Source: Polystyrenella longa (GTDB taxonomy: Bacteria > Planctomycetota > Planctomycetia > Planctomycetales > Planctomycetaceae). From it: a DNA stretch of 64,000 nucleotides. Numbering within the stretch: position 1 is the stretch's first letter; the number at the start of each line of letters is the position of its first letter. The notes under the pieces are model-generated. The model searched no databases. It saw nothing but the letters and a program-made list of their open reading frames with translations, and was not told the DNA's origin. Made by a program: the position numbers and the translations under genes. Location: NCBI RefSeq assembly GCF_007750395.1, contig NZ_CP036281.1, positions 1,513,001-1,577,000 on the forward strand, given 5' to 3'. Below are positions 1 to 64,000 of the stretch, in pieces.

Positions 1-1
1 A

Positions 2-625
2 CAGTTAAATATCGTCGCTCCAACAGGGGATGCGTCGCTTGCTTACGCATACGATCCGAAGAATCCCGTCCCTACGATCGGCGGGCAGAACTTGCTTATT
101 CCTAAAGGCCCCCGCGATCAACGAGAAGTAGAAAAGCGGGACGACGTACTCGTCTTTACTTCCGAGAAACTGACCGAACCGACCGAAGTCTCAGGCCGCG
201 TGAAAGCGAAGTTGTATTTCAGCACTGACTGTCCCGATACCGATTTTACCGTCAAACTATGCGATGTTTATCCCGATGGCCGTTCGATGCTGGTGACCGA
301 TGGAATTATGCGAGCCCGATATCTTCACTCTTTTGAATCCCCAGAATTGTTGGTTCCCGGCCAAGTCTATGAATTGGAAGTCGATCTCTGGTCGACATCG
401 CTTATCTTTAACAAAGGGCATCAGATTCGGGTCAGTGTCTCTTCCTCGAACGATCCCCGATTCGAACCGAATCCCAATACAGGGGCCGACCATTTCGAGC
501 CAGGTGATCCCTCGAAGGTTGCCAATAATCGAATCTATCTCTCGAAAGAATACCCGTCCCAGATTCTGCTCCCAATTTACAACGAGACCGAATCGGTTAA
601 GCCGTCTGGAGATGAACCGAATTGA
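2..625 (+). CDS. CocE/NonD family hydrolase, C-terminal part (partial)
   Basis: The reading frame is open from base 2, so the gene begins before the window and only the last ~207 codons are present. The opening residues include YDPKNPVPTIGG followed by a GP-RDQREVE stretch. This signature marks the end of the alpha/beta-hydrolase core and the start of the jelly-roll domain in CocE/NonD hydrolases (X-Pro dipeptidyl-peptidase C-terminal domain). The rest is beta-rich and ends with the family's RVSVSSSNDPRFEPNPNTG segment. Family members hydrolyse esters, acylated antibiotics or Xaa-Pro peptides; the substrate here cannot be read. The catalytic Ser and Asp lie outside the window. The stop is TGA, and the next gene converges 29 bases away. 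Confidence 0.9.
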   Translation, partial: QLNIVAPTGDASLAYAYDPKNPVPTIGGQNLLIPKGPRDQREVEKRDDVLVFTSEKLTEPTEVSGRVKAKLYFSTDCPDTDFTVKLCDVYPDGRSMLVTDGIMRARYLHSFESPELLVPGQVYELEVDLWSTSLIFNKGHQIRVSVSSSNDPRFEPNPNTGADHFEPGDPSKVANNRIYLSKEYPSQILLPIYNETESVKPSGDEPN

Positions 626-653
626 AGCCGAGTTTGCCTCGACTTCGGCTACT

Positions 654-2585
654 TTAGCGGGGCATTTGCCCGCGCATTTGAAGTGCCCTTTTCAAATTAG
701 CGTTCGCCTGTGGATGGTCGGGAGCAACCTCCACGGCACGCTGCAGAAAGTCGATACCGGCATCGGGTTTTCCTGCTTTCATATTCAAAATGCCTAAAGT
801 CATATACACATTGGCCAGGTTGTAAGGATCTAATGTTGTTTTTCGCTCTAAAGCCTGTAAGCCCGCCTCGTAGGCCGCCTTTCTATCTCCTTTAATGTCC
901 AGAGCAATAACCAGATTTGCATAAGGCAAACCTTCTTCTGGCTTAACCTCGATAGCACGTTGGTAGTATTCAATCGCTTTATCAAATTGGTTCTGGCTCT
1001 GATAGAAATTTCCAAAGTTAACCAGGGTTGTCTGGTTCTTCGGTTCTAATTCTTCCGCTTTCTCAAACAGCGATTTAGCGAATTCCGTTTCTCCTTCATC
1101 CCTCACCACATTGGCGAGTAAAGTCATCGCGGCAACATTATCTGGTTTGATTCGTAGTGACTCATTCAGTTTGGCTGAAATCTCCACGTGGGATCCCTCA
1201 TGATGGTGCCAATACCGGGCGAGATTGTGGTTCGCTTTCCAGTTGTTCTCTGTCACAGTCAATGCCTGTTCCATCAGTGTCTCGGAATCTTTCCAGGTGG
1301 CCACTTGTTGGTAACCCTTTTGAGACATCGCAAGGCAGAACAGAAGAGCCACTCCCGCTGAGACAAGGGCGACGGGTTTCTTCTTAAGCAGGGTGGGGGG
1401 GGCCAGCCAGCAGAATAATATGGTCAAGCCGACTTGCGGGACGTACGAGTAGCGGTCGGCCATTCGTTCATCGCCAAGTTGTACTAAACCGATGACGGGG
1501 ACAAGCATGCCCAGGAACCAGAACCAACCTACGGCAAGGGCGGGTTGTTTACGGATTCGTAGCAAAACAATCAAAGTGACCACAGCCAGTACAGCCAAGG
1601 CGATCAAGACAGATGTATGGTTGATGTCCGTTCCGGGATGAGGATAAATCACAGCCAGATCGTTGGGAAGGAAAGTCTTTTTCAGGTAGAGGCCGTAAGA
1701 AAGAATGGCATTCTGTAGACGTAGCGCGAGGGGAAATCGATCGCCCGACTGCACCGCACCCCCTGCCTGCTGTGCGGCATAGATGATGATTGAAAATAGA
1801 ATGGATAATCCAAACAGCGGGATTTTCTCGACGATCAATTGCGAGAAGTGAATCGTGTCATTTTGGGTCGACGTGTCGGGGGCTGCTTCGGGTGCTAACT
1901 GGCTTTCTGCTTTTGTAGAAAGTACGAGTTTTTTCAGAGAAAACCGTTTAAGCGGCCAGACATCCAGAAGCAACAGCAGGAAAGGGAGGGTGACAAACAT
2001 TTGTTTGGCAAGCAGGCTCAATCCAAAACAGGCGATCATGATGCCGTACCACTGACGACTCAACTGTTTCGAAACGCCAATTTGCTTGACATAGACAAAG
2101 TATGCCCAGATGGCGAGAAATCCAAACAGCGTGCTGATGAGATCCTTCCGTCCGGAAATCCAAGCCACAGATTCCGCATGCAGAGGATGCACGGCAAACA
2201 GAAACGCGACCAGAAATGATCGGAATGGGGCTCCTGTGGCGTAACGAAGTAATCCATATAAGAGCAGGGCGTTGAACAGGTGATAAAACATGTTCATGCT
2301 GTGCATCGCGCCAGCGCCTGGTCCAAACAGACTGACATCCATAAGCAGCGACAACCAGGTAAGAGGGTGCCAGTTACCAATTTCAGTCGTCGTGAAGGCC
2401 CATTGAGCCGTTTCCAGATTGAGCCCCTGTTGAACTCGATAATTCCCTGCGACATATAACTCGTCATCGTAATTCACGAAGTCAAAGCTGGCCGTTTGCT
2501 GGTAAACGGCAATAACTCCGATCACGATTAACAGAGGATACAGCAGACGGGAGAAGTCAAAAGAGGAGGCAGATTGCTGATTCAT
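654..2585 (-). CDS. Polytopic membrane protein with C-terminal TPR repeats (TMTC/GT-C-like)
   Basis: This 643-residue protein starts at ATG. The first ~440 residues contain about ten hydrophobic segments and the luminal-type motif NYDDELYV near residue 38, then GNWHPLTWLSLLMD, HPLHAESVAWISGRKD and ERMADRYSYVPQVG. These match bacterial proteins related to eukaryotic TMTC O-mannosyltransferases (GT-C fold). Residues ~455-640 carry about five TPR units, for example the repeat containing FDKAIEYYQRAIEVKPEEGLPYANL. A role in transferring sugar from a lipid carrier to a protein is inferred from the fold, not shown. It converges with the hydrolase to its left. The 430 bases upstream hold no convincing gene. 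Confidence 0.8.
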   Translation of the reverse strand: MNQQSASSFDFSRLLYPLLIVIGVIAVYQQTASFDFVNYDDELYVAGNYRVQQGLNLETAQWAFTTTEIGNWHPLTWLSLLMDVSLFGPGAGAMHSMNMFYHLFNALLLYGLLRYATGAPFRSFLVAFLFAVHPLHAESVAWISGRKDLISTLFGFLAIWAYFVYVKQIGVSKQLSRQWYGIMIACFGLSLLAKQMFVTLPFLLLLLDVWPLKRFSLKKLVLSTKAESQLAPEAAPDTSTQNDTIHFSQLIVEKIPLFGLSILFSIIIYAAQQAGGAVQSGDRFPLALRLQNAILSYGLYLKKTFLPNDLAVIYPHPGTDINHTSVLIALAVLAVVTLIVLLRIRKQPALAVGWFWFLGMLVPVIGLVQLGDERMADRYSYVPQVGLTILFCWLAPPTLLKKKPVALVSAGVALLFCLAMSQKGYQQVATWKDSETLMEQALTVTENNWKANHNLARYWHHHEGSHVEISAKLNESLRIKPDNVAAMTLLANVVRDEGETEFAKSLFEKAEELEPKNQTTLVNFGNFYQSQNQFDKAIEYYQRAIEVKPEEGLPYANLVIALDIKGDRKAAYEAGLQALERKTTLDPYNLANVYMTLGILNMKAGKPDAGIDFLQRAVEVAPDHPQANANLKRALQMRGQMPR

Positions 2586-3024
2586 AACAGACCTGAGACG
2601 GCAACGGATGAAGTGATCAAAAGAGGATTTACCTTACCATCCACTACAGGCAAAGAAAACGAAGAGCCTCTCCCGGACGCCGTACTGAACGGCGAATTTT
2701 GTCGGAGAAGAATATTTCTGGTCCTTCGAAAGAGTATGGACTGTGCTGATAATTGTGCTGACAAAGGTAATTGGTCTTTACACAAAAACGGAAAGCCGTT
2801 TAGATTCCCGATTGGACGGGGTCTGGTGCCCCGACTCTTCAGGGAGGTTCCAGCGTCTGATCAGTTAAGGAATAACTGGCTGGGCTGATGCTCTCGTAAA
2901 AGACTGTAAGTCACGACAGTGAATTGTGGTCCCAGCGATTCCCGGGGTAGCCATCTACTCTTGGGGCAAAGCGGCCTCTTTGTATAAATAAACAAAAATT
3001 GTCTATCTCAAGGATGTGAAGACA
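2586..3024. other. Intergenic region between divergent genes
   Basis: About 440 bases separate the divergent TPR protein and methyltransferase. A short tandem duplication of TGTGCTGA lies near 2743-2763, and GGGG/CCCC can pair around 2818-2832. A 104-codon open frame on the plus strand overlaps the TPR gene start, has no ribosome site and has an unconvincing composition. Promoters for both genes should lie here, but no sigma-70 pair stands out. Confidence 0.4.
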
Positions 3025-3711
3025 ATGAATATTGGCGCACGTGTCGTTAAAAATCTGATCAAAGGTCCATTCCGTGTGGTGCGCACGTTTCAGCGATTGC
3101 TGGATCCTGCCTATCGACTGCAGCACCGAGCAAACCTGTCCGTGAAAAGCAATATTCCACGCGACCGCATCAAATTACTCGAACAGAACCCAGGGCAGTC
3201 TTCGGACCGGGAATGCCGGTTACTGGCTCATCTGGCCATGGAAGCGGACAAGTCAGGGTCTATTGTCGAAATTGGTGCTTACAAAGGAAAGGTGACCGCC
3301 TGGCTGGTCGAAGCCGCCGAACGGACGAAAGGGGAAGCCCGGGTCATCAGTATCGATCCTCATATTTGCGGTACTTGGGAAGAATACCAGGAAACCGTTC
3401 AGAAATTTGAGCTCGATAACCGGGGCCTCAAAATTCACAAAGAGCTATCGCACGAGTTGGGCCAAAGCTGGGAGGAGCCCATCTCCATGTTGCTGGTCGA
3501 TGGCAGCCATGAATATGAAGACGTCGTAACGGACATCGACGATTTTGTCCCACACGTACTTCCTAGTGGATACGTTGTGTTCGATGATGCCCGCGGAAAA
3601 ATCTTTCCAGGTGTAACCCGGGCGATTAACGAATGCATGCGGCCGCGCCCCGAGTTTGAAGAAGTCGGGATGATTAAAAACTTCGCTGTCTTTCGCCGGA
3701 AAGCAGCCTGA
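3025..3711 (+). CDS. Class I SAM-dependent methyltransferase (Methyltransf_24 type)
   Basis: The core SAM-binding motif is SIVEIGAYKGKVTAWLVEAA, about 80 residues in. An acidic strand-2 end (VISIDPH) and MLLVDGSHEYEDVVTDI follow, where a DGSH aspartate commonly sits in this family. The C-terminus ends with YVVFDDARGK and a basic tail. This matches the O-methyltransferase-like Methyltransf_24 group often linked to glycan or surface-polymer modification. The acceptor is unknown. ATG 3025 is preferred because AAGGA ends 10 bases upstream; an in-frame GTG at 3016 would sit too close to that site. It stands alone, with leader sequence on both sides. Confidence 0.85.
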   Translation: MNIGARVVKNLIKGPFRVVRTFQRLLDPAYRLQHRANLSVKSNIPRDRIKLLEQNPGQSSDRECRLLAHLAMEADKSGSIVEIGAYKGKVTAWLVEAAERTKGEARVISIDPHICGTWEEYQETVQKFELDNRGLKIHKELSHELGQSWEEPISMLLVDGSHEYEDVVTDIDDFVPHVLPSGYVVFDDARGKIFPGVTRAINECMRPRPEFEEVGMIKNFAVFRRKAA

Positions 3712-4080
3712 TCAGGTCAGAAATTTGAAACTGATTTCAATTTGACACTGATTTCAATTACGGGAACCCTCCTGAACCCCGGTTATTGTTCACCGCGATC
3801 CTGTGTAGCACAGCTCAACGTGGAACGACAGCATTTCTCAGGAACACATTGAATGAATAACTGGGCCATTTCTTCGGAAGCGACGGCATCGAAAGGATTC
3901 GATGTCAAACGTCTGGCCAGCGACTACTACTTGTAAGCCGACCAGGCAACGTCGCGGAGGAATCAGCATTCGCTGTTCTTTCACTTTATTCAAAGTGGAT
4001 AATGTGCGACCTTGTTGGAATACTGGATGGTTTAAGTTATCTCGATCTGCAGGACAGGTGGCGGAAGAAAAGGAATTCTG
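3712..4080. other. Intergenic region with a short direct repeat
   Basis: This region holds two copies of ACTGATTTCAATT, at 3730-3742 and 3747-3759, giving a 17-base period just 3' of the methyltransferase. It also contains the candidate 27-codon ORF listed separately at 3853-3936. Nothing else was recognised. Confidence 0.5.
3853..3936 (+). CDS. Candidate 27-residue small ORF
   Basis: An ATG follows an AGGAA box with 8 bases between, and the frame runs 27 codons to TAA. The peptide reads MNNWAISSEATASKGFDVKR and then seven more residues ending DYYL. It has no signal peptide or known motif. The spacing of the ribosome site and the ordinary codon choice are the only support. It could equally be a chance frame in a leader. 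Confidence 0.2.
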   Translation: MNNWAISSEATASKGFDVKRLASDYYL

Positions 4081-4371
4081 ATGTCCAAACTAATTTTGAA
4101 ACTGATGGTAAGTGTGGGATTAATCTCCTGGTTGGTCGGGTGTAGCTCTATGACGGGCGGTTCGACATATACAAGTATGTCTCCTGCCAGCCTTAATCCC
4201 CTCTCGGGCATTGGGAAAACGTTCTCAGGGCATTCTGAACCGCCCGTCGAAGCCGATATGGATTTCGTGGAACGAGACGTTAATGAAAAATCGGCCATGC
4301 TTGATCCGGTCGAAGAAGAGTCAGACGAGTCGCTCGAATTCACTGACGACGAACTCGACTTCTCAGAGTAG
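4081..4371 (+). CDS. Small acidic lipoprotein of unknown function
   Basis: This 96-residue protein has a lipoprotein signal: basic start (MSKLILK), hydrophobic core, then LVGC with the lipidated Cys at about residue 21. The mature part is short and low-complexity. It begins Ser/Thr/Gly-rich and ends strongly acidic (EEESDESLEFTDDELD). No domain is recognised. It should be anchored to a membrane after lipidation. The start ATG lies 370 bases beyond the methyltransferase. A second small lipoprotein follows at 4754, so the two may belong together, but they do not look like duplicates. Confidence 0.7.
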   Translation: MSKLILKLMVSVGLISWLVGCSSMTGGSTYTSMSPASLNPLSGIGKTFSGHSEPPVEADMDFVERDVNEKSAMLDPVEEESDESLEFTDDELDFSE

Positions 4372-4753
4372 CGCGACTGAACAGATTGACCGAACATATT
4401 GTCGGCTCATCAGTTTGCCTCCTCTATTTTCCTCATGAGAAAACTTATCTTGCGATGCAAGTTGAGAGGCAATACGTCTTTTACTCTTGCCAAATGTCGT
4501 AAATCAGCCTGTATCGGAAGGCTTCTGTTCAGGCTCGCGTCTGGAGGCTTGCGGCTTTGCGATATGAGTTAAACGCTCTCTTCTAAATCTTCGCTCCATA
4601 AAGGCAGTAAAATTCCATATTTGCCCAATAAAAAGAGATGGGTTTGCCACAGTTTAGGAAGGTCCGGGACGATAAGTGATTTCGGACCCTCCGTTGTGAC
4701 TCCGGTGTGGTCCTCATGAGACGAGACCTCTTCCTGAAAAAGATCCGCATTCT
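4372..4753. other. Intergenic region, no gene seen
   Basis: These 380 bases between two lipoprotein genes contain a 45-codon frame (starting ATG AGA AAA near 4436) with Cys/Arg-rich, unprotein-like composition. No terminator or clear promoter was found. Confidence 0.4.
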
Positions 4754-5143
4754 ATGATGAACTCTGTTTTATGGCATTGTTGTCTGACCGGCCTTCTATT
4801 GGGAGCATTGCCGGGATGTCAGACTGCCAGTCGTACGGTCCAGGTTGACCCAAACCCACGTTCTGTCCGTGCCGGTGTCGAATTAGCCGCCGCTTCTGAT
4901 AATTCAGATTCGAACACACTTCTAGCAGCTGTAGATTCCGGTGCAGAAGTCAATTCGGGTTCGAGCGATGTAAACGGTCCCCCCGCCGTCAAGCAGGCCC
5001 CTGTTTCTGAGGCCCCCACCCCCAGCGGAGGAGAATTGTGGTCTAGCTGGCCTAAAAACCCGCTATCTCAATTAATTCCGGCGACGATTCGCAGGTCCGA
5101 AGGGGCCGAGCCCAACAAAATTGCCGGCCGAGAAGCATTCTAG
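4754..5143 (+). CDS. Small lipoprotein of unknown function
   Basis: This 129-residue protein has a signal peptide ending LPGC, a lipobox with the lipidated Cys at about residue 22. The mature region is rich in Ala, Ser, Pro and Val and looks disordered, with no domain recognised. The C-terminal ~35 residues (LWSSWPKNPLSQLIPATIRR) may form an amphipathic stretch. ATG 4754 and the next codon ATG 4757 are both possible starts. The dispersed repeat at 5146-5234 begins directly after the TAG stop. The protein is probably anchored at a membrane; its role is unknown. Confidence 0.65.
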   Translation: MMNSVLWHCCLTGLLLGALPGCQTASRTVQVDPNPRSVRAGVELAAASDNSDSNTLLAAVDSGAEVNSGSSDVNGPPAVKQAPVSEAPTPSGGELWSSWPKNPLSQLIPATIRRSEGAEPNKIAGREAF

Positions 5144-5145
5144 AT

Positions 5146-5234
5146 AACCGTAGCGTGTTCTGGCGGCGTAGCCTGCTGTTTTTTAAGTGCTTTTCGGGAC
5201 CGATAGCAGCCACACTTATCCTGGATAGGATCTA
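5146..5234 (-). repeat. ~90-bp dispersed repeat, copy 1 (3' of lipoprotein gene)
   Basis: The reverse complement of this stretch matches 52057-52144 with about six substitutions and one single-base length difference. Shared blocks include CCAGGATAAGTGTGGC, CTATCGGTCCCGAAAAGC and GCAGGCTACGCCGCCAGAAC. It begins three bases after a stop codon. Near-palindromic arms TGGC(T/G)GC and GCCGCCA could pair; in this copy they carry one mismatch. No transposase-like frame or terminal repeat is apparent. Confidence 0.85.
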
Positions 5235-5814
5235 GGTCGATCAATTAGTCGAACTTCCCGCTTTAAATGCCGGTTATGCCGAATTTGCAATCTTTGTTAT
5301 CGATCGTAAACTATTTATGAGTAACAGTTTATGGCGAATTTGGTAAGGTCGCAGGTGCAGGGGAGCCGATGGGATCTATGATCCAAGATCCCAATTCTCT
5401 CTGTTTCGATTCCAGAGCGGTCGATTCCTCGTAGATCTCATCAATTCCGGTGTGTACTGCACTTTAGTTACCGTAATATAGTGTTCCTTTGTTTGTATTC
5501 TTAGGGCATTTAGCGAGTAGCCTATTTTTCAGGAAACCCGAGTTTCCAAACTAAACGAAGAAACGCTGAGGCTGGTTTCTCGGGGAGTGAGTCGATAAAA
5601 TCGGCCACTTCTCTGGATTCGATAAACTGGAATCTATCAGAGAGTTATCATTCTTTCTCCGTGGCCATTTGCCCGTCTTTGGTAAAGGGAACATTCCTTT
5701 TGCTTTCGGGTGTTTTGCCTGTTCTGTCATATACAATATGGGCAAAAGACAGGCTAGCTGTTCGCTTAGATCAGTCTACGGGTATTTCCAAACGATTTGA
5801 GAGGAGACTTTTCT
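5235..5814. other. Long leader/intergenic region upstream of hpf
   Basis: About 580 bases lie between the repeat and hpf with no convincing ORF. The sequence is locally AT-rich (5270-5340 and 5460-5530) and could hold the promoter of the hpf-PTS cluster. No riboswitch or known RNA was recognised. Confidence 0.4.
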
Positions 5815-6162
5815 GTGCAGGTTGCCATCGCAGCTCGACATGGGGAACTTCGGTCTGATTTACAGCAAATCATCGAAGAAAAAGCTCAAAAACTGTTGAC
5901 CTATTTTGACCGTGTTATTGCCATTGAAGTCACTGTTGATTTCGAAGGTGGTCGCGTCAAAGTTGAGATTCTGGTCGACGCAGAGCATCACGACAACTTT
6001 GTGTCTCATGAGAACGGGGACGATGTCCTGGCTTGTTTTCATGCAGCTTTGCATAAAATGGAACAACAATTGAAACGCTACAAGGAAAAACGAACCGACC
6101 ATCGTCGCGACGTTCCTATTAAGGATCTTCCGATTGAAGAATTGGAGCAGGAACAGGAGTAG
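5815..6162 (+). CDS. hpf: Ribosome hibernation promoting factor / RaiA family
   Basis: The gene encodes a 115-residue short-form hibernation factor. It starts MQVAIAARHGELRSDLQQII and continues with the family pattern of a helix, DRVIAIEVTVDFEGGRVKVEI, and a second helix ending KMEQQLKRYKEKRTDHRR. Such proteins bind the 30S decoding site and promote 70S or 100S inactivation in stationary phase. The GTG at 5815 is chosen because GAGAGGAG precedes it by about 8 bases; an upstream in-frame TTG at 5797 would put that site inside the gene. It heads the IIA-HPr-EI cluster, the arrangement seen around rpoN in proteobacteria, though no rpoN is present here. Confidence 0.92.
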   Translation: MQVAIAARHGELRSDLQQIIEEKAQKLLTYFDRVIAIEVTVDFEGGRVKVEILVDAEHHDNFVSHENGDDVLACFHAALHKMEQQLKRYKEKRTDHRRDVPIKDLPIEELEQEQE

Positions 6163-6240
6163 CTTAACCTTCGAGAACAGTGAGAAAACAGTCATTATTC
6201 GGTGGTTCTGCCTTGGCAGAGGCCTCCTCTTTATCTGACG

Positions 6241-6270
6241 AGCGGGTTTGATACCCCGCTTTATTTATTC
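6241..6270 (+). terminator. Probable Rho-independent terminator after hpf
   Basis: AGCGGG and CCCGCT arms enclose an 8-base loop and are followed by TTATTTATT. It lies about 80 bases after the hpf stop, so hpf may be transcribed partly independently of the PTS genes. Confidence 0.6.
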
Positions 6271-6734
6271 CGACTAGTTTCCTTCGTTCTCCTGGTGATT
6301 TATTCTTCTTCTGGTTCGTGATTCTGCTCTGGATTCCACTTCAACTGACGTTGGTACGTTTTCAGAGCCCTTAATGTGTTTACAAAATAACTGGTTTGAC
6401 ACCGGCGTATGCCCGGTGAATATCAATCCTGAAGTCTCCCTGATTCAGGTGCGATACCCTGAGTCATCTAATTTTAAATCCTATACCAAGTTTATCGCAG
6501 CAGGTCTCTTCCAAGCCTGCTCGGTTGTATTACAGACTCGAATTTGATGGCATGTGCTGTCCTCGTTAATTAACGGACCGTTCGAATGAAAGTCGAAAGT
6601 CCAGTTTTATGGCTTGGAGCCCCGTTCATCATTTGCAGGTCAGATTCAGATTTTGATTGAATTAATCTGTTTTGGCCTATACAGTCGAATCCGTCCAAAA
6701 GCTTGTTATACAGTCCTTTAAAGGAGCAAGTTAC
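6271..6734. other. Leader region upstream of ptsN-like gene with two hairpins
   Basis: This region holds two perfect 6-bp hairpins: CACCGG/CCGGTG at 6400-6418 (7-base loop) and AGCAGG/CCTGCT at 6499-6521. A TTGACA hexamer at 6396-6401 overlaps the first, but no good -10 follows. No ORF is convincing. Confidence 0.45.
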
Positions 6735-7211
6735 ATGAAGTTATGTGACTTCGTGGTTTCTGAAGCCATTGATACCGATTTGCACGTCGAGAACAAAGAG
6801 TCGGTGATTCGTAGTATGGTGGGGAGTTTAAAGGAGAGCGGTAAAATTGCCGCTGAGGATGAAGAGAGTATCATCGCCGCGATTTTAAAGCGGGAAGAAC
6901 TCGGTTCAACCGGCATCGGTAACGGTGTTGCGGTCCCTCATACAAAACATCCTTCCGTCAATAACCTGATTGCCACTGTGGCAATTGCCTCCGATGGCGT
7001 TGAGTTTGCCAGCCTGGATGGTGAGAAGGTCTTTATCTTCTTTCTGCTTGTTTCGCCTCCGGACAAACCGGGCGATCATCTGCGAGCTCTGGAAACCATC
7101 TCTCGCCACCTCCGAAACAGTAACTTCTGTAACTTCCTCAAGCAGTCTCGGACTGCCGAAGATGTCGTGGAATTGCTGGGAGAAGCAGACAACAATCAGT
7201 TGAATGACTGA
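6735..7211 (+). CDS. ptsN: PTS IIA (fructose/nitrogen-type) phosphocarrier
   Basis: This 158-residue EIIA of the fructose/mannitol/Ntr class has phospho-acceptor His69 in [13 protein letters not shown]. The C-terminal [20 protein letters not shown] region matches the class. No IIB or IIC domain is fused or adjacent, so a regulatory role like EIIA-Ntr fits better than sugar import. ATG 6735 is favoured because AAAGGAG precedes it by 8 bases; an in-frame TTG 63 bases earlier has no such support. It should accept phosphate from the HPr encoded next. The ptsN name rests on this context. Confidence 0.88.
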
Positions 7212-7497
7212 ACTTAAGTGGTGGACTGCCGGGAACGCTTTCCGTGTTCCGGAGGCCGGCTACTGTCGAAGAACGCTCAACAGCGACTCTCGGAGCTCTT
7301 CCTGATGTGAATGGGTCACTTTACAGCGATATCTGATCCTATGTGGTAGAATATCGTGATTGCGAATAGCTGGTCTGTTATGGTAAGAGGGGCGGTTTCT
7401 AATGTGGAGCTGTTAGCACTTCTTGTGATTAAATCGAAAAAAAGACGACACATTTAGTCGTTAAGTACAATTTTTGCAGAGGATAGGATCGGGCATC

Positions 7498-7791
7498 GTG
7501 TTACGTCGTCAAGTCACCGTAAATATGGTGGAAGGGTTGCATGTGCGTCCCATCTCCATGATTGTAGAAGTGGTTAACGACAACGGGTGTTTCGTTCAGA
7601 TTCGTTATGGCAATAAACAGGTCGAGGCCAACAGTCAGCTCAATCTAATGCTGTTGGCCGCGCCTCAGGGTTCCGAACTGGAACTGCTGGCCGAAGGGGA
7701 GGGTGCCGAACAGGTACTTGACCATCTGGAAAATTTGTTTTTGACTAATTTTGAAGTTGAAGGTACTACCGAATCGGAACAGGTCATCTAG
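7498..7791 (+). CDS. ptsH: HPr phosphocarrier protein
   Basis: The protein has 97 residues, slightly longer than the usual ~88. With the GTG start at 7498, the PEP-dependent phosphorylation site falls exactly at His15 (GLHVRPIS). A Ser sits at residue 46 (ANSQLNLML), the position HPr kinase phosphorylates in other phyla. The usual GLHARPA motif has Val and Ile replacements. The core ends QGSELELLAEGEGAEQVLDHL and carries a short acidic tail. AGGATAGGA lies upstream of the GTG. It sits between the IIA and EI genes. Ser46 hints at HprK control, but no hprK is in the window. Confidence 0.92.
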   Translation: MLRRQVTVNMVEGLHVRPISMIVEVVNDNGCFVQIRYGNKQVEANSQLNLMLLAAPQGSELELLAEGEGAEQVLDHLENLFLTNFEVEGTTESEQVI

Positions 7792-7814
7792 AGAACATTT
7801 CGTGATCAGGGCCC

Positions 7815-7835
7815 GTTTCAGCGTTCGACTGAAAC
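7815..7835 (+). other. Small hairpin between ptsH and ptsI
   Basis: GTTTCAG and CTGAAAC form a perfect 7-bp stem with a 7-base loop. There is no following U-run, so it is probably an mRNA processing or stability element rather than a terminator. Confidence 0.35.
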
Positions 7836-7897
7836 AAGTATTCGTGAAGCTATATTAGATTGAGTTTCGCGAGTAGATGAAATAAGAGACATTTTCT

Positions 7898-9664
7898 ATG
7901 CTCGTGCGGCGAGGTATAGCAGTATCCCCTGGCATGGCTTCAGGACCAGCGTTGGTCTTCGGCACAGAGGATTTCCGCATACCCCAACGTTTTGTCAGCG
8001 TCGACGCGATTGAGTCCCAGATCAAACGTTTTCGTACTGCTCTTCAGCAGACGGTCGACGAAATCGGCGAAAACGAACGCCTGGCAAACGAGCAAGTTGG
8101 CAAGCAATACGGCTCGATTTTTACTGCTCACCTGAACCTGGTTCAGGATCCTCAGCTGCTTGAGGAAATCGAAGAACTGATCCGCTCGAAATATTATTCG
8201 GCGGAGTTCGCATCGAGCAGGGTGCTGCGCCGTTACGCAAAAGTCTTCCAAAACTTAGGCGACAACTACATGGCCCAACGGGCCGCGGATATTTATGACA
8301 TAGAAAAATGTCTGGTCCGAAATCTATTGGGTGAGAGCCGGGAAGAACTGACTCACATCAACACGCCTGTCATTATTGTGGCGAATTCCCTCAGTCCCAG
8401 CGAAACGGCCAACTTGAACCGTAAGTTCGTCCTGGGACTCGCGATTGAGACGGGTGGCCGTACCAGTCATACCGCTATCCTGGCCGGGGCATTAGAAATT
8501 CCAGCTGTTGTTGGCGTGGGTAATTTTCTTGCGGATGTTTCTGGCGGCGAAAACCTGATCATCGATGGCGATCGTGGTGAGATTATTATCGATCCAACCG
8601 ATACAGCCGTGCAGCACTTCGAAGATACGATTGAACGCCGTAAAGGTGTATCCAAGCGGCTGCTCTCTCTGAAGGAAATTCCTGCCCAGACCAAAGATGG
8701 CGTCCGAATCAAATTATTGGGCAACATTGAGTTTCCCGAAGAAGTCAGCCAGTGTATCGATCGCGGGGCAGATGGTGTTGGGCTGTACCGAACCGAGTTC
8801 CTGTACCTGAACCGGCGAGACGAGCCTTCTGAGGAAGTGCATTACGAAGCGTACTGCCGGGTTGTGGGGGCGTTTCCCAATTCTCCCGTGATTATTCGAA
8901 CGATGGACTTGGGGGCAGACAAAATGCCTTCGGCGCTCACATTCGGAGCAGAACCAGCTTCGAATCCCGTTCTGAGCCTGCGAAGTCTGCGGCTCAGCTT
9001 GAAGAATCTGCCATTGTTCAAAACCCAGTTACGCGCTATTCTCAGAGCCGCAACTGTCGGGGATGTACGAATCATGTTCCCGCTGGTGAGCACTCTGATG
9101 GAGCTGCGACAGGCTAAGATGATTCTGGCCGATGTGGTCGAAGATCTGGAAGAGCAGGGCGTCGAGTTTAAACGTGACGTCCCCGTTGGTATGATGGTTG
9201 AGGTCCCCTCTGCCGTGATGATGGCTGAAGAGTTCGCTCAGGAAGTCGATTTCTTCTCCATTGGTACCAACGACTTAATTCAATACACACTGGCGGCCGA
9301 CCGGGATGACCCGAATGTTTCCGAACTATATCGGGCCGCGGATCCTTCGATTTTACGAATGATTCAGCACGTCATCGATGTCGGAAATCGCCATGAAATC
9401 TCTGTAACCGTTTGCGGGGAGATGAGCACCGATCCACTCTTTTCTCCGCTCCTGATCGGAATGGGCTTACGGCAATTGTCAGTAACATCCCATATGATTC
9501 CTCGATTGAAGGAATTGATAGGGAACTTTACCCTTGAAGAGGCCGAAGAAATTGCCAGTCATGTAAGGAACCTGGAACTGGCGCGAACCGTTGAAAACTA
9601 TCTGCGTGGAGAGATGATGAAATTCGCTCCCGACATGGCCGTTCTAGAGGCGGAACAGGCTTAA
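7898..9664 (+). CDS. ptsI: Phosphoenolpyruvate-protein phosphotransferase (enzyme I)
   Basis: This 588-residue protein is normal in size for EI. In order it shows the N-terminal HPr-binding helical region, the phosphohistidine loop GGRTSHTAILAGALEIPAVVG (His near 190), the linker, and the PEP-binding TIM barrel with GADGVGLYRTEFLYL, MDLGADK, VGMMVEVPSAV, FFSIGTNDLIQYTLA and the active-site Cys in VTVCGEMS. EI autophosphorylates from PEP and passes phosphate to HPr in the cytoplasm. It ends the hpf-IIA-HPr-EI run. ATG 7898 follows a weak purine-rich stretch. No sugar transporter is near, consistent with a regulatory phosphotransfer chain. Confidence 0.96.
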   Translation: MLVRRGIAVSPGMASGPALVFGTEDFRIPQRFVSVDAIESQIKRFRTALQQTVDEIGENERLANEQVGKQYGSIFTAHLNLVQDPQLLEEIEELIRSKYYSAEFASSRVLRRYAKVFQNLGDNYMAQRAADIYDIEKCLVRNLLGESREELTHINTPVIIVANSLSPSETANLNRKFVLGLAIETGGRTSHTAILAGALEIPAVVGVGNFLADVSGGENLIIDGDRGEIIIDPTDTAVQHFEDTIERRKGVSKRLLSLKEIPAQTKDGVRIKLLGNIEFPEEVSQCIDRGADGVGLYRTEFLYLNRRDEPSEEVHYEAYCRVVGAFPNSPVIIRTMDLGADKMPSALTFGAEPASNPVLSLRSLRLSLKNLPLFKTQLRAILRAATVGDVRIMFPLVSTLMELRQAKMILADVVEDLEEQGVEFKRDVPVGMMVEVPSAVMMAEEFAQEVDFFSIGTNDLIQYTLAADRDDPNVSELYRAADPSILRMIQHVIDVGNRHEISVTVCGEMSTDPLFSPLLIGMGLRQLSVTSHMIPRLKELIGNFTLEEAEEIASHVRNLELARTVENYLRGEMMKFAPDMAVLEAEQA

Positions 9665-10858
9665 CAATATGTCCTATCGATAGTCTTGATGGTTCAGCGA
9701 CAATTCAAAACCGAGATGGTAAACTAAACACACAACGACACACTCAAACGATTTTAAACATAACCAAGATTTAAAACACAACGAAACATAATCGATCACA
9801 ACGAGTGATCACTCAAATTAACCAACTCGAAATCACACTGATTTTTAAACACACGATACACACAAATTTCTGTTCGCTCATTACGACCGGTCGACTGTCC
9901 TTACTGACAAGCCGTTTCGGAAGTCTTAAGTGATCAAAGGAGACGCGATGGTATCGGAAAGGAAAAGTCGCTTCTACTTAGAGGCTGTCCGCTCCATTCC
10001 GAAAAACGTCCATCCGAGTTTCCTTACTACAGGTTTACATTTTTCAATTCAAATTGAGTCACAACATTCAGTGCATTCTCCCCGAACGTTTGACGACCCT
10101 TCCAATTTCTCCATGTCTTTACACGGCATGCGAGAAGAAGCCCAGTTCTGAAGGCAAATTCTTCAGTGCTCCGCTTTCACAGGCCGGATAGTCTCGCGTT
10201 CAACCTTCCTTACAGAGAGGAAAGTTAAAATCGGATAGATGGAAACGTCTACCGATCTCCAGCCCTGGCACTCCTGTTATATAGATCGGAAATCATCCGC
10301 GAAAAATCTGCTACCCAGCAGCGCGTTATCGTTTCCATTCTTGTTGACAGCGTGCCGATGACAGTTGTGGAGTTCATTCAGAATTAGTTTTGAATGAATT
10401 TCGCGTTCAAGAAATCTCAGCAGTCGACCTATTCGTCCTGATGAGTTACCTCAGGGAACAAACTTCGGTCATCGGGTCAGTTACAGAGGAAAGCTTTCTT
10501 TAAGACAACACAAACTTCACTATGAATCCGGTAGCACAGCAAGTTACTGACAGGTCATCAGACAACCGACAGCGAAAGCTGTCCGTAGTTCAGGCTGGCT
10601 CTATTCAACCGGTTTTAATCAACAGGAATCAATCAAACGGATTGATTCAGCAGGGAAGTGACACGCAGATCGAACGCTTTACAGGCGAACGTTCAACAAG
10701 GGGAGAGATCAACTGTTCGGTTCAACCGGCCATCTCTAACAGGAAATGGTTAAGTAGAATCGAACGCAGGACCGTCAAGGAAATTACTGGTAGATTCGTT
10801 CTCCAGTCGGTCCAGTTGAAGCAATGCGCGAAATGTGACTCGCTGCAAAGGAAGTCAC
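9665..10858 (+). promoter_or_regulatory. Long non-coding leader upstream of RNase E/G, with several hairpins
   Basis: About 1.2 kb lie between ptsI and the RNase E/G start. The first part (9700-9870) is strikingly poor in G and rich in A and C. Hairpins seen: GATCAC/GTGATC at 9794-9810; ATCGG-TAGA/TCTACCGAT at 10230-10256 with one bulged A; CCTGA/TCAGG near 10438; and a perfect 8-bp AATCAATC/GATTGATT with a 5-base loop at 10627-10647. The motif TTCAACCGG followed by an AACAGGAA recurs near 10606 and 10720. Open frames at 9930-10151 and 10522-10881 have no family resemblance or ribosome site. A long autoregulatory 5' UTR is known for rne in E. coli; the analogy here is inference. Confidence 0.5.
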
Positions 10859-12478
10859 ATGAAATCGGAAATGCTGATTAACGTGCTTCAGCCCGAAGAG
10901 AGTCGAATTGCGATTCTCGAGGATGGAGTACTGGAAGAACTTTACATCGAGCGAAACTCGCAAGAGAACATCGTCGGTAACATCTACAAGGGTAAGGTGG
11001 TCAACATCGAACCCTCCATTCAGGCCGCCTTCGTCGATTTTGGAATCGGTCGAAATGGCTTTCTGCATGTGAGCGATGTCGAGTTTCAGTATTACAAACA
11101 TCTCGTCGATTCGGATTCGCCTGCACCCAGTAAGCCCCCGGGCCGAGGTCGGACACGAAAAGGAGGAACGCGCAACGCTCCTCGAAATGGCAACGACCGC
11201 GGCATGCGGAATAAGCCTCCCATCCAGGATGTTTTTAAACGGGGCAGCGAAGTTCTGGTACAGGTGATCAAAGAAGGTATCGGAACCAAAGGCCCGACTC
11301 TCTCCACCTACATCAGTATTCCTGGACGGTACCTGGTCCTGATGCCTGGTCTGCAACGCGTCGGTGTCAGCCGTAAAATCGCTGATGATGATATCCGTCG
11401 CCGTTTACGCACCAGTCTGCTGGAACTCGATCCTCCCGAAGGTCTTGGTTTCATCATCCGTACGGCGGGAATCGATCGAAATCAAAGCGATCTGAAATCG
11501 GACATGCACTATCTGCTCCGTTTGTGGAAAGTGATTGTTGGTCGCATTAAGCAAATGCAGGGGCCAGTGGATATCTACGAAGAGAGCGACATGATTATTC
11601 GCACGATTCGAGATATCTACACCGAAGAGATCGACGCTATCTGGATTGATGAACCCTCTGCTTACGAGCGGGCCTGCGAGTTCATGAAGATCGTGATGCC
11701 GAAGTACGTCAATCGAATCAAACTGTATGAAGGTCGTTCGCCGATCTTCTCTGAATACAAAATTGAAGAAGAGATCTCGCACATCAATGATCGAGTCGTT
11801 CCCTTGCGGGGCGGGGGGTCACTGGTCATTGATCAGACCGAAGCCCTCGTGGCGATCGATGTTAATAGTGGAACCTTCCGCGTTGATGACGATGCAGAAG
11901 AGACTGCTTACCAAGTCAACCTGCGGGCAGCCAGAGAGATTTCCCGTCAGATTCGGCTTCGAGACCTGGGTGGCGTGATCGTGAACGATTTCATCGATAT
12001 GCGGGAAGACCGCCATCGTCGGGGTGTCGAGCGAGCCCTCCGGGAATCAGTTGAGCGAGACCGGGCGAGAACAAAAGTTCTGCGTATCAGTCCTTTCGGT
12101 CTGATCGAGATGACTCGTCAACGTATTCGCCCCTCTGTAAAACGAACCGCCTATGAAAATTGTCCTTGTTGCCATGGTTCGGGTCTGGTTAAGACTGCGG
12201 AGCTGATGGCAGTAGACGTCATGCGAATTCTGCTAACGACGGCCAGTGCCAACGATTCGATCTCCACAATTGAGGTCGAAATCCATGAGCGGGTGGCGAA
12301 CTATCTGAACAACAGTAAACGTCGTCAGATCATGGGTCTGGAAGAAGAATTCGACCTGACTGTCAGTATTCGAGCCAGTTCCGATGTTGGTCCTGAACAT
12401 GTGATCCTTAAATGTTTGGATGATATCGGGAGCGAAATCAAAAATTTAGCTCACGTGACCTCGAAAACTGCCGTCTGA
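10859..12478 (+). CDS. rng: Ribonuclease E/G family endoribonuclease
   Basis: This 539-residue protein is closer to RNase G in length than to full RNase E. It starts with MKSEMLINVLQPEESRIAIL, then an S1-like domain (GNIYKGKVVNIEPSIQAAFV, NGFLHVSD). That domain carries a basic Arg/Gly-rich insertion at roughly residues 88-117 (PPGRGRTRKGG onward). The catalytic DNase I-like part has VAIDVNSGTF and GGVIVNDFIDM with the two metal-binding acids. The Zn-link is NCPCCHGSG, equivalent to CPxC. It cleaves single-stranded RNA 5' of AU-rich sites in mRNA decay and rRNA processing. ATG 10859 is preceded by AAAGGAAG. There is no long C-terminal degradosome scaffold. rplU follows, a common pairing. Confidence 0.94.
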   Translation: MKSEMLINVLQPEESRIAILEDGVLEELYIERNSQENIVGNIYKGKVVNIEPSIQAAFVDFGIGRNGFLHVSDVEFQYYKHLVDSDSPAPSKPPGRGRTRKGGTRNAPRNGNDRGMRNKPPIQDVFKRGSEVLVQVIKEGIGTKGPTLSTYISIPGRYLVLMPGLQRVGVSRKIADDDIRRRLRTSLLELDPPEGLGFIIRTAGIDRNQSDLKSDMHYLLRLWKVIVGRIKQMQGPVDIYEESDMIIRTIRDIYTEEIDAIWIDEPSAYERACEFMKIVMPKYVNRIKLYEGRSPIFSEYKIEEEISHINDRVVPLRGGGSLVIDQTEALVAIDVNSGTFRVDDDAEETAYQVNLRAAREISRQIRLRDLGGVIVNDFIDMREDRHRRGVERALRESVERDRARTKVLRISPFGLIEMTRQRIRPSVKRTAYENCPCCHGSGLVKTAELMAVDVMRILLTTASANDSISTIEVEIHERVANYLNNSKRRQIMGLEEEFDLTVSIRASSDVGPEHVILKCLDDIGSEIKNLAHVTSKTAV

Positions 12479-12789
12479 AGCGTTACATTACTCGCTTCCC
12501 CGGATTAATGTGGGATCAGTCTGAATCTGCGCCTGGCGGGCGTGGATTCAGTGGTTCAGCGGAGAGGCCGAATAAACGGCCCTGGAAACCGGGAGGGGAA
12601 GACCCCTGTTGGCAACTAGAATTCGCTGTGACTAGATACCACTTTGGTTGTCCGGGCGGACAACAATTTAATACAGCAAGTACGTCCGCGGATCGTTGAT
12701 CTCGCTCTGAACGTATTTTCCACCGGCAGCTGGCACGCCGATAAAATGCTGGCCGCTTTGAATTAGTATGCATCATTCGGGACAAGACA
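12479..12789 (+). promoter_or_regulatory. Structured leader of rplU (candidate cis-regulatory RNA)
   Basis: These 311 non-coding bases contain a chain of compact hairpins. They are GGCCG/CGGCC at 12566-12581 (AATAAA loop), CCTGG/CCGGG at 12581-12593, AGGGG/CCCCT at 12594-12607 (AAGA tetraloop), and GTTGTCC/GGACAAC at 12647-12664 (tetraloop). The first two share a base and may be alternatives. Ribosomal-protein leaders, including L21 leaders in Firmicutes, act by binding the product; whether this is homologous cannot be told from one sequence. Confidence 0.45.
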
Positions 12790-13131
12790 ATGTTCGCAAT
12801 TATTGAAGATGGAAGCCGTCAGATTAAGGTTTCCAAAGGTTCCTTGGTCAAAATTGACTACCGCGCTGATGCCAATGCGGGAGATAAACTGACGTTTGAT
12901 TCTGTTCTGCTCGCAAATGGCGGGGGAGCCAGTTCAATTGGTGCTCCTCTAATTAGCGGAGCAACTGTCATGGCTGAAGTGGTCGATGCCGAAGTTAAAG
13001 GCGAGAAACTGGAGATCCAGAAGTTCCGCCGTCGTAAAAACTCTCGTACTCACACTGGCCACCGTCAAAAATACACGTCAGTCAAAATCGCTGAGATCAG
13101 CGTGCCAGGTCTGGAAGAAAAATCAGAGTAA
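12790..13131 (+). CDS. rplU: 50S ribosomal protein L21
   Basis: This 113-residue bL21 begins MFAIIEDGSRQIKVSKGSLV. It has the family core GDKLTFDSVLLANGGGASSIGAPLI and the signature KFRRRKNSRTHTGHRQKYTSVKI. It binds 23S rRNA in the large subunit. It follows the RNase E/G gene by 311 bases and is closed by a strong terminator at 13211. The usual partner rpmA (L27) does not follow in this window. Confidence 0.96.
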   Translation: MFAIIEDGSRQIKVSKGSLVKIDYRADANAGDKLTFDSVLLANGGGASSIGAPLISGATVMAEVVDAEVKGEKLEIQKFRRRKNSRTHTGHRQKYTSVKIAEISVPGLEEKSE

Positions 13132-13210
13132 TCCAGCCGCACATTTAAAAGCGAGCGGGTTTGATTTCAGAAGAGATGATCTGAAAGCCCTTTCGTTAGA
13201 TGAAGAATCA

Positions 13211-13244
13211 AAAACTGTCGACTTTAGGGTCGGCAGTTTTTTTT
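13211..13244 (+). terminator. Rho-independent terminator after rplU
   Basis: AAAACTGTCGAC pairs with GTCGGCAGTTTT (one G-U) around a 6-base loop, followed by a T run. It is the clearest terminator in the window and ends the rplU transcript without rpmA. Confidence 0.9.
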
Positions 13245-13386
13245 GTCATTTTGCTTTTGAGAAGAGAGTCTGGTCTTCGGTGGGAATAGCTTCCGTGGAG
13301 TCCATTGAAATTTAGATTTCAGACCTGTTGATTTCCTGTTCTCAATGTCTCGTTCCAAAGAAATTCTCTCTCGAAAGGGATGAAAA

Positions 13387-15087
13387 CTGTCGCTTGAATT
13401 TCAGAGTGTCAGTCAGCTGCATCGTCAGACTTCGCGCAATCGAGGGCGGTCCATCGCCATTCGTTCTCCGCAGTGGGGACGGTACGTGGATTACACCTGG
13501 CACGAGTATCGGCAACAGAGCGACTACTTTGCGGCGGCACTCGTCGAAGAAGGGCTCCAATGGGGGGATCGCGTGGCTATCCTTTCCGAAAATCGCTTCG
13601 AATGGTTGATAGCCGATCAGGGTGTTTTTTCTGCCGGAGGGGTGACTGTCCCTCTGCATACATCGCTGGCAGTCGAACAGGTCGTATGGCAGTTGGATCA
13701 CAGTGATTCCCGGTGGCTTGTCCTCTCGGGCGAAGAGCAGTGGCAAAGGCTGGCTCCATATCTGGCCGAATTTTCCCAACTGGAAGGGATCATTTTTCTG
13801 GAGCCGCTGAAGCTTCCTCAGGTTGGACTCGATGGCCCCGTTCTTCTGAGCTGGAATACTTTCCTTGCGTCGGGCCGACATGCCTTATTTCGGTCGCCGA
13901 AGAGAGTGGAACTCCGCGAAGAGAATATTCAATCTGAGGATCTGGCAACGATCATTTATACCAGCGGCACGACGGGGGAGCCCAAGGGGGTGATGCTGTC
14001 CCATGGGAACCTGGTCTCCAATGCGGTCAACCGACAGAAAATGGCCAAGTATACCAGTCACGATATCAAGTTGAGCTGGCTTCCCTATAGTCATGTCTAT
14101 GCCCGAACGGTCGATTGTTTCATGTCGGCCTATGTTGGAATGACCGTCGTGCTGGCGCGGTCGCCGCAAACTTTACGCGAAGACCTGCTCTTGTCTGAAC
14201 CAACCTGGATGACTGGAGTGCCTCGGTTCTATGAAAAGATCTGGAGGACATTGAAACCGCTTAGTAACGAGAAGCGGAAGGCAAAATTGCGCGAAATATT
14301 TGGACGCCGGATCAGGTGCGTCTCCTGCGGGGGAGCTCCCATTGCCACCGAGATCGTTGAAGGCTTTCGGCAAGCAGGGTTACCATTACTCGTTGGATAC
14401 GGATTAACAGAAACCTCACCCGTGCTGACATTGAACTCCGAATCAAACGACAAGCCGGGAACCGTTGGAAAAGCGATTCCGGAAGTCGAGTTGAAGATCG
14501 CCTCCTCAGGCGAAGTCCTGGTCCGCGGTCCCCAGGTGATGCAGGGGTATTGGAAAGATCCGGGAGTAACTGAAGAGGCATTACTCGACGGGTGGTTGCA
14601 TACGGGAGATCTCGGATCGCTGGATTCTGAGGGGTATCTGAATATCCATGGGCGTTGTAAGGATTTGATCGTCACCTCTCAAGGAAAAAAAATTGCGCCG
14701 CTTCATATCGAACAACTCATCACTGCGGATCCGGCGATTGAGCAGGCGGTTGTGTATGGGGAAGGGTGTCCCTTTCTATCCGCGATTATTGTTCCTGATT
14801 TTGCCTATCTCCTCTCTGTTAAAGGGTGGGAAGCACCGGGGTCGACTGTCAGAGGGCAGGGGAACGGCTTAGAAGACAATTGGAATGCTCCAGATGTACG
14901 GGCGTATTTATTGGATTGTGTACAAAAGCAGTTGGCGAGTGTCAGTCGGGAAGAGCAAGTCCGAAAAATAGTGGTGTTAGATCGCCCCTTTTCTGTTTCT
15001 CAGGGTGAATTGACCCCCAGCTTTAAGCTTAGGAGAGAACAGATTGTCGCTCAGTTTCAGAGTTTATTAGATGGACTATACTATTGA
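13387..15087 (+). CDS. AMP-dependent synthetase / long-chain acyl-CoA ligase-like
   Basis: This is an adenylate-forming enzyme. Motif A3 is IIYTSGTTGEPKGVMLSHGN. Further motifs are LLVGYGLTETSP, GWLHTGDLGSLD and GRCKDLIVTSQGKKIAPLHI, so the fold is complete up to the C-terminal lid. The class activates a carboxylate, probably a long-chain fatty acid, with ATP and then CoA. The first in-frame GTG (13486) would cut into conserved sequence, because the preceding codons read LHRQTSRNRGRSIAIRSPQW and YVDYTWHEY, as in relatives. A CTG at 13387 sits 7 bases after AAAGGG and gives 566 residues, so it is the proposed start. A short ATG frame at 13380 overlaps it and stops after five codons. Confidence 0.88.
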   Translation: MSLEFQSVSQLHRQTSRNRGRSIAIRSPQWGRYVDYTWHEYRQQSDYFAAALVEEGLQWGDRVAILSENRFEWLIADQGVFSAGGVTVPLHTSLAVEQVVWQLDHSDSRWLVLSGEEQWQRLAPYLAEFSQLEGIIFLEPLKLPQVGLDGPVLLSWNTFLASGRHALFRSPKRVELREENIQSEDLATIIYTSGTTGEPKGVMLSHGNLVSNAVNRQKMAKYTSHDIKLSWLPYSHVYARTVDCFMSAYVGMTVVLARSPQTLREDLLLSEPTWMTGVPRFYEKIWRTLKPLSNEKRKAKLREIFGRRIRCVSCGGAPIATEIVEGFRQAGLPLLVGYGLTETSPVLTLNSESNDKPGTVGKAIPEVELKIASSGEVLVRGPQVMQGYWKDPGVTEEALLDGWLHTGDLGSLDSEGYLNIHGRCKDLIVTSQGKKIAPLHIEQLITADPAIEQAVVYGEGCPFLSAIIVPDFAYLLSVKGWEAPGSTVRGQGNGLEDNWNAPDVRAYLLDCVQKQLASVSREEQVRKIVVLDRPFSVSQGELTPSFKLRREQIVAQFQSLLDGLYY

Positions 15088-15575
15088 TCACCAGTTGTTT
15101 TGAGTTGCATAACCAATTCAGGACCCGGTTCCAGCAGCAAGGTACCGGAAATCTGGTTTTTCAGCGTGCTTGCCGTTGAATACGGGTAGTGATATCGCTA
15201 TTCTTTTCGTTTCCCCGCGTCACCCTTGCGGGAAGATTGTCTACCGCGCTAAGGCTCTGCCATAGACGACTTCGCAGCTCCAAGTTGAGTTGAAGCCGTA
15301 TTTAGCTGAAAACAGGGCCTTGTTGATGTCTGAAGAAAGGCTTTAGACGTCGCCGTTTCCAGGCTAACAGGAGGTCAGTAACTTTGTTTCTGCTCCAGTG
15401 CAGGCAGCTTGGCTTTGACGGAAGCGTTATTAACTGAGCATTAATTTGCGAGTTTAAGTCGCAATATTACCTGAAATACAGGACTCAGTGAGCGAAGACA
15501 GTCACTCCACCGAACAACACTCTCGGCAGGATTTGCTGACCGGGAAACTGGCTTGAATGATAGAGGATTATTGTC
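15088..15575. other. Leader region upstream of rplM
   Basis: These 490 bases have no convincing ORF. CCCGC/GCGGG can pair at 15214-15232. This is the likely promoter and leader of the rplM-rpsI operon. No terminator was seen for the ligase gene before it. Confidence 0.4.
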
Positions 15576-16058
15576 GTGTCCAAGACAACCATTGAAAAAA
15601 ACGAGACGTTCAAACCGAGCTGGTATACGGTTGACGCCGATAATCAGATCGTCGGTCGTCTGGCGAGCAAGCTGGCGATGGTACTGATGGGCAAACATAA
15701 GCCTGTCTACACGCCGCATGTGGACACGGGCGATTACGTCATCGTGTTAAATGCACATCTAGTTCGCTTCAGCGGTCGGGAACTGGCTCACAATGAGCAT
15801 CCTTACCTGACTGAGAAAATGATGAAAAAAGAGTACGACAGCTACTCCGGTTTTCCCGGTGGTCGTAAAGTTCAGACCGGTCTGCAAGTGTGGCAACGCC
15901 ACCCTGAAAAAATTCTGCACGAAGCAGTTCGTCGGATGCTGCCCAAGAACAAGTTGGGTGTCAAAATGCTCAAAAAACTGAAGTTGGTTTGCGGCAATGA
16001 GCACGGGTACCAGGCTCAACAGCCTGTGGAATTACCCGGGCATCTGCTGCCTAAGTAA
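15576..16058 (+). CDS. rplM: 50S ribosomal protein L13
   Basis: This 160-residue uL13 starts at GTG with AGAGGA 8 bases before it. Conserved parts are the WYTVDADNQIVGRLASKLA start, VNPGDYV-like DTGDYVIVLNA, RKVQTGLQVWQRHPEKI and AVRRMLPKNKLGVKMLKKL. It is an early-assembly protein of the large subunit. The C-terminal extension (NEHGYQAQQPVELPGHLLPK) is slightly longer than in E. coli. It forms the classic rplM-rpsI operon with the next gene, 137 bases downstream. Confidence 0.97.
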   Translation: MSKTTIEKNETFKPSWYTVDADNQIVGRLASKLAMVLMGKHKPVYTPHVDTGDYVIVLNAHLVRFSGRELAHNEHPYLTEKMMKKEYDSYSGFPGGRKVQTGLQVWQRHPEKILHEAVRRMLPKNKLGVKMLKKLKLVCGNEHGYQAQQPVELPGHLLPK

Positions 16059-16195
16059 TCTACAGCTGCGGTAAATCAGCAATAATATAAGGCAGGGAAA
16101 CAGGACGCGAAGACGCGTTAAATTCACTGCCCATCAATTCCAAAACAATCACTGAACAGTGTTCAATGTAATCAACAGAAAGTGCGACAGACGTC

Positions 16196-16819
16196 ATGAC
16201 TGAGGAAACGACTGAAGTCCAACCAGAAGCATCTGACGAAACTCCGAAGGAGACCACTCCTGAAGTGACTACTTCCGAAGAGGCTACTCCCGAAGAAGCC
16301 AATGCAGAACCGACAGCAGAAGTCGTCGAAGACGATGCAGCTGCCGCCGGACTGACTTTGGGTTCAGGGGCTCCCGCGGAAGAAGACAACCAACCGCAGG
16401 TTGATCCCGTAATTCGTGGTAAAATCGACCGCTTCGGTGCGGCTCTGGGAACGGGACGTCGTAAGACTTCTGTTGCTCGTGTTCGTGTCAAAAGTGGTTC
16501 AGGTGTCATCACCGTCAACGGTCGTCCGATGGAAGAATACTTCACCGTCATTCGGGACCGCAAAATGATCCTCGCTCCGCTCCTGGTAACAGGCGAAGAA
16601 GGTAAAGTGGACGTTTGGATTCGTGCTTCTGGTGGAGGCATTACTGGTCAGACTGGTGCTGCTGTACTGGGAATCGCCCGTGCACTGCAGGCTAAAGACG
16701 CCAGCAACCATCATGCTTTGGCTGAAGGTGGATTCCTGACTCGTGACGACCGCATGGTCGAACGTAAGAAATACGGCCTCAAGAAAGCTCGTAAATCTTT
16801 CCAGTTCTCCAAACGTTAA
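16196..16819 (+). CDS. rpsI: 30S ribosomal protein S9 with acidic N-terminal extension
   Basis: The last ~128 residues are a normal uS9: ALGTGRRKTSVARVRVKSGS, ITVNGRPMEEYF, ASGGGITGQTGAAVLGIARAL and the basic tail KKYGLKKARKSFQFSKR that reaches the P-site tRNA. Ahead of it lie ~78 residues rich in Glu, Thr, Ala and Pro with almost no basic residues (TPEVTTSEEATPEEANAEP), apparently disordered. Total length is 207 against ~130 typical. ATG 16196 has little Shine-Dalgarno. The extension is in frame with no other plausible start just before the core, so it appears real. It is the second gene of the rplM operon. Confidence 0.95.
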   Translation: MTEETTEVQPEASDETPKETTPEVTTSEEATPEEANAEPTAEVVEDDAAAAGLTLGSGAPAEEDNQPQVDPVIRGKIDRFGAALGTGRRKTSVARVRVKSGSGVITVNGRPMEEYFTVIRDRKMILAPLLVTGEEGKVDVWIRASGGGITGQTGAAVLGIARALQAKDASNHHALAEGGFLTRDDRMVERKKYGLKKARKSFQFSKR

Positions 16820-16885
16820 ACGCCGTTTAAGCTCCAGTCAAAAAGTCGTCGTCGGCTTTCGCTGGTTTGCTTCGAAACAAATTTT

Positions 16886-16921
16886 CCTTGCCGTGGTTAT
16901 GACCCGGCAAGGATTTTTTTT
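16886..16921 (+). terminator. Rho-independent terminator after rpsI
   Basis: CCTTGCCG and CGGCAAGG arms are followed by a run of seven or more T residues. It lies 66 bases after the rpsI stop. Confidence 0.88.
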
Positions 16922-17222
16922 GGTTTTCGCTGGCCCACTTTCTTCCAGATACGGCGCCTCGTCGCAGGTGTCCGAATAGAATACAACCGAAGCTGTTTCG
17001 ACGCTCGGAATTGATCTCGTCACAGTGATCTGTTGTGGTTTGAGTACGCGAAACCTTTTGAAAGTTTTATCTTTCGCCGCCAAAATCCGCTGCGATAAAC
17101 CGCTGCAATAAAATGTCAAATACGATAGAACCTCTGTGGTTCCGATTTTTGTAGATGCACTCCTCTCGTATAGCGAGCGGTTGGAAATCCGTTTGTTTTC
17201 CTCTTGATGTTCAGGGCCGTTT
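16922..17222. other. Intergenic region upstream of mgtE
   Basis: These 300 bases between the rpsI terminator and mgtE have no ORF that looks real. I looked for a magnesium-responsive leader fold and could not recognise one by eye. Confidence 0.35.
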
Positions 17223-18653
17223 ATGAATTCGAATGAGGACAGATTGATGTATTACAACTCATTGCTGTTGCCCGATCTCCTGCAGATGATTCAGGAGAAG
17301 GATGAAAACGGATTGCATGAGTTCTGCGAAGTGTTCCATCCGGCGAATTGCGCCGAGGTCTTGGAGTCACTGAGTCCGGAAGACTTCTGGTACGTCATGA
17401 GGTGCAGCGACAAGCAGTCCCGCATGAACGCTTTTTCCTTTCTGGATTTGGCGAAGCAGTCGGAGTTCATGGCGTTTGAGCAGGATGATCAGACCGTGCA
17501 GGTCAGCATTCTGGAAGGGATGGCTCCGGACGATAGGGTCGACTTGTTGTCACGTCTCGACAACGATCGTGGAAGGCAACTGGTTTCGCGCTTAAGTGAA
17601 ACAGAACGGAATACTGTACGGGAACTGCTCGCCTACGAAGAGGAGCGAGAGGACAGTGCCGGGGCGATCATGACGACCGAGTTCGCCTGGTTGCCCCAGA
17701 ACCTGACTGCCGAAGAGGCGATTGCCCGGTTGCGTCGGCAGGCCCATGACCGTGAAACCATTTATTACATCTTCATCCTGGAAGAAGAACGCCGCCTGCG
17801 GGGGTTGGTTTCGTTTCGCCAGTTACTCCTGGCGGATCCCAGTGCGAAGATGGTCGACATCATGCAGCGAGATGTCGTGACAGTCCGGATCGAGGATGAC
17901 CGGGAATTTGTTGCCTCCGAGATTGCTAAATACGACTTGCTGGCGATCCCGGTTGTGGACAATCAATACCGCCTCGTTGGGATCGTCACTCACGACGATA
18001 TTATTGACGTTCTCCAGGAGGAGGCCACGGAAGACGCCCATCGTCAAGGGGCGGTGGCGCCGTTGGAAGACAGCTATCTCACGACATCGATTCTGACCCT
18101 GGTATACAAACGAGGTGTCTGGTTGATCCTGCTGTTAGTGGCGGCCGCATTCACGGTGAATGTTCTAAAGAGGTTCGAGTACGAAATGGTCACGCAGCTT
18201 AAGCATGGCTGGTTGCTTTGGTTTCTACCGCTCGTCATTGCCAGTGGCGGCAATACAGGTTCACAATCGGCGACGTTGGTAATTCGTTTATTGACGCTGG
18301 AAGATATGCGGCGGAATGAAACGCTAAAACTGGTGATGCGAGAATTCATGCTGGCAGTGCTCCTGGGAAGTGGCCTGGGCTTGCTGACATTTCTGATTGC
18401 GCGATTCTTCTGGATGGACGAACCCACAGTCCGTGCCGTAGGAGAGGCGTCTCTGATGATGAAGTCGAGCGTCGTCGGAATCACTGTATTCCTGGTGGTC
18501 ATCATGGGGTCGGTGACGGGAGCGACTTTGCCACTGATGTTTAAGAAATTGGGTATGGACCCGGCCTTGATGTCCAACCCGCTTATTTCAGCTTTGGTCG
18601 ACTTCTTCGGTCTGATCGTATACTACGCCGTCGCTTCCACGATGCTTACTTGA
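17223..18653 (+). CDS. mgtE: MgtE-family magnesium transporter
   Basis: This 476-residue protein has the MgtE order. An N-terminal superhelical domain (~20-130) contains LLSRLDNDRGRQLVSRLSE. A CBS pair follows (~135-260; TTEFAWLPQNLTAEEAI, VVDNQYRLVGIVTHDDIIDVLQEE). Then come five transmembrane helices with the pore signature PLVIASGGNTGSQSATLVIRLL and the later PLISALVDFFGLIVYY. It imports Mg2+ and is gated by Mg2+ binding to the cytosolic domains. ATG 17223 is used; ATG 17247 has a better site (GAGG 9 bases before) and would shorten it by eight residues. It stands alone between intergenic stretches. Confidence 0.94.
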   Translation: MNSNEDRLMYYNSLLLPDLLQMIQEKDENGLHEFCEVFHPANCAEVLESLSPEDFWYVMRCSDKQSRMNAFSFLDLAKQSEFMAFEQDDQTVQVSILEGMAPDDRVDLLSRLDNDRGRQLVSRLSETERNTVRELLAYEEEREDSAGAIMTTEFAWLPQNLTAEEAIARLRRQAHDRETIYYIFILEEERRLRGLVSFRQLLLADPSAKMVDIMQRDVVTVRIEDDREFVASEIAKYDLLAIPVVDNQYRLVGIVTHDDIIDVLQEEATEDAHRQGAVAPLEDSYLTTSILTLVYKRGVWLILLLVAAAFTVNVLKRFEYEMVTQLKHGWLLWFLPLVIASGGNTGSQSATLVIRLLTLEDMRRNETLKLVMREFMLAVLLGSGLGLLTFLIARFFWMDEPTVRAVGEASLMMKSSVVGITVFLVVIMGSVTGATLPLMFKKLGMDPALMSNPLISALVDFFGLIVYYAVASTMLT

Positions 18654-18960
18654 GGGCAGGGGCGAATACCGAGTCAGAAGAGCTCACTATAGTGCTCTGG
18701 CAGCCGACCTATGTCAGATAGTAATTCGTATTTGTTCTCGGCTAAGAGTTCTTGGGCACGGTGGTTATCAGTTGTTTTAAAACTAATACCATACACAGCA
18801 GAGTTCGCTTGGGATCGCTCCCAGTAAATAATGGGTCAGTCTCGCCCCTTAGTCTCTCCGTGTCTTGTTGGTTCAAAGTAAGACCCTGCAATTGCCAGAC
18901 ATAGACCGGTGGTAGACAGAGCAATAGAGCGAGATCCGCCACACCCGTCTTAGATAAGCA
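18654..18960. other. Intergenic region between convergent genes
   Basis: These 307 bases separate the 3' ends of mgtE and the MutS-like gene. No gene, strong hairpin or repeat was recognised. Confidence 0.35.
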
Positions 18961-20982
18961 CTAAGGGCTATCCTGTTTTTCTGCCGGTTCCGTTAAGCCG
19001 ATAATTCGCATCAGTTCGAGTGCATTGCTGTGCTGCACAACGCCATCCTGAATGTGGTAGTCGAACTTTAGTTCGCCCGCTTCCAGTCGGTCTTCAAAAT
19101 GAATATTGCGAGCGGAAACGGACAAGTCTGGAACGATCTTAGTGAGTGATAGATCGTGAGTCGTGACCAGGCCAACGGCGTCATGTTCCAAGAGATTACG
19201 GATAACGGCCTCGGCACCCTCGCGCCGGTCGTGGGAGTTCGTTCCCTGGAGGATTTCATCCAGCAGGAACAACACAGGCAAGCCACCCGGTTTGCGGGTT
19301 AATTCTACCACCACCTTCAGTCGTGAGATCACGGCGAAGAAGTGGGAAAACCCTTGTTGCAGCGAATCAGCAACACGCATCGTGGTGCCGATCTGGAACC
19401 GGGAAATCGTCAACGAAGTGGCACAGACCGGGGCTCCAGTGTACGCGAGCGCGGCATTCAATCCGACGGTCCGTAGGAGTGTGCTTTTTCCGGACATGTT
19501 TGATCCGCTAACCATCAGGAAGGCAGGGTCGCGACCGAAGGTCAGGTCATTGTGAACTCTCTTCTGGAAGGCAAGCAGAGGGTGCCCCATCCCGGTGACT
19601 TCGAATGTCGGTCCCTCTTCGGTGACTTCAGGGAACGGAAAGTCAGCATGTTCAAAATGAAAGCTGGCCAGGGAACAGAGTGCTTCAAACTGACCGACGG
19701 TTTCCAACCAGTCCGGGATGTGGTCTCCTACCGCCGCTTTCCATTTCTCAATCGAATGGACGACATGGACTGGAAGGCAGAATAGAAAGGCGAGAGGAGC
19801 GAAGAACTGATTGCGGACACAGTTCTGTAATCGTTGTACAAGGCGGTCGAAGTGATTCACTTCGTAGGAGGGAGGATGTCCTTCTGTTTCCAGCTTTTGT
19901 TGGAGCTGTTTCAAAAGAGGGGATTCAAACGACTGCCGTTCAATCACGAACAGGACTCGGGAAAGGATTCTTAACCCGCTGGCCGCTTGATCGGCTTGGA
20001 TGCTTAGTTCATGGATCTGTTTTCGAAACAAAAGCAGGAATGGAGTTTGAACCAAAAGGGTGATGAATAACGGATGGGCGCCCCAGGCCTGGAAAAGATA
20101 TCCAAGCAAAGCAACCGTCGAGCTGATTGCTACCAGGCCAGCGAATAGACGCTTCCAAAGGGCGATCGGTTGTGGAGGAATGTTGAACCACTGTACTAAA
20201 TGGGTTTGATCTTCCTCGTCGAGGTTATCTGACTTTTTCGATGAAAGCAGTGCCAGTTCTTCTCGCAGGTCGAGCTTGTCGGCGAGTTCTCTGGCAGCGG
20301 ATTGTCGCAAGCGGATCTCATCCGTTGTTGCTGCGGACTTTATCCAGGATGCGAGGGTCGATTCTCCCAGCCTGGTGCGTGCCTGACAAAGGAGCTGGAA
20401 TAGCGAACCTTCGCCGAACAGATCGAGGTCGTTAGCGTAAGGGTGATCTGGATCGGAGAATCTCTCACCAGTAGGGCCGATTCCATACCAAGTGTCATTG
20501 ATGCGACGCAGGCCGGTCTCGTAGTGAGTCACGGCCGAGTGTGCCTGGCGGATTTTCTTGAGTATTCGGCCATGCACGATCACCAGCGCAACGAACAGAA
20601 ATCCCGGAAGGAGTAGCCAGAAGGCCGACCAGGAGTTTTCGCCGGACGCGAAAAACAGAAAGAGAATTGCTAACAGAAAGATTGCCCCACGTCCCATGGA
20701 GATTTTTTCTTCCTGTCTTCTCAATTGCTTGAGCTGGGAGCGATAAGAATCTCGTCGTTTCTCGTACGCAGAGCGGGCCGCTGCGCGGGCGGAATTGGTC
20801 TTTTCGAGCTGATCAGGAGCGACGGTGGCCACGGAAGGAAGAGTTTCGTTTTGCAAAGAGTTTTGATCAATGGGAGGAGGAAGACTGTTTGTGGTCAGAG
20901 TGCCGGTGTCGATGGAAAGGGGATACAGGCAGGTGGGTTGTTTTCTTCCTGAAATGACATGGGACATTCCGTCAACGGACAT
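18961..20982 (-). CDS. Membrane-anchored MutS-like ATPase
   Basis: This 673-residue protein carries the MutS domain V ATPase at the C-terminal end. It has Walker A GSNMSGKSTLLRTVGLNAAL near residue 497, the strand LFLLDEILQGTNSHDRREGA near 570 and the switch VTTHDLSLTKI. Residues ~95-135 hold two hydrophobic helices and ~255-300 hold two more. The mismatch-recognition domain I (FxE motif) is absent. The layout matches the uncharacterised MutS-related membrane proteins seen in Bacteroidetes and Planctomycetes, not the mismatch-repair enzyme. Its role is unknown; membrane tethering argues against post-replicative repair. A later ATG would trim six residues. It lies 3' of the response regulator, same strand, 55 bases away. 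Confidence 0.85.
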   Translation of the reverse strand: MSVDGMSHVISGRKQPTCLYPLSIDTGTLTTNSLPPPIDQNSLQNETLPSVATVAPDQLEKTNSARAAARSAYEKRRDSYRSQLKQLRRQEEKISMGRGAIFLLAILFLFFASGENSWSAFWLLLPGFLFVALVIVHGRILKKIRQAHSAVTHYETGLRRINDTWYGIGPTGERFSDPDHPYANDLDLFGEGSLFQLLCQARTRLGESTLASWIKSAATTDEIRLRQSAARELADKLDLREELALLSSKKSDNLDEEDQTHLVQWFNIPPQPIALWKRLFAGLVAISSTVALLGYLFQAWGAHPLFITLLVQTPFLLLFRKQIHELSIQADQAASGLRILSRVLFVIERQSFESPLLKQLQQKLETEGHPPSYEVNHFDRLVQRLQNCVRNQFFAPLAFLFCLPVHVVHSIEKWKAAVGDHIPDWLETVGQFEALCSLASFHFEHADFPFPEVTEEGPTFEVTGMGHPLLAFQKRVHNDLTFGRDPAFLMVSGSNMSGKSTLLRTVGLNAALAYTGAPVCATSLTISRFQIGTTMRVADSLQQGFSHFFAVISRLKVVVELTRKPGGLPVLFLLDEILQGTNSHDRREGAEAVIRNLLEHDAVGLVTTHDLSLTKIVPDLSVSARNIHFEDRLEAGELKFDYHIQDGVVQHSNALELMRIIGLTEPAEKQDSP

Positions 20983-21037
20983 TTTAATGGATAGGAGGGG
21001 CTGGCAGGAAGGAATTCTCAGGAGAGAGGGGAGCGGT

Positions 21038-22453
21038 TTAATTCTTTTTCAGGTCATACTCCCGAATTTTACGATAGAGAGTTCTCTCGCCAATGCCAAG
21101 CATGCTGGCTGCTTCTTCTCGTTTGCCTCCGCTTAACTCGAGGGCTTTCTGGATGTAGTACTTCTCTACGTCGGCTAACGTACGTCCAACCAAAGAGTCT
21201 GCGCCAGACAGGAAGCCTTCTGATTTTTCCCCCGTAGAACTGTAGTCGACCAGTTCCGCGATATCGAGAGGCAAGTCGTCGATATCGAGCAAACCGTCCG
21301 TATCAAGAATGATCATGCGTTCGACGCTGTTTCGCAACTGGCGAATATTCCCCGGCCAGTCGTAAAGGGTCAGCGCCTGGCGAGCTGCTTTGGAAAATCC
21401 CTGGACTTCTTTACCGCTCTTTGCCGAAAGCTCTTTCTGAAAATGTTCCAGCAGCAGCGGTACATCCACCCGGCGATCCCGAAGGGGGGGGAGATTAATC
21501 ATCACGACGCTCAGACGATAGTAAAGATCTTCGCGAAACTTCTTCGCGGCTACCAACTCTTTCAAATTGGCATTAGTCGCGGCCACGAGGCGAACGTTGA
21601 CGTCCATCTCTTCGTTGGCACCCAGTCGCGTGATTTTACGCTCTTCCAGGACACGTAACAATTTGACCTGTGTGTCGAGTGGCATCTCACCGACTTCGTC
21701 CAGGAACAAGGTGCCGCCGTTGGCGTATTCAAATTTGCCGATTCGTCTTCCCATGGCTCCCGTGAATGCGCCTTGTTCGTGACCGAAGAGTTCGCTTTCC
21801 AGAATGCTGTCGGGAAGGGCAGTAATGTTGAGCGGGACGAAAGGTTTGTTTTTGCGTAGACTGTTCTGGTGAATCGCGCGGGCGACGAGTTCCTTGCCCG
21901 TACCGCTGTCTCCTTCGATCAAAACGGTACTGTCGGTGGGGGCGACATGCTTTAAGATCTCGATGAGTTTCTGCATCTGGGGGCTGCTGCCGATGACACC
22001 CTCAAAGCCAAACTTTTCATCGAGTGATTCGATCAACTCCTGGTTGCGGCGAATCAGTTTCAGGCGTGTAGCCGCCTTTTCAACGGAAGAGCGAAGCTCG
22101 TTAATGTCGAGCGGTTTGGTGAGGTAGGTGTAAGCACCTTGCTGGATCGCAGCGACAGCCGAACGGATATCACCATGGCCGGTGACGACGATAACTTCTG
22201 CTTCCGGAAGCTCTTCTTTGGCTTTACGGAGAATGTCGAGGCCACCGATTTCGTCCATCATCATGTCGGTGATGACGACATCGAAGTTGTCACTTTCGAT
22301 CAGGCTGGAGCCTCGACTGCCTGTGGTAGCGACAACGCAATCGGAACCGACGCGTCGGAGGCTTTCCGCGACTGCCTGAGCGTGCGCTTCGTCATCGTCC
22401 ACAATCAGTACCCGAATCGGGATGTTCGAACTACTGATGGATTCGCGGCTCAC
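21038..22453 (-). CDS. NtrC-type sigma-54-dependent response regulator
   Basis: This 471-residue protein has three domains. The REC domain (~10-125) has DDDE and the phospho-acceptor Asp in [10 protein letters not shown]. The AAA+ sigma-54 interaction domain (~145-370) has Walker [16 protein letters not shown], the sigma-54 contact loop [20 protein letters not shown] and the R-finger region. The Fis-type HTH ends [20 protein letters not shown]. It activates RNA polymerase-sigma54 when phosphorylated. The GTG start has a strong GGAGGA box 6 bases upstream. The cognate kinase is encoded just upstream on the same strand. Target promoters were not identified; no -24/-12 pair was noticed nearby. 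Confidence 0.95.
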
Positions 22454-22603
22454 CCTGTTCCTCCCGATAATAGACGGTTATGAATTCGATGCAGATGAAC
22501 TGGAAAATGGATTAATAGAGCCCTGTTTAACAGAGCTGATGACAAACTGGCTGACGGAACTGAAATGAAGGGTTGGTGGTGGGAACGGGTGAAAGGTGTG
22601 GGC

Positions 22604-23332
22604 TCAATCCCCAAGAGCGGGGAGGGTGATAATAAAGCGAGTCCCTTTGCCTGGCTCGCTTTCGCACTGGATTGTACCACCATGTGCCAGCACTACTTTG
22701 CGAACGGTGGGCAGCCCGAGGCCACTTCCTTCCGCTTTGCAGGAGAAGAAGGCTTGAAACATTTTTTCCTGCACTTCTTCGTTCATCCCGACACCTGTAT
22801 CAATGAATTCCAGTACGACTTTGTCATTCCGATTGTAGGTCTGTAATTCCAGCAAACCGCCATCGGGCATCGCCTGTTCGGCATTGATTGCCAAGTTTAA
22901 CAGGACTTGCCGGAAGAGGGAACGGTCAAGATTCACCAGCGGAAGGTTCGGGCTGAGATGCGGGCTGATGTCAATCTGTTGTTGTTCAGCGCGGGGTCGA
23001 TAGAACTCGATGAATTTTTCGATGGCATCAGTAATGTCCGTTGGCTGCGGATTGAGTTCACCCAGTCGGACAAACTGGAGGAAGGCATTCAGAATCTCTT
23101 CCAGATGATGGCATTCTTGTCTAACTGTTTCCAGCCGCTTGCACATCCGACGATCGCGTGGGTCTTCGGACTGGTGGAGTTCCTCTTCCAGCAGCGATGC
23201 GTTCATCGAGATCGACGAGAGTGGATTGCGAATCTCGTGGGCTAATCCACCAGCAAGAGAGGCCAACTCCGTATACTGATCGATCAGTTCGGAAGAGGTA
23301 GCTTGTTCGAGATCAACTGGCTTGTGCGACAT
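22604..23332 (-). CDS. Cytosolic sensor histidine kinase (NtrB-like)
   Basis: This short 242-residue kinase has no transmembrane segment and no PAS domain. The HisKA domain begins almost at once, with phospho-accepting His32 in GGLAHEIRNPLSSISMN. The ATPase domain shows the N-box NLAINAEQAMPDGG, G1 EFIDTGVGMNEEV and G2 CKAEGSGLGLPTVRK. The missing sensor region means its input must come from the ~30 N-terminal residues or a partner. It lies upstream of the NtrC-type regulator with a 150-base gap, forming a two-component system. Confidence 0.93.
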   Translation of the reverse strand: MSHKPVDLEQATSSELIDQYTELASLAGGLAHEIRNPLSSISMNASLLEEELHQSEDPRDRRMCKRLETVRQECHHLEEILNAFLQFVRLGELNPQPTDITDAIEKFIEFYRPRAEQQQIDISPHLSPNLPLVNLDRSLFRQVLLNLAINAEQAMPDGGLLELQTYNRNDKVVLEFIDTGVGMNEEVQEKMFQAFFSCKAEGSGLGLPTVRKVVLAHGGTIQCESEPGKGTRFIITLPALGD

Positions 23333-23458
23333 GAGACAACGATCTGATTACGAGAGTATCATCATCAAAACCGGAGAGCTGGATGGAAGTTCGTTTCGAT
23401 CCTTGATGGAATTTTGCCTGCCCGGGAAGGTCATCATCCGTGACGTTAATATAAACAA

Positions 23459-23497
23459 TTCCGGCTTGCCTGATCAAAACGAAAAAGCAAGCCGGAA
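23459..23497 (-). terminator. Hairpin terminator downstream of pnp
   Basis: TTCCGGCTTGC and GCAAGCCGGAA form a perfect 11-bp stem, flanked by outer ATAAACA/TGTTTAT. It lies 74 bases after the pnp stop and before the kinase gene. The U-run is weak, so it may instead stabilise the mRNA 3' end. Confidence 0.65.
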
Positions 23498-23570
23498 ATC
23501 ATTTGTGTTTATATCAGGTGATAACACTGGGGCTCCGCATTATGGGGAGATCACTGTTATTCCCTATTTA

Positions 23571-25697
23571 CTATTCTTCTTCAGCTTCGGAATCGGAGCC
23601 ACCGTTGGCTTCTACCAACAGAGCTTTACGGGAAAGCTTGATCCGGTTCTGGTCGTCGACAGCAATAACCTTCACTTCGAGGTGATCGCCTTCTTTGCAG
23701 ACATCGGAGACAGATTTGACGAAGCCATCAGAAAGTTCACTGATGTGGCAGAGTCCATCTTTGCCGGGAGCGATTTCCACGAAAGCACCGAAGTCTTTCA
23801 CAGAACTGACACGGCCTTTGTAGACTTTGCCGACTTTGATTTCTTCGGTCATCGCTTCGATACGAGCGATGGCGTCATCGACGGCTGCTCGGCTGCTGGA
23901 AGAGACAGTGACAAGGCCAGATTCTTCGACGTCGAGGTTGGCACCAGTTTCTTCCTGGATGGCACGAATCGTTTTACCGCCAGGTCCGATCAGGAGACCG
24001 ATTTTCTCAGGATTGATTTTGATCTGCTCAAGGCGAGGAGCGTGATCCGAGATTTCGCCACGGGGACGACGGATTTCGGACAGCATGGTTTTCAACAACT
24101 CGATACGAGCTTTGCGGGCCTGAACAAGGGTCTCACGAATAATCTTTTCGTTGATACCGTCGATTTTCAGGTCGAGCTGGATACCGGTGATCCCTTTCTG
24201 GGTACCGGCAACTTTGAAGTCCATGTCGCCGAAGTGGTCTTCGTCGCCCATAATGTCGGTCAGCAGCGTGTATTTCTCGTTCGTCTCTTTGACGATACCG
24301 ATAGAAATGCCAGCAACCGGCTGAGTGATTCGCACTCCGGCGTCCATCAGGCCGAGGGTGGCGCTACAGACGGAAGCCATAGAGCTGGAACCGTTTGATT
24401 CCAGAATGTCGGAGATCACGCGGATCGTGTACGGGAACTTATCTGCGGGGGGCAGAACGGGTTCAACCGAACGTTCTGCCAGACAACCGTGACCAATTTC
24501 ACGGCGTCCTGGTCCTCGGATCGGGCGAACTTCCCCAACGGAGAACGAGGGGAAGTAGTAGTGCAGCATGAACCGGGCAGAGCTTTCGCCGAACAGGCTG
24601 TCTGTTCGTTGCTGATCGCGGGAGGTTCCCAAAGTGATGGTCGCCATTGACTGGGTTTCACCACGGGTGAAGACAGCAGAACCGTGAACTTGGGGCAGCA
24701 TACCAACCGAGCAGGTGACTCCTCGGAGGTCATCAGGAGCACGGCCATCGAGGCGTTTGCCTTCGAGGATCAGGTCACGAACGACCTGTTTTTCGCATTT
24801 ATAGAAAGCCTCTTTCAGCTGAGGGATCGTGCCACCATTAGAGGCGACGTCGGTTCCTTCAGGAAAGTATTTCTGAATCAGCTCTTCACGGACAGCAGCA
24901 CCTTGTTCGTGACGAAGTTGTTTGCTGGTGTTCTGTTTGGCTTTTTTGAGTTTGTCGTAGCCTTCTTTTTTGATGACGTCGGTAAACGGGTTTTCGCCGG
25001 GGCCTTCGTAAACCGTTTTTTCAGCACCCATCTTTTTGACGAACTCGTCCTGCATTTCACAGATTTCGACGATCGCTTTGTGAGCGTACATAATGGCGTC
25101 AGCCATTTCGTCTTCAGGAATTTGAGCTCCGAAGCCTTCGATCATCAGGACAGATTCTTTAGAGCCGGCAACGATCAGGTCGAGGTCGCTCTCGAGGATT
25201 TCCTGATGTGTGGGGAAGAGTTTCAGTTCCCCGTCAAGGCGTCCGACGCGAACAGAAGCGATTGGGCCCTGGAAGGGAAGAGGGGCGAGCATCAGACCAG
25301 CACTGGCACCAATGGTGGTGAGTACATCGGGCTCGTTTTCACCGTCGCAGGCAAGGACGTTGGCACAAACTTGAACTTCGTCGCGAAAACCATCGGGGAA
25401 AAGCGGACGAATAGGACGGTCAGTCAGGCGGCAGGTCAGAATTTCGCGAGTGGTCGGACGACCTTCGCGTTTCAGGAAACCACCGGCAAATTTACCTGCG
25501 GCAGCAAGGCGTTCGCGGTAATCGACAGTCAGGGGGAAGAAGTCAGTACCTTCTCGGCTGGGGCCTGTTTGCACGGCGACGAACAGAACTGTCTCTCCAT
25601 ATTGTACAAGCACAGCTCCGCTGGACTGTTTGGCAAGCTCACCTGAGGTGATGGATAGAGTTCTACCAGCTAATTCTCGTTCTACTGTTACTTTCAC
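23571..25697 (-). CDS. pnp: Polyribonucleotide nucleotidyltransferase (PNPase)
   Basis: This 708-residue PNPase has both RNase PH domains (first: QTGPSREGTDFFPLTVDYRE, FAGGFLKREGRPTTREIL; second: GETQSMATITLGTSRDQQRT). A KH domain (LIGPGGKTIRAIQEETGA) and a C-terminal S1 domain (GRVSSVKDFGAFVEIAPG) follow, and the protein ends in an acidic tail (SDSEAEEE). It degrades RNA phosphorolytically 3' to 5'. The start is GTG with AGGAA 8 bases before. It is downstream of rpsO, the widespread rpsO-pnp order, with a hairpin between. Long open frames on the opposite strand are shadows of this gene. Confidence 0.97.
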   Translation of the reverse strand: MKVTVERELAGRTLSITSGELAKQSSGAVLVQYGETVLFVAVQTGPSREGTDFFPLTVDYRERLAAAGKFAGGFLKREGRPTTREILTCRLTDRPIRPLFPDGFRDEVQVCANVLACDGENEPDVLTTIGASAGLMLAPLPFQGPIASVRVGRLDGELKLFPTHQEILESDLDLIVAGSKESVLMIEGFGAQIPEDEMADAIMYAHKAIVEICEMQDEFVKKMGAEKTVYEGPGENPFTDVIKKEGYDKLKKAKQNTSKQLRHEQGAAVREELIQKYFPEGTDVASNGGTIPQLKEAFYKCEKQVVRDLILEGKRLDGRAPDDLRGVTCSVGMLPQVHGSAVFTRGETQSMATITLGTSRDQQRTDSLFGESSARFMLHYYFPSFSVGEVRPIRGPGRREIGHGCLAERSVEPVLPPADKFPYTIRVISDILESNGSSSMASVCSATLGLMDAGVRITQPVAGISIGIVKETNEKYTLLTDIMGDEDHFGDMDFKVAGTQKGITGIQLDLKIDGINEKIIRETLVQARKARIELLKTMLSEIRRPRGEISDHAPRLEQIKINPEKIGLLIGPGGKTIRAIQEETGANLDVEESGLVTVSSSSRAAVDDAIARIEAMTEEIKVGKVYKGRVSSVKDFGAFVEIAPGKDGLCHISELSDGFVKSVSDVCKEGDHLEVKVIAVDDQNRIKLSRKALLVEANGGSDSEAEEE

Positions 25698-26047
25698 GGC
25701 AAATTCCTACTACTACTAATGGCCGACATGAATTGGTGTCGAGATTACAATTCTCGCTATTTTGATAACACGTTATTGATCGTGACTGGCGAGGCGATTT
25801 CAAAACCCGTTCGGGGTCAGGAGCATGCAAGTCCGGAGACGGACGATGAATCGGGAAGCGGGGTGAAATCAGTTTAGATAAGGCGTGTAGCTACCCGCAT
25901 ACCAGTCGTTATGCAAAAGAGCAGCTACCTGTGTGACAGGGCTGCTCTTAGGGATATCGGTAATCGATATTGAATTTTGATGCGAGAGCCGCTGCCGTTC
26001 TTAGTCAGGAGGAGAGAATTCCAATAATTCCCACCTGCCTGGCAGCG
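25698..26047. other. rpsO-pnp intergenic region
   Basis: These 350 bases hold one strong hairpin at 25917-25949 (listed) and no ORF. In E. coli the equivalent spacer carries an RNase III-cleaved stem that controls pnp; only the position is comparable here. Confidence 0.5.
25917..25949 (-). terminator. Hairpin between rpsO and pnp (terminator or processing site)
   Basis: AAGAGCAGC and GCTGCTCTT form a perfect 9-bp stem that ends in TTTT on the minus strand. An inner CCTGT/ACAGG can extend the pairing around the loop. It could attenuate read-through into pnp. Confidence 0.7.
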
Positions 26048-26317
26048 TTACTTACGAATCGAAAGGCGTTCCAGCATCGAAAGATATGTTTCGTAGTTCG
26101 TCTTCTTGAGGTAGTCCAATAGACTACGACGGCGGCTGACCATAGCCAGAAGACCGCGACGGCTGGAGTGGTCTTTTTTGTTCTGCTTCAGGTGGTCGGT
26201 CAGCGTGTTGATACGATGAGTCAGGAGGGCAATTTGAACTTCTGAAGAACCACAATCGGCATCCGAAGTCCGGAATTCTGCGATTTTGTTTTGTTTTTCT
26301 TCCTGGGTAATCGACAT
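26048..26317 (-). CDS. rpsO: 30S ribosomal protein S15
   Basis: This 89-residue uS15 has the standard length. It shows the helical pattern [20 protein letters not shown], the 16S rRNA-binding [20 protein letters not shown] and the end [20 protein letters not shown]. The ATG has AAGGTAG upstream. It precedes pnp on the same strand. Confidence 0.97.
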
Positions 26318-26740
26318 AGATTGTTTCTACCTTAACACTTTAACAATACGACGTTTACGGCAAATAAACGGTGACAGAATGCGTCTGTCGCCCTTGATAG
26401 CAACAGTTGTGAGCAACAGGAAGCGGGGGCTTGGTCTTCAGAATATGGTCTCCAGCGAAAGTTCGCAGTGGAGAAGTTCCTGTTTCTGAGGGTTATTGAA
26501 CCCTTGAAAGAACGGAACCCGCATGAAACGGAGCTCTGAGTGATTGCTTGAGTTGTTCTTGGACAACTTACTAGAGCGGAAAACTGTCGCCCCGATTCTT
26601 TTCCTGTTTTGAATGGGTGGATCATAAACAGTCTGAACGCAGACGTCACGCGCCAGAATGACCCTAAATCGAGAATTAGGCTGAATCGCACCCTGACTTT
26701 TCAGGCTAACTGGAGGCACGACAAGGTTGAATTGCCTATT
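26318..26740. other. Intergenic region upstream of rpsO
   Basis: These 420 bases between the NfeD-like gene stop and rpsO should include the rpsO promoter and leader. No ORF or strong hairpin was recognised. Confidence 0.35.
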
Positions 26741-29050
26741 TTACGTGATTTCACGAACCACAATGTGGTTTCCACTCCGTTCGATGATCTCGACTTCCGC
26801 GCCAGGAGGGATGTAGGAACCATTACTGACAACATTAAGGACTTCTCCGTCCAATTTAATCTTTCCTGCCGGTCGAAGGGCCGTGAACGTTGTGGCGGTT
26901 CGTCCAACGAAATTCCCACTGTTTAAATGGTCAGGGACCAGGTCGGGCCGTAAATGAGGTTCGTCTTCGGCGTGACCGGGGGCACCTTCGAAACTCGGAG
27001 GTTTGATCAATTCTTTGATGAACGGAATGCGGGGGAGCATCAAATTGAAGACGACAGCCAGCACAATAACTGTCGTCAGTGCGCTCGCGATCAGCATGAA
27101 TGAATCCGAAACGCGGGTCAGATTGCTGTCTGCATCACCCCATGCGACTTCGCTGATGGTCATACTGGCCATAATAAGCGAAGCGAACATCAGTACGATT
27201 CCGGTAATGCCGAACACGCCAAACCCTGGCAGTACAAAGACTTCCATTAGTAGAAGGACAATGGCAAATAAGAACAGAATCACTTCCAGCCAACCTGCCG
27301 TGCCGCCTAGAAAACGGCTCCAGAAGAAGAGTAGAAAGCAGAAAGCGGACAGCGTACCGAAAAATCCGCTGACGAAATGAGCCTCGACGTAAATGAGAAC
27401 CAACCCTGCCACGATCAATAAAAAGTGGGCGGTGGGTGAATTCAGGATGAACAGCAGCGTGTCCAGCCAAGTCATTTCCAGTGGGAGAATATGTGCATCG
27501 GCACTGATTCCGAGGCGTTCTTTGAGTTCTTCGATGTTGGCTACTGGGGGTTCAGTTAATTTCAGTTCGTGAGCTCTTGATGCTTCCACCGTCAGTAATT
27601 TTTCGTTGTCATCTTTTCCAGATTCGGGGATTTGGATCCCCTGGATCCATTTTCCCCCTTCCGAGTCGATTTCCTGCTGGGTCATATACCATAATTGGCC
27701 TGTCTCCCGATTTCGGACTTCAAAAACGGGGAGTTTGCGGTCAGTCATCGCTTCAGCAACTGCGGCGGGGCGACCTTTCAGTTGGGCAAGTCCTTTCAGC
27801 TTGGCGCGAATGGGTCCGATAATTTTTTCCGGAGCCCGTTCAAACGCCTGGCCTTCCCGAATTTCGATCGGTCCGGCGTCGCCGATCTGGGCGGTGGGTT
27901 CCATATAAATTTCATCACATCCCAATGCAACAATCGCAGCACCACTAATGGCTTGTTTGGGAATGTAGGCCACCGTCAGCACTTTATCTGAATCGAGGCT
28001 GGATAGTTTATCCGCCAGATCGATACTGGTTTTCAAGTAGCCACCAGGGGAGTCGATCTCCAAAATGATGATATTCGCCCCTTCGCGCACACTCCGGTCG
28101 ATCTGTCGTATCAGGAAGTTACCGATGACAGGTTCAATAACATCGTTGAGCTTGAGGTAGGCGATTTCCAGTTCCCCTCCCATCGACAGATTTTCTCGCA
28201 GTGCTTCAGGTGCCAGATTGTAGATCGAAACGAGGTCGGACCGTTGCCGCGCTGTTTGGCTTACAAGTACGTCCAGGGCGCGGGCACGGATTCCTGTTAA
28301 GGTTCCGGGAAGTCCCACTTCTTTGATGGTTTCGATATCCGATATCGTCACTCCCGATTCCTGGAGACGTCGCAGCTCTTCGCGCGTGACGACTCGTGTT
28401 TCAACACCTTTATTGGCCTGCTCAATACTGACTTTGAATACTGCGACCTGAGGATCCATAAATCCTTTCAGGAGCGCCCCGTTAACACGTGGATTGAGTC
28501 GTTTCTGAATTAGACTGAGCAGGCTCTGTTGTTCCAGCTGATCCAAAGCGGCACCACGACCCAAGTCGCCCAGTTCGGCATCGGGATGCATGATGATCTC
28601 TTCGCAGACGAGAGCCAGAGCCGCGTTGTTGCCGGTGACCGTTTCCGGGATCCAGGCGACCGTGGTGACATCACCAATGGGGGCAGAGGCAAGGAACTTT
28701 GCCAGACCCTGAACTTCATGAGAAGGGCTGTTACCGGGAGTGATTTCCAGAATCAGAAATGCTTTGCGATCCTCTAGAACGGCCTGACGCTGAAGATCGA
28801 GTGCTGTATTCTTTACACGTCCAAATACAGCATCGTTCAAAGGACTGTGGACGGTGATGGTTCGTCCCAACGGAATTTGTTTTTTGTTGTTCTCCGCTGG
28901 GTTTTGCTTTTCGTCCTTCTGCTGCGCAGCTTCTCTGTCCTCTGGAACTTCCAGTAAATCCTGAGCCATCGCTGATGATAACGCAAAATAGCTGAAACCA
29001 AAGAGGCAACAAACGAGCCAGAACGCGTTAAGGGGCCAACAATTCTTCAT
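26741..29050 (-). CDS. NfeD-like ClpP-class membrane serine protease with two protease-like domains
   Basis: This 769-residue secreted or membrane protein has a signal peptide (residues 1-29). A first ClpP/crotonase-like domain (~60-230) has its serine region reading WIPETVTGNNAALALVCEEI, so the catalytic Ser looks lost. The second domain (~300-460) has EIDSPGGYLKTSIDLADKL and KQAISGAAIVALGCDEIYME, with the nucleophile Ser in AISGAA kept. Four to five transmembrane helices follow (~510-690), then a C-terminal NfeD OB-fold (GRTATTFTALRPAGKIKLDG). NfeD proteases work with SPFH/stomatin partners in membrane quality control; no stomatin gene is adjacent here. Family members usually have one protease domain. 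Confidence 0.87.
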   Translation of the reverse strand: MKNCWPLNAFWLVCCLFGFSYFALSSAMAQDLLEVPEDREAAQQKDEKQNPAENNKKQIPLGRTITVHSPLNDAVFGRVKNTALDLQRQAVLEDRKAFLILEITPGNSPSHEVQGLAKFLASAPIGDVTTVAWIPETVTGNNAALALVCEEIIMHPDAELGDLGRGAALDQLEQQSLLSLIQKRLNPRVNGALLKGFMDPQVAVFKVSIEQANKGVETRVVTREELRRLQESGVTISDIETIKEVGLPGTLTGIRARALDVLVSQTARQRSDLVSIYNLAPEALRENLSMGGELEIAYLKLNDVIEPVIGNFLIRQIDRSVREGANIIILEIDSPGGYLKTSIDLADKLSSLDSDKVLTVAYIPKQAISGAAIVALGCDEIYMEPTAQIGDAGPIEIREGQAFERAPEKIIGPIRAKLKGLAQLKGRPAAVAEAMTDRKLPVFEVRNRETGQLWYMTQQEIDSEGGKWIQGIQIPESGKDDNEKLLTVEASRAHELKLTEPPVANIEELKERLGISADAHILPLEMTWLDTLLFILNSPTAHFLLIVAGLVLIYVEAHFVSGFFGTLSAFCFLLFFWSRFLGGTAGWLEVILFLFAIVLLLMEVFVLPGFGVFGITGIVLMFASLIMASMTISEVAWGDADSNLTRVSDSFMLIASALTTVIVLAVVFNLMLPRIPFIKELIKPPSFEGAPGHAEDEPHLRPDLVPDHLNSGNFVGRTATTFTALRPAGKIKLDGEVLNVVSNGSYIPPGAEVEIIERSGNHIVVREIT

Positions 29051-29227
29051 TTATACCTGATCCTGCTGAGGTACTCATCAGTTCCATGTCTACGGGAAAG
29101 GTTCCTCTTCAAGTGAACGTTACAATTATAGCCTTGGATGAAAACAAGCGTCAAACTTTCGGACAATTATCGGGAAAAGAGCTTTTGGAGACAGTATTTG
29201 TGGTCATATGTCTGTTTCATCGAAGAT

Positions 29228-29722
29228 TCATTTTAGCGGACATTTCATGAGATAATTGATAAACAGAACGTTTTGGCGTGTTACTTCTTGTTTCTGAATG
29301 ATTTCGAATTGATGCCGCTGGAAAAAGGGGAGGGCCGTGATACTAACTTCGGCTGTCAATGTACGAATTCCCGAATCAACTGCAGTTGTTTTCAGCTGAC
29401 TCATTAACAAACTACCTGAGCCCGTTCGCTGAAAATCCTTGTGTACATAAAAGCAATCAATCCTACCCGGGTTCGCCAGGAGATCTAATTCGGCGAAACC
29501 CGCGATCTGCCCTTCGCGTTCAACGACGAAGGTTGTGAACTGCTTCTGCCGTGCTATCCACTTTGCTGTGTCTTCGCGGTGGGGAGCCCAGGCATCGACT
29601 TGTTCGATGTTGTAGTCACGGCAGTTCACTTCGTGGACCGTATCGTAGAACAGATGGGCAATGGCTTGACCATCTTCTGGTTTTGCGAAACGGATGTGAG
29701 GAGAATTGTCCGGAGGCATCAT
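29228..29722 (-). CDS. GNAT-family N-acetyltransferase
   Basis: This is a GNAT fold with FVVEREGQIAGFAELDLLANPG as strands 3-4 and the acetyl-CoA pyrophosphate loop FYVHKDFQRTGSGSLLMSQL in the R/Q-x-x-G-x-G/A position. The start is uncertain. ATG at 29722 or 29719 begins MMPPDNSPHIRFAKPEDG right before the fold and gives ~164 residues; an ATG at 29761 would add 13 residues that do not look conserved. The substrate is unknown. It is divergent from the dehydrogenase gene, with ~140 bases between starts. Confidence 0.85.
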   Translation of the reverse strand: MMPPDNSPHIRFAKPEDGQAIAHLFYDTVHEVNCRDYNIEQVDAWAPHREDTAKWIARQKQFTTFVVEREGQIAGFAELDLLANPGRIDCFYVHKDFQRTGSGSLLMSQLKTTAVDSGIRTLTAEVSITALPFFQRHQFEIIQKQEVTRQNVLFINYLMKCPLK

Positions 29723-29862
29723 GAAGTCAATTATACTCAAATGTGAAATGAGATACCCCATTCATTTCGAATGGTCGCGAACGTGGAGCGATTGCTCCAG
29801 GGTTGATCTCCAGTTTAGACTGAGGAGGTTGTCAATTCATCATCCAGCGGAAGAGGTCGGGC

Positions 29863-32493
29863 ATGTTCAGTCAGTTTTTTACCTACAGTAAATTCACGTT
29901 GGTCGGCGGATTCTTTTTATCGTCTTTCGCATGGAGTAACACATTAACTGCTGAAGAGCGTCTACCTGAGATCGAGGTTTTGCAATCGGGCGTTAAGCTG
30001 ACCGTTGCCGCCGAACATCCCGAGGTGGCCACACCGACGGGGATTGATGTCGATGAGGCAGGGAACATCTGGGTGGTGGCCAGCCATACTCATTTTCCTC
30101 CGGTGGAGTATAAAGGCCCGAAGTTCGATGAGATTTTAGTCCTCTCACCAGAGGGCACCCGGTCGGTCTTCTACAATCAGACGCATCACACGATGGATTT
30201 GGAGTTGGGGAAAGACAATTGGGTTTATCTGATTGAACGGAGCCGATTGCTGCGTATTCGGGATACTGATCAGGACGGCGTCGCGGATGAATCTGAGGAT
30301 TTGGTGACATTGGAGACCAAAGCTGTTTATCCACACAACGGCATGGCCGGGTTGGCGTGGGATCTTAATGGCGAGCTGATGTTCTGTCTTGGGGAAAACT
30401 TTTCCGAAGCATGGTCAATGACTGGTACTGATGGGACTCGAATAAAAGGGAGCAGTGAGGGAGGTGTCTTTCGCCTTCAACCTGATGGTTCCGGGTTGAA
30501 ACGAGTGGCACGCGGAATGTGGAATCCGTTTGGATTGTGTGTCCGCGAAAACGGAGAAATATTTGCGGTCGATAATGACCCAGGTGAACTTCCACCCTGC
30601 CGCTTGTTGCAAATTGAAGAAGGGGGCGACTATGGGTACCAACGTCAATACGGCGCGGAATCGCATCATCCCTTCGTCTGTTGGAACGGGGAATTAAGAG
30701 GGACGCTCCCGATGGTGCATCCTGTTGGCGAAGCCCCTTGTGGAATTGCGGCGTTCGGTCGCGGTTTGTTGGCGCCGTCCTGGGGTGAACATCATATCGC
30801 CTTTTATCCACTTCAGGCACAGGGGGCCGGATATAAGACATCGCCAATTCAACTGGTGAAAGGTAGTCGATACTTCAGGCCCGCCTGCATCGCTGTGAAC
30901 AAGGCCGAATCGCGTTCGAACTGGCGTTCCTGGTATGTCACGGACTGGGTTGATGGGCGTTACAACGTCCATGGTTACGGACGCATCTGGAAATTGGAAA
31001 TTAATCTGGAGGAAGCGGATTGGTTAGGTTCTCTGAAACTTGAACCCGAAACCGAAGCGGCGAAACAAGCGGAAAGGTTACGAACAGCAAACGAAGAGTT
31101 CTCGGTAGCGACCTTGGTGAAAACCACCACCGATCCTGATCCTTATCTTGCGCAAGCGGCTTATGTAGGACTGTCGAAACGAGTCACTGAATTGAAGTGG
31201 AACGATGTTGAATCGGCTGATCATCAAACTCAGTTGGCCGTACTCGTAGCTCTGCGGATGGCGTCGTTACGGGATGACTCGACTGTCAATCGGGCTGAGT
31301 GGGTTCCGCATTATCTCGAACAGACTGACCCCGAGGTTCAGTTTGAGCTGTTACGGTGGATTGCCGATGTCGAGTTAAAAGAAGACCTTCCCGCCGTTGA
31401 AAAGTTGTACCGTCAATCAGGACTCCGCTTTGAAGTCTTCGAAGCCGCGATTGCGACGATTAATACGCTGCAGGGTCAACCAGAGATTGGACTTCGGAAT
31501 GAAGAACTTTTGTTAGAACGCGTCAATGACAATGCGGCCTCGCCTGAGTTGCGTGCATTCGCACTCCGTTTATTGCCGGCTACCCTGGAACAAACGACCC
31601 CAGCGGTGCAAGAGGGCGAGACTGCGAAGCAACCACAGAAGTTGAATTTATCGGTGCTTCAGAATTTGTTGGAAGTGGACGACGATGAGCTTTCGTTGGA
31701 AGTCATCAGTGCACTCGGTTCCAATCTACAACAGGGCGAAGAGATTCTGTTGGCTCTGATTCAGGATGACAAAGCGAAACCTGGTTTACGGGCAGCAGCA
31801 ATCGTGGCGATTTCTCCTCTCGTGACGAAACATCGGCAGTTATTTTTCACCTTAATGATGAATGCGGACCAGTCTGTTCGAGAAGAAGCATTACGCGGTT
31901 TGCGAGGTGCTCCGGTGGAGGACACCGAACGCGTGGCTCTTAAGAAAGCGGCCGCGTCTTTTCCGGAATCAGCTGATTTGGTCGCGATGGTTTTGAATCC
32001 ACTGCAGGTTCTAAAGGATCGTCCTGCTGACAGTCAAATTGAAGTTTGGTCCGAGCGATTGGACAATGTACCTGGCGATCCGGATATTGCGGCGGGGCGA
32101 CGCTTGTTCCATCATCCCCAACTGGCGACATGTGGTTCCTGCCATCGCCATAAAGGAAAGGGGAACACGGTGGGACCGGATTTAAGTACGGTTCATGATG
32201 GTCAGAAAAAGGGTTGGTTACTCGAGTCGATCCTGCAACCGAGCCGGGATATGTCGCCCGAATATCGACCGACGCTTCTTCTATTGGAGGATGGTCGCAC
32301 CTTCACGGGGATTCGCTTGCAAGCCTATACAAAGGAGGCGATCCGTGACCGGAATGGCGAGAAACGAGTTTTTGATCGGGACGAAGTGGAGATGATCAAA
32401 GATCTCGACGTCTCCTTCATGCCGCAGGGAATCGCTCAGAACTTAACCGACCGTGAGCTGCGAGATCTGATCGCATTTCTGAATCAGCTGTAA
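29863..32493 (+). CDS. PVC-type membrane-bound dehydrogenase with HEAT repeats and haem CxxCH site
   Basis: This 876-residue secreted protein has a signal peptide (~1-30). An NHL/glucose-dehydrogenase-like beta-propeller (~35-390) carries GIDVDEAGNIWVVASHTHFP, YPHNGMAGLAWDLNGELMFC and ARGMWNPFGLCVRENGEIFA. HEAT-like helical repeats (~400-700) follow. The C-terminal c-type haem domain has CGSCHRHKGKGNTVGPDLST near residue 757 and an axial-Met candidate in DVSFMPQG. This architecture is characteristic of Planctomycetes and Verrucomicrobia and is thought to act in periplasmic polysaccharide or alcohol oxidation; the substrate is unproven. The ATG has AGAGG 6 bases upstream. Confidence 0.92.
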   Translation: MFSQFFTYSKFTLVGGFFLSSFAWSNTLTAEERLPEIEVLQSGVKLTVAAEHPEVATPTGIDVDEAGNIWVVASHTHFPPVEYKGPKFDEILVLSPEGTRSVFYNQTHHTMDLELGKDNWVYLIERSRLLRIRDTDQDGVADESEDLVTLETKAVYPHNGMAGLAWDLNGELMFCLGENFSEAWSMTGTDGTRIKGSSEGGVFRLQPDGSGLKRVARGMWNPFGLCVRENGEIFAVDNDPGELPPCRLLQIEEGGDYGYQRQYGAESHHPFVCWNGELRGTLPMVHPVGEAPCGIAAFGRGLLAPSWGEHHIAFYPLQAQGAGYKTSPIQLVKGSRYFRPACIAVNKAESRSNWRSWYVTDWVDGRYNVHGYGRIWKLEINLEEADWLGSLKLEPETEAAKQAERLRTANEEFSVATLVKTTTDPDPYLAQAAYVGLSKRVTELKWNDVESADHQTQLAVLVALRMASLRDDSTVNRAEWVPHYLEQTDPEVQFELLRWIADVELKEDLPAVEKLYRQSGLRFEVFEAAIATINTLQGQPEIGLRNEELLLERVNDNAASPELRAFALRLLPATLEQTTPAVQEGETAKQPQKLNLSVLQNLLEVDDDELSLEVISALGSNLQQGEEILLALIQDDKAKPGLRAAAIVAISPLVTKHRQLFFTLMMNADQSVREEALRGLRGAPVEDTERVALKKAAASFPESADLVAMVLNPLQVLKDRPADSQIEVWSERLDNVPGDPDIAAGRRLFHHPQLATCGSCHRHKGKGNTVGPDLSTVHDGQKKGWLLESILQPSRDMSPEYRPTLLLLEDGRTFTGIRLQAYTKEAIRDRNGEKRVFDRDEVEMIKDLDVSFMPQGIAQNLTDRELRDLIAFLNQL

Positions 32494-32533
32494 GAACGTC
32501 GTTGACTCATTCAGGGGATCTTCAAACAGAGAT

Positions 32534-33505
32534 TTAACCAAATTGAGCCTTAAGATCAGCGTTGATTCTGTAGTAAAATGCGAGTCCCTGATTATACGCG
32601 AAATTTGGTCCCAACAGGCAAATTAAGGGAAAGAGTAATGCAGCAAAATCCCAGCCGGACGCACCAGGCTGGAGAACGCTTTCTTCCGGATCTCCAGGGG
32701 AATAATAGACCGAATGTTTTGATCCTTCGGAGTAATGTTCGCTAATTGATTCGGCATCCAGGGGATCACGGGAAGAAAGGGAATGGAATGCGATTTCGTC
32801 GTTCTCGTACTTTTTCGCTTCAACGAAATAAGTGTATTTCACGACGGGGGTGTATTCCCATCTTCTTGACCAGCGACGGCCTCTCAGATTTTCCGCCACC
32901 CCGCTGACAATGACGGTGGCCTCTACTGTTGGCCAACTGGTACTGGTAGACGCTGTGTAGACGTGGGAAACTGAATACCAAGTGACAAATGGAATCGCTA
33001 AAGTCATGATGACTCCGCCAATGGCGAACATCAAAAGTTTCCAGTCCTCGGTATCTTCTTCTTTTTCACTGGCTACTTTCCCTTTTAGCATCCAATAGTT
33101 GAGTGGCTCTGTATTTCTTGTACGTTCAGGTGTGCGATCGAGATTTCTTTTGGGCGGTTTCCGGGATCGGCGTTTGGGCGGCAGTGGAGCCGCTTCAAAA
33201 CCGAAGTCATCTTCTGCTTCCGCAGTCTGTTGGCGAGACCGTTTTTGAGTACGACGAGGAACGGGTTCTTCATCAAAGCCGAAATCTTCTTTGGGAATCG
33301 ATTTTCGGCTGCGACTGGATGACGTATTCGAGGTGGGAATGCGAACGAGTTCACCACATTGTTTGCACTTGAATTTTTTCCCAGCCAGTTCGTCTTTGAC
33401 TTTGTACGTTTTCTGGCAGGAACCACATTTGGCGGTGACGGACATCGGTGTTGGCCCAGAATTGGAAGCAACTGACAGAACCGGCTGACGAGCGAAATCG
33501 TTCAT
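32534..33505 (-). CDS. Zinc-ribbon DUF3592 membrane protein
   Basis: This 323-residue protein has an N-terminal ribbon CGSCQKTYKVKDELAGKKFK followed by CKQCG (four Cys). A basic linker rich in Arg/Lys/Ser comes next, then a transmembrane helix near 165-190. A DUF3592 domain follows (WPTVEATVIVSG, VKYTYFVEAKKYENDEI, VYYSPGDPEESVLQPG), then a second helix. DUF3592 has no known function. The ribbon matches the MJ0042-type zinc finger common in planctomycete proteins. ATG 33505 and ATG 33445 are both possible; the later one starts two residues before the ribbon. A similar ribbon occurs in the hydrolase at 35232. Confidence 0.82.
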   Translation of the reverse strand: MNDFARQPVLSVASNSGPTPMSVTAKCGSCQKTYKVKDELAGKKFKCKQCGELVRIPTSNTSSSRSRKSIPKEDFGFDEEPVPRRTQKRSRQQTAEAEDDFGFEAAPLPPKRRSRKPPKRNLDRTPERTRNTEPLNYWMLKGKVASEKEEDTEDWKLLMFAIGGVIMTLAIPFVTWYSVSHVYTASTSTSWPTVEATVIVSGVAENLRGRRWSRRWEYTPVVKYTYFVEAKKYENDEIAFHSLSSRDPLDAESISEHYSEGSKHSVYYSPGDPEESVLQPGASGWDFAALLFPLICLLGPNFAYNQGLAFYYRINADLKAQFG

Positions 33506-33721
33506 GACGATGTAGAAGACCGCTGGCTGTAGCTGCTACGGTTGGAAGTGATCGTTTCTTGCTGAGAAGAAAGGAAGAAGTGGTTAAAAATAACCATACC
33601 ATTCTTCTGTTCAGAGAGCCACTAAGTGGTAGCAGAATTCAGCAGAAAAATGTGCAGACTTCCCGCTGGCGTTTAAGCTGAATTCGCGAAGTGATCTTGA
33701 GACTTCGCCGAGCAATTCTTG

Positions 33722-34864
33722 CTATTCTTCTCTGCGGGGCACATACGGGAAATGTCGCTTCATGTTGTTGAGCGGTTTCTCGAAGAAGTGCCATGAAAGT
33801 GAAGCGACGATCGTAGCGGCACCACCGTAGACGAGCAGTTTGATGATTTCGGATTCGGGTAATTCAATTCCTAATCGTGGGAACAGTTTTCGTTCCAGCG
33901 CGGCGTGGACGTGGTAGTGATAGACGTAGAGCCCGTAGCTGATTTTGCCGAGGTATGTCATCGGTTTGCAGCTGAGCAGCATTCCCAGTGGGCCCCGAAA
34001 CCCAATCGAGGTCCGGTAAATCACCCAGGTGAAAATGAGTGCCGCAGCAAGATCGGCCAGTACGAAATAAGTCAGTTCCGACAGGGGTTGGGCGTCGCGG
34101 GAAATGCGGGTCTCGCCCGTGTTCTGGGCGTAGAGGTAGTAGATGCCTAAGGGGATTCCGGCAAACAATATCTTTCGACAGATGCTGGCGACTTGATCGG
34201 GTGTTTTATAAGTGGTCAACCAGGCGAGAATGGAACCCATCGCCAACGTGTCGAGGTTGCAGGGAGTCAGAACCATGGTGCTGAACGTCGACCAGCCCGT
34301 CGCGGTGAAATAGATACGCGAGAGAGGACCAATGGCGACGGCCAAGATCATCGCGGGTAAGAGTGCTCGTTTGGGTAACCAGAGAATGAGAAACGGCCAG
34401 ACGAGATAGAACTGTTCTTCGACGGCAAGCGTCCAGATATGCCCAACGACGAATTGGTTATCCATGGCAAATTTAATGTTTTGCAGGTACGTGAGGTACC
34501 ACCAGATATCCTCCCGGATTTTCGGCATGCCGATGAAGATGACCAGTAGAAAGAGGTAATAGATCGGAAAGATGCGAAGAAATCTTCGGATGTAGAAATT
34601 CTTGAAGGTAAACCAGAGCGAGGTCTGGCTCTGGGCGACTTTCTCGCGGCATTCCAGCAGGATGCGTGTAATCAAGAATCCGCTGAGCACAAAGAACAGA
34701 TGCACTCCAGCCCAGCCCCACTGAAAGTATTCTGCGCCCGTTTCCTGGTTTTTGAAGTGCGCGTAAAAAACAGCGATTACGGCCAGTGCCCGCAAACCGT
34801 CCAGTTGGATCATGTGCTGTAAGGGGGCAGATTCCTGAATAGGTCGTACGTTCGCCGTTGCCAT
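33722..34864 (-). CDS. Acyltransferase 3 family (OafA/YrhL-like) membrane protein
   Basis: This 380-residue protein has ~10 transmembrane helices. It opens with the family signature LDGLRALAVIAVFYAHF, then WGWAGVHLFFVLSGFLITRI and RRFLRIFPIYYLF, with the HIWTLAVEEQFYLVWPF motif in the middle. Such proteins O-acetylate or O-acylate surface glycans, using acyl donors across the membrane. The specific acceptor is unknown. The C-terminus is a short basic tail with no SGNH domain fused. It is a single gene between the two zinc-ribbon genes, all on the minus strand. Confidence 0.92.
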   Translation of the reverse strand: MATANVRPIQESAPLQHMIQLDGLRALAVIAVFYAHFKNQETGAEYFQWGWAGVHLFFVLSGFLITRILLECREKVAQSQTSLWFTFKNFYIRRFLRIFPIYYLFLLVIFIGMPKIREDIWWYLTYLQNIKFAMDNQFVVGHIWTLAVEEQFYLVWPFLILWLPKRALLPAMILAVAIGPLSRIYFTATGWSTFSTMVLTPCNLDTLAMGSILAWLTTYKTPDQVASICRKILFAGIPLGIYYLYAQNTGETRISRDAQPLSELTYFVLADLAAALIFTWVIYRTSIGFRGPLGMLLSCKPMTYLGKISYGLYVYHYHVHAALERKLFPRLGIELPESEIIKLLVYGGAATIVASLSWHFFEKPLNNMKRHFPYVPRREE

Positions 34865-35231
34865 AATTTTCTTTTTCGCGGTCGATTCAGGAAAGCAAAT
34901 TCAAGGGGGACAAACCCATTTTACCAAATGGGTTCAGGCGGAAAAATTAACCGCATTAGTTCCAGCCAGCGCGAGCCATTGCCAGACACTTCACGAGGAT
35001 ACCGAGCGGATAAAGCGCAGACAACGGAGCGTTACTCTTTTTCGTCATGAGGTAGCCGTAAAAGTAATCAGCGTCATGTCATGGGGGTGAGTCCAGTCCA
35101 TTCCATCCTGGCATTATCCCCTTGCTCTGGTAGGTTAATGGCGGAAAGTCTATTTAGTCGAGTGGTGTTTTGAAGCTGTCAGGGAATCTATTTATGCAAG
35201 GAAGAGGTGGGTATCTTCAGGAAATCATAGT
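34865..35231. other. Intergenic region containing direct repeat copy 1
   Basis: These 367 bases lie between the acyltransferase start and the hydrolase stop. They contain the 47-bp repeat at 35113-35159 and no convincing ORF. Confidence 0.5.
35113..35159 (+). repeat. 47-bp direct repeat, copy 1
   Basis: It matches 36678-36724 at 44 of 47 positions, starting ATTATCCCCTTGCTCTGGTA and ending TTAGTC. In copy 2 ATTATCC and GGATAAT are perfect inverted arms around 13 bases; here the right arm has one change (GGTTAAT). A shared TCTATTTAT follows ~28 bases later in both copies. Confidence 0.85.
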
Positions 35232-36527
35232 TTACTCTGACTTTGGTAGTGATTCGATGTAGTGAATATATTTTTGGGCAGAAGGAGTGAACGAGGTGAA
35301 GTGATCGCCACGAACTTTTTCGACAATTAAAGAAAACTCGCCTTTCTTCTCGTTATTGGCTTTCCTAATCGTGCTGTGAAAGCCGAAGTCTGTTGTCCCG
35401 ATATATGCGATATGAGGTGTTTGCATCCACTTAACATTCCCGATTAGCGAACGAAGTTCTAGTTCGTCGTAATTCTTCATTCGAAACGGAACAATATTAA
35501 TCCACTCATAAAAGGTAGAAACTGGATAAAGTCCGCCGCTACTGCCGGTGCAGACGACCGGTACATCCTCTTGCAGGCTGAGCAGTGCCGAAATGCCACC
35601 ACCGACGCTGTGTCCGAAGGTATAGATTCGGTCCGAATCAACATAATTCTGTTTGGCTATCCAGCGACAGGCTGCGGCTGCGTCGTCGACTTCTCCAAGA
35701 AATAATTCGAAGTTTCCCGCGTTTCCGTTTTCTCCACGGACCGTAGGGCACATCACGACGTAGCCGGCGTTTCGAAAGGGGGCGCAGGCTTCTGTGATGG
35801 AGGTTTCGCCGATCGCGAAACCTCCATGAAAATAAACGATTGTTGGGGATTTCTCTGTCTTCACGCCGCGTCTGTCCACCCAGGCCTGGAGCTGTAGACC
35901 GTTTGATTCGTAGTGTACCTTTTCGACTCCGACTGGAGTGGTGAAGGCTTCGTATTCTTGTGGCGACGGTTGTTCATACTTCAAGGACGTTTCTAACTCT
36001 GCCCTGCGTTTCAAGTAAGGGATGTCTTTCTCGATTGATACTCGAGAGGAAGTTTTACGGGTCGTTTTCGAAGGTGATTTTGGAGTGGTGCGGGCCGTAA
36101 TAGGTGTTCTGGATGGTGCAGAAAGTGAACTGAATAAACCACAGCAGATAAATGGTGACATCACCAATGTTCCCACAATTAAGGAAACAATGAGGGCGAG
36201 ATGATTCTTGCCTTTTGGGATTGAGGAACCGCGGACACGATCGTTGGACGAGGATTTTGAGATGAGAACTGGTGCCGGTGAACGCCGAGGTGGAAGACGA
36301 CGAGGTGGCTCAGGTGAAGAGTTGAGTTCTTCAAGTTCCTGGTTCTTGATTGGTTTTGGAATATGAATCGCCTGCTGGCATTCTCTGCATTTCAATTTCC
36401 TGCCTGCCAGCTCCGATTTAATACGATAAGGTTTCTGGCAATGCGGACAGTTGAACAAGATGGGCATGGCGGAGGTGCTTGATTTAACCATGGAAAGAAA
36501 TGATGTGTTGGTAAAAAAGCATATCAA
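35232..36527 (-). CDS. Alpha/beta hydrolase with N-terminal zinc ribbon
   Basis: This is a 431-residue protein (or 411 from the ATG at 36467). The ribbon is CPHCQKPYRIKSELAGRKLK followed by CRECQ. A low-complexity linker and one transmembrane helix come next (LIVSLIVGTLVMSPFICCGL), then a prolyl-oligopeptidase-type hydrolase. The oxyanion HGG is in VYFHGGFAIGE, the nucleophile Ser is in TFGHSVGGG, the Asp candidate is in YIGTTDFG and the His is in RGDHFTSF. The linker and helix suggest the hydrolase faces the opposite side of the membrane from the ribbon. The substrate is unknown. The gene is bracketed by two 47-bp direct repeats. Confidence 0.85.
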   Translation of the reverse strand: MICFFTNTSFLSMVKSSTSAMPILFNCPHCQKPYRIKSELAGRKLKCRECQQAIHIPKPIKNQELEELNSSPEPPRRLPPRRSPAPVLISKSSSNDRVRGSSIPKGKNHLALIVSLIVGTLVMSPFICCGLFSSLSAPSRTPITARTTPKSPSKTTRKTSSRVSIEKDIPYLKRRAELETSLKYEQPSPQEYEAFTTPVGVEKVHYESNGLQLQAWVDRRGVKTEKSPTIVYFHGGFAIGETSITEACAPFRNAGYVVMCPTVRGENGNAGNFELFLGEVDDAAAACRWIAKQNYVDSDRIYTFGHSVGGGISALLSLQEDVPVVCTGSSGGLYPVSTFYEWINIVPFRMKNYDELELRSLIGNVKWMQTPHIAYIGTTDFGFHSTIRKANNEKKGEFSLIVEKVRGDHFTSFTPSAQKYIHYIESLPKSE

Positions 36528-36677
36528 TCTTTCCGCCGCATGAACAGCATTTCCTTGAGAATAGATGGCCTCTCCTCATGCCCGTGGTTTGACAATTGAT
36601 ACTGATGATGTGAGCGAACAAATAATATTATCCACCTGATTCGTATGGGCACTCACGTCCAAGCATCTGCGACTGGT

Positions 36678-36724
36678 ATTATCCCCTTGCTCTGGTAGGA
36701 TAATGGCGGAAAGTCTGTTCAGTC
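36678..36724 (+). repeat. 47-bp direct repeat, copy 2 (with perfect inverted arms)
   Basis: This is the second copy of the element at 35113-35159. ATTATCC and GGATAAT arms are perfect here. It lies 64 bases before the HerA-like ATPase start, so it may sit in that gene's promoter or operator. Confidence 0.85.
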
Positions 36725-36788
36725 AGGCTTCTGTAATTCCTCTATTCCTATCTATTTATCCCTCTCTATAAATCAACAGGTTCGATTC

Positions 36789-39260
36789 ATGCAGGACTAC
36801 GAAAAACTGAGTGCGTTTTATCTGGGGAGAGGGTACGACCTGGAACAGGGGGCACTCACCGAGGACTTGTTGCTTTATGACTCCAAAGATTTGACAACAC
36901 ATGCTGTTTGCGTGGGGATGACAGGGAGCGGAAAAACAGGGCTCTGTCTCTCTTTACTGGAAGAGGCGGCGATTGATGGGATCCCGGCGATTGCCATCGA
37001 TCCGAAAGGAGATCTGGGGAACCTCTTTTTGACCTTCCCTGATTTGGCCCCAGACGACTTTCAACCTTGGGTCGATCCTGCCGAGGCAACTCGGAAGGGA
37101 ATGACGGTGGAGCAGTACGCCGAGAAGACGGCAAACACCTGGCGGGAAGGATTGGCTTCCTGGGGACAGGAACCTGAACGGATCGCGAGATTCCGGGATG
37201 CGGTCGATATGGCGATCTATACGCCGGGTAGTAATGCGGGAATGCCGTTGACCGTGCTGCGGAGTTTTGCCGCCCCGGCAGTGGAAATTCGCGAAGATTC
37301 CGAAGCACTTGCGGAGCGAGTCAGTACATCCACCTCGGGCCTGCTTGCGCTGTTGGGAATCAAGGCTGATCCCATTCAGAGCCGAGAACATATTCTGATC
37401 GCCAATATCCTGACGGATCTCTGGAAGCAGGGGAAGAGCCTCGACATCGCCGGTCTGATTGGCGCGATTCAAGCACCACCATTCGAGAGAGTGGGTATCA
37501 TCGATCTGGAAACGTTCTTTCCTGCGGACGACCGCATGGACTTGGCCATGACGCTCAACAATCTGCTCGCCTCGCCGACGTTTGCGAACTGGCTGGAAGG
37601 GGAGTCGCTGAATATCAAAAACCTGCTGTATACGTCCGCAGGAAAGCCTCGATTGTCTATCATTTCGATAGCGCATCTGTCGGATGCAGAACGCATGTTT
37701 TTTGTGACGATCCTGTTGAATGAAGTGCTGGCCTGGGTTCGTTCGCAACCGGGCACGTCGAGTTTGCGGGCATTGCTGTATATGGACGAAGTCTTCGGTT
37801 ACTTCCCACCAACGGCCAATCCTCCCTCAAAGAAACCGATGCTGACCTTGTTGAAGCAAGCGCGAGCCTATGGGTTGGGAGTGGTGCTTGCGACACAGAA
37901 CCCGGTCGATCTTGATTACAAAGGTCTGTCGAATACGGGGACCTGGTTCCTAGGGCGACTGCAGACGGAACGCGATAAAATGCGTGTGTTGGAAGGGCTT
38001 GAGGGAGCTTCGAATTCTGTGGGCTCCAGCTTCGATCGACAGAGGATGGAGCGAATGCTGGCCGGACTGGGTAGCCGTGTCTTTTTAATGAACAACGTGC
38101 ACGAAGATGGGCCCGTTGTCTTCCAGACTCGTTGGGCACTCTCGTACCTTCGCGGCCCGTTAACCCGGCAACAAATTGCAACACTGATGGACGCTCGGAA
38201 ACAGGGGGTGATTGAAGCGAAAGCGGCTGCCGAGGAAGCCACTCCAGCTGTTGTACAGGAACAATTGACGGAGCAGGAAGCGGCGCCGGATGGCACAACG
38301 CCTCCGATGATCCCGAAAGATGTCCCCGTGGCCTATGTACTTACGCGGACTCGTCCTGAAGCGGGAGAACGAATTGTGTATCGACCGGCATTACTCGGAC
38401 GCGGACGATTGCACTTTAAGAAGGCGACGTGCAAAGTCGATACCTGGGAAGATCGGTCTAAGCTGGCTGCTCTACGGAATGACATTCCTCACGATATATG
38501 GGAAGACGCCTCTTCTTTACCAGTTGAAGGGGTGGAGATCAGGGAACGAGCCGAACCGGAAGTCACCTTTTCACCACTGCCAGCAGAACTGCTAAGAATT
38601 GAGAGCTACAAAGGTTGGGAGAAGGATCTTAAGACGTCCTTGTACCAGTCGGAAGAAATGACGTTGTTCAAATCCACGGAGCTCAAAGTCTACTCCCAAC
38701 CGGGCGAGACGGAAGGGGACTTCCGGATCAGTCTCCGCCATCAGGCACAAGAGGAACGGGATCTCCGTTTGGAAAAACTCCGTAAGAAATATGGTTCTAA
38801 AACGGCGACGCTCCAAAGTCGGATTCAAACAGCCGAAGCAGCTGTTGAACGGGAATCATCGCAGGCAACTCGGGCGACGTTGGATTCGGCGATTTCATTT
38901 GGAAGCACGTTATTAGGTGCAATTTTCGGACGGAAGCTGGCGAGTAAAACTAATGTTTCCAAAGCCTCAACCTCAATGAAAAGTGCTGGCCGCGCTATGC
39001 AACAACGGAGTGATGTCGCCCGCGCCGAAGAGAAAGTGAAAAAGTATCAACAGCAACTGGCCGAACTCGAAGAAGAATTCGAATTGGAAATTGAGAGCCT
39101 CGAGAACAAACTCGATGTCGATCAACTCGATGTCGAAGAAATTCAGGTCAGCCCCTTAAAGTCCGACATTGAAACGGCTCCCGTTACCCTCGTCTGGCTG
39201 CCCTGGCGCGTTGATTCGGCGGGCATCGCGGAACCGTTCTACGATATCAAGCAGGATTGA
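36789..39260 (+). CDS. HerA/VirB4-like P-loop ATPase (DUF87-type)
   Basis: This 823-residue cytosolic ATPase has Walker A VGMTGSGKTGLCLSLLEEA (residues 43-51 core) and IPAIAIDPKGDLGNL. Walker B is in LLYMDEVFGYFPP near residue 331, and the sensor-like segment is GLGVVLATQNPVDLDYKGLS. This is the HerA-FtsK branch of hexameric DNA pumps and conjugation ATPases. The C-terminal half has a beta-rich domain, then a long coiled coil (~685-800: KVKKYQQQLAELEEEFELE) interrupted by a Gly/Ala-rich patch ISFGSTLLGAIFGRK. HerA partners with the nuclease NurA in archaea; no nuclease is adjacent here. The exact role is unknown. It converges on priA with a 39-base gap. Confidence 0.82.
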   Translation: MQDYEKLSAFYLGRGYDLEQGALTEDLLLYDSKDLTTHAVCVGMTGSGKTGLCLSLLEEAAIDGIPAIAIDPKGDLGNLFLTFPDLAPDDFQPWVDPAEATRKGMTVEQYAEKTANTWREGLASWGQEPERIARFRDAVDMAIYTPGSNAGMPLTVLRSFAAPAVEIREDSEALAERVSTSTSGLLALLGIKADPIQSREHILIANILTDLWKQGKSLDIAGLIGAIQAPPFERVGIIDLETFFPADDRMDLAMTLNNLLASPTFANWLEGESLNIKNLLYTSAGKPRLSIISIAHLSDAERMFFVTILLNEVLAWVRSQPGTSSLRALLYMDEVFGYFPPTANPPSKKPMLTLLKQARAYGLGVVLATQNPVDLDYKGLSNTGTWFLGRLQTERDKMRVLEGLEGASNSVGSSFDRQRMERMLAGLGSRVFLMNNVHEDGPVVFQTRWALSYLRGPLTRQQIATLMDARKQGVIEAKAAAEEATPAVVQEQLTEQEAAPDGTTPPMIPKDVPVAYVLTRTRPEAGERIVYRPALLGRGRLHFKKATCKVDTWEDRSKLAALRNDIPHDIWEDASSLPVEGVEIRERAEPEVTFSPLPAELLRIESYKGWEKDLKTSLYQSEEMTLFKSTELKVYSQPGETEGDFRISLRHQAQEERDLRLEKLRKKYGSKTATLQSRIQTAEAAVERESSQATRATLDSAISFGSTLLGAIFGRKLASKTNVSKASTSMKSAGRAMQQRSDVARAEEKVKKYQQQLAELEEEFELEIESLENKLDVDQLDVEEIQVSPLKSDIETAPVTLVWLPWRVDSAGIAEPFYDIKQD

Positions 39261-39299
39261 AAGAACTGGTCCTGGCTTACGATGTCAGCGTAGGCAATG

Positions 39300-41591
39300 T
39301 CACCGCATGTTGGCCGGTTCGACATCAATGATAAATTCGACGGTGCTGGTTTTGGGAAAGCGGCTTTCGGTTGATCGCCAGAGTTGGTGGATCAGTTCGA
39401 GTTGTGGGGCCCGAACTTGCAGGTGAAAGCGGAAGTGCCGTTTCAGTTTGGCAATGGGCGCCGGAGCGGGGCCGAGAAGGAGTACGTCGAGGCTTTCTTT
39501 CTCTATCGTCTCTTTTAACTTTTTCGTGAACTCTAATGCATACGCTTGCACGTCCTGTTCTGCTTCGCCCCGAAAAATAATACGAGCCATTTTAGAAAAT
39601 GGAGGCGCCTGTAAACTGTGGCGATGCCGCAGTTCGTTGCGGGCGAATCCGATGTAGTCGTGCTCGGCAGCTTTGACGATGGCTGGTTCTCCCGGAGACG
39701 CTGTTTGCACGAAGACGCGTCCCCCCCGTGAACTGCGCCCCGTTCGACCCGCCACCTGGGAGATCAACTGAAAGGTGCGTTCCGTGGCTCGCAGGTCGGG
39801 TTGATGCAGCATGGTGTCGGCATCAATAACACCCACTAGGGTTACGTTTGGAAAGTCGAGCCCTTTGGCGATCATCTGGGTACCCAGCAGAATGCTCGCT
39901 TTGCCGGCGCGGAAGATCTCCAATGTTTCGTCGTGGCTTCCTCGTTTGCTCATGGAATCGCTGTCCATTCGCAAACATTTCTGGTTAGAAAACTTGGTGC
40001 GAACTTCCTGTTCGAGTTTTTGTGTACCGATTCCTATAAACCTCAGGCCGGGATGGTCGCAGTTTGGACAGGAAGTCGGAGGCGGGATCTGGTAATCGCA
40101 ACTGTGGCAGAGAGCGATCTGTTTGTCTTTATGCCAGGTGAGAGTGATATCGCAATCGGGACATTGAATCCCTTTTCCACAACGTTTACACCACATGGTG
40201 GGGGAGAACCCGCGTAAGTTGAGAAAGAGAATGATCTGCCCGCCATCGTTTAAGGTCAATCGCATCGCCGATTCGAGGGCGCGGCCAATGGCGGCCCCTT
40301 TGGTGATTTGGGGATCATTGCGGACGTCGACAATCACCACGGGGGGTAATGGAAGTTTCGCCACTCGTTTAGGCATCGAGACCAGGTCGTACTCTTTTTG
40401 ATGGACTTTAAGCCACGACTCGAAAGTGGGGGTGGCAGTGCCCAGCACAAGGGGGATCTTTTCCAGTTCGGCCCGATGGCGGGCAACTTCGCGCGCATGG
40501 TACCGCGGAGTGGTTTCCTGTTTGAATGTGTTCTCGTGTTCTTCGTCGATCACAATGAGGCCCAGTTGAGGGCAGGGGGCGAAGATCGCGCTGCGGGCAC
40601 CGACGACGACTTGCACTTCACCACGAGTAATCTGTTGCCAGTGCCAATGCCGTTCGGCGTCCGTGAGGTGACTGTGCAGTACGGCGACATTATCAAATCG
40701 GCGTCGGAAGCGGCGAATCGTCTGTGGGGTCAGGCTGATTTCGGGGACGAGCACAATCGCCTGTTTTCCATAACTGACCACCTCGCGAATTGTCTGAATA
40801 TAAATCTCCGTTTTTCCGGAACCGGTCACTCCGTGAAGCAGCATGGTCGAATGCTGCTGAGTTCGAATTGCGGTGATGATTTTGTCGAACGCGGCCTGCT
40901 GTTCTTCGTTCAGCGTTAGATCGAGTTCCTGCTGAGTTGGTTCCAGTGGTTCCAGGTCGAATTGTTCTGCTCGGTGACGAACGGGATCGATCAACTTTTT
41001 ATCGCGTAATGAATGAATGGGGGATGTGCCGCATTCCGCTTTTTCACAGATGTCCTCCACTGCCATCGGTTCGGCCTGCTGGCACAGAATGTCTAAGACC
41101 CGCGCCTGTTTCAGGGGCAGTGGGATTGAATCGCGATTTTGTCTGACACGGTCGGGAACGGTGTATAAAGTGACCATCCGCGTGCCCGACTTCTTTTTGA
41201 CCCCGGCGGGGATAACCGATTCGAGGACTTGTCCCCAACCGCACAAATAATGCTCGGAGATCCAGCGGGTCAGTTCCATCATTTTATCGTCAAGCAGGGG
41301 TTCCCGGTCGAGTAGTTCGACGATCGGTTTCAACTTGCGGTTGGTCGGTTCCCATGGGCGGACGCCCACACAGAAACCGACGGTGGTCTGGTTTCCGCGT
41401 CCGAACGAAACTTTCACCCGTCGCGCGGGGCCAATCCATTCGCGAAGTTCATTCGGGACAAGATACGAATACGCGGCCTGCAGCGGCCTGTTGAACACGA
41501 CGTCTGCGACAAGTTGATCGCGCTGCGCAGCTTCCTCCCAACTGGTCAGTTCGTTGGTTTCGAAAAGATGTCGCTGAGAAGGAGAGGACAA
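39300..41591 (-). CDS. priA: Primosomal protein N' (PriA helicase)
   Basis: This 763-residue PriA has an N-terminal 3'BD (VADVVFNRPLQAAYSYLVP) and a DEAH-type helicase with Walker A LLHGVTGSGKTEIYIQTI and VIDEEHENTFKQ. The zinc cluster is CKRCGKGIQCPDCDITLTWH followed by CHSCDYQIPPPTSCPNCD. The C-terminal lobe contains QVAGRTGRSSRGG. It restarts stalled replication forks. The reading begins at TTG 41591 with an AAGG box about 9 bases upstream; no ATG lies near. A long minus-strand leader is absent. It is divergent from nadD. Confidence 0.95.
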   Translation of the reverse strand: MSSPSQRHLFETNELTSWEEAAQRDQLVADVVFNRPLQAAYSYLVPNELREWIGPARRVKVSFGRGNQTTVGFCVGVRPWEPTNRKLKPIVELLDREPLLDDKMMELTRWISEHYLCGWGQVLESVIPAGVKKKSGTRMVTLYTVPDRVRQNRDSIPLPLKQARVLDILCQQAEPMAVEDICEKAECGTSPIHSLRDKKLIDPVRHRAEQFDLEPLEPTQQELDLTLNEEQQAAFDKIITAIRTQQHSTMLLHGVTGSGKTEIYIQTIREVVSYGKQAIVLVPEISLTPQTIRRFRRRFDNVAVLHSHLTDAERHWHWQQITRGEVQVVVGARSAIFAPCPQLGLIVIDEEHENTFKQETTPRYHAREVARHRAELEKIPLVLGTATPTFESWLKVHQKEYDLVSMPKRVAKLPLPPVVIVDVRNDPQITKGAAIGRALESAMRLTLNDGGQIILFLNLRGFSPTMWCKRCGKGIQCPDCDITLTWHKDKQIALCHSCDYQIPPPTSCPNCDHPGLRFIGIGTQKLEQEVRTKFSNQKCLRMDSDSMSKRGSHDETLEIFRAGKASILLGTQMIAKGLDFPNVTLVGVIDADTMLHQPDLRATERTFQLISQVAGRTGRSSRGGRVFVQTASPGEPAIVKAAEHDYIGFARNELRHRHSLQAPPFSKMARIIFRGEAEQDVQAYALEFTKKLKETIEKESLDVLLLGPAPAPIAKLKRHFRFHLQVRAPQLELIHQLWRSTESRFPKTSTVEFIIDVEPANMR

Positions 41592-41781
41592 AGATGTAAC
41601 CTTCGGGAGGGCGGACGGAAAAGGATCAAGGGTGAATTTTGAATTCTATACGAGACGATGGCTGAGGAACACCTCGACGGTTCATTGGCTATTCACTGCC
41701 TGTTCATTCCCTGTGGCAAGCGTTATGTTTGAGTCAGGAAGAATACCAAGATTTGAAACTATATTATTACTGGAATGATTA

Positions 41782-42387
41782 ATGCGATTGGGATTATTGG
41801 GAGGGACTTTCGATCCGGTGCACCTGGGGCACCTGATTATGGCCGAGGCGTGTCGCGAAGCATGTCAATTGGAGGAAATCTGGTTCATTCCCACTGGAAA
41901 ACCACCCCACAAAGTGACCGCCGAAATCACCGATTCCCGTAAACGGATAGAAATGCTGGAAATGGCTCTCGCGGGGGCAAGAGAGTTTAAAATCAGCGAT
42001 AGGGAAGTCAAGCGGAGCGGAACGACCTATACCGTCGATACTCTCACTCAACTGAAAGAGGAAGAGCCCAGCCGCGATCTCTACTTCATTATTGGGGCAG
42101 ATTCTCTGCACGATTTCCCTACCTGGAGGGAACCGGAACGGATTGCGGAACTCGCAACCATTCTGGTTGTGAATCGGTCAGGAAAAATTATGCCCGAGGT
42201 AGCGACACTTCCCGAGAAAATCCGTAATAGTATCCAGATGGTGACGATTCCTGATATCGGCATCGCTTCGTCGGACTTGCGCCAGCGGGTGGGCGAAGGG
42301 AAAAGTATTCGTTTTCAGGTTCCGCGTTCAGTCGATGTTTATATTAAACAGCATGATCTGTATACGGCCTCCTCTGAGACTGAATAA
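41782..42387 (+). CDS. nadD: Nicotinate-nucleotide adenylyltransferase
   Basis: This 201-residue enzyme opens with the nucleotidyltransferase signature GLLGGTFDPVHLGHLIMAEA (H-x-G-H at 14-17). It continues with EIWFIPTGKPPHK, YFIIGADSLHDFPTWREPER and the C-terminal IGIASSDLRQRVGEGKSIRF, equivalent to ISST-x-x-R. It makes NaAD from NaMN and ATP in NAD synthesis. The usual neighbour rsfS/obgE is missing. ATG 41782 has only a weak ribosome site. Confidence 0.95.
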   Translation: MRLGLLGGTFDPVHLGHLIMAEACREACQLEEIWFIPTGKPPHKVTAEITDSRKRIEMLEMALAGAREFKISDREVKRSGTTYTVDTLTQLKEEEPSRDLYFIIGADSLHDFPTWREPERIAELATILVVNRSGKIMPEVATLPEKIRNSIQMVTIPDIGIASSDLRQRVGEGKSIRFQVPRSVDVYIKQHDLYTASSETE

Positions 42388-42478
42388 CTTTTCTGATGAA
42401 CCCTTCTATTTGAATGCAGACTGTTTGGTTGCAGAATAAATCTGAAGCTTATCTCTAACGTTCCAGAGAGCGAAATCA

Positions 42479-45019
42479 ATGAAATCCAAAATCTTCTATA
42501 CTCTGTTTTTTCTGTTCGCGTTGACGAGTGTCGTCACGGCGGTGGAACCTGAAATTTCCACGTTCTCGATCACGCGTGAGGGTAAGGCGCTCGTACCGAT
42601 CCTCGTTCCTCAAGAAGCAGGAGAAAAGACGCAAGCGGCGGCAGAGAATCTACAAGTTTATCTTGAGAAGATCACAGGGGCGACATTTGAAATCAGCAAT
42701 GATCTGAAACAACCTGGAATCATTGTAACTCCTCGCGAATATCTGAAGTCCACACTGTTTCCGCATACGACCGAGGCGCACGTGGAGTGGAACGAACGCG
42801 AGGACTACTCCATTGCGACATTCAATCAGGGAATGTTGGTTGTCGGAAAAACAGAGTTGGGAGTCGAGCATGCTGTTTGGGATTTGCTGTATCAGTTGGG
42901 ATATCGACAGTATTTCCCGGGAGAACATTGGGAAATCATCCCTCAGATTCAGGACCTGGAACTGAAATTGGCGATTCAGGCATCTCCCGATTATCACTCG
43001 CGCCGCATCTGGTATGGATACGGTGCCTGGGATCATGGTGAAGAACCGTTGAAAGATTGGAATCGGAAGAACCGACTGGGGGCGGCGATTCAATTGAATA
43101 CCGGGCATGCATATGGACGTATCATCACCGCCAAGCAGGCCGAGTTCGATGCGCATCCGGAGTACAAGGCGCTGCTCGACGGAAAACGAACCCAGTCTAA
43201 ACAAGCGAAGTTCTGCATCAGCAACGCAGGGTTACGGCAGTTAGTGATTGAATACGCCCATGAATATTTTGAAGAGAAGCCGGATGCGGATACGATCTCG
43301 ATGGACCCTTCTGACGGAGGGAACTGGTGTGAGTGTGAAGATTGTCAACGGATGGGAAGTGTGAGTGATCGTGCGCTGATCCTGGCGAACGAAGTCGCGC
43401 GGGCCATCAACAAAGATACGGAACGCGAGCGGTTCGTCGGGATGTATGCCTACAACTACCATTCACCACCACCCACGATTGAAGTCGATCCTCATGTGAT
43501 TATCAGTGTAGCGACTTCGTTCTTACGAGGCGGTTACACACTCGATCAATTGCTTCAAGGTTGGGCGGATAAAGGGGCTAAACTCGGTATTCGCGATTAC
43601 TACAGCGTCAGTACCTGGGACCGCGATCAACCGGCTAAAACGCGTGGGTCGAAACTACTCTGGCTGCAGGAAAAGATCCCGCATTATTACGCGGCCGGAG
43701 CACGTTTCTCTTCTGCCGAATCGGGAGAGAGTTGGGGCACAACAGGGCTGGGGCACTATTTTGCCGCTCGTATGCTGTGGGATGTAACCGAAGCAGATCG
43801 CCTGGATGAGATCACAGATGAATTTCTGACGAATTGCTTTGGCTCCGCCAGCGAGACGATGCGATTGTTCTATGATCAATTGAATGGCTCCCGGCCCCAC
43901 TTGATTCGTGAAGACCAGATCGCCCGGATGTATCGCCTCTTGCAACAGGCAATGACGGAGACAGATGATCAACAGGTCGAAGCTCGCTTGAATGATCTCT
44001 TACTCTATACTCGATTCGCCGATTTGTATGGTCAATATTCGGAAGCGAGCGGTGATGCGCGGCAGGCCGCTTTTGAGAAAATGATTCGGCATTCCTACCG
44101 GGCACGACACGCTAAATTAATGCACATAAAAGCATTGTATCGTGATATTGATAGTCGCGATCGTAATATCGAGATTCCGGAAGAAGCGAAATGGAGTGTG
44201 CCGGAGGATCGAAATCCGTGGAAGTCGAGCGAACCTTTCAGTGATGAGGAACTACAGGCTTATCTGGAAGAAGGAATCGAGAGGTACCAGCCAGTCGAAC
44301 TCGATTTCGAACCGATGGATTATTCGGAGGAGTTAGTTAGTGCTGCCCCGCTGCAACTGAGCGGTGAGACGCTGGCCTCCAACTGGTCTTTCAGAGGGAC
44401 ATTAGAAGCTTACACCCAGACGACGCGGCCTCAGGAAGAAATTGAATTCGGATTGACGGGTGGTTTGATTAAACATTATCGGGACCGAGGCAATATTAAG
44501 GTCGAACTTTGGAAGATCGGTGGGGCAAGCGATACCGGAGAAAGCGAAACTCTGATTGCCACAGATCGATCCGTTCCGCCTGAAGGGGTGACTCATACGG
44601 TTACAATGCGAGCTGATGAACCGGGCTTGTATAAACTGAAATTCACCGACGGGGGCGATATGAGCCGAGTTGAATGGCGACAGGAGATGCCATTCACGAT
44701 TCAAGCTTCACTCGAGAATCCACCGCAATACAACTTGAGAATGAATCACTACTTCTATGTTCCTCGGGGAACAAAGGTCATCGGTTTTCTGGGCGGTGAT
44801 ACGGGGAAGATTGTCGATCCCGATGGGAAGACCGTGTTCGTGATGGAAGACAAAAAAACGAGCTTTTACAGTGTGCCAGTCGGACTAGGTCAGGATGGCA
44901 AGTTGTGGTCGATTCGGTCCGCCACGAAAAGCTTCCGTCTAATGACGGTTCCTCCCTATCTGGCTGGAAGTGCGGATCAGTTATTATTGCCAGAGGAAGT
45001 TCTCAAACGCGATCAATGA
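42479..45019 (+). CDS. DUF4838-family secreted glycoside-hydrolase-like protein
   Basis: This 846-residue protein has a signal peptide (1-22). It opens with a glucuronidase-like N-domain (EKTQAAAENLQVYLEKITGA) that leads into a TIM-barrel DUF4838 region. The barrel carries FPGEHWEIIPQ, YHSRRIWYGYGAWDHGEE, a paired-Cys segment DPSDGGNWCECEDCQ and the acidic-rich SAESGESWGTTGLGHYFAAR. The last ~220 residues form a beta-sandwich (SNWSFRGTLEAYTQTTR onward). The family is distantly related to GH67 alpha-glucuronidases, and planctomycetes hold many copies, probably for sulfated or plant-type polysaccharides. The actual substrate is unknown. It follows nadD by 91 bases, same strand. Confidence 0.85.
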   Translation: MKSKIFYTLFFLFALTSVVTAVEPEISTFSITREGKALVPILVPQEAGEKTQAAAENLQVYLEKITGATFEISNDLKQPGIIVTPREYLKSTLFPHTTEAHVEWNEREDYSIATFNQGMLVVGKTELGVEHAVWDLLYQLGYRQYFPGEHWEIIPQIQDLELKLAIQASPDYHSRRIWYGYGAWDHGEEPLKDWNRKNRLGAAIQLNTGHAYGRIITAKQAEFDAHPEYKALLDGKRTQSKQAKFCISNAGLRQLVIEYAHEYFEEKPDADTISMDPSDGGNWCECEDCQRMGSVSDRALILANEVARAINKDTERERFVGMYAYNYHSPPPTIEVDPHVIISVATSFLRGGYTLDQLLQGWADKGAKLGIRDYYSVSTWDRDQPAKTRGSKLLWLQEKIPHYYAAGARFSSAESGESWGTTGLGHYFAARMLWDVTEADRLDEITDEFLTNCFGSASETMRLFYDQLNGSRPHLIREDQIARMYRLLQQAMTETDDQQVEARLNDLLLYTRFADLYGQYSEASGDARQAAFEKMIRHSYRARHAKLMHIKALYRDIDSRDRNIEIPEEAKWSVPEDRNPWKSSEPFSDEELQAYLEEGIERYQPVELDFEPMDYSEELVSAAPLQLSGETLASNWSFRGTLEAYTQTTRPQEEIEFGLTGGLIKHYRDRGNIKVELWKIGGASDTGESETLIATDRSVPPEGVTHTVTMRADEPGLYKLKFTDGGDMSRVEWRQEMPFTIQASLENPPQYNLRMNHYFYVPRGTKVIGFLGGDTGKIVDPDGKTVFVMEDKKTSFYSVPVGLGQDGKLWSIRSATKSFRLMTVPPYLAGSADQLLLPEEVLKRDQ

Positions 45020-45057
45020 TTGTTCCGGAAGATCAACCTGAAATAAACTAAGGGCGT

Positions 45058-45735
45058 TCAGCTTCGGGTATTGTTCCACTCGGATGTGTCCGGAGCGGCC
45101 CCTTTCTCGTTGACTTCTTTGACAGCTTGGATCAGGTTCACGAGCAGTCCGACCGCACCAATCACGATGAGTCCAATCGCGGTCCAATAAGCGATGATGG
45201 GGAGCAAAGTGAAACCTTGCAGGATTCCCCAACTGGTCTGGAAGATTCCGAATGCACAGAGCAGCGTTTTGAATTCAGTGGGCCCAAAGGTAGAAAGCGT
45301 GAATTCGCCAATCATTTTGGCTTTGATGTTAGTTAGAACGGCCATCGCCATCAGAATGAGTATCAGGGCAATGCCGAAATCGAGCCGGCCACAGGCGACG
45401 GCGATGCCAATCATCCAGTAGCAGAACGAGATAGGATCGGTGAAATGATCCAGCAATTCACCACCATTCCGGCATTGGCCGGTCGCGCGAGCATGAGTTC
45501 CGTCCAGGCAATCGGCCAAATGATTCCCAAACACCCCAACTGCGGCGAGCAGACCTCCCCACCAGACAGTGGTTGCCCAGGCAAATCCGACCCCACCTAA
45601 AAGGGCAAACAGGTGCCCGACGAGAATAATTCCTTCAGGTGGAAAGCTTCGAGGAATTGAGAGTGTAGGATAAAGCGCCTTCAAGCGAGGCCCGAGAAAG
45701 GGATCGATTAGACTGTGGGAAATACGTTGCGACAT
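45058..45735 (-). CDS. CDP-alcohol phosphatidyltransferase family protein
   Basis: This 225-residue membrane protein has the complete CDP-alcohol motif at residues 78-100. D78-G79, A82-R83, G92, D96 and D100 are all present (spacing DG-x2-AR-x8-G-x3-D-x3-D). Five to six hydrophobic helices follow, with a short polar tail. The enzymes join a CDP-linked lipid or alcohol to an alcohol acceptor in phospholipid synthesis. The substrate (glycerol phosphate, inositol, choline or serine) cannot be inferred. It converges with the DUF4838 gene. Confidence 0.9.
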   Translation of the reverse strand: MSQRISHSLIDPFLGPRLKALYPTLSIPRSFPPEGIILVGHLFALLGGVGFAWATTVWWGGLLAAVGVFGNHLADCLDGTHARATGQCRNGGELLDHFTDPISFCYWMIGIAVACGRLDFGIALILILMAMAVLTNIKAKMIGEFTLSTFGPTEFKTLLCAFGIFQTSWGILQGFTLLPIIAYWTAIGLIVIGAVGLLVNLIQAVKEVNEKGAAPDTSEWNNTRS

Positions 45736-45764
45736 CGGTCTGTCTTCCTGAACAGAGGAGCATG

Positions 45765-45809
45765 AAAAAACCCTGACTAGTGAGCTCTTAGGGGCTTCTC
45801 TAATCAGGG
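45765..45809 (-). terminator. Terminator after the Hpt-REC gene
   Basis: CCCTGACTAG pairs with CTAATCAGGG through one G-U, and on the minus strand it ends in six Ts. Ts also follow on the plus strand, so it may work both ways. Confidence 0.8.
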
Positions 45810-45847
45810 CGTTTTTTGTCAGCCGATATCACGATAAATCATGATCA

Positions 45848-46822
45848 TCATTTAATTTTCTTGTTTACCAGAGCACTCCAGCGAACGGAACGTTCCAGTG
45901 CATCGGTAACCGGACGGATGATGGATGTCCAGTCATTTGTTTTTGAAAGCAGGTCGACGGCACCCTGTTCGATGCAGGCGACGATGTTTTCGGTGTTGGC
46001 GTTGCCAGTCAACATAATGACCTGAACTACCGGATTTAATTTTTTGAGTTTAGGAATCAAATCGATTCCAGTTCGGCCACCTTCCATATTGATGTCACAG
46101 ATGGCGATAAAGTACATCTGCTTGCCCATCATTTCGAGGGCTTCCTCGGCGGTGGTGGCACAGTGGCAGCAGATACCGATTTTACCGAGCCAGAACTGAA
46201 CCAGTCGACCAATCGTAGGATCGTCGTCGATGACCAGGATTCGAGCATCGGGTGGAGTACGACGGTCAGAAGCCTTCGGCATTGCTGTCGCATTCACGGC
46301 AGGTTGTGCTGCTGGCACGGGAGTCGAAGGAGTAGGGGTGGGAGTTGCCACAGGCTCAACGGACGCTGCCGCTTCAGGTGCCGGAGCAGTTGCTACACCT
46401 TGTCCATCTGGTCCCCAGATTTCATGTAATCGAGCGACGAAACCTTCGATGTTTGTCTCTTCAGATTCCATGGGTTCGGAGCACATCTCTCGAAGTTTGT
46501 CAAACGATTTCAGCAGTATGTCGATAATCGCAGGAGACGAAGTGAGTTGTTCGTCACGCAGGGCGTCCAGCACGTTTTCGATAGCGTGAGCCATCTTGCC
46601 GATTTTATTCAAACCGATAAAACCGGAGTCACCTTTGATTGTATGTGCGGAACGAAAAACTTTGTTAACGACAGCGTTATCTAGTTTCTCACCGTTCTCT
46701 TCAAGGATGAGGAGATCGGACTCGATCTGGTCGAGAAGATCCATCGCGTTTTCTACGAACATTTCGTATAGCTGAGGATCGTTCTCAAGTTCGATATCCT
46801 GATCGAAATTCAAATCGGACAT
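45848..46822 (-). CDS. Hpt domain - response regulator hybrid
   Basis: This 324-residue protein has an Hpt domain (~10-120) with phosphorylatable His60 in RSAHTIKGDSGFIGL. A Pro/Ala/Thr-rich linker (~135-190: PTPTPSTPVPAAQP) follows, then a REC domain (~195-315) with IDDD, the acceptor Asp in AICDINMEGG, a Thr in MLTG and Lys in LLSKTND. No kinase or output domain is present, so it should relay phosphate or act as a sink. It lies downstream of CheY and CheX, all on the minus strand, with 205 and 123 bases between genes. Confidence 0.92.
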   Translation of the reverse strand: MSDLNFDQDIELENDPQLYEMFVENAMDLLDQIESDLLILEENGEKLDNAVVNKVFRSAHTIKGDSGFIGLNKIGKMAHAIENVLDALRDEQLTSSPAIIDILLKSFDKLREMCSEPMESEETNIEGFVARLHEIWGPDGQGVATAPAPEAAASVEPVATPTPTPSTPVPAAQPAVNATAMPKASDRRTPPDARILVIDDDPTIGRLVQFWLGKIGICCHCATTAEEALEMMGKQMYFIAICDINMEGGRTGIDLIPKLKKLNPVVQVIMLTGNANTENIVACIEQGAVDLLSKTNDWTSIIRPVTDALERSVRWSALVNKKIK

Positions 46823-47028
46823 AAAGTCACCTAAAAGTTAACTTGAAAAAGGGAGCGCCTCTGTAGGCTGTGGATGTGTGTCAAAGCGGAAAAACTATAA
46901 TGCCAATATCTCTGATAAAAATCAGTCGTTCTAACCGACTTCCGTCCTGATTAATAATCGGGGGAGGGAAAGGTGTTCGGTTCGAAGTCCATACTCCAAC
47001 TTATTTCTGACCTGGGTTACTCAGGAAT

Positions 47029-47394
47029 TCAGACTGTTGTCTTGATCCACTTGGAGAGTTTTTCTCGCAGAGCAACTGGGGTGAACGGTTTGACGAGATA
47101 GTCAGAAACACCGTGCTGAATGGCTTCCATGACTTTTCCTCGTGACCCTTCTGTGGTGATCATGATAACGGGAACCGTCTTATTCGTTTTGCGAATTTCC
47201 TGAAGCAGTTCCAGGCCAGACATGTTCGGCATGTTCCAGTCGCTGAAGACCACGTCAACTTCATTTGCATTAAAAACTTCGACACCGACTTTGCCATCTT
47301 CCGCTTCCAGGATGTTTTCAATTCCCAGAGCTTTTAATGTTTTTTTGGCGACCATGCGGGTCATTTCTGAATCATCGACAATCAGTACGTTCAT
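47029..47394 (-). CDS. CheY-like single-domain response regulator
   Basis: This 121-residue REC-only protein has the acidic pair D7-D8, phospho-acceptor D52 (FSDWNMPNMSG), T80 in ITTEG and K102 in LVKPFTP. This is the full CheY set. It has no output domain. In chemotaxis, CheY-P binds the flagellar switch and is dephosphorylated by CheX/CheC/CheZ; a CheX gene lies just upstream. No flagellar gene or CheA is near. Confidence 0.95.
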   Translation of the reverse strand: MNVLIVDDSEMTRMVAKKTLKALGIENILEAEDGKVGVEVFNANEVDVVFSDWNMPNMSGLELLQEIRKTNKTVPVIMITTEGSRGKVMEAIQHGVSDYLVKPFTPVALREKLSKWIKTTV

Positions 47395-47517
47395 GGGAAA
47401 AGTCCTCTGTGTAAAGAATCATCCAATAGATGAAAGAAGGTGGGTTCGTATATGGAGTAATAGATTGAACAGTTGTATTAGTTGCCAGGACCTGAATTTG
47501 ATCGGTTCGGCGAGTGG

Positions 47518-48003
47518 TTAGGATCGTTCGACGAATCCGAATGCGAGCATGAAAGGGCCGACTTCGGAGTCGAACGTTGCCAGCATTGGTTGAGCGTTCG
47601 AAGGAAACTCAACATTATGTGAAGGTCCGTGAATAATGTTCGGCAGACCCATTTCGAGTTCCATCGAAGTCAGTTTGTCTTTGGCACTTCCAGCAATCAC
47701 ATTGGCGAATTCACCGACAGTGTCACAAACCAAAGGGGTGATATCGCTGACTTCCATGTCCAGCATCCGATGGACCGTTTCATAGGCAGTCGTTGCGGGA
47801 AAACTGAGACAGAAAGAACCAGCCGATTTTCCAGACAGGCCAATGATGGCAGTGATGTCATAAAAGCTAGTGTCTGGTTTTTTAAGCCCCAGCCCCGTGC
47901 GAGTAATCGTGCTGTCCAGCATCATTCCGAAGGTGTCTATCGTGGCTGAAATAATCGGATTGACGATCTGGGACGTCATACTGGCTGAAACGGCTGCTTT
48001 CAT
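47518..48003 (-). CDS. cheX: CheX-like CheY phosphatase
   Basis: This 161-residue protein has the CheX/CheC catalytic-type motif VGEFANVIAGSAKDKL (E-x2-N, one copy as in CheX). Hydrophobic beta-strands at the ends (TAIIGLSGKSAGSFCLSF, FMLAFGFVE) form the dimer sheet. CheX dephosphorylates CheY-P. It is the first gene of the minus-strand signalling set. The ATG lies 700 bases from the divergent HD-GYP gene. Confidence 0.88.
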   Translation of the reverse strand: MKAAVSASMTSQIVNPIISATIDTFGMMLDSTITRTGLGLKKPDTSFYDITAIIGLSGKSAGSFCLSFPATTAYETVHRMLDMEVSDITPLVCDTVGEFANVIAGSAKDKLTSMELEMGLPNIIHGPSHNVEFPSNAQPMLATFDSEVGPFMLAFGFVERS

Positions 48004-48703
48004 GTTGCACCTGTATTATGTAGTTAAAGGTCGTATTCTCCCTGTACCTTAGGTTTCCGAAAAACATCATGTCGGAAAAAATCTCGCACAGAGAGGTGCA
48101 ACACTCGCATCACCAGGCAGTTGTTGAGTGTTATGCCGGTTTCGCAGATTCTAGCAGAAGGATTCACCTCACCAGAAGCGGGTCGCCGCTGAAAGATTTA
48201 TGGACTGAGCTTTCCTGCTGTGAAATGATTTCTACTTATTAAGTGCAACCCAGTTAAATAGGTAAGTGTTTGACGATGTTCACGAGTTGGTTACAGGTGC
48301 TGTTATTAAAGGGTTTGTAGAGTGTTCTTTCTTAGGAGAAGGCAGCTCTAAGGGATATCACTGATTTTCTAAATAGGGAAAGTTCAACAGGAATATTGGA
48401 TGTGGATGTCCGTGAGGCGAATCTGAGATTCAGTTGTAATGGTTATGCTGCTTCTGCTTGGAATTGGCTAAGACAGGAGCGGAATAGTTTTAGGGATGTG
48501 GAAAATAAACATCACTGTTTCGAATCGAACCTAAGATTGAAAAAGATAATGATTTCTTGGGACGCGCTACAGAATGTTGATATTCAGGCCCCGGGAATAA
48601 TCGGTTTCAAAGCTAAGGGCAAGTTTTGAAGCCATCCAACGGCTCTTTAAATTCGCACTAACTGATCTGAATCAGTACTGAGACCCCTTAATTGGAAAAT
48701 AAA
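48004..48703. other. Divergent intergenic region of the signalling cluster
   Basis: About 700 bases lie between the CheX gene and the HD-GYP gene. A 77-codon frame (48396-48629) starts well inside and has no resemblance to known proteins. The stretch is AT-rich around 48240-48400. It should hold promoters for both directions; none was confidently placed. Confidence 0.4.
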
Positions 48704-50053
48704 ATGTCCCTGGACGTTGTTAATAAGCAAAAGACTTCAACAGCAGTTGAAACTGAATCGCCGGCGCGAACGACGTTATCGATCGATGAGTTAATCATCG
48801 GTCGCCGGACGCACTCGCCCATTTATGACGTCAAAGGAGTTCTTCTGCTGGCCGACAATCAGGTAATTACTTCAGAAATCAAAGCTAATCTGAAAAATCG
48901 AGCCGAAGGTGGCCGGATCCAGATGGATGAAAGTGATTTATCGAAGGTGACATTGCGCAATGTGGAAGTGAAGCAAGTCGCCAAGTTTCAAGTTGATGAA
49001 ACTCTGAGTCGTAAAATCGACATGATTCTCGATAACGGGTTAATGGGTGTCAAAAACACGGGGCCCTCTTTCAGCCAGTCAGTCGTTCAACATGGTCGTG
49101 ATGGATACGATGAAGAACAGACTGAGAGATTAGCTGAACAACACGCAGAGAATGGCAAAGTTCTTGAAGAACTATTAACGGAAGCAACCAATGGGAAACT
49201 GACCGACTGCGATGCTGTGGCGGGAATGGCGACTCTATACCTGAAAGAAATGTCGGTCGATACGGACAACGTACTAACATCGGCAATGGGAAGTCATACC
49301 CCCGACGATATTGCAGCCAATTCATTGGAGTCCGCTCTATTGGCGATGGCACTTGGTATCGAAATGGATTTTGATGCAGAGAACATCAAGAACCTGGGGA
49401 TTGCTGGGTTGACCCACGACTGGGGAATGGTTCACGTTCCAGAAGAACTACGGAACGCCACCCATCAACTGCCACGAATAGATCGATTGCAAATCGAAAA
49501 ACATCCCATCTATTCAATGGAAATGCTGCAAGCCATTCCGACAGTTCCCAAAATTGTGCCTCTCATCGTGTACCAGGTGCATGAAAAATATAACGGTGGT
49601 GGATATCCGCGAGGCAGAAAGGGGAATTCGATTCCGATCTTTGCAAGAATCATTGCTGTTGCCGATATCTTTATAAGTTTGACTTCCCCCCGCCCGTGGA
49701 GAAAAGCGGTCACCCGGTATGGGGCTATGGAATGCATGTTACATCTTTCCCGGGAACGATCCCTGGACCCGGATGTCATGCGGGCATTGCTCCGGATTCA
49801 GTCTCTCTTTCCAATTGGATCGTTCATTACGCTCAGTAATGGTAGTGTTGCGAGAGTGATTCGAGCGAACCGTAAAGACTATACCAAACCAATCGTACAA
49901 ATTATTCAAAACGCGGACGGTTCGACACCGGATGCACAGGACGATGATGCGATTATCGACCTGACAGATACAGAGTTAAAAGTAGAACAGGCACTGCCTA
50001 CGCCAGGGGTAGATGAAATCCCGTTTTCAACGGATCTGTTTAGCGAAGTTTAA
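48704..50053 (+). CDS. HD-GYP domain protein (c-di-GMP phosphodiesterase-like), variant motif
   Basis: This is a 449-residue protein from ATG 48704. The first ~125 residues are an uncharacterised N-domain. The HD-GYP core (~190-385) has H238-D239 in GLTHDWGMVHVPEEL, the later His in EKHPIYSMEML, VHEKYNGGGYPRGRKG and FARIIAVADIF. Compared with consensus, the Lys of HDIGK is Met, the first His of HHE is Val and DGxGYP reads NGGGYP. Metal binding may be altered, so activity is uncertain; it could be a c-di-GMP sensor. Residues ~385-435 form a small beta domain (GSFITLSNGSVARVIRAN), as often seen after HD-GYP. PilZ follows. Confidence 0.88.
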   Translation: MSLDVVNKQKTSTAVETESPARTTLSIDELIIGRRTHSPIYDVKGVLLLADNQVITSEIKANLKNRAEGGRIQMDESDLSKVTLRNVEVKQVAKFQVDETLSRKIDMILDNGLMGVKNTGPSFSQSVVQHGRDGYDEEQTERLAEQHAENGKVLEELLTEATNGKLTDCDAVAGMATLYLKEMSVDTDNVLTSAMGSHTPDDIAANSLESALLAMALGIEMDFDAENIKNLGIAGLTHDWGMVHVPEELRNATHQLPRIDRLQIEKHPIYSMEMLQAIPTVPKIVPLIVYQVHEKYNGGGYPRGRKGNSIPIFARIIAVADIFISLTSPRPWRKAVTRYGAMECMLHLSRERSLDPDVMRALLRIQSLFPIGSFITLSNGSVARVIRANRKDYTKPIVQIIQNADGSTPDAQDDDAIIDLTDTELKVEQALPTPGVDEIPFSTDLFSEV

Positions 50054-50201
50054 ATTGCTTTTCGTTTCAAGTGGTAATGAACTTGGCTGGCCGTATGAAC
50101 TGAAGATGATGTTCTTGTTTCCTGTTAATCAACTGGATTCGGGACACCACTCCCGATAACAAGAACGAAAACTGATGTTTTTTTGATGAGGTCTCTTGGA
50201 C

Positions 50202-50603
50202 ATGACTATGACAAAAAAGGCTGACAAGCAGGAAAAAGCTGCAGAAGAAGTTCTATCGATCCTGGATCGTTGGGATGCCAGAATGCAGGGGCATCACAAT
50301 CAGAAGCGGCAGTACTCTCGCAATCCTTATCGGACCAAGATGACGGTCTTTATTCCTCAATCGGATGGAATGGTGGGAGAGTCGTCAGAAAGTACCAGCT
50401 TCACGGTCTGGTCTCGCAATATCTCCCAGGGAGGCGTCTCGTTTATCTATCCGGGACAGCTTCAGCATGGGAAATATTTAATGTGCCTTGATCCCGAAAA
50501 ATCGGGGAGCCTCTGGTTTCTCGTCGAGATTGTCCGGTCTCGTCAGGTACATAATGAGTTCTATGAATTCGGAGCGAAAATGCTCGAACGAGCCTCGATC
50601 TAA
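50202..50603 (+). CDS. PilZ-domain protein
   Basis: This 133-residue protein has an N-terminal helix rich in Lys/Glu/Ala. The PilZ c-di-GMP motif follows: Arg-rich RQYSRNPYRTKMTVFI, then SRNISQGGVSFIYPG (N-x-S-x-x-G). PilZ proteins bind c-di-GMP and act on partners. ATG 50202 is used; an ATG two codons later is possible. It is downstream of the HD-GYP gene by ~150 bases and closed by a strong terminator, so the two probably share c-di-GMP signalling. Confidence 0.87.
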   Translation: MTMTKKADKQEKAAEEVLSILDRWDARMQGHHNQKRQYSRNPYRTKMTVFIPQSDGMVGESSESTSFTVWSRNISQGGVSFIYPGQLQHGKYLMCLDPEKSGSLWFLVEIVRSRQVHNEFYEFGAKMLERASI

Positions 50604-50645
50604 CGAGCCAGTATACCGAATCAATTTCGGAAAAGCCTAATTATC

Positions 50646-50691
50646 AAAACAGAACAGCCAGCCTCTCGAAGGTAAGGCTGTTCTGTTTTTT
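50646..50691 (+). terminator. Rho-independent terminator after the PilZ gene
   Basis: AAAACAGAACAGCC pairs perfectly with GGCTGTTCTGTTTT, followed by more Ts. It ends the HD-GYP/PilZ transcript. Confidence 0.92.
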
Positions 50692-50849
50692 ATGGTTGGT
50701 TCTCACTGGTCGAGTTGTTTCTTGTGGCCCGTATTGCGTTCTGATACGTTGAATGCAGACTTTCAGGAAGAGAGTCTAGGTCATGAAGGAGCCTCACACC
50801 AAGATTCACCAAGGGGAGTCCCCCGAAGCTTCCTTGCCGGAGAAAAATT

Positions 50850-51938
50850 ATGCGGTTATTAGTTTGTATGCTGGTTTGCTTGACAGGAATGATGATGGGA
50901 ATGGAAAGAGGAGAGGCCAGCGAGGCCAATCGAGAGATGATGTACCTGTCTATCGGCGGGGAAAATCGAATTGCTCTTTGGAATGTCGATCCGGAAACAG
51001 GACTCGCTTCTGAAGTCGGTTCTGTAAATACAGGCGGAGCTCCTGGAGCCTTGACGTTCAACCCGAAGCAGGACCGGCTCTATGCAGCAGTTCGATCCAC
51101 CGGAGAAGTGGTAACCTATGAAGTTAATGGATCAAACGGAGGCTTGAAGGAACTGGGCCGAACTCCTGTTCTGGCTAACCCGGTTTACATCGCGACGGAC
51201 CGGAATGGCAAGTTTCTGTTAACTGCCTATTACGGAGAAGCCAAAGCGGCTGTGTACAGAATAGATGAAGAGGGAGTCGTCGTAGCAGATGCTGTTTCCA
51301 CAGTAGAGTCTACCCGACACCCTCATAGCATTGATGTCGATCTTGCAAACCAGAATGTGTACATCCCTAATACAGGAGCGGATCTCATTCAACAGTTTCG
51401 GTTTAATAGTGATTCGGGTGAACTGACTCCACTCGAACCGGAAAATGTGAAGACGGCGGAAAAATCAGGCGGACGCCATTTCGTTTTTGCTCCGTCTAAT
51501 AAACATGTTTATTTTGTGAATGAACACAATTGCCACGTCGATGTTTTTGAACGCGACCAAACTACAGGAGCATTGACTCAGATTCAGACGATCAGCACCT
51601 TACCGGAAGGGTACACAGAGAAGAGTTTCTGTGCGGATATCGAAATCACTCTTGATGGGAAATATATCTACGCCAGCAACCGAGGTCACGACAGCTTGGC
51701 GATGTACTCGGTTGATCAAGCGACCGGTAAGTTAACCAGCCTGGGGCAGATTCCCACAGAAGCCTGGCCACGAGAATTCGGTCTCGATCCTCAAGGCAAG
51801 TTCGTTTATTCCGCTGGGCAGAACTCTCATAAACTAGCCGCCTATCGGATTGATCCGGAGACCGGCATCCTGGCTCCATTCGCCACCTATCCCGTCGGCC
51901 AGAGCCCTGCCTGGGTGTTGATCAAAAATCTCGATTAA
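50850..51938 (+). CDS. Secreted lactonase-family beta-propeller (6-phosphogluconolactonase type)
   Basis: This 362-residue protein has a signal peptide (1-~24). A 7-bladed propeller of the lactonase/YkgB/Pgl type follows: MYLSIGGENRIALWNVDPETG, NPKQDRLYAAVRSTGEV, HPHSIDVDLANQNVYIPNTG, ISTLPEGYTEKSFCADIEIT, YASNRGHDSLAMYSVDQATG and GQNSHKLAAYRIDPETGIL. The cytosolic Pgl hydrolyses 6-phosphogluconolactone, but this copy is exported, so a different lactone or sugar is likelier. The ATG has GGAG 8 bases upstream. A terminator follows the gene. Confidence 0.88.
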   Translation: MRLLVCMLVCLTGMMMGMERGEASEANREMMYLSIGGENRIALWNVDPETGLASEVGSVNTGGAPGALTFNPKQDRLYAAVRSTGEVVTYEVNGSNGGLKELGRTPVLANPVYIATDRNGKFLLTAYYGEAKAAVYRIDEEGVVVADAVSTVESTRHPHSIDVDLANQNVYIPNTGADLIQQFRFNSDSGELTPLEPENVKTAEKSGGRHFVFAPSNKHVYFVNEHNCHVDVFERDQTTGALTQIQTISTLPEGYTEKSFCADIEITLDGKYIYASNRGHDSLAMYSVDQATGKLTSLGQIPTEAWPREFGLDPQGKFVYSAGQNSHKLAAYRIDPETGILAPFATYPVGQSPAWVLIKNLD

Positions 51939-51981
51939 CATTGGCCCAATTGATTCGTCCATTTAATAGCAGTCCAAATGA

Positions 51982-52015
51982 AAAGCCTCTCACTGACCAT
52001 TTCAGGGAGAGGCTT
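51982..52015 (+). terminator. Hairpin after the lactonase gene
   Basis: AAAGCCTCTC and GAGAGGCTTT form a perfect 10-bp stem. The T-run is short (GTTCATTT), so termination is likely but moderate. Confidence 0.7.
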
Positions 52016-52056
52016 TGTTCATTTATGACATTAATCAGTCAGTCTTTTCAACTGAT

Positions 52057-52144
52057 TAGATCCTGTCCAGGATAAGTGTGGCGGCTATCGGTCCCGAAAA
52101 GCCCTTAAATACAGCAGGCTACGCCGCCAGAACACGCTACGGTT
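52057..52144 (+). repeat. ~90-bp dispersed repeat, copy 2 (3' of the Trx-CAP gene)
   Basis: It matches the reverse complement of 5146-5234. On the minus strand it follows the Trx-CAP gene stop (52159) by 14 bases, the same orientation relative to its gene as copy 1. Arms TGGCGGC and GCCGCCA (52079-52129) pair perfectly. It sits between two convergent genes. Confidence 0.85.
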
Positions 52145-52158
52145 TTCTGGAATGCGCT

Positions 52159-53070
52159 CTAGTCGGCGAAGACGCCCGTGGCATACCAGGTACCATTCGA
52201 TCCCTGAACCATGTCATAGCCGTAGTAGCGGTGTTGTTTACGCATCGCGTTCCAGTGCCCGGCGGAACTGCGCCAGGTCCCGATGCAATCGTTGGCGATG
52301 TCGAGCAGAGTGTATCCATTACCACCTACGGCAACTTCCGTGGAGAGTCCACCGACGGTGCTGTTGATCTGATGAAAACGAGCCGTCCAGTTATGGTGAC
52401 CGACCTGGCTCAAACGGGCCATCGTCGAAGAGTTCACATTGGACATGTGCATCAGGTATTGGTGAGGAGTCGAGTTCACCGACTGGGGACGCTCCGGGTG
52501 CCGTTTGAGAGCATAAATGAGAGTCCGTTGAGTAATAGTTCCCTCTGGCAATGTTACCAAAGTATGGAGTTCATCGACGGAGCAATCGCGTCCATGGTTA
52601 AAGGGGAGCGCCGAGACCAGTTGACCGTACTGGGGTGATTTCTCATCCGACAAATCAAGAATGGCGATTCCGGCTTGCTTGTACATGTAGTTGAACGAAG
52701 CGTGCCAGAGTAAGGTCTGTTTTTCGCCCGGCACGGTGGCATCAAGCGGAAGAACAGCCCGGACGAAGTTCTCCAGATGCTCTTGTGTCTGAGGACTGGC
52801 TAGAACGCTTTCTTCGAATTCGGCTTGGGCAGTAGCGTCGTTGAGTTCGAAAGAAATCAGCAATTGCTGGTTTGTATCACGGGCCTCTTTGTAGGCGTCG
52901 CCGTAATCGGTGAACCAGTCGAGATCGCCAATTTGACGAAACTCGCTAGAGGGTTCAATCCGTTCCGCTTTCGTCGGAGATTCGACTGCAGCGGAGAGCA
53001 GGGAAGTCGACGCGATTAGCGCCACGGTTGACTGTAAGAGGAAGCAAAAGCAGAACTGGGGGCGAATCAT
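52159..53070 (-). CDS. Secreted thioredoxin-fold plus CAP/SCP-domain protein
   Basis: This 303-residue protein starts at ATG 53070, which has AAAGGATT 7 bases upstream and opens a clean signal peptide (MIRPQFCFCFLLQSTVALIA). An upstream ATG (53217) would add 49 residues of non-signal-like sequence and is rejected. Residues ~50-160 form a thioredoxin-like fold (YKEARDTNQQLLISFELNDA) without a CxxC active site. Residues ~200-303 match a CAP/SCP-PR1 domain: MARLSQVGHHNWTARF, then CIGTWRSSAGHWNAMRKQHR and GYDMVQGSNGTWYATGVFAD. The combination suggests a secreted or periplasmic binding role; function is unknown. Confidence 0.75.
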   Translation of the reverse strand: MIRPQFCFCFLLQSTVALIASTSLLSAAVESPTKAERIEPSSEFRQIGDLDWFTDYGDAYKEARDTNQQLLISFELNDATAQAEFEESVLASPQTQEHLENFVRAVLPLDATVPGEKQTLLWHASFNYMYKQAGIAILDLSDEKSPQYGQLVSALPFNHGRDCSVDELHTLVTLPEGTITQRTLIYALKRHPERPQSVNSTPHQYLMHMSNVNSSTMARLSQVGHHNWTARFHQINSTVGGLSTEVAVGGNGYTLLDIANDCIGTWRSSAGHWNAMRKQHRYYGYDMVQGSNGTWYATGVFAD

Positions 53071-53517
53071 CAGGAAATCCTTTAAATGCGTTGACCCGGA
53101 TTCTGTCCTATCAAGGTACGGTCCCTGATCGAATGGACTATTTTCCGAGTGGGGGGAAGCATGATTCCAGCGGTATCTGGCTGTCATCGAAACCATCAGG
53201 AAAAATTCGCGCCGCACAGAGTGCGTGGAACGATTCGGAGGATCGACGTTGGCTGGTCAGGAATCGAATGAGGCGACAGCATCCTTGCTGACTATAAATC
53301 GCTCTGCGGAGGGCGAGCGTGTCGACCAGTGGATGGCGACATCGGGTATGGGAAGCCGGAAAGCTTCCGCATAGAAAAGGGCGCCATTAGGACCTCTAAC
53401 CGAACCCAGCTAATCGGGAGGTGTATGGCGTGCAGCAGTTAAGAAGAGCCATCTTGCCCTTCACACTGCGCGCAGCACGAATCGTCTGCACGCAGTCACT
53501 GTAGATAACAGCAAACT
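53071..53517. other. Intergenic region upstream of the Trx-CAP gene
   Basis: These 450 bases between the Trx-CAP start and the small basic gene stop hold the hairpins GGAAGC/GCTTCC near 53351 and a long one at 53465-53496 (listed). No other ORF is convincing. Confidence 0.4.
53465..53496 (-). other. Strong hairpin 3' of the 35-residue basic gene
   Basis: ACTGCG-C-GCAG pairs with CTGC-A-CGCAGT, giving 10 bp with one internal mismatch and a 10-base loop, 22 bases after the stop codon. There is no U-run, so it may protect the mRNA 3' end. Confidence 0.45.
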
Positions 53518-53625
53518 CTAGTGAGTCGTCAGTTTGATATGTGCGCGTTTGGCTTTACGGGCTTTGGCACTGGCAGGACGGCGTCCGTGGTTTGCTTTTT
53601 TCAGTTTTCGTTGTGTTTTAGCCAT
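53518..53625 (-). CDS. 35-residue highly basic protein, ribosomal-type composition
   Basis: This minus-strand frame of 35 codons starts at ATG 53625 with GAGGT 10 bases upstream. The peptide begins MAKTQRKLKKANHGRRPASA and ends with RAHIKLTTH; about 14 of 35 residues are Lys or Arg. There are no acidic residues at all. It resembles small RNA-binding ribosomal accessory proteins (the size of bTHX or bL36), but no specific family can be named. A hairpin follows its stop. Its short length means automated annotation often misses it. Confidence 0.72.
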   Translation of the reverse strand: MAKTQRKLKKANHGRRPASAKARKAKRAHIKLTTH

Positions 53626-53811
53626 CGGTGGATAACCTCAGAGGGGTTGTCGTGAGTGGTTCCGCGAGAAGCAGAACACCTATATTATTAAACATAGTCA
53701 ATAAATAATCGGATCGACATCCTAATGGATCGAACCCCTGATGAGAAGCCAATCAGTGAGAAAAATCTCTGAGATAACGCATGTGTAATGTCCGTGTGTA
53801 TAGTGTTCTGG

Positions 53812-54390
53812 CTATTCTTCAGGAGCAGGTGCCAGCGTAATGGTGCTTTGGGGGTTATCGGGGGATTTGAGTGCGATTCCGGACCACGTGCTTGATAGGG
53901 CAGAAAATACATAGTAAAAGTTGGCAGATTGTGCCGTGACATAGTCCTTCCCAATTATGACTTGGGCTTTTTCTGTTTCTGGGAAAGAGACTTTCTCCCA
54001 TTTCTGTGAGCGAGATCCAAAAGCGAATACGTCATTCCCTACCTGGCAGGCGCATACATCGGTTCCCATTACAGGAAAGGGGGGCAGGTTTTTCCTATTT
54101 ATCTTCAGGGAGATCCACTTCCCCGTTTCCAGAGAATAACCCCAAACCTCAGACCCATCAGGTGAGACGGCTGCTATGAGGTTTCGTCCTTGAATTGGTT
54201 GAATGTTCGAAATTGGATTTGGAGTCGTTTCGAATTGATCAATAGACCCAGGAGGAAGTCCTCCGGCACCAGAGCTCAAAGTACCGCCAGAATCTTGAGC
54301 CGAGATTGCTGTCACGCTCAGTCCGAGTAGAACTGCCAATACGAAACGGCTACTGGTCGTCAAAATCGTTGTGCCAATATGTTTTGACAT
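53812..54390 (-). CDS. Secreted protein of unknown function
   Basis: This 192-residue protein has a signal peptide (~1-31, ending AISAQ). A Gly/Ser/Pro-rich linker (GGTLSSGAGGLPPGSIDQFE) follows. A beta-rich remainder then shows repeating W-x-x-(V/I) style strands (GSEVWGYSLETGKWISLKIN, SRSQKWEKVSFPETEKAQV, LSSTWSGIALKSPDN) suggestive of about three propeller blades or a Kelch-like fragment. No named family is recognised. It is a single gene between the basic ORF and the sulfatase, all minus strand. Confidence 0.65.
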   Translation of the reverse strand: MSKHIGTTILTTSSRFVLAVLLGLSVTAISAQDSGGTLSSGAGGLPPGSIDQFETTPNPISNIQPIQGRNLIAAVSPDGSEVWGYSLETGKWISLKINRKNLPPFPVMGTDVCACQVGNDVFAFGSRSQKWEKVSFPETEKAQVIIGKDYVTAQSANFYYVFSALSSTWSGIALKSPDNPQSTITLAPAPEE

Positions 54391-54600
54391 GGTTGAAATC
54401 CCTGGAAAGCCCGCAGGGTTTATTGATGGAAAGTGTCAGCAGATGAAATTGGCCCAAAACCTAAATTGTTGGTGACATGTCCATTCTTGTAGGGTAATCG
54501 CGATACGCAAAAGAGGTGGCCTAAAAATTAGCATAATCGGTGGCCAGAATTACGCAAGAGAAATCCTGTGAAAACGACTTCCGGAATTACGTTCTCGAGG

Positions 54601-56535
54601 TTATTCGACGCTGTTCCTGGTTCCCAATAGTTGGTTGAGCGCCCGATTGATAATTCGTACCCGGTATTTGCCTTGGGATTCGAACTCCTTCACAGGCTCT
54701 AATCCGACCTTCATTTCATCGACGACGGGACGAGCCAGTTCGTTGATTTCATCAAGAACTGTGGCTGCATAGACTCGGTCCCACTGCGTGCCACTATCAA
54801 GATGATGCAACAGAATCGGCAACGCGACCTTTGCTTGGCCGAGGTAACAAAGTGCCCGCGCTGCTTGAATGCGGACCACGGGCGTAGGGTCGTTCTCGGC
54901 AAGGTCAAGTAGTTGATCTACGTCTTGGGGGAGGAGGGGCTGCTGTTTAGCAAGGTTACCCATACCGGTGACGGACCAGTATCGGATGACATTGTCTTCG
55001 TCGTTCAAACCGATTTGTAATAAGGACAGCTCTCCTTGGGTAGCGGCCTTAGAGTACATGAGCAATTGGTCCATGTATTCAAGGCTGTCCGGTTGACGGA
55101 GAATTGCATACTCGCTACCCAATTGCGCTCGGCGTTCATGCAGGATCGGTTCGGGAATCAAACCGAGGTCACGGACCTCTTTCATCCAACGAAGATGCTC
55201 ATTCCGCATTCGGGCGAGAACTTCATGGTATTCCAGGTGGTTGGCGAGATTCGTCATCTCGTGCGGGTCCGCTTCGCAGTCGTAGAGTTCTTCAATCGCT
55301 TTGGGCTCGGTAAACAGATTGTCGATCTTGGGTGGAAGTTCGCCCGCTTCATGCAGGTCTCGCATGTTGGACATCGTCGCCCCCTGTTCGAGGTAACTGA
55401 CGTATTCCAGAATCGGCTTCCAAGGTTCGTAGTTGCGAATGTATTTATATTTCTTATCGCGAACCATCCGGATGATGTCATACCGCTCGTCCATGCGGTC
55501 GCGCGCACCATAAACGTAATCCCGCGGGGCAGGGAGGTCCGACCCGATAAAGGGTTGTCCCTGGATGTTCTCCGGAATTTCTACGCCCGCCAGTTTAAGA
55601 ACTGTCGGACCAAAATCGATCGAGCTTACGAGTTGATCGTTTACAGTGCCCGGTTCCCCTTGTCCATCCATACGGAACTGCTCGGGGATTCTTGTGATCA
55701 GCGGAATGTGTGTGCCCGAGTCGTATAGCCAACGTTTGGCCCGCGGCAGGCCAACACCATGGTCGGACCAGAACAGAATAATTGTGTTCTCGTACAGTCC
55801 GTCTTCTTGCAACTGTGCGATCAAGTCTCCCGCCCAGTGATCCATGGCCGTGATCAATTCATAATTTCGTTTCCAGTCTTCACGAATCACAGGCGTGTCG
55901 GGGTAATATGGGGGCAAGGTCGTCAGCTGTCTAGCATCCTGACGTTCTGCTGCGGTCAGGTTCTTTGTGACCTTTTGATACTTATTCGTGTTGGCGATAC
56001 CCGATTCATGGCAGCCCGTGAAATTGAAGACGGCGAAGAAAGGTTGATCTTTCTCTTTGCGGTTCCGCCAGTGGGCCTCTTTCTTATTTGAGGAGACATC
56101 CCATGTTCCTTTAGGCGTGGGGAACTGATAATCCTGCTTGCTTTTGTTTGTGCAATAATACCCCGCCTCGCGAAGATACATGGGGAAGGGTTTAATGGAT
56201 TCCGGTAACTTCGCATTGCAGCGCATGTGATGCGTCCCCAACGCTGATTGATACACGCCCGTAATAATCGCACTCCGGCAGGGGGCGCACACTCCGGCGG
56301 TTGTGAAAGCGTGCGTGTAGCGCGTTCCTTCGGTAGCAAGCTGATCCAGGTTCGGAGTGTTCGCGTGCGGGTCGCCGTAACAACCCAGATGCGGACTGAT
56401 GTCCTCGCAACTGATCCAGAGAATATTTGGACGCACGGGAATATTCTCTTTTTCCGCAGCGCTGGAGTCAGAACTCACTCCCAGGAAAAGAAGTGTGAAG
56501 GCAAGTAGCAGACGACGTATCAGAGCAATGCGCAT
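54601..56535 (-). CDS. Secreted sulfatase with C-terminal HEAT repeats
   Basis: This 644-residue protein has a signal peptide (1-~27). The N-terminal metal site is PNILWISCEDISPHLGCYGD. The formylglycine motif is C83-A-P-C-R87 in VCAPCRSAIITG, so Cys83 would be oxidised by a sulfatase-modifying enzyme. HLGCYG, FWSDHGVGLPRAKRW and the later GARDRMDERYDIIRMVRDKK are typical of the family. Residues ~510-625 form HEAT-like repeats (AENDPTPVVRIQAARALCYL), a fusion common in planctomycetes. It probably removes sulfate from algal or animal polysaccharides; the target is not deducible. Confidence 0.92.
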   Translation of the reverse strand: MRIALIRRLLLAFTLLFLGVSSDSSAAEKENIPVRPNILWISCEDISPHLGCYGDPHANTPNLDQLATEGTRYTHAFTTAGVCAPCRSAIITGVYQSALGTHHMRCNAKLPESIKPFPMYLREAGYYCTNKSKQDYQFPTPKGTWDVSSNKKEAHWRNRKEKDQPFFAVFNFTGCHESGIANTNKYQKVTKNLTAAERQDARQLTTLPPYYPDTPVIREDWKRNYELITAMDHWAGDLIAQLQEDGLYENTIILFWSDHGVGLPRAKRWLYDSGTHIPLITRIPEQFRMDGQGEPGTVNDQLVSSIDFGPTVLKLAGVEIPENIQGQPFIGSDLPAPRDYVYGARDRMDERYDIIRMVRDKKYKYIRNYEPWKPILEYVSYLEQGATMSNMRDLHEAGELPPKIDNLFTEPKAIEELYDCEADPHEMTNLANHLEYHEVLARMRNEHLRWMKEVRDLGLIPEPILHERRAQLGSEYAILRQPDSLEYMDQLLMYSKAATQGELSLLQIGLNDEDNVIRYWSVTGMGNLAKQQPLLPQDVDQLLDLAENDPTPVVRIQAARALCYLGQAKVALPILLHHLDSGTQWDRVYAATVLDEINELARPVVDEMKVGLEPVKEFESQGKYRVRIINRALNQLLGTRNSVE

Positions 56536-56805
56536 GGGAAACTCTCTCGGATAGAACCGACGGAACTCAAGGCAAGTTTGAGTTTAACACAAGAAGGGTC
56601 AACCATTTCATTAGACAGCAGTTATAAGTGCAGAGCAAGCTCTTGGAGCAGTTCGAATGATCGACTCCCCCTGATTGCAGAATATTCCGCATCTTCTTGG
56701 TTGTAGAGCTACCACTGGGATTGATTCCATCCTTGGACCTGATGTTGAATAAGGGAGGTCCCTCTCAATAGTCACTCAAACTATCTGCAACGGAGTCGAA
56801 TTCTT

Positions 56806-59160
56806 TTGTCTTCAACGGAAATCTCACCAGATTCAAATGCAGCGGACATGTCCTCTTCCTGGAGTGCTTCCCGAAAGATATGGGCAATCCTCGGTTTCAT
56901 GTTCGCCGGTATCGTATTGCTGTTCCTGCTCACTTGGTTTGCCTCGCGTCCCCCCGTAGTCGCGATTCCGCAAGTGATGACACGCGACGCATCCGGAAAG
57001 TTTAACGCCGTCTACGATTACTCGTGGGGACTGGGCTATTTGTCGTCCCCTTCGCGGGGGAGTTACCAAACGGACATCGAAGTCTCGTCACTCCGTTACG
57101 GTGACTTTGCGAAGCTAAAAACGCTGCGTTTCAATAACTTGTCCATGCGCTTGCCTGGTGCGTCAGTTGTTGATACGCGATATTCTCCAGAGAACTTATT
57201 TCTTTCCGAGCGGCGAGTGGCGATTGTTCTGAATTCGGACGATATTCTGCTGCGTGCCTTCGCAACCAAGCTTGTAGGGCTATGCGAAGAAAAACAGCTT
57301 GGCGAAACCATTGAGATTTATCAAAGTGGCTCTGGCCGAGATTCATCTCAGCTACCAGCCGATCTCACGATAGAGCTAACTTCGCTGCCAAATCGATTCG
57401 ATGTATCTGGTAATAGTGTTCCTTCGATTTACGTTCATCTGCATACCAATCCTGATACGCATCCTCTCAGTTGGGATTTCGGACACCTCCGTCGTGTTCG
57501 TCAACTCGATTTACGTTACGTGATTCAAGTCAACAAAGGCACTCTCTCATGGCGTTCTTCACGGGCGCGAATAGAATTGATTTCCGAAAAATTAGGAAAA
57601 CAATTCGAAGATCTGTTTCAGGAATTGGGAGATCTCCAAAAGCTAAGGGACCAGGTCGATGAGCGACGGTCCGTATTTCAGCCGGACTATGTTCCTCCAC
57701 CCGAGTTTGTTTTTTTACACCGTGATGAACTCGCAGAAGTGTCGCGATCACACGGGTATTTAAAACCGAACGAAACCGTTTGGCATCTGGACCTCACTCG
57801 GAAGGCAGCCGAAGAACTATCGCAGCAGATTCGGGTTGAACTTGCCGGGAAAGGATGGCAATCACTCCCTTCGAAAATGGGTCTTTTAATGACCAAAGGA
57901 AACGATCGATTGCTGTTTGCGGAATCTCACCCCGCCTTTAGCGGGCAATCAATGATCCAGCAGATTAAGGAGAGTTCTGAACATCTCCAAAGAATTTTGG
58001 CGCTCCCCCTGGAGCGCCAGTTCCAATACAGAGAAAGTAGCGTCAGGATTAAAGACACTTACAAAGTCACAGGTTATCGGTACCGAAAATGGTTTCATCT
58101 CGATGATATCTTTACCCAAACTTACGTGGCGGACCTGCTGGTTGGAAATCTTGCCCAACGTTCTGAGGGATCACTCAAGCTCCTCTATGGAGAACGTATA
58201 GTCTCAGCTCCTAACTCGAATGATACGGGCGGTGTTATTACTAGTAGTGCTTCTTCCAAGAATACGTCTGATGAATCTAAGTCAAAACGTCTCACTGAAG
58301 AAATTCAAGTGTTCGATGAATTACGACAACTCGATTCGATTCCATCATCTTCGAGGGAGGAGAGTACCGAGTATCGACTGCATTATTTGAATGTGTTGGA
58401 GCCAGAGGAACTTACGTTAATTGCGGAAGAACTATACGAGCAGAGCGCTTCTATTAATGAGCAGATGCTATTCGGCGAATATCTGCCTGAGGGAGCTATT
58501 CAGAAAATATTGGACGCACTCGAATCGGTATCCAGGCTATCTGACGAGCAAGAACTTCAGATCGCGAGTCTCTATCTTTGGAAGCCCACAGCAGACTTGG
58601 ATAAGGCAAAGCATCTCGCCAGAAAATTGAAACTGAAGCAAGAGTTTCTAAAGCAGATAGAGAATGAACAGGAGATCGTGCGCGACATTGATGCATTGAA
58701 TCTTCTGTTCTGGGGTCAGTCCAGCTATCACTCAGAATTTCTGTATGAAACGAAAAGTCTGGAGGAAATGAGCTCGCGCGTACTCACCCCTAAAGAGCTT
58801 CCCTTGGAACTGACCGTCTCGCAAGAGCATCGGATAACTCTGGTTTATTCTACTCCAACAGAAAATAGCAGCGAGCCCGGATTGTGCATAGACTCTGTGG
58901 AAATAAAAGCAGCACAAGAGGATTTTCTCTTTATTAAGAGCGAATCAATAGATCGAAGTGGCTCATTCAATACTCTTCATGGTCTCATCAGGGAAGGGGG
59001 CTCGGGAAGCGGTGGAGGGGAGCGGTTTATAATCGAAGTCACCAACATCGAGGACTCAGATCAAGTCAAAGTCGTGATCTCCCCCGCCACAATGCAGAAC
59101 CCTCCCGTCGCAGACGATGTCACCTTGTATCTGTTCGAAGGCGAACTATCGAGTGAATAA
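56806..59160 (+). CDS. Membrane-anchored protein of an unrecognised family (paralogue A)
   Basis: This 784-residue protein is intact. Residues ~25-50 form a single transmembrane helix (ILGFMFAGIVLLFLLTWFAS) after a Ser-rich N-tail. The rest is soluble and probably extracytoplasmic, with a mix of alpha and beta. Around residue 225 the segment VHLHTNPDTHPLSWDFGHLR recurs in paralogue B. Near residue 345 it has GKGWQSLPSKMGLLMTKGND, then a long acidic/Ser-rich C-terminal half (SSASSKNTSDESKSKRLTEE). The end contains a beta-sandwich-like stretch. No family, catalytic motif or metal site was recognised. Paralogue B follows 80 bases downstream. Confidence 0.7.
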   Translation: MSSTEISPDSNAADMSSSWSASRKIWAILGFMFAGIVLLFLLTWFASRPPVVAIPQVMTRDASGKFNAVYDYSWGLGYLSSPSRGSYQTDIEVSSLRYGDFAKLKTLRFNNLSMRLPGASVVDTRYSPENLFLSERRVAIVLNSDDILLRAFATKLVGLCEEKQLGETIEIYQSGSGRDSSQLPADLTIELTSLPNRFDVSGNSVPSIYVHLHTNPDTHPLSWDFGHLRRVRQLDLRYVIQVNKGTLSWRSSRARIELISEKLGKQFEDLFQELGDLQKLRDQVDERRSVFQPDYVPPPEFVFLHRDELAEVSRSHGYLKPNETVWHLDLTRKAAEELSQQIRVELAGKGWQSLPSKMGLLMTKGNDRLLFAESHPAFSGQSMIQQIKESSEHLQRILALPLERQFQYRESSVRIKDTYKVTGYRYRKWFHLDDIFTQTYVADLLVGNLAQRSEGSLKLLYGERIVSAPNSNDTGGVITSSASSKNTSDESKSKRLTEEIQVFDELRQLDSIPSSSREESTEYRLHYLNVLEPEELTLIAEELYEQSASINEQMLFGEYLPEGAIQKILDALESVSRLSDEQELQIASLYLWKPTADLDKAKHLARKLKLKQEFLKQIENEQEIVRDIDALNLLFWGQSSYHSEFLYETKSLEEMSSRVLTPKELPLELTVSQEHRITLVYSTPTENSSEPGLCIDSVEIKAAQEDFLFIKSESIDRSGSFNTLHGLIREGGSGSGGGERFIIEVTNIEDSDQVKVVISPATMQNPPVADDVTLYLFEGELSSE

Positions 59161-59239
59161 CTTTACGCATCATTCAGTAACTAAAGTGGGCGTAGGTAAT
59201 CGGATAAGAATGACCTCTATTGCTACCGGGAAATAAAGA

Positions 59240-61588
59240 ATGACAGATATGAACGCTCAATCAGAACCGGAGAGCATGGATAATCCTCGACGACCGGCAT
59301 CGCTCAAACGGCGATTGTTCAAGGTGCTCATTTTTCTGGGGTTGCTTGCGGTTGTCGGGTTTGTCGCCAGTTGGTGGCTGGCAGTCCCTTACTACCTCGC
59401 CGGATCGCCCACACTCGAACGAGATTCAGAGGGAAAGTATGATATCCCCCTCGACGCATCCTCGGGCCGCGCCTGGTTGCCAGGGGTGGGCGGGCCACAC
59501 CTGAAAATGAATGCCCAAATCTCAGGTGTGGAGGTGAGCGGAAATCTGCTCATGGCAAGGTTCGGGCATTGGCCTCATTTCTCGCGACTCGAATATGAGG
59601 GTATCTACACGATGCTGGACGACGTGGTCGTGATCTGCCATTCGGAGGACCCCCTGACTCGTTTTTTCGTATTGGAACTGGTGGAACTCATCGAGGCCGA
59701 AAATCTGGGGAAAACGTTGCGATGCTACTCAGCGGAGGAGGCTGCGGAATTGGACGGCCGTCTGCCAGATGCCGATCTTTACATCGAACTCTTTGGGGCA
59801 GACAAACTGGCTACAGTCGGTGATACCGCTCCTTCCAGTCAAGTTCTCATGCATGTGCATACCGATCCAGTTCCGCATCCTTTGAGTTGGGATTTCAAAT
59901 ATCCAATCAACTTGCGATCGTTTAATAGATTCCATCTGATCGAAGCAAACCTCGATCAATATGGTAACTATTCGACGAGGGCGAAGTTGGCCGTTTTCAT
60001 CGGTGAAGTCATGGAGTATTACCAACCCAGCTTTGAGTTACTCAGTAATATCACTCCCGTAACTGTTCGCGTTGACCTTTCCCGGGATATTTACTTTCCT
60101 GCAAAACAACCTCTTCCGATATTCCAATTTCTAGTGGATCCCCGATTAAAAGAAGTCCAGTCCCGTCATGGATTCTTGACTCCCCAGGAAGCCGTCTGGC
60201 GCCTGTCACTTACGGAAGAGGAGAGCGATGAGTTTCAGAAAGATCTCCGCGACGAATTAGAGTCTGCGGGTTGGGAGTGAGAAGTCATTCCTGGTGGGCT
60301 TCTGATGAAGAGAGGAAATGATCGAATTCTATTCGGTGAGCATCAACGGGTTTTCAGTAAAGAGAAACTTATAGAACCTTATAAGTATGACGATGAAGGA
60401 GGAAGATCAGATGCGTATCTGGAGTATTCTCACCGTCGTGCACCGGAATGTGTTGAATTCGGAACAGAATTCAATCTTGATGCTCGCAAACTGTACATCT
60501 CCACGGACAATACACGCACCCATGACGACTTTGAAAACTCGACGTGCGATGTACGAACCGTGTTTTCCACCTTTGGCATGTCGAGTCATCAAGATCTGAT
60601 GACGCGAGCAGATGAAATGCACTTAGAAAGTAAGCATTCTTTTTGGTTCAGTGGAAAGTCGTCTAGTTCGGGAGGAGGGATCAACGAGGAGGGGGATGAG
60701 CAGAAACTGAATATCGCACGCGAGCGACTTTACGGAGTTTTTCCCCAAAGGGAATCCGGTCGGAAGGAATATCATCTGACGTATCTCAATCTATTAGATA
60801 CTAACGAGATGAGTGATGTCGTAGTGCAGCTACTGGAGGCAGAAGTCCCACTACACGAACTCTTTTTCCTTGCCGAACGTACCGACCGGGAAACGATGCA
60901 GCTCCTGATTGATCATCTCGAAAAGAAGCAGCAACTTTCAGATGAAGAAAAATACTGGTTGGCTGTCGCTTACTCATGGGGACCTGTACGAGATGTTGAG
61001 AAAGCGAGTCAGCTCGCGATTGAATCTTGGACACGAGACCACTATCAGTCTTCATTGTTGGATCACGGGCCCCAAGTCCACGAAGCAGCGAGATCGGTAT
61101 TCTTAGATGTTTCACCGGACGATAGAGTCAGGCAAAAAAGAATGGTTTACGATCGGGCAATACTGAAAGAGATGGTGGAGCAGGAATGGGAATTAAAAGA
61201 CTTTCCCATTACCTTTTCATCAATACCAGGGGAGCGGATCACGATCGTTTTTCCAATAGCAGACCGATGGGGGGAGAGTCTGGGGATGGAGTCTATGGAG
61301 ATCGGGGATATCCCAGACCGAAACATGCGTATGGCCGCCGGTGAGGGTGCGAGGATCGGTGGTTATACTAAAGACGGCCAACATCAGAAACCAACTTTTG
61401 ACGAAGAATACGCCTATTTCCGTTGGCGACAGACAAATAAACCGGGACAGGACCCCATTACCTGGACTATCGAGTTGCGTGATCGCAAAGACGACTCAGA
61501 TATCGATTTCGATAATCCCCACCTTAAATTCTATCTCATTCGTGCGGATGTTCGTAAGGAGCATGCGGAGTTGGCAGAGCAACAGTGA
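59240..61588 (+). pseudogene. Paralogue B of the unknown membrane family, split by one in-frame TGA
   Basis: The two open frames 59240-60280 and 60305-61588 are in the same reading phase and together equal 783 codons, nearly the 784-residue length of paralogue A. The first carries a transmembrane helix (VLIFLGLLAVVGFVASWWLA) and HVHTDPVPHPLSWDFKYP, as in A. TGA at 60278-60280 falls right after ESAGWE, and the sequence resumes EVIPGGLLMKRGNDRILF, aligning with A's GWQSLPSKMGLLMTKGNDRLLF. The stop aligns with a Ser of A, so a single base change would explain it. Translation may restart at ATG 60305, or the gene may be recently dead. Sec read-through is unlikely. Confidence 0.75.
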
Positions 61589-61595
61589 CTCTTCC

Positions 61596-61925
61596 TCACT
61601 TCGCCGGAAGCGTCTTTACAAACTCCCAGGCTCGGGATATCCAGTCCTGTAATTCGTCGTCTGTTTTCATTCCTGCGGGTTTCAGCATGGCCCAGCCAGT
61701 CATCGGCCGACCGGTAACGTCGAAGGGGCCGACGTGAGGTCGGAGCAGGGCGATTTCCGCTTCCTCCACACCGAGACGGAGAATCAGATTCTTCTTGAAG
61801 ACTCCGCAGCAGATATTCCCGTGTAGTAGAAAGCATACGCTACCGAACATCTTCTTCTCTTCGATGTTCCGCTTCCCTCGTAGGACGATACGAATGCGGT
61901 CGGCCAATTGTTCGTCGTAGGGCAT
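61596..61925 (-). CDS. TfoX N-terminal domain-like protein
   Basis: This is a ~109-residue protein from ATG 61925; longer starts overlap the preceding gene. It shows the TfoX_N core: LADRIRIVLRGKRNIEEKKM, then FGSVCFLLHGNICCGVFKKN and LILRLGVEEAEIALLRP, and ends GRPMTGWAMLKPAGMKTDDE. TfoX regulates competence in gammaproteobacteria; stand-alone N-domains in other phyla have no assigned function. It overlaps or abuts the gene at 61954, so the two are probably co-transcribed on the minus strand. Confidence 0.83.
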   Translation of the reverse strand: MPYDEQLADRIRIVLRGKRNIEEKKMFGSVCFLLHGNICCGVFKKNLILRLGVEEAEIALLRPHVGPFDVTGRPMTGWAMLKPAGMKTDDELQDWISRAWEFVKTLPAK

Positions 61926-61953
61926 GGGAGGGCTGTTTCTCACGGTTAAGGAT

Positions 61954-62778
61954 TTAAAACTCATCTTCGAAAATATTGCGTGGGTTATCGCTTGCTTCAA
62001 ACTCGTCTTGCACTTCTACATCGAACACTTCTTGGTCGAAATGGTCCGAGAGGGCATCGGCGATTTGCTCATAGAGACGTTCGCCCACGGTGGAGGAATC
62101 TTCGCCTTCTTCCGCTTCATAAGATTCTCTCAACAGGATCAGGTGAAGAGGAATGCTGTCCGCCATCGTAACGGAGAGTTGGACGGTGGTGGTCTTGCCT
62201 TCAACTCGCCGAACTAGCTTCGTCAGATCTTCCACAAGAATCTGGTACCGGAACAGAACTCCTTCCACAATGACCCTTCCGTCTGTCCTGTCTAGGACGA
62301 CTTGACCGTGATCTGCTCTTTTAATCCTATTCATAGAGAAGGTCAGTGCATTCTCAATATCGACGTGACGGATATGTATCCAACCGGGATGATCCTTTAA
62401 TGCTCGATGACGCCCTCGAAGCAATACTGTTAAGCTGTTTTGTCTTATGTATTGACTGGCAACGAGAGAAGCGAACCCCGCCGCAAAAACAGTTCCGGAA
62501 AGATACCATGGGTTTCCGAATCCGAAGTCGAAAAAGAAGGACACGATGGCATAAGGTACGGAGATGACGACAGCTAACAGTCCCAGGACGGCAAGTAAAG
62601 TTGATAGAAGTTTGAGCCAGTTCATCAACCGCCGCGAGTTGCCAGTCGGCAGGCAATACGAAAAATCGGCGTCCCACGGATCACTGATTCTGGACTCATG
62701 CATCCGTCGGAGGGACGCCACCATCGCGTCATACCTGAAGTCATTTTCGAATTGAGTGAGTGGAGTTTTGGAGGCCAT
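61954..62778 (-). CDS. Membrane protein of unknown function with two central helices
   Basis: This 274-residue protein has a soluble N-terminal ~55 residues, two transmembrane helices (~56-82: LLSTLLAVLGLLAVVISVPY; ~92-110) and a soluble C-terminal domain of ~160 residues. That domain has beta-strands (HGQVVLDRTDGRVIVEGVLF) and an acidic tail (EVQDEFEASDNPRNIFEDEF). No family was recognised. It lies upstream of the TfoX-like gene on the minus strand and diverges from the GntR gene. Confidence 0.7.
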   Translation of the reverse strand: MASKTPLTQFENDFRYDAMVASLRRMHESRISDPWDADFSYCLPTGNSRRLMNWLKLLSTLLAVLGLLAVVISVPYAIVSFFFDFGFGNPWYLSGTVFAAGFASLVASQYIRQNSLTVLLRGRHRALKDHPGWIHIRHVDIENALTFSMNRIKRADHGQVVLDRTDGRVIVEGVLFRYQILVEDLTKLVRRVEGKTTTVQLSVTMADSIPLHLILLRESYEAEEGEDSSTVGERLYEQIADALSDHFDQEVFDVEVQDEFEASDNPRNIFEDEF

Positions 62779-63015
62779 TACTCTTGTGCTTTTACGAGAT
62801 GTTCAGGGCCCATTTATCCTACCCGGTTTTGTCCGAATGTACACAGGTTTTGTGATGGCTTTTTGGTCGTCGCTCCAGAGAATACCCCAATTTGCTCCTT
62901 GTGTGTGCTAGTGTAGATTGTTAACAATTTACGGGCGAGGTGTAATTCCTGGCTATCCCAGTCCCCGTTTTAGTGATGACTACCGACTCAAAAAATCTGT
63001 TAAGAAGCAATTGAT

Positions 63016-63633
63016 ATGGAACCACAACTCGTACGCGGGCTGGGCGAACAGATCGTCGAGCGACTGCGAGAAGACATTTACTCCGGGCGTATCGCCGAGG
63101 GAGAACGGTTGCGCGAGGTCGATCTTGCCGAACGGTTCTCCGTCAGTCGCGGCCCTATTCGCGATGCCTTGCGACAGTTGTCGTGGGAAGGGATTGTGCA
63201 TACCGACCGTAACAGAGGGGCTCAAGTGGCGGCCTCGGCTCCGAATGAAATTCAGGAATTGATCATTCCGCTCCGCCGCACGATTGAAGGTTACGCGGTC
63301 CGACTCTTTCTGGACGATTTAACCGACGCCGACTTTGATCGCTGGGACAACATTCTGGAAGAGATGCGGAAAGCTTGTCGTGCTCGCGATTTCGCAACGG
63401 CTTCCGAACAGGATATCGCCTTTCATCGCTTTCTGGTGGAACGGTCTAATTCGCCCGACCTGTTGGCGACCTGGTCGGTGATCGTTTCCCGCGTTCGTGG
63501 GCACTTTCGTGAGTCGCATCTTCGGTATACCGATCCGATGGACATTTACCGCGAGCACACTCCTTTGATTAACGCATTCAAATCGGGGGACTCCCAATTG
63601 TCTATCCAGTTGCTCGAAGCCCATATTCGATAA
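63016..63633 (+). CDS. GntR/FadR-family transcription regulator
   Basis: This 205-residue protein has a winged HTH at residues ~10-70 (LREVDLAERFSVSRGPIRDA, LRQLSWEGIVHTDRNRG). A C-terminal all-helical FCD ligand domain follows (~80-205; LRRTIEGYAVRLF, QDIAFHRFLVERSNSPDL, REHTPLINAFKSGD) with the metal-binding His/Asp pattern D-x3-H. Such regulators bind small acids and repress nearby catabolic genes. The cytochrome gene 100 bases downstream is a plausible target. ATG 63016 has only a weak purine stretch upstream. Confidence 0.92.
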   Translation: MEPQLVRGLGEQIVERLREDIYSGRIAEGERLREVDLAERFSVSRGPIRDALRQLSWEGIVHTDRNRGAQVAASAPNEIQELIIPLRRTIEGYAVRLFLDDLTDADFDRWDNILEEMRKACRARDFATASEQDIAFHRFLVERSNSPDLLATWSVIVSRVRGHFRESHLRYTDPMDIYREHTPLINAFKSGDSQLSIQLLEAHIR

Positions 63634-63729
63634 ATGGCAATCAATTAATTTCGATCTTTGAATTGATCAAACTGAATAAATCACTGCTGAACCATCGCCT
63701 CATAAAAAGAAGAGGCGGGAGAGAACAGA

Positions 63730-64000
63730 ATGAAGTTCATTTCCATAATCAAACCGCTGCGACTGACGATGGCCACCCTGGTACTTCTGGGGATAGGGGC
63801 ATTGATGACCAATGTTTGTGCGGAAGAAAACGAAACCGAGGCTCCCGTTCTATCGGCCAAGCAGATCGAGTTCTTTGAAACAAGTATTCGTCCCATCCTG
63901 CAAAATCGATGTGTCGAATGTCATGGACCGAAGAAAACCCACGGGGCTCTTCGTCTCGATGGACATGCGGCGATTCTGGAAGGGGGAGACAGTGGACCGG
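63730..64000 (+). CDS. Planctomycete cytochrome C (PSCyt1) protein, 5' part
   Basis: Only the first ~90 codons are in the window. The reading starts MKFISIIKPLRLTMATLVLL (signal peptide, cleaved near residue 32). The mature part has FFETSIRPILQNRCVECHGP, a c-type haem CxxCH, then ALRLDGHAAILEGGDSGP. This is the PSCyt1 signature that leads into DUF1549/DUF1553 proteins of planctomycetes. A purine-rich stretch (AGAGGCGGGAGAG) precedes the ATG. The gene continues past the window end, so length and later domains are unseen. Confidence 0.93.
   Translation, partial: MKFISIIKPLRLTMATLVLLGIGALMTNVCAEENETEAPVLSAKQIEFFETSIRPILQNRCVECHGPKKTHGALRLDGHAAILEGGDSGP

Follow-up and report, generated by a model that had tools for sequence, protein, structure and literature searches.

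The window, the stretch of 64,000 nucleotides analysed here (bases 1,513,001-1,577,000 of the single-contig 6.13-Mb genome of a planctomycete, G000), contains two similar non-coding stretches, one of which directly follows a TAG. A preliminary description had noted that positions 5146-5234 resemble the reverse complement of 52057-52144 and had proposed a recent copy or a functional 3'-UTR module, which raises the question of what kind of repeat this is and why it lies at a stop codon. The similarity is real: the two stretches share about 90% identity in opposite orientation over nearly the whole element, and copy 1 aligns with copy 2 over 106 columns with 8 mismatches and 2 gaps. When the own genome was searched with 5120-5260, 40 of 59 candidates were scored as matches, and, apart from the self match (E 1.5e-68), the E-values ranged from 1.9e-38 to 5e-27, so that the similarity of the copies is far above chance. 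While the repeat itself stood, its boundaries had to be corrected to 5143-5234 on the plus strand for copy 1 and to 52057-52161 on the minus strand for copy 2, the only two copies within the window. Copy 1 extends from the G of a TAG (5143) to a TA at 5233-5234, its left end being shorter by about 12 bp and its right end reading GATC-TA (5229-5234). Copy 2 is complete and has a TA at both edges (52057-52058 on the right, 52160-52161 on the left).

In place of these two, the genome turned out to hold about 66 copies. The element is thus a repeat of about 105 bp with fixed ends that is short, carries no gene and is dispersed in many copies over 6.1 Mb. Searching with a sequence model derived from 30 of the copies (threshold E up to 1) gave 72 rows in G000, 34 in G001 and 32 in G002, three genomes of the same genus that each harbor a subfamily of their own. 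The G000 set comprises 66 elements in 67 rows (one element occupies two), the five weakest rows with E 0.0048 or worse being dropped; the G002 set comprises 30 elements, with two contig-end rows dropped and two elements retained that lack the right flank; and for G001 22 of the 34 rows were analysed. Among the 30 genomes searched with the window copy (the own genome and 29 relatives), matches occurred in these three only, and 27 of the 29 relatives gave no match at E 0.001. No element was detected in plasmids, phages or viral contigs, the latter searched by exact 19-mer. An exact 17-mer occurred in 44 stretches across genome contigs, 21 of them in the MAG Planctomyces sp. NAT128 (PABD01); the remaining 23, one per organism, were taken as chance. 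Within G001, the pairs L216/L217 and L218/L219 have bodies that are identical except for the flanking R and occupy different sites, which, as judged from their sequences, speaks for recent movement. Another pair, L103 and L112 (G000:C1:5771206 and 5557820), shares about 1.5 kb at 95% identity with a hydrolase-like gene and an element copy; it was considered as a transposon end but rejected, as it represents a segmental duplication carrying the hydrolase gene.

The consensus has a length of 107 bases from CTAG to CTAG, with C-TA-GAGCGC... at the left edge and ...GGATC-TA-R at the right, and the end sequence is of the type TAGATCCTGTCCAGGATAA. The ends are imperfectly inverted, matching by eye in 14 of 20 columns with two gaps; common to both G000 ends is TAGA-C---TCCAG-ATAA, a likeness that by eye is weaker in G001. 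The left edge reads CTAG in 24 of the 30 best copies, CTAG or CTAA forms the right edge in 27 of them, and most have TA at both edges; in the flanks, a C before the left TA and an A or G after the right TA are accompanied by little further motif. The usual left end is C-TA-TAGCAAA in G002 and C-TA-TTACGTG in G001, and as the left ends of the subfamilies diverge after the TA, the element proper starts after the left TA.

The target of insertion is C-TA-R. A nested copy at 5949599-5949794 interrupts one unit of a repeat array that adjoins a gene for a Y1 transposase (RAYT-like); the intact units read GCGAGCTAGCCGTGG (or ACGAG...), and the interrupted one reads GCTAGCTA[element]TAGCCGTGG. This single in-genome pair of an empty and a filled site (n=1) gives CTAG as the target, with TA on both sides after insertion. 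From the one empty site, the TA appears to be duplicated on insertion, but it may instead count as part of the element, in which case single-strand (IS200-like) insertion without duplication would yield the same sequence. The array also contains, within the interval of the nested copy, a second small repeat inserted in mid-copy (G000:C1:5949660-5949750, L118; about 85 bp by eye, ends TTTCAAAACCC / GGGTTTTGAAA), and at another locus, L114, the end sequence of this repeat adjoins the left end of an element copy.

IS5 of E. coli prefers CTAG and also CTAA and TTAG as targets (PMC5493358), and the CTAG/CTAA preference of the element would fit a DDE element of the IS5 type, for which the target YTAR and a 4-bp duplication are known. 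However, 17 of the 30 best copies have unlike four-base edges at left and right, the base following the left CTA is specific to the element (the left end is TAG in 38/66 copies of G000 and CTAT in 20/30 copies of G002), and loci with PF01609 matches lack element ends. IS5 is a full transposon with a 4-bp duplication, whereas the edges of the element agree in CTA/TA only. An origin of the IS5 type is accordingly regarded as very unlikely.

We consider it quite probable that the element is a gene-less MITE of about 105 bp that is mobilized in trans by a DDE transposase with TA as its target, and we infer that this enzyme is most likely of the IS630/Tc1-mariner type. A transposase gene with matching ends was not detected in G000 in searches for PF13358, PF01609, PF01797 and the end pattern, the latter scanned at two mismatches among the matches listed, with loci spanning about 1.5 kb on each side. 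PF13358 gave 13 matches in G000, none above the cut-off and, by eye, mostly rve-like transposases or a fragment. At the 13 PF01609 (DDE_Tnp_1) and four PF01797 (Y1) loci, no element end was present at up to four substitutions, except for the nested copy. In G001 and G002, three IS630 matches exceeded the cut-off, two of which reach the end of a contig, and around these three genes no matching ends were in view. For four end-like matches outside known copies at up to one mismatch (537319, 4609222, 133228 and 1875734), the 10-11 kb examined contained no inverted counterpart at up to two mismatches (ORFs were listed for 537319 and 4609222), and 42 of the 43 end-pattern matches in G001 and G002 fell on rows of the model, the other being an element end after the orthologue of the L116 gene. 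The sole IS630-type trace noticed in G000 was a fragment resembling an IS630-type transposase (LPAYSPKLNPIENRW) at G000:C1:706010-706126 (L031), slightly below the PF13358 cut-off. In addition, numerous similar genes for transposases of about 359 aa, which by eye are rve-like, are clustered at G000:C1:5.48-5.77 Mb.

The Y1 gene next to the nested copy (G000:C1:5948570-5949169, L118) encodes a RAYT-like transposase of 199 aa with an HVHLL motif and lies between array copies (GTGCCACGG...CCGTGGCACC). The genome has four matches to Y1 transposase genes and one element copy adjoins one of them, as might be expected if the element were a repeat of the REP/REPIN type whose movement depends on a RAYT (Y1, HUH) transposase. 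The right end also forms a hairpin, ATCCTG-GA-CAGGAT, adjoining CTAR, in which 93% of the cells are paired across 33 sequences and one pair is C-G in 17 and U-A in 14 of the 33; and REP termini are known to provide flanking ORFs with TAG stops (PMC3733652). However, the left edge is CTAG in 32/66 copies and GTAG in just 3/66, one of these being misplaced by the nested insertion (L118). Instead of two REPs of 20-40 bp, the unit comprises about 105 bp in which one end forms a hairpin, and this hairpin is absent from the consensus fold across subfamilies. On both sides of the RAYT gene at 5948570-5949169 lies another repeat, which has itself received the element as an insertion, and at the three other Y1 loci no end of the element was present at up to five substitutions. 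We therefore regard a RAYT-moved repeat as unlikely.

With regard to placement, the TAG beside copy 1 proved to be a genuine clue: it is the stop codon (5141-5143, plus strand) of the gene at 4754-5143 on the plus strand, a putative lipoprotein of 129 aa, and lies at the edge of the element. The C-terminus of this protein is conserved in G001 and G002, which lack the element there and whose orthologues stop at the same codon (...GRDLF* and ...GRDAF* in the relatives, ...GREAF* in the window). Copy 2 similarly ends the minus-strand gene 52159-53217, whose TAG stop codon (52159-52161) consists of the target TA and the first base of the element, G; the orthologues in G001 and G002, both without the element, stop at the same terminal residue with a stop codon of their own.

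Including copy 2, 25 of the 66 copies in G000 occupy exactly this position, with an edge TA that also forms the first two bases of a called gene's stop codon. Copy 1 with its shortened left end is an additional case that was found through the relatives. The stops formed at the 25 copies are TAG in 24 and TAA in one (L127), and the gene lies on the left of the element in 13 and on the right in 12 (left-type and right-type, respectively). Gene calls were home-made, with codon usage taken from 26 long ORFs of the window. Stop codons account for 5.8% of the sampled CTAR sites outside coding sequence (41 sites), as compared to 25/66 copies (binomial p 1.3e-14); this background was drawn from 416 kb, mostly around copies, with some stretches overlapping and a few sites thus counted twice. 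Expressed as elements per sampled site, the value is 25/41 at the stop codon, 5/25 at 1-20 bp, 6/59 at 21-60 bp and 10/84 at 61-150 bp downstream, 7/158 beyond 150 bp, and 10/338 where no 3' end faces the site; in three more copies, a gene reads into the element or the copy is badly delimited. Stop codons thus differ from the sites 1-60 bp downstream (25 elements at 41 sites versus 11 at 84; p 8e-6), and 25 of the 36 elements in these two classes lie at a stop codon, as opposed to 33% of the sites. A frame test, which is independent of any site expectation, compared coding ORFs meeting an element edge in the stop frame with those in the other two frames and gave 25 versus 4 in G000, 15 versus 2 in G002 and 4 versus 2 in G001, the latter nonsignificant when taken alone (p 0.10). 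As an in-frame TA of CTAR is a stop codon by definition, the occupied stops must have pre-existed, given the CTAR target. A lone right end at G000:C1:4609222-4609240 (L199), outside these counts, is located at the TAG with which a minus-strand gene (...PASF*) terminates and is probably a decayed additional case. We also considered a 'lock-in' of old copies by the stop codon they provide, which was not supported: the share of stop-codon copies was 15/30 among those nearest to copy 1 (with copy 1 counted as non-stop) and 10/36 among the others (p 0.08), and since it is, if anything, higher in the nearest copies, slow retention of old copies is not favored.

Insertion might have truncated the genes concerned. 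To compare gene ends, 22 further ones were searched in both relatives, and 15 of them found a match, giving 22 comparisons of which 21 were resolved (L023 had no outcome); seven ends, L004, L012, L014, L016, L029, L101 and L113, had no match in either relative. The matched ends were 66-83% identical, and intergenic sequence could rarely be aligned. The number of codons to the stop was equal in 19 of the 21 resolved comparisons, the others being an internal one-residue indel by eye (L010) and a gene one codon longer (L098). Truncation was therefore rejected, as the orthologues end at the same codon. At L116, one of the 19, G002 has an element at the equivalent stop codon and G001 has one a few bases beyond it; at L021, the gene in G001 ends in an AAC-TAG stop of its own, and an element lies, by eye, about 11 bp away. 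At L020 (G000:C1:3789531-3789637), a long gene extends into the element for five codons up to an internal TAA, and here the insertion may have changed the protein end.

The end sequence of the element appears to matter for which side faces the gene. Pooled over the three genomes, copies with TAG at the left end were left-type in 14 and right-type in 8 cases, as opposed to 2 and 20 for copies with another left end (Fisher p 4e-4); the two left-type exceptions (L144 and L209 in G002) involve doubtful-looking ORFs but were retained in the counts. Such an effect is expected if an insertion at a stop codon can survive solely where the gene-facing end re-creates the stop, and it would partly also follow if TAG is conserved while in use. 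The three subfamilies with their unlike end sequences thereby form a natural experiment on surviving orientations.

The proposal of a 3'-UTR module, i.e., a terminator or mRNA stabiliser useful to the host and retained at gene ends, fared less well than that of a recent copy, which was essentially right as the element is a dispersed mobile repeat. In its favor, the copies peak at stop codons and shortly behind them, a GGCGGC/GCCGCC stem is paired in 97% of the cells across 33 sequences of the three subfamilies, and a terminator scan gave two overlapping terminator-like matches inside copy 1. However, 56 of the 66 copies are faced by the 3' end of a called gene, but this gene may lie to the left or to the right of the element, and the other 10 face no such end. 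In most comparisons, the orthologous genes in the relatives are kept without the element, L116 being the exception. The scan gave no terminator-like match in copy 2, where a terminator-like hairpin with a T-run, read by eye and absent from the pattern-scan list, lies 3' of and outside the element (51980-52019, minus strand) and has counterparts at the equivalent place in both relatives. On both strands, the folding of copy 1 does not surpass that of shuffles, nor does that of the consensus on the plus strand; the consensus minus strand folds better (z -2.5), an exception to the grounds on which a structured RNA or terminator was rejected. The consensus fold across subfamilies predicts the GGCGGC/GCCGCC stem only, a third stem, GTGT/ACAC, is broken more often (76.5% paired), and all pairing counts partly mirror subfamily descent. 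Rfam gave no match at the gathering score in the window, and two matches far below it (E 0.22 and 0.44) at three copy-bearing loci (L005, L138, L216). A host-useful module is thus quite improbable.

The most likely explanation is a selfish IS630-like MITE that is tolerated since the stop is rebuilt. The element would insert at C-TA-R and end up between two TAs; where the site is a stop codon, the gene would retain its TA and the element would contribute its first base, G, to complete TAG, so that the protein end would be unchanged and the old stop moved to the far side of the element. Usable stops would be TAA or TAG after C and, in the other orientation, TAG after C or T. The excess at stop codons would then reflect harmlessness, a preference for landing close to gene ends, or both, instead of a host function, and the absence of insertions within genes and their scarcity around gene starts would be due to survival. 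Harmlessness alone does not obviously explain the excess over neighboring 3' sites (25/41 versus 11/84), and insertion itself may prefer stop codons. In a further reading, which we hold to be possible but rather doubtful, either the transposase or some property of gene ends steers the element to stop codons, and in this lineage a left end that once read TAT has become TAG, which allows a stop to be restored from both sides; this direction of change is suggested by the older-looking sequences of the TAT copies. If so, every C-TAR or Y-TAG stop codon would be a safe landing site in either orientation, and a selfish element would have adapted to the punctuation of the genetic code. With a selfish MITE tolerated at rebuilt stops, the safe landing of a transposon, usually credited to dedicated targeting as in Tn7, which inserts at a harmless site beside glmS, would require only a short target and the first base of the element. 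For annotation, the stop codons of dozens of genes in the genus belong to a mobile element.

The supply of stop codons by a mobile repeat is not new. GTAG-tagged REPs, which have been reported in Planctomycetes, provide TAG stops for flanking ORFs near gene 3' ends (PMC3733652; Di Nocera et al., 2013), and the likeness of GTAG REPs and REPINs with their RAYTs to the element consists in termini that often give a TAG stop near the 3' ends of genes (PMC3733652). Such REPs are, however, palindromes of 20-40 bp that carry GTAG (or CGTC) at their foot, whereas the element measures about 105 bp, targets CTA-R and has TA on both sides and imperfect inverted ends. The literature searched, of which coverage was partial, contained no report of a TA-target MITE placed on stop codons; within it, a TA-target MITE family with a counted stop-codon excess, unchanged protein ends and an end-sequence effect seems to be new. 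Closest in kind is RUP, the repeat unit of pneumococcus, an IS630-Spn1-related MITE of 107 bp with about 110 copies (PMC3049150; PMC2229807). Stop-codon insertion is not mentioned for RUP in the accessible text of these two reports, and the two repeats differ in sequence and phylum and in that a partner IS has been proposed for RUP but was not found for the element. They are, according to the same reports, alike in length, TA target and a mostly intergenic location, and the inverted ends of RUP have an imperfect counterpart in the element.
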